IMG/VR virus record: IMGVR_UViG_3300044678_001293
Location: 1 to 21,728 of that record
Source of the DNA: a virus
Length of the DNA stretch: 21,728 nucleotides
Strand: one strand, 5' to 3'
In this document: in pieces, positions 1 through 21,728 of the stretch
Numbering within the stretch: position 1 is the stretch's first letter
How the letters are laid out: every line of letters begins with the position of its first letter
Position numbers and translations under genes: made by a program
The notes under the pieces: model-generated
What the model was told of the DNA's origin: nothing
The model's database searches: none
Seen by the model: only the letters and a program-made list of their open reading frames with translations

Positions 1-1
1 A

Positions 2-1132
2 ATGATTGAAGCCGAAAGAGAACTTGCAAGCCAAGTGAAACTTTACCGAGATGCCATAGAACTAACTCAAACAGGTTCGGTTTATCGGGTGCTATCTTCG
101 GAAGCATTTTCTAAAGAGGGTTTATCGCCAACGCTAGTTATTTATGATGAGCTTCACGCTGCTCCAAATCGAGAGCTTTTCGATGTTATGCAACTTGGTA
201 TGGGTGCGAGACGCGAACCGCTTTTGTTAGCAATCACTACCGCAGGAGTCAAGGCTGATTCAACAGGTCAAGATTCAATCGCATATAACTTGTATCAATA
301 CGGACAAAAGGTCGCTCGCGGTGAAGTTGAAGATGATTCATTTTTTATGGCTTGGTGGGAAGCTCCTGCAGATTCAAACCATAGAGACCCTGAAGTTTGG
401 AAGCTCGCAAACCCTGCTTTTGGTGATTTGAACTCCACCGAAGATTTCGAAAGCGCAGTAAGAAGAACACCCGAAGCAGAATTTAGAACCAAACGAACTA
501 ATGCTTGGGTATCTTCTCAAATTTCTTGGCTACCGACAGGAGCTTGGGACGCATGCGCTGAACCGAAAGAGATTCCACCAGATACAGAAATCATTTTGGG
601 TTTCGATGGTTCTTTTTCAGGTGATGCTTCTGTCATAGTTGGCGCAACTTGCGAAGAGAATCCTTACATTTTCTTAGTCAAAGCATGGGAAAAACAACCT
701 GAAGATAGCGATGAATGGCGAGTCGACATTGCAGAAGTTGAAGCAACAATTTTTGATTTTTGCGGTAAATACAAAGTTAGAGAAGTTGCTTGCGACCCTT
801 ATCGCTGGCAAAGGTCAATGCAAGTTTTACAAGATTCAGGAATACCAATCGTTGAATGGCCAAGCACTTCGGCTGCTCGTATGATTCCTGCTTGCCAAAA
901 GTTTTATGATGCAGTTACAGATTTGAAATTGAAACACGACTCGGACCCATTATTGGCTAGACATTTATCGAATGCTGTTGTAAAAATTGATAGACTAGGA
1001 CCAAGGATTGTAAAAGAGCATCGTGGTTCTCCGCGAAAGATAGATGCTGCAGTTGCTAGTATCATTGCTTTTGATAGGGCAACTGCTTCCAAACAAGCTG
1101 AAGTTGCCAGACCAGAGTTTTTTATATTTTAG
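2..1132 (+). CDS. Phage terminase large subunit, 5'-truncated by the window
   Basis: This is the motor and nuclease that cuts concatemeric phage DNA and pumps it into the procapsid. The visible 376 residues lack the N-terminal Walker A region; complete relatives are roughly 500 residues or more, so the gene begins upstream and the ATG at 2 is probably internal. Walker B with the catalytic acid is seen as LVIYDELH (D49, E50), followed by a coupling motif ITTAG near 78-82. The C-terminal RNase H-like nuclease has three spaced acidic residues: D202 in GFDGSFSGD, D265 in VACDPYRW and D348 in KIDAA. This pattern fits the Terminase_1 type of HK97-like phages. A small membrane-protein gene starts 7 nt after the stop, then portal, the usual packaging-module order. 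Family call is secure; the start is not visible. Confidence 0.93.
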   Translation: MIEAERELASQVKLYRDAIELTQTGSVYRVLSSEAFSKEGLSPTLVIYDELHAAPNRELFDVMQLGMGARREPLLLAITTAGVKADSTGQDSIAYNLYQYGQKVARGEVEDDSFFMAWWEAPADSNHRDPEVWKLANPAFGDLNSTEDFESAVRRTPEAEFRTKRTNAWVSSQISWLPTGAWDACAEPKEIPPDTEIILGFDGSFSGDASVIVGATCEENPYIFLVKAWEKQPEDSDEWRVDIAEVEATIFDFCGKYKVREVACDPYRWQRSMQVLQDSGIPIVEWPSTSAARMIPACQKFYDAVTDLKLKHDSDPLLARHLSNAVVKIDRLGPRIVKEHRGSPRKIDAAVASIIAFDRATASKQAEVARPEFFIF

Positions 1133-1139
1133 GAGAATT

Positions 1140-1277
1140 TTGATAGTAACAATATTGCAGATTAGCGGTTTAACAATCACAAGTTTTGGAATAGGATTAT
1201 TCAATATACCAGCAGGAATAATTGCTACTGGTGTTAGCTTATTTTTATGCGGTTTAGCCTTAGAAAGAGGTAAGTAA
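1140..1277 (+). CDS. Small hydrophobic membrane peptide (45 aa) between terminase and portal
   Basis: The peptide is almost entirely hydrophobic: residues about 2-21 and 23-41 can form two short membrane segments joined at N22-I23-P24, ending in the charged tail ERGK. I place the start at TTG 1140 because AGGAG lies at 1131-1135 with a 4-nt spacer. Upstream codons in the same frame are inside terminase and read as its out-of-frame shadow. Its TAA shares one base with the portal ATG (TAATG at 1275-1279), so translation is probably coupled to portal. I do not recognise a family. It could be a holin-like or membrane-tethering peptide, but position alone does not settle that. Confidence 0.6.
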   Translation: MIVTILQISGLTITSFGIGLFNIPAGIIATGVSLFLCGLALERGK

Positions 1278-2629
1278 TGTTCGGGAACTTATTCAACAAT
1301 TCTGAACAACGAGCCATTTCTTTCCAATCCATTTGGGGTGCTGGCGATACTTTCGCCATGACAACTGAAGCAGGAAATAACATAGATGAAATAAACTCTA
1401 TGAGAATCAACGCTTTTTATTCTTGTGTGCTTTTAATCTCAGATACTATTTCAACACTTCCTCTTGACGCATATATCCGCAGAGACGGCAACCGCGTACC
1501 TTACCGACCAAGACCACAATGGGTTTTTAGACCTGATGTCGACATGCAAAGAACGGAACATTATCAACAAGTATTGGTTTCATTACTTTTAGACGGCAAT
1601 GCTTTCGTAAGAATATTTAGAGATTCCAGAGGCGATATAGCAAACTTAGTTTGTTTAGACCCAATGCGCGTTCAAGTGCGCAGGAACTCAAATCGTGAAA
1701 TCGAATATTCAATAGATGAAGAACGCGCAGGAGTAGTTCCTTTCCAAGACATGATTCATGTTTCAGAAATGAGACGACCTGGAGCTTTGCGCGGAATGTC
1801 TAGAGTTGAAGAACTAAAAAACAATTTAGGTTTAGCTTCTGCTTTGCAAAGTTTTGCCGCAAGATTCTTTGGTCAAGGTGCGGTGGCACAAGGCATAATC
1901 GAAGTTCCTGGAAACTTAACTAGAGAACAAGCTCGCGAACTTGTTGAAAACTTTGACGCAAAACACAAAGGATACAAGAAAGCTCATAAAACAGGAATCC
2001 TTTCAGGTGGGGCTAAATACACCAAAACTTCTGCGACTCCTGATGAAGCACAAATGTTGGAATCAAGAAAACTTGCAATTGAAGAAATCGCAAGAATGTT
2101 CCGAATCCCACCTCACATGCTTGGAATCACGAATCCTGGAGCTATGTCTTATGCCTCAGTCGAACAAAACAATATCAATTTCGTTGTTCATACTTTAAGA
2201 CCTTACATTGCAAAAATTGAAGATGCTTATTCTAATTTGTTACCAACAGATGCTTTCCTGAAATTTAATGTTGATGGATTACTGCGCGGTGATTACACAA
2301 CTAGAATCCAAGGCTATTCAATCGGTTTGCAAGCAGGTTTCTATTCTGTAAATGATGTACGCAGATTCGAAGATTTAAGACCAGTTGATGACGGCGACCA
2401 ACACCGCGTACCTTTGGCAAACATAAACATTGTCGAAGCAGATGTTGTTGAGCAAGATAAAAAAGTTATTATGGCGCAAAGGCTAGTTCAATCAGGTTTT
2501 GAACCAGCAGGTGTTTTATCCGCTCTTGGATTACCACCGATTGCACATACTGGTTTGCCATCGACACAATTGCAAGCTATTGCTCAAATTGACCCAACTA
2601 ATCCTGATTCTGTTTATGAGGTCAAATAA
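1277..2629 (+). CDS. Phage portal protein (HK97 family)
   Basis: Portal subunits form the ring at one capsid vertex through which DNA enters and to which the tail is joined. The 450-residue length is typical for the HK97-type family. Signs of the family include the early INAFYSCVLLISDTISTLPL helix region (about residues 44-63), LDGNAFVRI, the segment GGAKYTKTSATPDEAQMLE around 244-262, and the RMFRIPPHMLG motif around 273-283 that precedes the clip/stem region. The start overlaps the upstream stop by one base, and the stop overlaps the next ATG by one base (TAATG at 2627-2631), so the gene sits inside a translationally coupled head operon. Nothing is broken or missing. Confidence 0.95.
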   Translation: MFGNLFNNSEQRAISFQSIWGAGDTFAMTTEAGNNIDEINSMRINAFYSCVLLISDTISTLPLDAYIRRDGNRVPYRPRPQWVFRPDVDMQRTEHYQQVLVSLLLDGNAFVRIFRDSRGDIANLVCLDPMRVQVRRNSNREIEYSIDEERAGVVPFQDMIHVSEMRRPGALRGMSRVEELKNNLGLASALQSFAARFFGQGAVAQGIIEVPGNLTREQARELVENFDAKHKGYKKAHKTGILSGGAKYTKTSATPDEAQMLESRKLAIEEIARMFRIPPHMLGITNPGAMSYASVEQNNINFVVHTLRPYIAKIEDAYSNLLPTDAFLKFNVDGLLRGDYTTRIQGYSIGLQAGFYSVNDVRRFEDLRPVDDGDQHRVPLANINIVEADVVEQDKKVIMAQRLVQSGFEPAGVLSALGLPPIAHTGLPSTQLQAIAQIDPTNPDSVYEVK

Positions 2630-2892
2630 TGCCTTTGATAAATTCTCAAGTTACTGTAACAACTTCTCCAACCTTGCTAGTCGCTGGTGAAACCAATCCA
2701 ATTTTGGTTCATCTACATTTACACGACAACACAGACAATGTTTATTTAGGCAATGCAAATGTCACAACTTCAACAGGTTTAAGGCTAGCCAAGCAAGACT
2801 CCTTTGAAATAACTTTAGCCCCAGGAAATGCTTTGTATGCAATCATCACAACTTCAACAGCAACAGTTTCTGTCATAAAGCAGGTTTTGTAA
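2629..2892 (+). CDS. Small beta-rich head-module protein of unknown function
   Basis: This 87-residue protein is rich in Thr, Val, Ser and Asn in alternating patterns, which suggests an all-beta fold. There is no signal peptide, Cys or membrane segment. It overlaps portal and the following protease gene by one base at each end, so it is made with the head proteins and may be a head decoration, stabilising or connector accessory protein. I do not recognise the family; the structural role is inferred only from position and composition. Confidence 0.7.
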   Translation: MPLINSQVTVTTSPTLLVAGETNPILVHLHLHDNTDNVYLGNANVTTSTGLRLAKQDSFEITLAPGNALYAIITTSTATVSVIKQVL

Positions 2893-4688
2893 TGCCATAT
2901 TTTATTACTGATTCATCACCTGATTGTTCTGGTTGGGCAACTATTAAAGAAGATGGCGAAGTTATTGGCTGTCACACGACTAAACAAGATGCAATTGACC
3001 AAATGGTTGCTGTTTCAATCGCCGAAGAAATTGAACCTGGAGGCGAAAGAGCTTTACCTGATGCTTTGAGAATCGGCGATTTTGTTTCTTGGAATTCTTC
3101 TGGTGGTAGAGCAAGAGGAAGAATAGTTAGGATTGTTAGAGACGGCACTATAAATGTGCCTGATTCAGATTTCACAATAAACGGCACTGAAGATGACCCT
3201 GCTGCTTTGATAAGAATTTTTAGAGAAGAAGAAGATGGCTGGCAAGCGACAGATGTTTTAGTAGGTCATAGATTTTCTACACTTACCAAAATTGATGATT
3301 TAAGAATTCAATACAAGAAAATGAAAAAACAAAAAAGAGTTTTACCTGACAATTACAGACCATCTCTTAGCGAAGATGTGCCAGAGGGTCGTGCTTGTGG
3401 TAATTGTATTTTTTACAAAGAAGATGATGTTAAAGAATTTGCAGATGATGAACTTCGTGCTTGGTGTGAGAAGTGGGATGATTATGTAAATGGTGCATAT
3501 TATTGCAACGCTTGGCAACCTTCAGAAGAAATAGAAGAAGATTTAGAAGATGAGTTAGAAGAATCAAGACAAGTCGATTTGTCCCCACCAAGTTATATGA
3601 GAGCAGCTGCTAGAAGAGGTTTGCAATATCACGCTGATGGTTTGTCTGGTGATGGATTAAAACAACAAACTGTAAACGAAGCTCGACAAATGGCTAGCGG
3701 AAATGTTTCGGAAGATAAGTGGCGCAGGATTGGTCCTTGGATTGCCAGACATTTAGTTGATTTGGATGCACCAAAAAATTCTAATACTTCTGACCCGCAA
3801 TATCCTGGAGCAGGCTTAGTTGCACATTTGCTTTGGGGAAGCGGTCCAAGTAAAACAGCAGCCCGAAGAGCTTTAGCTTATGCTAATTCGGTAGTTGAAA
3901 GACTTGACCGCGAGGAAGATAGAAACAAATGGGCAAATTTGCAGGTATCATTACCAAAAGAGGAGAAACAAAAAAACATGAACAAAATTGAACGCAGAGT
4001 CAAAAAAGATGTCGATTTTGAGTTAAGAATAGATAATGCCGAATCTGATGGCATGCGTTTCTCTGGTTATGCAGCGGTATTTAATTCCGACAGCGAACCT
4101 CTCCCTTTTACCGAAAGAATAAATCCTGGAGCTTTCAGGAAATCTTTGCGCTCCCGTAATGAAATCAAAATGTTTATGAATCACAACATGGACCATGTGT
4201 TGGCTTCTACAAGAGCAAAAACTTTGAAATTGAAAGAAGATGACAGAGGCTTATTAGCTGAAGCTATTTTGCCAGACACTAGCGCAGGCAGAGATTTAGC
4301 AACTCTTATGAAACGCGGTGATGTTAATTCAATGTCTTTTGGTTTCTCTGTTCCAATGAATGGTGATTCTTGGTCAAGAGACGGAAAAATTAGAACTTTG
4401 AATGAGATTCGTTTGCATGAAGTTTCGATTGTTACAGGTTTCCCTGCATACGAAGCAACAACTGCAAGTGTGCGTTCTTTAGATATTTTGGCTTCAAGAA
4501 CCAATGTTGATGCTGATGCTTTGGCTGATGCAATGTTCAAACTCGAAGCAGGCGAAAACCTTGAAGCTGCTCAAGCGGATTTGATTTCTGAAGTGGTACA
4601 AAAACTTAAAGTCCAACCAGATTTAGACCCAACTGTTTTATTGGATTTGAAAAAACAACAAATTGACCTGTTATACAAGGCGGTATAA
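2892..4688 (+). CDS. Multidomain head protein ending in an HK97-type prohead protease
   Basis: This is a 598-residue fusion. Residues 1-53 form a compact segment (PDCSGWATIKEDGEVIGCH, C12 and C27). About 60-135 resembles a Tudor/SH3-like domain (GDFVSWNSSGGRARGRI). Residues 169-208 carry four cysteines (C169, C172, C192, C205) spaced like a high-potential iron-sulphur protein. After an acidic linker, about 228-345 is a helical Arg/Trp-rich domain (AAARRGLQYHADGLSGDGL, HLLWGSGPSKTAARRA). From 363 on is the U35/S78-type prohead protease, with catalytic His431 in FMNHN and Ser480 or Ser482 in NSMSFGF; it removes the capsid delta segment during maturation. Stand-alone relatives begin where M363 lies, and an AGGAG precedes that ATG, so a protease-only product of 236 aa may also be made. 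Protease identity is secure; the other domain calls are by pattern only. Confidence 0.9.
   Translation: MPYFITDSSPDCSGWATIKEDGEVIGCHTTKQDAIDQMVAVSIAEEIEPGGERALPDALRIGDFVSWNSSGGRARGRIVRIVRDGTINVPDSDFTINGTEDDPAALIRIFREEEDGWQATDVLVGHRFSTLTKIDDLRIQYKKMKKQKRVLPDNYRPSLSEDVPEGRACGNCIFYKEDDVKEFADDELRAWCEKWDDYVNGAYYCNAWQPSEEIEEDLEDELEESRQVDLSPPSYMRAAARRGLQYHADGLSGDGLKQQTVNEARQMASGNVSEDKWRRIGPWIARHLVDLDAPKNSNTSDPQYPGAGLVAHLLWGSGPSKTAARRALAYANSVVERLDREEDRNKWANLQVSLPKEEKQKNMNKIERRVKKDVDFELRIDNAESDGMRFSGYAAVFNSDSEPLPFTERINPGAFRKSLRSRNEIKMFMNHNMDHVLASTRAKTLKLKEDDRGLLAEAILPDTSAGRDLATLMKRGDVNSMSFGFSVPMNGDSWSRDGKIRTLNEIRLHEVSIVTGFPAYEATTASVRSLDILASRTNVDADALADAMFKLEAGENLEAAQADLISEVVQKLKVQPDLDPTVLLDLKKQQIDLLYKAV
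3961..3980 (+). promoter_or_regulatory. Internal ribosome-binding site and start for the protease alone
   Basis: AGGAG at 3961-3965 precedes an in-frame ATG at 3978 with a 12-nt A-rich spacer. Initiation here would give a 236-residue protein starting MNKIERR, which is how free-standing prohead proteases of this family commonly begin. The spacer is longer than the 4-7 nt seen elsewhere in this window, so initiation may be weak, or the site may be a relic of a gene fusion. Confidence 0.45.
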
Positions 4689-4868
4689 ATGAACAAAGAA
4701 CAAATCAAAGAAATCATTTTGAAAACAGCAGGCAATCCAAGCTCAGGTGTCATCAAAGATTTGGCAGACGATTTAGCCGAAGCGATTTCAAAAATAGATG
4801 CACCAGAAAAGAAGAGCTTCAATCCTGTAACTGAAACAAGAATCTTGGAAACAATAGAAACAAGATAA
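4689..4868 (+). CDS. Small helical head-module protein (59 aa)
   Basis: The ATG directly follows the protease stop (TAAATG), giving 59 residues that begin MNKEQIKEIILKTAGNPSSG and end in ETRILETIETR. It is mostly charged and helical with a conserved-looking AGNPSSGVI turn. Similar short genes often lie between protease and capsid in phages of this type, so I regard it as real despite its length. Function is unknown; a scaffold or assembly accessory is possible. A 102-nt non-coding leader separates it from the capsid gene. Confidence 0.7.
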   Translation: MNKEQIKEIILKTAGNPSSGVIKDLADDLAEAISKIDAPEKKSFNPVTETRILETIETR

Positions 4869-4883
4869 ATCTTGTGCCATAAT
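4855..4883 (+). promoter_or_regulatory. Candidate promoter for the major capsid gene
   Basis: An extended -10 element TGcCATAAT lies at 4875-4883 (5 of 6 to TATAAT plus the TG). A weak -35 TAGAAA sits at 4855-4860, 17 bp upstream of the hexamer. It would fire into the 102-nt leader ahead of capsid, the most heavily expressed protein of such a phage, which makes a dedicated promoter plausible. Consensus matches of this quality also occur by chance in AT-rich DNA. Confidence 0.35.
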
Positions 4884-4970
4884 TATTTTATGGTTTTGTG
4901 GAGCCACCTACCATATTAACTTTCGCGTGAGCCGTGAAGTCAAAACAACTACTATCTAATTGGAGTTTTA
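4869..4970 (+). promoter_or_regulatory. Structured 5' leader of the capsid gene
   Basis: This non-coding stretch holds two small inverted repeats. CCATAA (4877-4882) pairs with TTATGG (4888-4893) around a 5-nt loop. ACTTTCGCG (4919-4927) pairs with CGTGAAGT (4933-4940) around TGAGC, with one bulged T and one G-U pair. A GGAG Shine-Dalgarno at 4962-4965 with a 5-nt spacer sets the capsid start at 4971. The hairpins may stabilise the mRNA 5' end or tune translation. Neither has a U-tract, so they do not look like terminators. Confidence 0.4.
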
Positions 4971-6158
4971 ATGTCTGAATACATTAAACAACAAGCAGAA
5001 GCTCGCAAGCGTTCATGGGAAGAAGCAAAAGCTCTTCTTGATACCGCTGCTGCTGAAAAGCGCGACTTAACTGCTGAAGAAAACGAAAAATATGCTCGAA
5101 TCAGCGAAGACCTTGATTCAAGAGCAAAAGTAATTGAAACCTTAAAATCAGATGCAGAACGCGAAGTTCGCGCAGCTGAAGCAATGAAAGGTTTCGAAAA
5201 CCAAGGAAGACCAGAAGCCGAACTAAGCAACGCAAAGCAAACTGATGCAGACACAATCCGCTCACTTGCTCGCGGTGAAATTCGTACAGCTAATTTCGAA
5301 AAAAGAGACGTATTAAAAAGTTCAACAGGTTCACCCGTTCCAACTTCTTTCTACGACCAAGTTCTCTTATTAGCTCGTTTTGTTGGTCCAATGTTGGAAA
5401 CCTCAACAATTCTTAACACCGCAGGTGGCGAGAATTTACAGATTCCTTCATTAGCAACTTATTCATCAGGTACAGCATTTGCTGAAGCAAACGCAATCGG
5501 TGAATCTGACCCAACATTCAACTCATTCGTAACACTTAGTGCCTACAAGTATTCATTCTTGACACAAGTTTCACGCGAATTAGTAGAAGACGCTGGCGTA
5601 GATATCCTCGGATTCTTAGCCTCACAAGTTGGTAACGCAATGGGTTACTCTGTGAACGAAGCTCTGACAACAGGTACAGGAACAGTTCAACCAAACGGAA
5701 TTGTTACAAGAGCAGGTTCTGCAGTTACAGGAACTTCTCTAAATCCAACAGCAGATAACTTGATTGATTTAGTTTATTCAATCGATACTGCTGGAAGAAG
5801 ATTACCTGGAACAGGTTTCCAAATGAACGCATCTTCAATTGCATCAGTTCGTAAATTAAAAGACAATGCAGGACAATACTTGTTCTCACCATCTTTGACC
5901 GCTGACGCAAGAGATTTGCTTCTTGGTTATCCAATCTACGAAAATCCAGCAATGGCAACCGCAGCTTCTGCTGTTAAGCCAGTGATTTTCGGTCATTTGC
6001 CAAGTTACTATGTACGCCAAGTTGGTGGATTGAAACTAGACCGCTCTGATGATTTTGCATTCAGCAGCGACCTTGTCACATTCCGCGCAACATTCCGCGT
6101 AGACGGCAACTTGATACAGACACCACATATCAAGTTCTTCAAGTCCTCAAACTCCTAA
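4971..6158 (+). CDS. Major capsid protein (HK97 fold)
   Basis: The 395-residue protein has the usual two-part plan. Residues 1 to about 100 are a charged, helical delta domain that acts as an internal scaffold and should be cut off by the upstream protease. The rest is the HK97 fold, with family signatures such as PVPTSFYDQVLLLARFVGPM, EANAIGESDPTFNSFVTL (E-loop region), SFLTQVSRELVEDAGVDI for the spine helix, and a P-domain segment VDGNLIQTPHIKFFK at the C terminus. The start is fixed by GGAG at 4962-4965. The gene stands alone between a leader and a pair of strong hairpins, which suggests its transcript is independently controlled or bounded. Confidence 0.95.
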   Translation: MSEYIKQQAEARKRSWEEAKALLDTAAAEKRDLTAEENEKYARISEDLDSRAKVIETLKSDAEREVRAAEAMKGFENQGRPEAELSNAKQTDADTIRSLARGEIRTANFEKRDVLKSSTGSPVPTSFYDQVLLLARFVGPMLETSTILNTAGGENLQIPSLATYSSGTAFAEANAIGESDPTFNSFVTLSAYKYSFLTQVSRELVEDAGVDILGFLASQVGNAMGYSVNEALTTGTGTVQPNGIVTRAGSAVTGTSLNPTADNLIDLVYSIDTAGRRLPGTGFQMNASSIASVRKLKDNAGQYLFSPSLTADARDLLLGYPIYENPAMATAASAVKPVIFGHLPSYYVRQVGGLKLDRSDDFAFSSDLVTFRATFRVDGNLIQTPHIKFFKSSNS

Positions 6159-6180
6159 TAGTTTGAAGATTTGATTACTA

Positions 6181-6220
6181 GTTTGGGATACAGAGCGCAG
6201 GCTGTGTCCCAAACGCTTTT
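6181..6220 (+). terminator. Strong hairpin after capsid, probable terminator or attenuator
   Basis: GTTTGGGATACAG (6181-6193) pairs with CTGTGTCCCAAAC (6202-6214), a 13-bp stem with one U-G pair and an 8-nt loop. It is followed by GCTTTT at 6215-6220. The T-tract is short, so read-through into the downstream genes is likely. It begins 22 nt after the capsid stop. Confidence 0.65.
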
Positions 6221-6221
6221 C

Positions 6222-6248
6222 GAGTCCATCTTCTTGTAAGGTGGACTC
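6222..6248 (+). terminator. Second tandem hairpin upstream of the glycosyltransferase cassette
   Basis: GAGTCCATCTT (6222-6232) pairs with AAGGTGGACTC (6238-6248), an 11-bp stem with one U-G pair and loop CTTGT. It starts only 7 nt after the first hairpin stem ends and lies 24 nt before the GTG start at 6273. No clear T-tract follows. It may back up termination, protect the 3' end of capsid mRNA, or be a processing site. Confidence 0.5.
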
Positions 6249-6272
6249 ACCTGCGTATTTTAGGAGTCTTGC

Positions 6273-7526
6273 GTGAACGAAGAAAAAAAGAAGCTCGCAA
6301 AAAAAATGCATTTGCGAGTCGTTGGTGAAACAAAAAATAAAAGAATCTTATTTACTAGTAATGCTCCTTGGGCTTCAACTGGTTATGGGCAACAAACCGC
6401 TCAATTAACAACAAGATTAAAAAAAGATAATTATGAAGTTGCAATTGCAGCCAATTATGGTTTAGAAGCAAGCAACTCTGAATGGAATTCTTCCGCAGGT
6501 GTGATACCTGTTTATGCTCGCGGTCATGAACAATGGTCCAATGATGTTATTCCAGCGCACATGTACGACTGGACTCAAATTGACCCAGATGCTCAACATT
6601 TGCTTATGACTTTGTTTGATGTTTGGGTATTCAAAGGCGAGAAGTGGAAAGATTGGCCAATTGCTTCTTGGGTTCCAATAGACCATTTGCCTTGTCCGCC
6701 AGAAGTTTCAGTTTGGTGTCGAAACAAAAATGTTCACCCAATTGCTATGAGCAAGTTCGGTAAAGCAATGCTTGAAAATGTTGGCATTGAAGCCTCTTAT
6801 GTACCTCATGGTATAGAAAATGTTTTCGAACCGACAGAAACTATTACTGACAATGTTGGTGAAATTGCTTGCCGAGAATTCATGAATATTGGTGAAGATA
6901 GATTCGTTGTTGGAATGAACGCTGCTAACAAAGGTGTTTATCCAAACAGAAAAGCGTTCGGCGAAAACCTATTAGCCTTTTCAATGTTTGCTAGAAAACA
7001 CAAAGACGCTTTGCTTTATTTACATACAGACGCTTCAGGTTCTTTAGGTGGCATTCGTTTGACTGAGCTTATAGCTTCAGTTGGTATTCCAAAAGAACAA
7101 GTTGTTTTTGTCGACCCTTATATTTTAAGAGCTGGCGTCAGTCAAAAAACTTTAGCTGGCATTTATACAGCAATGGATGTTTTGCTTGCGACTTCTTACG
7201 GAGAGGGCTTCGGTATACCAACAATTGAAGCTCAAGCATGTGGGACAAGAGTTATCGTTTCGGATTTTGCAGCTTCCGCAGAGCTTTGCGGAGACGGCTT
7301 CAAGATTCCAGGACAGCCTCTTTGGGATGCTCCTCAAAAATCTTGGTTTCATGTTCCTAATGTTGATGCAATTGTTGAAGCTCTTGAAAGCGCGTATAAC
7401 GCAGGTCAGCAAAGGTCACTTAAAGCTATGGAATTTGCGGAGCAATACAAGGCAGATGCGGTTTATGAAAACCTTTGGAAACCCACATTAAAGGCAATTT
7501 GGCAGGACAAAAACCTTTATGAATAG
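6273..7526 (+). CDS. Glycosyltransferase, family 4-like (GT-B fold)
   Basis: This 417-residue protein looks like a retaining GT-B glycosyltransferase that moves a sugar from a nucleotide-sugar donor. The N terminus has a Rossmann start with a glycine loop (RILFTSNAPWASTGYGQQ). The C-terminal domain carries the EX7E donor-site motif as E311-GFGIPTI-E319 within ATSYGEGFGIPTIEAQACG. The GTG start at 6273 has AGGAG at 6262-6266 with a 6-nt spacer. The first dozen residues are Lys-rich (EEKKKLAKKMH). It opens a five-gene cassette inserted between capsid and connector genes. Acceptor and sugar cannot be told from sequence; a virion protein or host envelope glycan are both possible. Confidence 0.85.
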   Translation: MNEEKKKLAKKMHLRVVGETKNKRILFTSNAPWASTGYGQQTAQLTTRLKKDNYEVAIAANYGLEASNSEWNSSAGVIPVYARGHEQWSNDVIPAHMYDWTQIDPDAQHLLMTLFDVWVFKGEKWKDWPIASWVPIDHLPCPPEVSVWCRNKNVHPIAMSKFGKAMLENVGIEASYVPHGIENVFEPTETITDNVGEIACREFMNIGEDRFVVGMNAANKGVYPNRKAFGENLLAFSMFARKHKDALLYLHTDASGSLGGIRLTELIASVGIPKEQVVFVDPYILRAGVSQKTLAGIYTAMDVLLATSYGEGFGIPTIEAQACGTRVIVSDFAASAELCGDGFKIPGQPLWDAPQKSWFHVPNVDAIVEALESAYNAGQQRSLKAMEFAEQYKADAVYENLWKPTLKAIWQDKNLYE

Positions 7527-7589
7527 GAAGATACTAATATTGGGTGAAAGTCCCGCATTTTTGTTCTGTGAGCCTCTGAGGGGTATCTG
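7527..7589 (+). promoter_or_regulatory. Structured junction between two glycosyltransferase genes
   Basis: These 63 non-coding bases can fold into an outer stem, AGATACT (7529-7535) with GGTATCT (7582-7588, one U-G pair). Two short inner hairpins may form, GGG/CCC around TGAAAGT and CCT/AGG around CTG. The GAGGGG Shine-Dalgarno at 7578-7583 overlaps the outer stem, so folding could limit translation of the next gene. The inner stems are only 3 bp, so the evidence is modest. Confidence 0.25.
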
Positions 7590-8249
7590 ATGATTCCCGC
7601 AATGATTGTCCCAGTCTTGACTCGATACGATTTGTTGGACCGAATGATAAAGTCCATAAATTACCCAGTCAAAGATTTGTTGATAATCGATAATGGGGCA
7701 AAAGGTAACTCTTGGGAACCTGCTTGGAATCAATGGGTCTCAAAAGTTTGGCACATGAAAATACCATCAAATCTTGGTGTCGCATCTTCTTGGAATCTCG
7801 GAATAAAATCTTTACCTTTTTCTGAATATTGGTTGATAACAAATTTTGATGTCGAGTGGGGTGGGGATTCTTTGTCAATGTTCAGCGACCTTTCAGATGC
7901 AAACAAATTGCTTTTATCGAATGGTTCACCAGAATGGTGCGCTTTTAGTTTGGGTTGGAAAGTTGTTGACGAAGTTGGTTTATTTGATGAAGCTCTGCAC
8001 CCAGCATATTTTGAAGATAATGATTATGAACGCAGATGCAAAGTGAAAGGTGTAACGATTGAAAGGTCTTTCATTCCTGTTGCGCATGATAATTCTTCGA
8101 CTTTGCAAAATGGTTTTCAATCAGCCAACGATAGGACTTTTGAAAACAACGCGCATTATTACACTATGAAAATGCAAACAAAAGATTTGACAGACGGCAG
8201 ATGGCAAATCAGGAGAAGAAGAAGAAATGCTTGGGACAATGAGAGCTGA
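7590..8249 (+). CDS. Glycosyltransferase, family 2-like (GT-A fold)
   Basis: This 219-residue protein has the order of motifs of an inverting GT-A enzyme: an N-terminal strand and helix (IVPVLTRYDLLDRMIKSI), LLIIDNG near 30-36, a metal-binding DXE-like segment NFDVEW with D87 and E89, and the acceptor-side motif GLFDEALHPAYFEDNDYERR with E142, D143 and D145. ATG 7590 follows GAGGGG by 6 nt; upstream in-frame stops at 7545 and 7569 rule out an earlier start. The C terminus ends in a basic run (RWQIRRRRRNAWDNES) and overlaps the next gene by 23 nt. The donor and acceptor are unknown. Confidence 0.85.
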   Translation: MIPAMIVPVLTRYDLLDRMIKSINYPVKDLLIIDNGAKGNSWEPAWNQWVSKVWHMKIPSNLGVASSWNLGIKSLPFSEYWLITNFDVEWGGDSLSMFSDLSDANKLLLSNGSPEWCAFSLGWKVVDEVGLFDEALHPAYFEDNDYERRCKVKGVTIERSFIPVAHDNSSTLQNGFQSANDRTFENNAHYYTMKMQTKDLTDGRWQIRRRRRNAWDNES

Positions 8250-8838
8250 TGTAACGATTTGCACCGCAACAATCCCAATACGCTCTGAGCTTTTGCAAAG
8301 ATGCATTGCGAGTGTTGCGAATCAGACTTTGCAACCTGAAAAGCATTTAATAATGGTTGATGAAAAAAGAGAAGGACATACTATAATTCTTGACCGCATG
8401 ATTAAGAAAGCAAAAACAAAATATATTGCAATCCTTGATGATGACGATGAACTTTTACCAAGACACATTGAAGTTATTTACAATTGCATAGAGGAAACCA
8501 ACGCGGATTTAGTTTTTCCTTGGTTCAAATATTCGAACTTGCCTGATGGTGGTCATTTAGAAAAATACAAGAATCAACCTTGGGACAATAATCAACCAAG
8601 GCAAGTTCCTATAACTTGGATTGCTAAAAGAGAAACCATTTTATCTGTTGGCGGTTTCCAAAAAGATTTCGACATGAATAGTTACATAGTTGACAAAGAG
8701 GGCAATCGAGAGGGACATGATTTTGCAATGATAAAAAAGTTATGCGCGATAAATGCAAAAATTGTCCATCACCCAGAAGTGACTTGGATTTACCACGTTG
8801 GTCATGGTTCAACTTTAGGAATGCCTGCCAGATGGTAG
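8227..8838 (+). CDS. Glycosyltransferase, family 2-like (second GT-A gene)
   Basis: This 203-residue protein shows VTICTATIPIRSELLQRCIASVANQT at the N terminus, the usual GT-2 nucleotide-binding start. A run of four Asp (D71-D74 in AILDDDDELLPRH) is the metal-binding DXD. Further on come KRETILSVGGFQKDF and EGHDFAMIKKLC, the acceptor loop and catalytic-base region. Start 8227 has AGGAG 11 nt upstream in a purine run; the alternative ATG 8239 would remove MLGT and fits family N termini slightly better. It overlaps its neighbours on both sides (23 nt and 7 nt), consistent with a coupled cassette. Confidence 0.82.
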   Translation: MLGTMRADVTICTATIPIRSELLQRCIASVANQTLQPEKHLIMVDEKREGHTIILDRMIKKAKTKYIAILDDDDELLPRHIEVIYNCIEETNADLVFPWFKYSNLPDGGHLEKYKNQPWDNNQPRQVPITWIAKRETILSVGGFQKDFDMNSYIVDKEGNREGHDFAMIKKLCAINAKIVHHPEVTWIYHVGHGSTLGMPARW

Positions 8839-9452
8839 ACGTGACAATAATTACAGCCGTATATGGCGACAAATATGACCATTTCATAGATGGTTGGTTT
8901 GAAGCAATTGAAAACTTAGAACTAAAACCCAAACAAGTTTTGATGGGAACAGACCAATACAGGAACGCCAATTGCAAACAAATAATACGAAACACCGCTG
9001 AAGTCAAATGGCGTTCACCATTTTTTTGGAACGAATGCGCCAAAGCTGCAAAAACAAGTTGGGTTTGGGTTTGTGACATAGACGACAGATTAAAACCTAA
9101 TGCGTTGAACAATTTAGAAAAACAAGATTGCGATATTTGGCAAGTCGGCTATCAAGTTCAAGGCTCGCAAGAAATCTATATACCACCAAATTTGATAAAC
9201 GAAACAATTTATACAGAACCTTATTGTTATTTTTGTTGCGCTTCACCTATCAAAAAAACTTGGTTAGATAAATGTCCTTACCCAGAAGTTGCTTATGCTG
9301 ATTGGGCAATGTGGCGCAAATCAGCAAGACTTGGTGCAAAGTTCGGTTATGCCAACGAAGCTCTTTACGATTACCGAAAAGATTTTGCTAATTCTATGTC
9401 AGGTTGGGCAGACGCAGATTTGAATAATAGGAATGAAGCTCTTGAATATTAA
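8832..9452 (+). CDS. Glycosyltransferase-like protein (third GT-A-like gene)
   Basis: I start this at ATG 8832, giving 206 residues beginning MVDVTIITAVYGDKYDHF, which matches a GT-A first strand; the longer open frame upstream is inside the previous gene. A DXDD motif, D82-I-D84-D85 in VWVCDIDDRLKP, is the likely metal and nucleotide-sugar site. The middle holds several aromatic and Cys residues (TEPYCYFCCASP), and YADWAMWRKSARLG resembles the helix after the acceptor loop. It is more divergent than its two neighbours and may act on a different sugar. Overlaps are 7 nt upstream and 20 nt downstream. Confidence 0.72.
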   Translation: MVDVTIITAVYGDKYDHFIDGWFEAIENLELKPKQVLMGTDQYRNANCKQIIRNTAEVKWRSPFFWNECAKAAKTSWVWVCDIDDRLKPNALNNLEKQDCDIWQVGYQVQGSQEIYIPPNLINETIYTEPYCYFCCASPIKKTWLDKCPYPEVAYADWAMWRKSARLGAKFGYANEALYDYRKDFANSMSGWADADLNNRNEALEY

Positions 9453-10047
9453 AGAGTTCAAAAACAAATACGGATTGGCAACCCCAAAAACAAAAGGTGA
9501 ATCTCATATTCAGGGTTGGGGTTCAGAGAGCATAGCTTTGACAAAAGTTTTGAATGAATGCGAACCTGAATCAATAATCGAAGTTGGTTCTTGGCTCGGG
9601 GCTTCAGCATTATTCATGGCTTCAAAAACGCAAGCGGAAATCATTTGCGTTGATACTTTTTTAGGTTCAAATGCAAGCCTTTGGCAAGATTACCAAGCTC
9701 AAGATTTGATTGGAAATTTCGACAAGATTTACAAACAATTTTGCATAAACATAACGAGCCAAAATCTTAACGAGCAAATAGGTGTTTTACCTATGACAAG
9801 TTCTTCCGCCGCAGAATTATTGTTAAAAGAACAAGTCACCGCAGATGTGGTTTATATTGATGCAGGTCATAGGGAAAGAGAAGTTTATGCTGATTTGCAA
9901 GATTATTGGCAATTAACGAACAAAATCTTGATAGGTGACGACTACAATCCTGTTTGGGGTGGGGTCATTATCGCAGCCAATAGATTTGCTTTAGAAAACC
10001 AATTACAATTGGAAATAATTGACGACAAGTTTATTTTGAGACGATAG
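9433..10047 (+). CDS. Class I SAM-dependent methyltransferase (Methyltransf_24-like)
   Basis: The 204-residue protein has the Rossmann methyltransferase plan. Motif I is E50-V-G-S-W-L-G56 followed by ASALFMA. An acidic residue ends strand 2 in IICVDTF. VVYIDAGH with D143 and H146 is motif IV, and LIGDDY with D169 and D170 follows. These last two motifs suggest the metal-dependent cephalosporin-hydroxylase/sugar O-methyltransferase group. The gene overlaps the preceding glycosyltransferase by 20 nt, so the likely substrate is the glycan made by the cassette; capping by O-methylation is inference. DNA methylation is unlikely because no DPPY/NPPY motif is present. Confidence 0.8.
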   Translation: MKLLNIKEFKNKYGLATPKTKGESHIQGWGSESIALTKVLNECEPESIIEVGSWLGASALFMASKTQAEIICVDTFLGSNASLWQDYQAQDLIGNFDKIYKQFCINITSQNLNEQIGVLPMTSSSAAELLLKEQVTADVVYIDAGHREREVYADLQDYWQLTNKILIGDDYNPVWGGVIIAANRFALENQLQLEIIDDKFILRR

Positions 10048-10073
10048 ACTGAAGAAAAGATTTAGGAGCAATT

Positions 10074-10682
10074 TTGGCAATCACAAACGGCTATGCGAGC
10101 TTGAATGAAATCAAAGCAGCATTGCGTATAACAGATAGCGTAGATGATGCTTTATTAGAAATGGCAGTTGAATCAGCCTCTCGTCTAATAGACGGCTACG
10201 CCAATAGAGCATTTTATTTGGTCGGAACAGCTTCTAGATATTTCGTTGCGCAAGACGATTTTATTTGCCCGATTGACGATTTAGCAGGAACAGCTTCACT
10301 GGTAATCCAGACAGCAGGAAACGCTGACGGAAATTTTGACACGACTTGGGCTGCAGATGATTATCAACTTGAGCCATTGAATCAAGTTTTAGACGGACAA
10401 TCTTGGGTTTTTACCGACATTCGAGCAATCGGTGATTATCTTTGGCCAATCTTAAATCACGAAGCTCTAATAAAAGTGACTGGTGTTTGGGGTTGGACTT
10501 CTGTTCCAATTACAATTAAACAAGCGACAATTATTCAAGCAAGTCGTATTTTCAAAAGATTAGATTCACCTTTAGGTGTTGCAGGTTTCGGCGATTTGGG
10601 AGTCATGAGAGTTTCCTCATCATTAGACCCAGATGTGGCTCAGTTGGTTATGCCATTTAGACGAATGAGAACTTTCGCCTAA
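10074..10682 (+). CDS. Head-tail connector protein (HK97 gp6-like)
   Basis: The connector forms a ring under the portal and joins head to tail. The 202-residue sequence opens with the typical gp6-like helical segment (SLNEIKAALRITDSVDDALLEMAVESASRLIDGYANRAFY, residues 7-46) and then a beta-rich body ending in VMPFRRMRTF. The start is TTG 10074 with AGGAG at 10064-10068 and a 5-nt spacer. It restarts the structural operon after the glycosyltransferase cassette and overlaps the next gene by one base. Confidence 0.8.
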   Translation: MAITNGYASLNEIKAALRITDSVDDALLEMAVESASRLIDGYANRAFYLVGTASRYFVAQDDFICPIDDLAGTASLVIQTAGNADGNFDTTWAADDYQLEPLNQVLDGQSWVFTDIRAIGDYLWPILNHEALIKVTGVWGWTSVPITIKQATIIQASRIFKRLDSPLGVAGFGDLGVMRVSSSLDPDVAQLVMPFRRMRTFA

Positions 10683-11089
10683 TGGCTTCAATAGCAACTT
10701 TGCGAGAAAAACTAGCCCTTAATTTGGCAACGATTCCAGGATTGAGAACTTCTGCTTTCCTGCCCGATAATCCAAGTCCGCCAATTGCAATCGTTATGCC
10801 CTCAACGATAAATTATGACGATGTTTTCAAAAGAGGCATGCAAACTTACACTTTCAATGTTTTGGTAATCGTTGGAAGAGTCGATGAACGTACCGCGCAG
10901 AACAAGCTCGATAGTTTTTGTTCAAGCACAGGCACTTCTAGCATAAAATTAGCAATAGAATCCGATAAAACTTTAGGCGGTAATGCTTTTGATGTACGAG
11001 TTACCGAGATGAGAAACTACGGACAACTGCCTGTTGGTGAGGTAACATATCTAACAGCAGAGTTTACAACGCTTTGTTACGCAGACTAG
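10682..11089 (+). CDS. Tail terminator / head-tail completion-type protein
   Basis: This 135-residue protein begins with a helix (MASIATLREKLALNLATIPG), followed by alternating strands including YTFNVLVIVGR and a C-terminal strand. The plan is typical of gpU or gp9/gp10-like completion proteins that cap the tail tube and contact the connector. Position between connector and tail tube supports this. TAATG coupling joins it to the connector. Assignment to a specific family is tentative. Confidence 0.6.
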   Translation: MASIATLREKLALNLATIPGLRTSAFLPDNPSPPIAIVMPSTINYDDVFKRGMQTYTFNVLVIVGRVDERTAQNKLDSFCSSTGTSSIKLAIESDKTLGGNAFDVRVTEMRNYGQLPVGEVTYLTAEFTTLCYAD

Positions 11090-11107
11090 GAAAAGGAAAA
11101 AAACAAG

Positions 11108-11518
11108 ATGGCAAAATTTGCTGCAACAGACTATAAAATTACAGTCGCAGGCACAGATTTTTCAACCAATCTCAACTCAGTTGAATTGGCTCAAGAAGCT
11201 GATGACCTAGAAACAACCGCTTTCGGGCAAGGTTGGAGAACAAGAATCGGTGGCTTAAATAACGCAACAATAACTTTGAACTTTATGCAAGATTTTGCAG
11301 CAGGTTCAGTTGATGCTGTATTAAATCCATTATTAGGAACAATCGCAACAGTAATTATCCAAAGCGCATCAGGAACAGTATCAGCAACACAACCAAAGTA
11401 CACCGCAACCTGTTTAGTTACCCAATACTCACCATTTGCTTCTAGTGTTGGCGACATTGCAACACTTAGTGTAAGTTGGCCAGTATCCGGAACTGTAACA
11501 AGAGGGACAACTGCTTAA
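11108..11518 (+). CDS. Major tail tube protein
   Basis: The 136-residue protein is beta-rich with an N-terminal strand AATDYKITVAGTDFS, a loop ETTAFGQGWRTRIGGL and a repetitive strand pattern (NATITLNFMQDF), which is the plan of tail tube proteins that stack as hexamers. AGGAAAAGGA at 11089-11098 is a strong purine-rich ribosome site, as expected for an abundant protein. It lies directly before the frameshifted chaperone and tape-measure genes, the standard order. Confidence 0.82.
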   Translation: MAKFAATDYKITVAGTDFSTNLNSVELAQEADDLETTAFGQGWRTRIGGLNNATITLNFMQDFAAGSVDAVLNPLLGTIATVIIQSASGTVSATQPKYTATCLVTQYSPFASSVGDIATLSVSWPVSGTVTRGTTA

Positions 11519-11770
11519 ATGAAAATCAATCTGCGCATTGAATTTGTATCAGGCGAACCAAAAGAAATCGTCTGCTCAGCAAGAGACCTAGTTGCGTTCG
11601 AAGAGAAATTTAACAGGTCAGTTGCGAAACTCGAATCTGAATTTCGTTTAACTGACTTGTTGTTTCTCGCATGGCATTCTGAAAAAAGAACAAACTCAAC
11701 TAAAAAAGAATTCGAACCTTGGCTTGATGAAGTTGAGTCAATAAATGTCAGCGACATAGACCCAAAATAA
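11519..11770 (+). CDS. Tail assembly chaperone, short (zero-frame) product
   Basis: This 83-residue protein begins directly after the tube-protein stop (TAAATG) and has the gpG-like segment VAFEEKFNRSVAKLESEFRLTDLLFLAWHSE, which holds the tape measure during tail assembly. The TAA at 11768 lies immediately after a slippery heptamer, so ribosomes that do not shift stop here. The short form is normally the more abundant of the two products in such systems. Confidence 0.85.
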   Translation: MKINLRIEFVSGEPKEIVCSARDLVAFEEKFNRSVAKLESEFRLTDLLFLAWHSEKRTNSTKKEFEPWLDEVESINVSDIDPK

Positions 11771-11925
11771 AACCGCTCGGCGAAACGAGCGCACATTGGT
11801 ATATAGCTTATTTAGCTGCTGAAACAGGTATTGCTCCGTCTTTGCTAATGGAAGAATCAGAGCGTATGCTTTTCACTATCGGCATGTATTTGCGTTGGAA
11901 AGTAACAGAGCAAAATAAGAGGTAG
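11519..11925 (+). CDS. Tail assembly chaperone, -1 frameshift fusion product (135 aa)
   Basis: Slipping back one base at CCCAAAA (11761-11767) moves ribosomes from zero frame into a frame open to the TAG at 11923-11925. After K83 the fusion reads IKPLGETSAHWYIAYLAAETG and ends MYLRWKVTEQNKR, adding 52 residues. The added part (AHWYIAYLAAETGIAPSLL) is the expected GT-type extension that contacts the tape measure. It has no good start of its own, and the next gene starts 2 nt after its stop. Coding potential, slippery site and hairpin agree, so I rate this highly although no expression data are available here. Confidence 0.85.
11761..11791 (+). promoter_or_regulatory. Programmed -1 ribosomal frameshift signal
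   Basis: The heptamer C CCA AAA (11761-11767) fits X XXY YYZ in the zero frame, with the TAA stop directly after it. A 6-nt spacer (11768-11773) leads to a 6-bp stem, CGCTCG (11774-11779) with CGAGCG (11786-11791), around loop GCGAAA. All the standard parts of a -1 frameshift site are present at the standard distances. Confidence 0.85.
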
Positions 11926-11927
11926 AA

Positions 11928-12449
11928 ATGGTCGCAACTGAGGTTCGCGGTTTTCGCGAAACAATGTTAGAGATACGCAACCTTGACGCACTTATTTTCA
12001 AAGAAGTCCGCAGGAATATTGAATCTTCAGCTGCACCTTTAGCAACAAAAATTCAAGAAGCAATCCCCACTAAATCACCTTTTGCTTCTGGTACGAAAGA
12101 TGGTTTTGCACATCAGGGAAGAACCAGTTGGCAATCTTCCGAAAATAAAGTCAGAGTCAAAACTTCATTCGTAAAACCCAGAGCAGATAGACCTACCAGC
12201 CTTTTGAAAATAGTAATCGATGGTGTCGGCATAAGTATTGTAGATATGGCTGGCAGAAAAGGTGGCGGAAAAACACCATCGGGTAAAGCTCTTATTACAG
12301 CTTTGCGTTCCAAGGTTGGAAAAGCATCTCGCTATTTGTATCCAGCTGCTCTAAAAAATATGAGTTTAATCGACAGGACTTTAAAACAAGCTCTTGAAGA
12401 TGCATCTAAAATAGCAAATAAGAACCTTTTGACGAAACCGAGGATTTAA
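11928..12449 (+). CDS. HK97 gp10-like tail or neck protein (tentative)
   Basis: The 173-residue protein starts with a charged helix (RGFRETMLEIRNLDALIFKEVRRNI), then a basic Ser/Thr-rich middle, and strands around KIVIDGVGISIVDMAGR. This layout recalls HK97 gp10-like proteins that help close the tail or neck. GAGG at 11919-11922 with a 5-nt spacer supports ATG 11928. Such proteins more often lie before the tube gene; here it lies between chaperone and tape measure, so the assignment stays tentative. It may instead be a minor tail protein. Confidence 0.5.
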   Translation: MVATEVRGFRETMLEIRNLDALIFKEVRRNIESSAAPLATKIQEAIPTKSPFASGTKDGFAHQGRTSWQSSENKVRVKTSFVKPRADRPTSLLKIVIDGVGISIVDMAGRKGGGKTPSGKALITALRSKVGKASRYLYPAALKNMSLIDRTLKQALEDASKIANKNLLTKPRI

Positions 12450-12452
12450 TTC

Positions 12453-14894
12453 ATGGCAATTATTATTCCAATTCTCTCGCAATTTGATGAAAGAGGAATC
12501 AAAAAAGCGGTAAGAGAATTTGAAAAAGCTAAAGGTGCTTTTAACAAAACAACAGTAGCCGTTGGTTATGTCGGTCAATCTATGACCAATTTAGGGCAAA
12601 ACCTCACTAGAACAGTAACACCAGCAATGATTGGTTTAGGCGTAGGTATTTACAAAGCGGTCCAAGCTGCATCAACTTTGTCAGAATCTATTTCTAAAAC
12701 AAATGCTGTTTTCAAAGAAAATGCGATTGTTGTTCAAAAGTGGGCTAAAACAACTTCAGCTGCTTTTGGTGTGAGCGAACAAGCTGCGTTAGAAGCTGCG
12801 GGAACTTACGGAAACTTGTTCCAAGCATTCGGATTATCAAACACTTCCGCAACAAAAATGTCTATGACTTTAGTAGAGCTTGCTGCGGACATGGCATCTT
12901 TCAACAACGTGCCTATTGCTGACGCTTTACAAGCTCTTCGCTCAGGGTTAGCAGGTGAAACTGAACCATTAAAAAGATTCGGTGTTGCATTAAACGAAGC
13001 CCGCTTAAAAGAAGAAGCCATGAGACTTGGTTTGATTACCACAACTTCTGGAACTTTACCTATTGCTATAAAAGCTCAAGCTGCTTATGCTTTGATTCTT
13101 AAAGACACCGCGTTACAACAAGGTGATGTGGCTAGAACTTCTGGCGGATTAGCTAATCAACAAAAGTTTTTAGGCGCACAAGTTCAAGATTTGACAGCAC
13201 AATTCGGTATGGTTTTTGTGCCAATTATGTTAGAAGTCGTAGCAGTTATTAGAGACCAAATAATGCCAAGGATTGCTGGATTTATCGAAGCATTGCAAAA
13301 ACTAAGCCCTGAAGCGGTAAAAACAGGAGTAAAAATAGGTTTATTGATAACCATAATTGGACCTTTGCTTATCGCTTTGGGTGCTGTAATTAGAACAGTT
13401 TTATTGTTATCACAAGTGTTTTTAATCCTACAAAAATCTATTTTAAGAATACCTTTAGCGATTGCATTATTAGTAGGTTTGTTTGCAGTTCAAAATGATG
13501 CACAATACAAATTAGCCAAAGAGACTGGCGATTCATGGACAATGATAACTAAAATTATCATTGCTGGCGTTAGAGCAATTTTATTTGCAATAGACAGAGT
13601 AATAGATGGTTTCAAATTCATAGGTTTCACTTTAGATTACGCTTCTGCTCGCGTTGATAATTTCTTCGATACTTTAGTAGGTCGAGGTCGTTCAATGATG
13701 AGCTTTGAGCAAATGATGGAAGGATTCCAATTTTCTAATTTGGCAGGTGGACTAGATAGTTTAGTTGTCGGATTAAAAGATTTTAATGACGAAATAAAAA
13801 CGGCTGGGAAAGATGCTGCAAATATGGCAGCCGAAGCTGCAAAATTACAAATGGAAGTCGATGGATTGACGGCTGGTTTGACAGAAGAAACAAATCCCGC
13901 GATGGAAAAACTAGCAGACAAAGCAAGTAAAGCCAAAGAGGCTTTAAAGAAAATGAAAGAAGCTGCGAAAGATGCTGCTCAAGCTGTCGTGGATAATTTG
14001 GAAGCATCTTTAAGCTCGGCTGAAAGCAAATTAGAAGATGCTAAAAATGCTTTTATGGGTTTCAAGAATGGCATCATGGATTCTGTTAAAGGTGTCGTAA
14101 GTTTTGGTAAAGCTATTGAAGAGGGCGATTTTTTCAAGAATCTAACAGACCAAGCTGCAAGCGCAACCAATTTTGCAGGCAAAGTACAAAAACTTATTGC
14201 AATGGGATTATCTGAAAGAGGAATACAACAAGTCTTAGATGCAGGTTTTGAAGCAGGAACTAAAATCGCTGACGAAATCATTTCTGGTGGCGCGACAATG
14301 GTTCAACAAATAAACACTTTAGTTTCCGCTGTTGATATTGTTGCAGAACAAGTCGGCGACTATGGTGCTGATGTATTTTATGGTGAGGGAGTTCGACAAG
14401 GTGAAAGTTTAGTTGCAGGAATCAAAGCTGCTTTATCAGCAGCTCAAGCTGAACTAAAATCTATAGTCGATAGCTTAGGAACAGGTGAAACTACTACAAC
14501 AACTGGACCTGGTGCACCGACACCAAAAGTTGAAAAGAAACCAAAAGCAAAAGCAACTTTGGATTTATCAAGATTGACCGCAACCGCAACGAAAGCTATT
14601 GCGAATCTTCCTGGACCTGCTGCTCGAAGTTACACCGCATTAGCGCAAGCCTACGGCTTAACTAAATTTGCTAAAGGTGGAATTGTTATGGGTCCAACAA
14701 ATGCTTTGATTGGAGAAGCTGGACCTGAAGCTGTAATCCCATTATCTGGCGCAAATTCTTCTGGTTTAGGAAACACTTTCAACATAACGATAAATGCAGG
14801 TATTGGAACAGATGGCAATGTTGTTGGCAGACAAATAGTTGATGCAATAAAAAGATTTGAAAAAACTTCTGGTCCTGTTTTTGCGAGCGCATAA
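12453..14894 (+). CDS. Tape measure protein
   Basis: At 813 residues this is the longest gene in the window. It fills the tail tube during assembly, sets tail length and is ejected ahead of DNA. The N-terminal half is Ala-rich and helical (SISKTNAVFKENA, AADMASFNNVPIADALQALRSGLAGETEPLKRFG, the common phage tail-measure domain). Hydrophobic segments lie about 290-346, likely membrane-inserting on entry. A coiled coil spans about 456-536. Near the C terminus is the recurring GEAGPEAVIPL motif (about 753-763). From the usual relation of about 0.15 nm per residue, the tail would be near 120 nm; this is inference. TAAATG joins it to the next gene. Confidence 0.93.
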   Translation: MAIIIPILSQFDERGIKKAVREFEKAKGAFNKTTVAVGYVGQSMTNLGQNLTRTVTPAMIGLGVGIYKAVQAASTLSESISKTNAVFKENAIVVQKWAKTTSAAFGVSEQAALEAAGTYGNLFQAFGLSNTSATKMSMTLVELAADMASFNNVPIADALQALRSGLAGETEPLKRFGVALNEARLKEEAMRLGLITTTSGTLPIAIKAQAAYALILKDTALQQGDVARTSGGLANQQKFLGAQVQDLTAQFGMVFVPIMLEVVAVIRDQIMPRIAGFIEALQKLSPEAVKTGVKIGLLITIIGPLLIALGAVIRTVLLLSQVFLILQKSILRIPLAIALLVGLFAVQNDAQYKLAKETGDSWTMITKIIIAGVRAILFAIDRVIDGFKFIGFTLDYASARVDNFFDTLVGRGRSMMSFEQMMEGFQFSNLAGGLDSLVVGLKDFNDEIKTAGKDAANMAAEAAKLQMEVDGLTAGLTEETNPAMEKLADKASKAKEALKKMKEAAKDAAQAVVDNLEASLSSAESKLEDAKNAFMGFKNGIMDSVKGVVSFGKAIEEGDFFKNLTDQAASATNFAGKVQKLIAMGLSERGIQQVLDAGFEAGTKIADEIISGGATMVQQINTLVSAVDIVAEQVGDYGADVFYGEGVRQGESLVAGIKAALSAAQAELKSIVDSLGTGETTTTTGPGAPTPKVEKKPKAKATLDLSRLTATATKAIANLPGPAARSYTALAQAYGLTKFAKGGIVMGPTNALIGEAGPEAVIPLSGANSSGLGNTFNITINAGIGTDGNVVGRQIVDAIKRFEKTSGPVFASA

Positions 14895-16121
14895 ATGGCT
14901 GTACCGAATACAACAGTAGAAATTGGTTTTGATTTATCTGCTTTGGGTGGACCATTTTTTATTCTTGATGATGCCGTTCAAGGTGTTTTAGATAATACTG
15001 AATACACTCTTGGCGGAACTTTGTTTTATGATGTTTCAGAACGAGTACGAAGTGTCAGCATAAATAGAGGTAAATCTAGGCAACTTGACCGATTTACTGC
15101 TGGCGGTGCGAATATTTCTTTCAACAACTTAGATAGAGCTTTCGACCCTCTTAATGCTTCAAGCCCTTATTTTGGGCAGATAATCCCTAAGAAAACAATC
15201 AAGGTTGAAACAGCTGGTACACCAGTCTTTTATGGTGTCGTTGATGATTGGAATTTGAATTACGACATTTCTGGTCTATCTTTGGCAAGCGCAGATTGCG
15301 TTGACGGATTTACCCTTTTAGCGCAACGAGCTTTAATAGCAAGCACAGAAACTTCACAAAAAACAGGCGCAAGAATCAACGCAATTTTAGACCGCTCTGA
15401 AGTCAATTGGCCAAACTCTTTAAGAGACATTGATACTGGTTCTACAACTTTGCAAGCAGATGCAATTGAAGATGGTACGAATGCTTTAGAGTATTTGCAA
15501 CTCGTTACCGATAGTGAGCCTGGTTCTATCTTTATGGGTTCTAATGGTTTTATTGTTTTCAAAGACCGCTCTGTTGCACCTGCTAGTTCGGCGGTTGTAA
15601 CTTTTGCTGATGATGGTTCAGGTGTTGAGTTCAATACAGTCCAAGTTGTTTATGGTTCAGAATTGTTATACAACTATGTTCAAGTTGAAAGAAATAACGG
15701 CGGGACAGCCATAGTTTCTGATAGCGATTCAATCAATACTTATGGGCAACAAGCTCTTATTGAACAAGGTCTTTTATTGAACTCTGATAGTGATGCTTTA
15801 GAGCTTGCCAACTATTTGCTTTCACAATATTCAGAACCCGAATATAGATTTGAAAGTTTGTCGGTTGTTTTAGAGGGATTATCTGATTCAGACATTGCTA
15901 GCGTTTTGAGTTTAGAAATAGGTGATGTTGCGCGTGTAAAATTTACCCCAAACAATACTGGGACACAGATAGACAAATATGCTTCTATAATTAGAATTGA
16001 TAATGAGATAGTACCGAAATCGCATAGGATAACTTTTGGTTTCCAAACTTTGGATTATGCTAGTCTGGTCCTTGATGATTTAGAGTTCGGTATTCTTGAT
16101 ACAGGTCGATTAGGATTTTAA
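14895..16121 (+). CDS. Minor tail protein, distal tail/tip region
   Basis: The 408-residue protein follows the tape measure without a gap and is beta-rich: SERVRSVSINRGKSRQLDRFTAGGA, ISFNNLDRAFDPLN, and ETAGTPVFYGVVDDWNL near the N-terminal third. In siphophages this place holds the distal tail or hub protein to which fibres attach. The RVRSVSINRGKSRQLDRF segment is common in actinophage-type minor tail proteins. No enzymatic motif is visible. The precise tip role is inferred from position. Confidence 0.7.
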   Translation: MAVPNTTVEIGFDLSALGGPFFILDDAVQGVLDNTEYTLGGTLFYDVSERVRSVSINRGKSRQLDRFTAGGANISFNNLDRAFDPLNASSPYFGQIIPKKTIKVETAGTPVFYGVVDDWNLNYDISGLSLASADCVDGFTLLAQRALIASTETSQKTGARINAILDRSEVNWPNSLRDIDTGSTTLQADAIEDGTNALEYLQLVTDSEPGSIFMGSNGFIVFKDRSVAPASSAVVTFADDGSGVEFNTVQVVYGSELLYNYVQVERNNGGTAIVSDSDSINTYGQQALIEQGLLLNSDSDALELANYLLSQYSEPEYRFESLSVVLEGLSDSDIASVLSLEIGDVARVKFTPNNTGTQIDKYASIIRIDNEIVPKSHRITFGFQTLDYASLVLDDLEFGILDTGRLGF

Positions 16122-16130
16122 GGAGTTTTT

Positions 16131-16604
16131 TTGGCTACTAAGACTTTTACCGCAGGTGAAGTGCTGACTGCTGCGAATGTCAATTCGTATCTAAATAATT
16201 ATCGCGCTGATTTAGTTTCACCTTCAGAACTGACCACTATCTCTGCTACTGCTGCGACAGGCACAGTAACAGTAGATATAGCAAATACTTCTGTAACGTA
16301 TTACACAACAAATGCAAGCGCAAACTTTACTCTTAATTTTCGAGGTAATGCGACAACCACAGCTGCTTCATACATAGATACAAATGAAGCTGTAACTCAT
16401 GTATTTCTAAATACAAATGGAGCGACTCCCTATTATCCAACTGCATTTCAAATTGATGGCGCAGCTGGAACACCAAACTGGCAAGGTGGTGTAGCCCCAA
16501 CAGCTGGGAATGCTTCTTCTATTGATGCTTATTCTTTCACAATCATTAAAACTGCTGCGACTCCGACTTACAAAATTTTGGCTTCGCAAACCCAGTTCAA
16601 ATAA
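16131..16604 (+). CDS. Tail tip/fibre-type structural protein
   Basis: The 157-residue protein begins MATKTFTAGEVLTAANVNSYLNN, an N-terminal motif that recurs in tail-associated proteins of environmental phages. The remainder is Thr/Ala/Asn-rich and strand-forming (TVTVDIANTSVTYYTTNASANFTLNFRG), suggesting an elongated beta fibre. Its TTG start at 16131 has AGGAG at 16121-16125 with a 5-nt spacer. It leads the fibre-paralogue block and probably anchors or forms part of the receptor-binding tip; binding specificity is unknown. Confidence 0.6.
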   Translation: MATKTFTAGEVLTAANVNSYLNNYRADLVSPSELTTISATAATGTVTVDIANTSVTYYTTNASANFTLNFRGNATTTAASYIDTNEAVTHVFLNTNGATPYYPTAFQIDGAAGTPNWQGGVAPTAGNASSIDAYSFTIIKTAATPTYKILASQTQFK

Positions 16605-16617
16605 AAGGGAATCATAA

Positions 16618-17187
16618 ATGCCTATTGTTGGTTCTTTTGCTGGTGCTTCAGCACGCGCCTATGGTTTAGGTGCAAGTCGTATTGCAGAATCTGATTTAAG
16701 ACTTATCTCCACTCAATCTTTCACTACTGCATCAAGTGTGACTTTTGATAATGTTTTTTCAAACGATTATGTACAATATAAAATCTTAACAGAAGCAACT
16801 GGAACAACTCTTGCAGGAATAAATTTTCAATTTAGAACTTCTGTTCCTAGCACATATACAACAGCAAATTATCGTTGGCAAAAATTCCAAATTGTTAATA
16901 CTGACATAACAAATTCTGGTCGTTCAACTGGTCAAACAAGTTGGCAAAATGCTTTAGGCGCAGTTGATAACGCTCAAGGATATGCTTCATTTTTAGAAGT
17001 TTATAATCCTTTTCAAACAGTAGCAACTACTGGATTAAATCAACATTCTTACAGTAATGTTGGTACTTTAGAAATTAGAGCATTTGCAATAACTGTTACA
17101 GATTCGTTCGCTGGTTTTCTTTTCGCCCCAAGTGCTGGAACGATAACAGGTTCAGTATCTGTTTTCGGATACTATAAGGGGGCATAA
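16618..17187 (+). CDS. Tail fibre/receptor-binding-like protein, paralogue A
   Basis: The 189-residue protein has an N-terminal extension of about 34 residues (MPIVGSFAGASARAYGLGAS) that the next two genes lack, perhaps an attachment segment. A beta-rich module follows: FTTASSVTFDNVFSNDYVQYKIL, ANYRWQ, EVYNPFQT, then a closing block DSFAGFLFAPSAGTITGSVSVFGY. The same order of blocks occurs in the two downstream genes, so the three are paralogues. It is coupled to the next gene by TAATG. A virion surface role is inferred from position and composition. Confidence 0.6.
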   Translation: MPIVGSFAGASARAYGLGASRIAESDLRLISTQSFTTASSVTFDNVFSNDYVQYKILTEATGTTLAGINFQFRTSVPSTYTTANYRWQKFQIVNTDITNSGRSTGQTSWQNALGAVDNAQGYASFLEVYNPFQTVATTGLNQHSYSNVGTLEIRAFAITVTDSFAGFLFAPSAGTITGSVSVFGYYKGA

Positions 17188-17675
17188 TGGCAAAAGGACT
17201 TATTTTATTAGCAAAGGACACTTTCACTACGGCTTCAACAGTTAGTTTTAACAATGTTTTTTCTGCAACTTACAAACAATATAAATTAGTTCTTAATGTG
17301 ACGGGTTCTGCTAATGGTGCTTTAGTGATGAGATTAAGGGCTAGTGGTTCTGATAATACTGCAGCAAATTACAGGAGACAATATGTTCAAGGAAATGGCG
17401 CATCAATTGCTGCAGGCTACTCCTCAACAAATACTCTTTGGTTTTTAGTTGGTGGGAACGCAGTTAGAGAAATAATTTTTGCTGAAGTTTTGTATCCTTT
17501 TCAAACAACTAACACAAGTATGTTTTGCAATTATAATGGTGCTTCATCGGGAAATATTCAAATAGTATGTCAAGCACAAGATATTTCAGTAACAACTTCT
17601 TATGATGGATTTACAATTTTTGCTGATACTGGAACTATAACTGGCTCGGTTATTATTTACGGAATTGAACAATAA
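17187..17675 (+). CDS. Tail fibre/receptor-binding-like protein, paralogue B
   Basis: This 162-residue copy begins straight with the shared module: FTTASTVSFNNVFSATYKQYKLV, MRLRASGSDNTAANYRRQY, EVLYPFQT and SVTTSYDGFTIFADTGTITG. The central region (about 70-105) differs most from the other copies, where host specificity could reside. One-base overlaps join it to both neighbours. It shares short identical DNA blocks with paralogue C (17328-17343 and 17589-17608). Confidence 0.6.
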   Translation: MAKGLILLAKDTFTTASTVSFNNVFSATYKQYKLVLNVTGSANGALVMRLRASGSDNTAANYRRQYVQGNGASIAAGYSSTNTLWFLVGGNAVREIIFAEVLYPFQTTNTSMFCNYNGASSGNIQIVCQAQDISVTTSYDGFTIFADTGTITGSVIIYGIEQ

Positions 17676-18187
17676 TGGCTCAAGAAAATTTTTCATCTCC
17701 AGGTTTAGTTTTTATTAAAAAAGCAACTGGAACAAGTGTTTCTACTATTAGTATAGATAATTGTTTTTCAAGTACTTATTCACAATATAGAATTATTTTT
17801 GATATATCGACATCGGTAGGTCAAACAAATATGAGATTAAGGGCTAACGGCGCAGATAATTCTTCAACGAATTATAGACGACAATATTTTAATATATTTT
17901 CAACTTCAAGAGATACGGCTAGGGATACAGGTCAGGCTTCTTGGGGAGGAGTTGGCTCTATTGATACTGTACAAGAAATTTCTATATGCGAAATATTAAA
18001 TCCCTTTCAAACTGAATATACAAATATGTTTTATGCTTCGTGCTATCAACCGGTTGCAAATACAAATCTTTATATGGCGATGTTTGGAATAAATGTAACA
18101 ACTTCTTATGATGGTTTCACACTTCTTCCTGATGTAAGTGGAACTATTACTGGAACAATTTACGTTTATGGTTATGTCAATTCATAG
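17675..18187 (+). CDS. Tail fibre/receptor-binding-like protein, paralogue C
   Basis: This 170-residue copy has the same order of blocks: VSTISIDNCFSSTYSQYRII, MRLRANGADNSSTNYRRQY, EILNPFQT and NVTTSYDGFTLLPDVSGTITG. It is closer to B than to A and shares exact DNA stretches with B (17831-17846 and 18095-18114). Its DNA is visibly more AT-rich than its neighbours, for example around 17880-17920, which may mark more recent acquisition or faster change. No enzymatic motif is seen. Confidence 0.6.
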   Translation: MAQENFSSPGLVFIKKATGTSVSTISIDNCFSSTYSQYRIIFDISTSVGQTNMRLRANGADNSSTNYRRQYFNIFSTSRDTARDTGQASWGGVGSIDTVQEISICEILNPFQTEYTNMFYASCYQPVANTNLYMAMFGINVTTSYDGFTLLPDVSGTITGTIYVYGYVNS

Positions 18188-18202
18188 AAAAGGAAAACAA
18201 AA

Positions 18203-18454
18203 ATGACAAAAGCACAAAGAATAGAAGCGTTCAGAGCCGAATATCCTGAACTATTCAAACAAGTTAATGGCGACAGAATCCAATTAACTGATGAAGAATA
18301 CGAAATAACTTTAGGCGAGTGGGCTGATAACGAAATTGCTAAAGAAGCCGAAGATGCAGCAAAAGCCGAAGCCGAAGCCAAAAAAGAATCAGGCAAAGCC
18401 AAACTTAAAGCACTCGGTCTAACTGATGCTGAAATAGAAGCGTTGGTGAAATAA
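18203..18454 (+). CDS. Small charged helical protein of unknown function
   Basis: The 83-residue protein starts MTKAQRIEAFRAEYPELFKQ and has a long Ala/Glu/Lys helix (about residues 45-68, likely coiled coil), ending KALGLTDAEIEALVK. There is no membrane segment. The purine-rich AAAAGGAAAAC at about 18187-18197 serves as ribosome site. It directly precedes the lysis-like block and overlaps it by one base. I do not recognise the family; a tail or lysis accessory role is possible. Confidence 0.65.
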   Translation: MTKAQRIEAFRAEYPELFKQVNGDRIQLTDEEYEITLGEWADNEIAKEAEDAAKAEAEAKKESGKAKLKALGLTDAEIEALVK

Positions 18455-18705
18455 TGAAACCAGCCGTAATTAAAGATGTGGTTTTTAGAAGTTTCGCTTT
18501 ATTTTTAGTCACAGCCTTACCTGCTATTGGAGCAGGCTCTTTTATCGGAGTCGAGCCAGTAAATTCAGCAGTTATCGCTGGTGCTTTGGCAGTATCAAGA
18601 GTCATCACAGATTTAGCAAAAGCATTTCTTGATGACGGAAAATTAACTCAAGAAGAAGTTGATGCAATATTCAAAAAAGCTAACAAGAAAGAAGAATCCA
18701 AATAA
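18454..18705 (+). CDS. Holin-like small membrane protein
   Basis: The 83-residue protein has a hydrophobic segment about 12-33 (FRSFALFLVTALPAIGAGSF) and a second weaker one about 39-55, followed by a charged C-terminal tail ending FKKANKKEESK. Small size, membrane segments and the one-base overlap with the downstream M23 lysin gene fit a holin that would release or activate the lysin. The tail segment DDGKLTQEEVD resembles half an EF-hand, but a calcium role is not supported. No holin family was recognised by sequence. Confidence 0.6.
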   Translation: MKPAVIKDVVFRSFALFLVTALPAIGAGSFIGVEPVNSAVIAGALAVSRVITDLAKAFLDDGKLTQEEVDAIFKKANKKEESK

Positions 18706-19100
18706 TGGGTTTGCCAATCGCTAATGGAAAGATTACAACTGCTTACAAAAAACTTGGCAAGATGTGGTCGAAAGGTTATCACACTGGCGTTGATTTCGCT
18801 GTACCTCAAGGTACTGACATTATTGCTGTTGCTGATGGCAAAGTTTCTAACGCTAACTGGGGCAAATCCTATGGAACACAAATTGTACAAAAAATTGAAG
18901 GACAAGATGCTTGGGTCATTTATGCTCATTTATCGAAATCCCTTGTCAAAGCTGGCGATGAAATCAAAAAAGGGCAACATATAGGAGAATCTGGAAATAC
19001 AGGGAATTCTTCTGGTCCTCATTTGCATTTTGAAATGCGTGACAACATTCGTTGGTCAGCAGGAAAAGACTTAGACCCAAAAGGAATATTGGAAGCATAA
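18705..19100 (+). CDS. M23 (LytM-type) peptidoglycan endopeptidase, phage lysin
   Basis: The 131-residue protein is a bare M23 catalytic domain, which cuts peptide cross-links of peptidoglycan using zinc. Ligands are H26 and D30 (YHTGVDF) and H108 in HLHFE; H75 (YAHLS) and H106 are the catalytic histidines. GNTGNSSGPHLHFEM is the family signature. There is no signal peptide and no wall-binding domain, so it probably needs a holin to reach the wall, although a virion-borne lysin is also possible. It lies between a holin-like gene and a secreted protein gene. Confidence 0.92.
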   Translation: MGLPIANGKITTAYKKLGKMWSKGYHTGVDFAVPQGTDIIAVADGKVSNANWGKSYGTQIVQKIEGQDAWVIYAHLSKSLVKAGDEIKKGQHIGESGNTGNSSGPHLHFEMRDNIRWSAGKDLDPKGILEA

Positions 19101-20078
19101 TTGAATAAGCGCGCCAAACTGCGCTTATTTTTAGTTTTCATCTTGATAGGTTTTATTGTCGCGCCTGCTTTTGCTGATGAACAAACAATCGAATTATCAC
19201 CTGAAGTTCCTTATGTGGATGTTGTAGTGGAAGCCACTGAACCGACACAAATAACAATTCAAACTACAAACGGAACACCGCAAACGAATCCTAGTTTTAT
19301 AGATTCTTGGGTCGAGCTTTGGCAAGGTGCTATAAAACTTTTTGCTAATGATGACGGAGCGCATTCAGGGACAAATGTTTTGGCTTCTTTTATTTCAGCA
19401 CCAATTGAAACAGGCACATATTTCATTCGTGCAACTTCTTTCGGTTGGATGGCAAGCAATCAAACACAAACACCAACAGGAAGTTATCTTTTAACTTGGG
19501 ATGGTGTTACAACTCTTCAGCCAACACCAACGCCAACACCAGAAGCGTCACCAACAGAAACAACAACGCAAACCCCAACTCCAGAACCTACGCTAACGCC
19601 AACGACAGAACCGACCCCAACAGAAACACCATTACCACCAATAGAACAACCTGTACAAAACGAAGAGAATACAACTCAGGATTTACCGACAGTAATTGTT
19701 GAGCCAGAAGAAATAATCCCAGATTTGCCAGAAGAAGAAATAGTACAAACACCAATTGAACCAACAATTGAAGAACCTTTCGTTGAATTACCAGTGATAG
19801 AAGAACTTACAGCAGAAGAGCTTATAGAGCAAGAACAAGCGTTGTATGTTGAAGAAAACACTATAGAATTACAATTACCAACTGCGCTTGCAGAAATACC
19901 TGGTGTTGAACAAATCTTTGCAGCAGCCGAAGCGGTTATGAATGTTGGTTCTGATATGACTCAGGAACAACGCGAAGAATCTCAAGCTGTTGTAGTGAGT
20001 GCGATTATCCTTACTCAAATCGCTTCAATGACTAGTATTTCTGTATCACAATCTTCAAGCAGAAAGTTTAATAAATAA
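19101..20078 (+). CDS. Secreted Thr/Pro-rich protein of unknown function
   Basis: The 325-residue protein starts at TTG 19101, the only start that gives a full signal peptide: basic MNKRAKLR, a hydrophobic core, and an AxA site A23-F24-A25 before D26. Residues about 26-135 look like a compact beta domain resembling bacterial pre-peptidase C-terminal modules (VELWQGAIKLFANDDGAHSG, GTYFIRATSFG). Then come a Pro/Thr linker (about 141-180), an acidic Pro-rich stretch to about 260, and a helical C terminus with a hydrophobic run about 296-315. It sits between the lysin and two membrane proteins. It may act on the host surface or in lysis; function is unknown. A 9-bp hairpin overlaps its first codons. 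Confidence 0.75.
   Translation: MNKRAKLRLFLVFILIGFIVAPAFADEQTIELSPEVPYVDVVVEATEPTQITIQTTNGTPQTNPSFIDSWVELWQGAIKLFANDDGAHSGTNVLASFISAPIETGTYFIRATSFGWMASNQTQTPTGSYLLTWDGVTTLQPTPTPTPEASPTETTTQTPTPEPTLTPTTEPTPTETPLPPIEQPVQNEENTTQDLPTVIVEPEEIIPDLPEEEIVQTPIEPTIEEPFVELPVIEELTAEELIEQEQALYVEENTIELQLPTALAEIPGVEQIFAAAEAVMNVGSDMTQEQREESQAVVVSAIILTQIASMTSISVSQSSSRKFNK
19104..19138 (+). terminator. Terminator-like hairpin inside the start of the secreted-protein gene
   Basis: AATAAGCGC (19104-19112) is perfectly complementary to GCGCTTATT (19121-19129) around an 8-nt loop, followed by TTTAGTTTT. It has the shape of a Rho-independent terminator lying 4 nt after the lysin stop, yet it covers codons 2-10 of the next gene. 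It may attenuate transcription or hide the TTG start from ribosomes. Confidence 0.55.
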
Positions 20079-20257
20079 TGAATTGGCTAAAAAAATATGC
20101 TGTTGCTATGTCAGGTGATGTTTGGACTTATGTGGGTCTTGGTATTGCTTATTTTACTTTGGATGGGTCAGCAAAAGTTGTAACAGGGTATTTGATAATC
20201 GGCGGTTTGATAATATGGCTTCTAACTTTACCAATGAGGGATTCCGATGACGATTGA
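20078..20257 (+). CDS. Small membrane protein (59 aa), holin candidate
   Basis: Translation from ATG 20078, which shares one base with the previous stop, gives 59 residues. Hydrophobic stretches at about 15-27 (VWTYVGLGIAYFT) and 34-51 (VVTGYLIIGGLIIWLLTL) suggest two membrane helices. The N terminus is basic (MNWLKKYA) and the tail acidic (RDSDDD). It overlaps the next gene by 11 nt. Size, topology and position after the lysin are consistent with a holin or antiholin; no family was recognised. Confidence 0.65.
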   Translation: MNWLKKYAVAMSGDVWTYVGLGIAYFTLDGSAKVVTGYLIIGGLIIWLLTLPMRDSDDD

Positions 20258-20504
20258 CATAATTTCTATGGGTCAAACAGCAGGAGCTTTGATTGCAATT
20301 TTTACTTTCCTTGGGATGGCAATTCATTGGATTATTGTCAAGCCAATCAAAACTTACATTGATTTGAAAACCGACCCTATTCAGCCTTACAGCAATGGCG
20401 GAAAGAGCTTGCCAGATGCGATAGCTTCATTACACAGGGTCGAAACGAAGCTGGACGAGCTTGGAAGTCGTGTGGAAGCCTTGGAGCGCAAGAAAAGAGC
20501 TTAG
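20247..20504 (+). CDS. Small membrane protein with coiled-coil tail, holin candidate
   Basis: The 85-residue protein has one clear membrane helix (about 8-31, GQTAGALIAIFTFLGMAIHW) and a basic segment (IVKPIKTYIDLK). A C-terminal helix LHRVETKLDELGSRVEALERKKRA has heptad spacing. This plan, one membrane span plus a coiled coil with a basic end, is common for class III-like holins of actinophages. GAGGG at 20236-20240 with a 6-nt spacer supports ATG 20247. It is the last gene before the non-coding gap at 20505. Confidence 0.65.
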   Translation: MTIDIISMGQTAGALIAIFTFLGMAIHWIIVKPIKTYIDLKTDPIQPYSNGGKSLPDAIASLHRVETKLDELGSRVEALERKKRA

Positions 20505-20520
20505 CGCGTAAAACCTGTCT

Positions 20521-20549
20521 TTGTCGGTCCTTTGAGGCACAATTATGTT
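20521..20549 (+). promoter_or_regulatory. Candidate promoter for the rightmost gene unit
   Basis: TTGTCG (20521-20526) and TATGTT (20544-20549) are separated by 17 bp, each matching 4 of 6 of the standard hexamers. They lie in the only non-coding gap between the late block and the Cys-rich, recombination and transglycosylase genes. The -10 falls inside the hairpin at 20527-20565. Confidence 0.4.
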
Positions 20550-20565
20550 GTCCGCCTAAAAGGAC
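20527..20565 (+). promoter_or_regulatory. Imperfect 15-bp hairpin in the 20505-20580 gap
   Basis: Three nested perfect blocks pair: GTCCTTT (20527-20533) with AAAGGAC (20559-20565), AGGC (20535-20538) with GCCT (20554-20557), and ACAA (20539-20542) with TTGT (20548-20551). The loop is TTATG, with a G-A mismatch and a CC bulge. No T-tract follows on either strand, so it is less like a terminator than an operator or a leader structure. It ends 15 nt before the ATG at 20581. Confidence 0.55.
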
Positions 20566-20580
20566 TCACGAAAGGAAGTT

Positions 20581-20745
20581 ATGGCGAATATGTTTGAAAC
20601 CGAAATGCGTTCTAAAATTTCGGAAGCTGATTGGCTGAAGTTCTATGCCATGCATTTAATCGCAACAGATACAGAAAAATGTACCTATTGTGAATGTTAT
20701 TCTTGCCAATGCTCTATGGACTCAGGTGAGCCAAATGGGTTTTAA
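20581..20745 (+). CDS. Cys-rich small protein (54 aa)
   Basis: ATG 20581 follows the purine-rich site AAAGGAAG (20571-20578). The 54-residue product has a helical, acidic N-terminal half (ETEMRSKISEADWLKFYAMH) and a dense cysteine knot CTYCECYSCQC (five Cys within 11 residues, residues 34-44), suggesting a zinc or redox site. It overlaps the next gene by 11 nt and is the first gene after the promoter/hairpin gap, so it may be an early regulator. The family is not recognised. Confidence 0.6.
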   Translation: MANMFETEMRSKISEADWLKFYAMHLIATDTEKCTYCECYSCQCSMDSGEPNGF

Positions 20746-21406
20746 TTTGCAAGATTACGAACCAGTAGAAAACAGGATAGCTGCTTTCTACGAAAAATAT
20801 CCAAACGGCAGAATCACAACTGAATTAGTTTCGCATGGCGATAATCAATTCATAGTGAAAGCGTTTGTTTGGCGCGACTCAAAAGACGAATTTGTTTCCG
20901 CAACAGGATACGCGGAAGAAAAAGTTGGGTCAAGTCCAGTAAATAGGACTTCTGCTCTCGAGAATTGTGAAACGAGCGCAATCGGTAGAAGTTTGGCAAA
21001 TTTAGGGTTCGCAACTAAAGGTGCTAGACCAAGTCGGGAAGAAATGACAAAAGTTGAATCTACCAATGGAAACAAACCTGTTTCACATGTTGGTGGAATG
21101 CCTTTTGATAATTCCATTACAGAAAAACAATTGAGCTTTGTCAAAGAAATAGTGGCAGATGCTTTTCTTAGTTCTGGTTGGAATAACGGGAAAGATGGTT
21201 GGAAATTAGTGGGCGAATGGTTAGGTGTCCCTAATTTAGCGGAAGCAAATGAACTAAACAAGAAACAAGCCTCACGCATAATCAACGACAAAATGTCGGT
21301 GAGCAATGGGGTAACTGAGCTTGTTAAGTTTTTGCAATCCAAACAACCAGCGGACCGCGACCCTTGGGAAAGTCCCTTGGTCGAAAAATCTGGCAGCTTG
21401 GATTAA
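20735..21406 (+). CDS. Putative single-strand-annealing-type recombination protein (tentative)
   Basis: I start at ATG 20735 (AGGTGAG at 20724-20730, 4-nt spacer) rather than the longer frame, because MGFNLQDYEPVENRIAAFY is how related phage proteins begin. The 223-residue protein has strands around ITTELVSHGDNQFIVKAFVWRD and a conserved block TSALENCETSAIGRSLANLGF (residues 72-92). That block resembles the helix of ERF/Sak-like, Rad52-type annealing proteins, where a similar Ser/Ala/Gly-rich stretch is found. The C-terminal third (ITEKQLSFVKEIVADAF, then a helical KKQASRIINDK) may bind partners. Annealing activity is inferred from resemblance, and other DNA-binding roles are possible. Confidence 0.5.
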   Translation: MGFNLQDYEPVENRIAAFYEKYPNGRITTELVSHGDNQFIVKAFVWRDSKDEFVSATGYAEEKVGSSPVNRTSALENCETSAIGRSLANLGFATKGARPSREEMTKVESTNGNKPVSHVGGMPFDNSITEKQLSFVKEIVADAFLSSGWNNGKDGWKLVGEWLGVPNLAEANELNKKQASRIINDKMSVSNGVTELVKFLQSKQPADRDPWESPLVEKSGSLD

Positions 21407-21409
21407 CGA

Positions 21410-21728
21410 ATGATAGAAGCAATAATTTTGTACGCGGTCTTAAAAGATAGTCCGGAAACTATTGAGAGCAAGGAGCGCGACAGAGCTATTGCGAGAGCAG
21501 CGCGCACAGGCGATTTTAGAGCTTATGCGCGCGCTCACTACAATAAACAACAATGGAAATGTTTAGACGAATTATGGCAAAGAGAAAGCTCTTGGGGTAC
21601 TAGTGAGAATCCTCATTTGGCTAAAAATCCAAACTCTTCTGCGTACGGAATCCCCCAAGCCACAAAAGGCAAAATGGCTCAAATGGGTGCGGATTGGAAA
21701 ACAAATCCGATAACCCAAATAAAATGGG
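21410..21728 (+). CDS. Lytic transglycosylase-like protein, 3'-truncated by the window
   Basis: The frame is open from ATG 21410 to the last base, giving 106 residues. After a charged helical N terminus (SKERDRAIARAARTGDF) comes an SLT-like fold: W49 and C51, the catalytic Glu59 in LWQRESSW, NPNSSAYGIPQAT (73-85) and the start of TNPITQIKW. This type is common in actinobacteria and their phages and cleaves glycan strands between MurNAc and GlcNAc. No signal peptide is seen. The start is only 3 nt after the upstream stop and lacks a clear ribosome site, so translational coupling is likely. The gene continues beyond the window. Confidence 0.8.
   Translation, partial: MIEAIILYAVLKDSPETIESKERDRAIARAARTGDFRAYARAHYNKQQWKCLDELWQRESSWGTSENPHLAKNPNSSAYGIPQATKGKMAQMGADWKTNPITQIKW

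Follow-up and report, generated by a model that had tools for sequence, protein, structure and literature searches.

An ancestral glycosyltransferase cassette behind the capsid gene of aquatic actinophages and its putative link to a capsid mRNA hairpin

Genes and motifs of the cassette

The window, by which we mean the whole 21,728-nt stretch of IMG/VR record IMGVR_UViG_3300044678_001293, carries a five-gene cassette on its plus strand, flanked on the left by a gene for an HK97-type major capsid protein (4971..6158; Phage_capsid, 2.5e-53; phrog_10, 5.9e-61) and on the right by a gp6-type head-tail connector gene (10074..10682; Phage_connect_1, 6.5e-6; phrog_442, 3.8e-18). Two hairpins (6181..6214 and 6222..6248; folding z, -3.2) stand between the capsid stop and the cassette. 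The core gene, GT-B, encodes a GT4-like glycosyltransferase and starts with GTG (6273..7526; Glycos_transf_1, PF00534, 6.8e-11; phrog_2170, 5e-32). It is followed on the same strand by genes for GT-A1, a GT2-like glycosyltransferase (7590..8249; phrog_29879, 6.8e-47; Pfam GT2, 0.015); GT-A2, a GT2 glycosyltransferase (8227..8838; Glycos_transf_2, 1.2e-11); GT-A3, a divergent GT-A glycosyltransferase with no Pfam match (8832..9452; phrog_9549, 8e-12); and a SAM-dependent class I methyltransferase (9433..10047; Methyltransf_24, 8.6e-10). A preliminary description of this DNA had listed a coupled five-gene set between capsid and connector, including a Methyltransf_24-like gene, and a TTG start on its right. 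All five open reading frames are present, with identities given by Pfam and PHROG profiles; genes 2 to 5 overlap by 23, 7, and 20 nt, with GT-B set off by a gap of 63 nt, and the connector gene begins with TTG at 10074. Its count of two clear GT-A enzymes and a divergent one is fair, with the caveat that GT-A1 is recognized mainly via phage profiles. GT-A3 starts at the ATG at 8832, overlapping the GT-A2 stop; the mechanical open reading frame start at 8742 is wrong, and relatives concur. Farther downstream on the plus strand lie the gene for the major tail protein, or tail tube (11108..11518; phrog_4574, 9.1e-32), which is a second candidate glycan acceptor, and an adjoining gene (11519..11770) that would be a tail assembly chaperone by position only and for which a family search gave no informative match.

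The catalytic motifs of the cassette enzymes are intact. GT-B has the C-terminal EX7E motif (E311-x7-E319), conserved in at least 95% across 119 sequences, and its nearest solved structure is chlorella virus B736L (2.8e-5). The predicted metal sites of the GT-A enzymes are of the DxD type: DDD in GT-A2 (D72-D73-D74), which is conserved among relatives, an invariant DIDD in GT-A3, and D87 with D143/D145 in GT-A1, where H166 is conserved as well. An AlphaFold model of GT-A3 matches GT-A folds, the closest being TarS, TarP, RmlT, and WrtF. In the methyltransferase, EVGxWxGAS, D74, DAGH, and GDD are invariant in 13 sequences, and the nearest folds are MeT1 of M. hassiacum, COMT, and SpnH; the enzyme is probably a sugar O-methyltransferase, the preference for sugar being the presumptive part. 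Loss of catalytic residues in relatives, which had been named in advance as evidence against a working cassette, was looked for and none was lost, the motifs being invariant or at least 95% conserved. Wherever dN/dS could be computed, values of 0.015 to 0.28 for all five enzymes indicate purifying selection.

Ancestry and turnover of the cassette

We compared the locus with 54 nonredundant relatives that contain both flanks and with a wider set of 207 viral loci whose sequence extends 1.5 kb or more past the capsid gene. GT-B is the first gene after the capsid gene in 54/54 of the former and 196/207 of the latter, and GT-A1 is present in 39 of the 54. A rooted capsid tree places the gain of the cassette at the base of the family, followed by about three losses, and at the empty sites of cassette-free relatives the connector gene lies 98 to 119 bp after the capsid gene. 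As judged from synteny and this tree, the cassette is ancestral to an aquatic actinophage family and not a fresh insertion. The preliminary description had it spliced in, as something special to the window phage and bounded by hairpins on its left. The two hairpins exist; hairpin 1, which also stands in relatives without the cassette, is no mark of insertion, and a recent insertion bounded by it was rejected on these grounds. Since about three lineages do without it, the cassette is not essential. A GT-A-only state also occurs naturally among the relatives.

Only the distal genes turn over between lineages: glycosyltransferases, methyltransferases, epimerases, a radical SAM enzyme, and a TagD-like glycerol-3-phosphate cytidylyltransferase that is found in 19/54 cassettes. 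The evolutionary distances of GT-B follow those of the capsid protein (r, 0.943; partial r, 0.853). Physical neighborhood accounts for part of this linkage. Regarding hosts and relatives, a search of genome contigs with the window capsid protein alone gave no match, the same search with a capsid alignment matched Microbacteriaceae MAG contigs and distant prophages, and a WhiB gene is present in eight of the nine relatives searched whose sequence is 30 kb or longer.

The layout of a glycosyltransferase/methyltransferase cassette behind the capsid gene is already seen in other phages; the link to a capsid hairpin RNA is less ordinary. Pontimonas phage phiPsal1 (MG835450) belongs to the same family (capsid, 45% identity; connector, 47%) and has at the same site the order capsid-GT4-MTase-GT2-neck, with homologs of GT-B (44%) and GT-A1 (45%) in the same order. 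It differs in having two glycosyltransferases only and a methyltransferase that sits elsewhere in the order, on the minus strand; the paper on its genome says nothing more of the phage (PMC6106888). Mycobacteriophage Baka (cluster J, Omegavirus) carries a cassette of multiple glycosyltransferases and a methyltransferase (gp11 to gp20) at the same site between capsid and connector, to which a kinase, a protease, and others are added; its gp14 is homologous to GT-A3 (24%; 2e-4). In Synechococcus phage S-CBS4 and Microcystis phage Mae-JY09, which have other hosts and other capsids, homologs of GT-A1 or GT-B (35 to 40%) occur in glycosyltransferase clusters among the head genes; that of S-CBS4 is a glycosyltransferase-galactosyltransferase-methyltransferase set but lies between portal and protease.

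Candidate acceptors of the predicted glycan

Glycosylation of the capsid, and perhaps of the tail tube too, appears to be the best-supported reading of the cassette. Virion decoration had been offered as a good guess in the preliminary description, and this part of its interpretation has gained ground while the idea of a special insertion has not. GT-B keeps to the capsid gene both in position and in evolutionary distance, GT-A3 is a distant homolog of glycosyltransferases of mycobacteriophage clusters F1 and J, and the methyltransferase resembles sugar O-methyltransferases, all of which favors virion glycosylation. Because phiPsal1 and Baka have such cassettes at the same site, it would be of a kind already known. 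Mycobacteriophage virions are O-glycosylated by tandem glycosyltransferases with an O-methyltransferase, and the glycans are placed at the C termini of capsid and tail tube proteins (Freeman et al. 2023, as cited in PMC11600133, PMC11256854, and PMC12619734). For cluster O, glycosyltransferases are reported to act on both capsid and tail tube (PMC11600133), and capsid glycans are reported for the F1 phages Che8 and Rita (PMC11256854). The F1 glycosyltransferase distantly homologous to GT-A3 is gp104 of Tweety (25%; 1e-6), a phage other than those two for which F1 glycans are reported. Only GT-A3 among the cassette glycosyltransferases matches those of mycobacteriophages, at 24 to 25% identity in F1 and J; GT-B, GT-A1, and GT-A2 had no tblastn match in mycobacteriophages.

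In the mechanism we propose, GT-B would attach the first sugar to the capsid subunit, and perhaps to the tail tube also, the GT-A enzymes would then lengthen the chain, and the methyltransferase would cap one sugar with an O-methyl group. As the distal genes alone are exchanged between lineages, the outer glycan may vary between phages with the core step retained. We consider it fairly probable that the cassette is an ancestral virion glycosylation module and that the capsid hairpin RNA described below ties expression of its first enzyme to the capsid gene. The cassette alone would enlarge the short list of phages thought to glycosylate their particles by one large and old environmental family; capsid glycosylation would then be ancestral and mostly retained in aquatic actinophages, rather than a mycobacteriophage curiosity, and the natural losses and the GT-A-only state make the use of the cassette testable. 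A C-terminal serine or threonine of the capsid protein was considered as a marker of glycosylation and rejected: the C-terminal serine (GGAS/GAAS), the kind of site reported for mycobacteriophages, is equally conserved whether or not a relative carries the cassette.

Three other substrates have to be weighed. The enzymes could remodel the host surface, namely wall glycopolymers, against superinfection or against re-adsorption of progeny to debris. The GT-A3 model is closest to the wall teichoic acid glycosyltransferases TarS/TarP and to RmlT, the TagD-like cytidylyltransferase of some cassettes recalls teichoic acid precursors, and superinfection control was suggested for the glycosyltransferases of the E7/F5 phages, other phages of Nanopelagicales (PMC10202952). 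We nevertheless hold this to be unlikely: no flippase or membrane (bactoprenol) glycosyltransferase of the GtrABC serotype conversion type was found among the window genes or in ten scanned cluster representatives (the GtrB-like PHROG match of GT-A2 spans only 40 residues), the position of the cassette in the late structural block leaves little time for wall remodeling, GT-B coevolves with the capsid, and similar cassettes in mycobacteriophages modify virions (PMC11600133, PMC11256854, PMC12619734). That the tail tube or some other virion protein, and not the capsid, is the chief glycan acceptor is decidedly unlikely. Mycobacteriophages modify both proteins (PMC11600133, PMC12619734), and tail tubes throughout the family have threonine-bearing C termini like TRATA or RGTTA; against this, the partial correlation with GT-B is 0.85 for the capsid and 0.24 for the tail tube, a comparison confounded by gene order, and gene position also favors the capsid. 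Glycosylation of DNA as a shield from host nucleases, raised as a possibility for the E7/F5 glycosyltransferases (PMC10202952), is highly improbable given the late structural position, the homology of GT-A3 to glycosyltransferases of clusters with glycosylated virions, and a set of several glycosyltransferases with an O-methyltransferase that has the pattern of glycan assembly.

Complementarity of the capsid hairpin to two gene starts

Hairpin 1, directly after the capsid stop, has a 13-bp stem and the loop AGCGCAGG (6194-6201). It is present in all clades, and in clades other than that of the window it finishes in a run of T as intrinsic terminators do, so that it resembles a terminator at the predicted 3' end of the capsid mRNA; Rfam had no match for it. 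Hairpin 2 is conserved in the clade of the window and contains a -10-like TAAGGT (6237-6242), and a putative promoter is assigned there from its placement with respect to the target in relatives. Immediately downstream, ACCTGCGT (6249..6256), the putative 5' end of the glycosyltransferase transcript, is complementary to the hairpin 1 loop (duplex, -13.3 kcal/mol), and a second, weaker site, CTTGCG (6268-6273), extends into the GTG start of GT-B. The loop is also complementary to TCTGCGC (11530-11536; duplex, -12.4 kcal/mol) in the gene that follows the one for the major tail protein, 5 kb from the hairpin, where the site occupies codons 2 to 6 right after the upstream stop.

Shuffling the 75 nt downstream at each locus was too weak a test (47/132 at p<=0.05), since matches of short G-C runs are frequent; permutation of partners with control genes took its place. 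The loop/GT pairing was reached in 0/20,000 permutations over 33 to 45 distinct loops, and over 11 to 12 loop classes each of the two targets covaried with the loop (0/20,000 each). Nine other gene families showed no loop covariation: class-level permutation controls were null for the starts of the connector, tail terminator, tail tube, capsid, and protease genes, and there was likewise no covariation at the starts of the portal, GT-A1, GT-A2, and GT-A3 genes. The loop base matched the covarying base in 78/78 cases for the GT region and in 58/59 for the tail gene codon. Independent changes at a single base on the tree amount to two to three pairs, all concordant; a sign test on these was dropped, as the pairs were too few. 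No recurrent third gene emerged as a loop target in 20 longer relatives. Some glycosyltransferase-bearing lineages have no loop pairing (phiPsal1 with its first glycosyltransferase, L250/L264, and L140), and in the capsid-GT gap of Baka none was seen by eye.

These patterns suggest that the capsid mRNA exerts antisense control through its 3' hairpin; the pairing is well supported, and the function is our interpretation of it. The loop would pair at two places, the GT-B message (at its 5' end or start codon) and the beginning of the gene that follows the major tail protein, most likely lowering translation of two products needed far less than capsid and tail tube. We infer the direction of this regulation, as well as its action in cis, in trans, or both. 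On balance we lean slightly toward a base-pairing regulator that targets the glycosylation transcript at its 5' end and, acting in trans, the post-tail-protein gene at its start, such that the level of capsid message sets two low-copy partners, with loop and targets having switched together several times. If true, the phage has a simple way to balance structural and catalytic proteins, through the end of its most plentiful message. Known likenesses are sRNAs derived from 3' untranslated regions and RNAII of plasmid pMV158, a hairpin RNA that pairs at the initiation region of repB and inhibits translation (PMC4485353). Here, by contrast, the hairpin closes a phage capsid gene at its 3' end and would have two phage genes as targets; our literature searches turned up no precedent for such a hairpin controlling two phage genes.

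The complementarity could instead reflect the sites of one phage DNA-binding regulator, placed in two orientations and drifting with its specificity. Three jointly changing sites per genome would also fit a changing repressor, and the stoperators of mycobacteriophage L5, located at gene ends and starts, are a parallel. This explanation is unlikely: one site always lies in a stable hairpin loop as the reverse complement of the other two, the tail gene site has no evident promoter and falls within codons after an upstream stop, and the distance from the loop to the first GT site varies from ~36 to 52 nt among relatives. That the complementarity is a by-product of shared ancestry and of the conserved N-terminal residues of the tail gene product (KINLR) is very unlikely; the small number of independent pairs at one base and the conserved amino acids would allow it, but the class-level permutations and the null control starts speak against it, in the tail gene the covarying base falls at a third codon position where the change is synonymous (CTG/CTA), and every independent pair is concordant.

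Gene content and ancestry of the cassette

The 21.7-kb virus record that forms the window carries a block of late siphophage genes in the order terminase, portal, protease, HK97-type capsid (4971-6158), cassette, gp6-type connector (10074-10682), tail terminator, major tail protein, and tape measure. All five cassette ORFs named in the preliminary description were confirmed: GT-B (6273-7526; Glycos_transf_1, 6.8e-11), GT-A1 (7590-8249; phrog_29879, 6.8e-47), GT-A2 (8227-8838; Glycos_transf_2, 1.2e-11), GT-A3 (8832-9452; phrog_9549 as sole family match, 8e-12), and a methyltransferase (9433-10047; Methyltransf_24, 8.6e-10); only the GT-A3 start was revised, to ATG 8832. The genes overlap except for a 63-nt gap between GT-B and GT-A1 (7527-7589); several relatives (L009, L040, L089) retain a gap as well. 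The head maturation protease ORF (2892-4688) bears an Hva1_TUDOR match (1.6e-7) in an N-terminal extension preceding its S78 protease domain.

The cassette had been described as an insertion bounded on the left by hairpins. Searching viral contigs for capsid and connector yielded 94 loci with both flanks (54 once near-duplicates were removed), capsid and connector being separated by 2.0 to 5.1 kb, and GT-B was the first enzyme gene behind the capsid in 54/54 nonredundant loci. A wider search found GT-B in 196 of 207 viral loci that extend 1.5 kb or more past the capsid, some of these sharing a contig. Empty sites, with the connector 98 to 119 bp behind the capsid, occur at L191, L210, L215, L230, L243, L247, L289, and L290, and GT-A1 alone is retained at L211 and L223. 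When the capsid tree is rooted with cassette-free actinobacterial prophage capsids, GT-B maps to the ancestor of the family, with approximately three losses; the cassette is thus no fresh insertion but ordinary at the capsid/connector site. The first hairpin behind the capsid also stands at empty sites and therefore marks no insertion boundary. Of the three family contigs found in a single Microbacteriaceae MAG (L288, L289, L290), one has a cassette and two have empty sites.

Among the 54 cassettes, GT-A1 occurs in 39, a TagD-like glycerol-3-phosphate cytidylyltransferase in 19 (e.g., L099:6031-6456), a family of approximately 267 aa without a Pfam match (C5) in 14, an epimerase in 9, and the window-type methyltransferase in 8; GT17-like, MptE-like, radical SAM/SPASM, and further methyltransferase genes are found less often, and the window's architecture recurs in 6. 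The TagD-like gene suggests that the glycan bears glycerol-phosphate or related groups. Radical SAM/SPASM genes lie within the cassettes of L088 (5099-6037) and L094. Compared with the window, GT-B and GT-A1 proteins of L003 and L004 are approximately 100% identical, falling to 96% from GT-A2 through the connector, which hints at recombination within the cassette.

Enzyme integrity and probable target of glycosylation

Judged from their sequences, the cassette enzymes look active. The EX7E pair of GT-B (E311, E319; 119 homologues) and D72-D74 of GT-A2 (28 homologues) are at least 95% conserved, and no variation is seen in the GT-A3 DIDD (12/12) or in the methyltransferase's SAM and metal motifs (13/13), so the loss of catalytic residues in relatives raised earlier as a counterargument is not seen. 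The five genes have dN/dS of 0.015 to 0.28 wherever computable. Predicted models match TarS, TarP, RmlT, and WrtF for GT-A3 (pLDDT 85) and Mycobacterium hassiacum MeT1, COMT, and SpnH for the methyltransferase (pLDDT 84); among solved structures, chlorella-virus B736L is closest in sequence to GT-B. Because of these motifs, dN/dS values, and structural matches, a short methylated glycan is a plausible product.

Similar gene orders are found in the Pontimonas phage phiPsal1 (capsid-GT4-methyltransferase-GT2-neck) and mycobacteriophage Baka (capsid-GT-kinase-methyltransferase-GT-GT-galactosyltransferase-...-GT-connector), and F1 and J mycobacteriophage GTs are distant homologues of GT-A3. Capsid glycans have been reported for Che8 and Rita, both of cluster F1 (PMC11256854). 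In cluster O, phages that encode an O-methyltransferase and three GTs in tandem reportedly modify both the capsid and the tail tube (PMC11600133). For the GTs of the first Nanopelagicales phage isolates, the suggested roles were protection of DNA or control of superinfection (PMC10202952). GT-B and capsid distances correlate (r = 0.943; partial 0.853 with connector, tail terminator, and tail tube accounted for), as expected of an enzyme acting on the capsid, although neighborhood alone could supply part. Of the two roles initially proposed, virion decoration and superinfection control, the evidence points to the former, and to action on the virion rather than DNA protection, in the window family. 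Assigning the cassette to a known kind of virion-glycosylation cluster is well-founded.

Complementarity of the capsid hairpin loop

A hairpin follows the capsid stop in every clade (6181-6214 in the window; loop, 6194-6201), and its loop is complementary to the 5' region of the transcript downstream. Within 6181-6273 and 11519-11545, the window's loop is complementary to both the putative GT transcript start (6249-6256) and the gene behind the major tail protein (11519-11770), covarying across the family. Loop and target read GCGCAGG and CCTGCG in the window clade, CTAGGTTG and ATGTCCAAACAACCTAG in L217, GTAGGGTT and ATGAACCCTAC in L270, TGTGGG and ATGCCCACA in L258, and GCAGGTT and ATGACAACCTGC in L206. 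The GT-side target often starts 6 to 7 nt past a TANNNT box, so from this spacing the GT message is probably leaderless in many clades. The same tag occupies codons 2 to 6 of the tail gene, which in the window lies 5 kb downstream (tag at 11530-11536), and tracks the loop clade by clade, synonymous third positions included. Window duplexes reach -13.3 (GT side) and -12.4 (tail gene) kcal/mol. Pairing is absent from the phiPsal1 clade, L250/L264, and L140, and no third recurrent target was seen among 20 longer relatives.

Permuting partners among 33 to 45 distinct loops gave z of 7.0 to 8.6 (0/20,000), with no signal from the sequence preceding the hairpin or its 3' stem. By gene, z was 6.9 for GT-B and 7.7 for the tail gene (0/10,000 each), and |z| was at most 1.3 for the starts of connector, tail terminator, tail tube, capsid, portal, protease, GT-A1, GT-A2 (five loops), and GT-A3; methyltransferase loci were too few for inclusion. 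Duplex energies over 11 to 12 loop classes gave z of -5.5 (GT) and -5.1 (tail gene; 0/20,000 each), control genes being null. A C/T loop base agrees with its partner at 78/78 GT-region and 58/59 tail-gene loci, representing just two to three independent pairs on the tree, all concordant.

Each target lies behind one of the two most abundant structural genes, and the target products are likely needed in small amounts. Loop pairing at the target starts would repress both while capsid RNA is plentiful, in cis via a read-through pseudoknot or in trans via a released 3' end; we infer both direction and mode. The complementarity could possibly reflect DNA sites instead, a poorer fit to loop position and orientation than RNA pairing. 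We found no precedent for such capsid-hairpin pairing in the literature searched and no Rfam match for the hairpin. The covarying pairing sets this cassette apart as a variant and merits follow-up.

Host and tail-region genes

The host of phiPsal1 is Pontimonas (Microbacteriaceae), and an uncultured Microbacteriaceae MAG contains contigs of the phage family. WhiB, an actinobacterial hallmark (PMC10202952), was found in 8 of the 9 relatives searched that have 30 kb or more of sequence, against 0 of 5 shorter ones (<30 kb). The window's host is placed here at the level of the Actinomycetota only.

An ORF at 19101-20078, without an informative family match, has an N-terminal signal-like segment and a long Pro/Thr/Glu-rich stretch. 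Three tandem ORFs (16618-17187, 17187-17675, and 17675-18187) are apparent paralogues of one tail-region protein, sharing a FTTASxVxFxNVFSxxYxQYK-like start.
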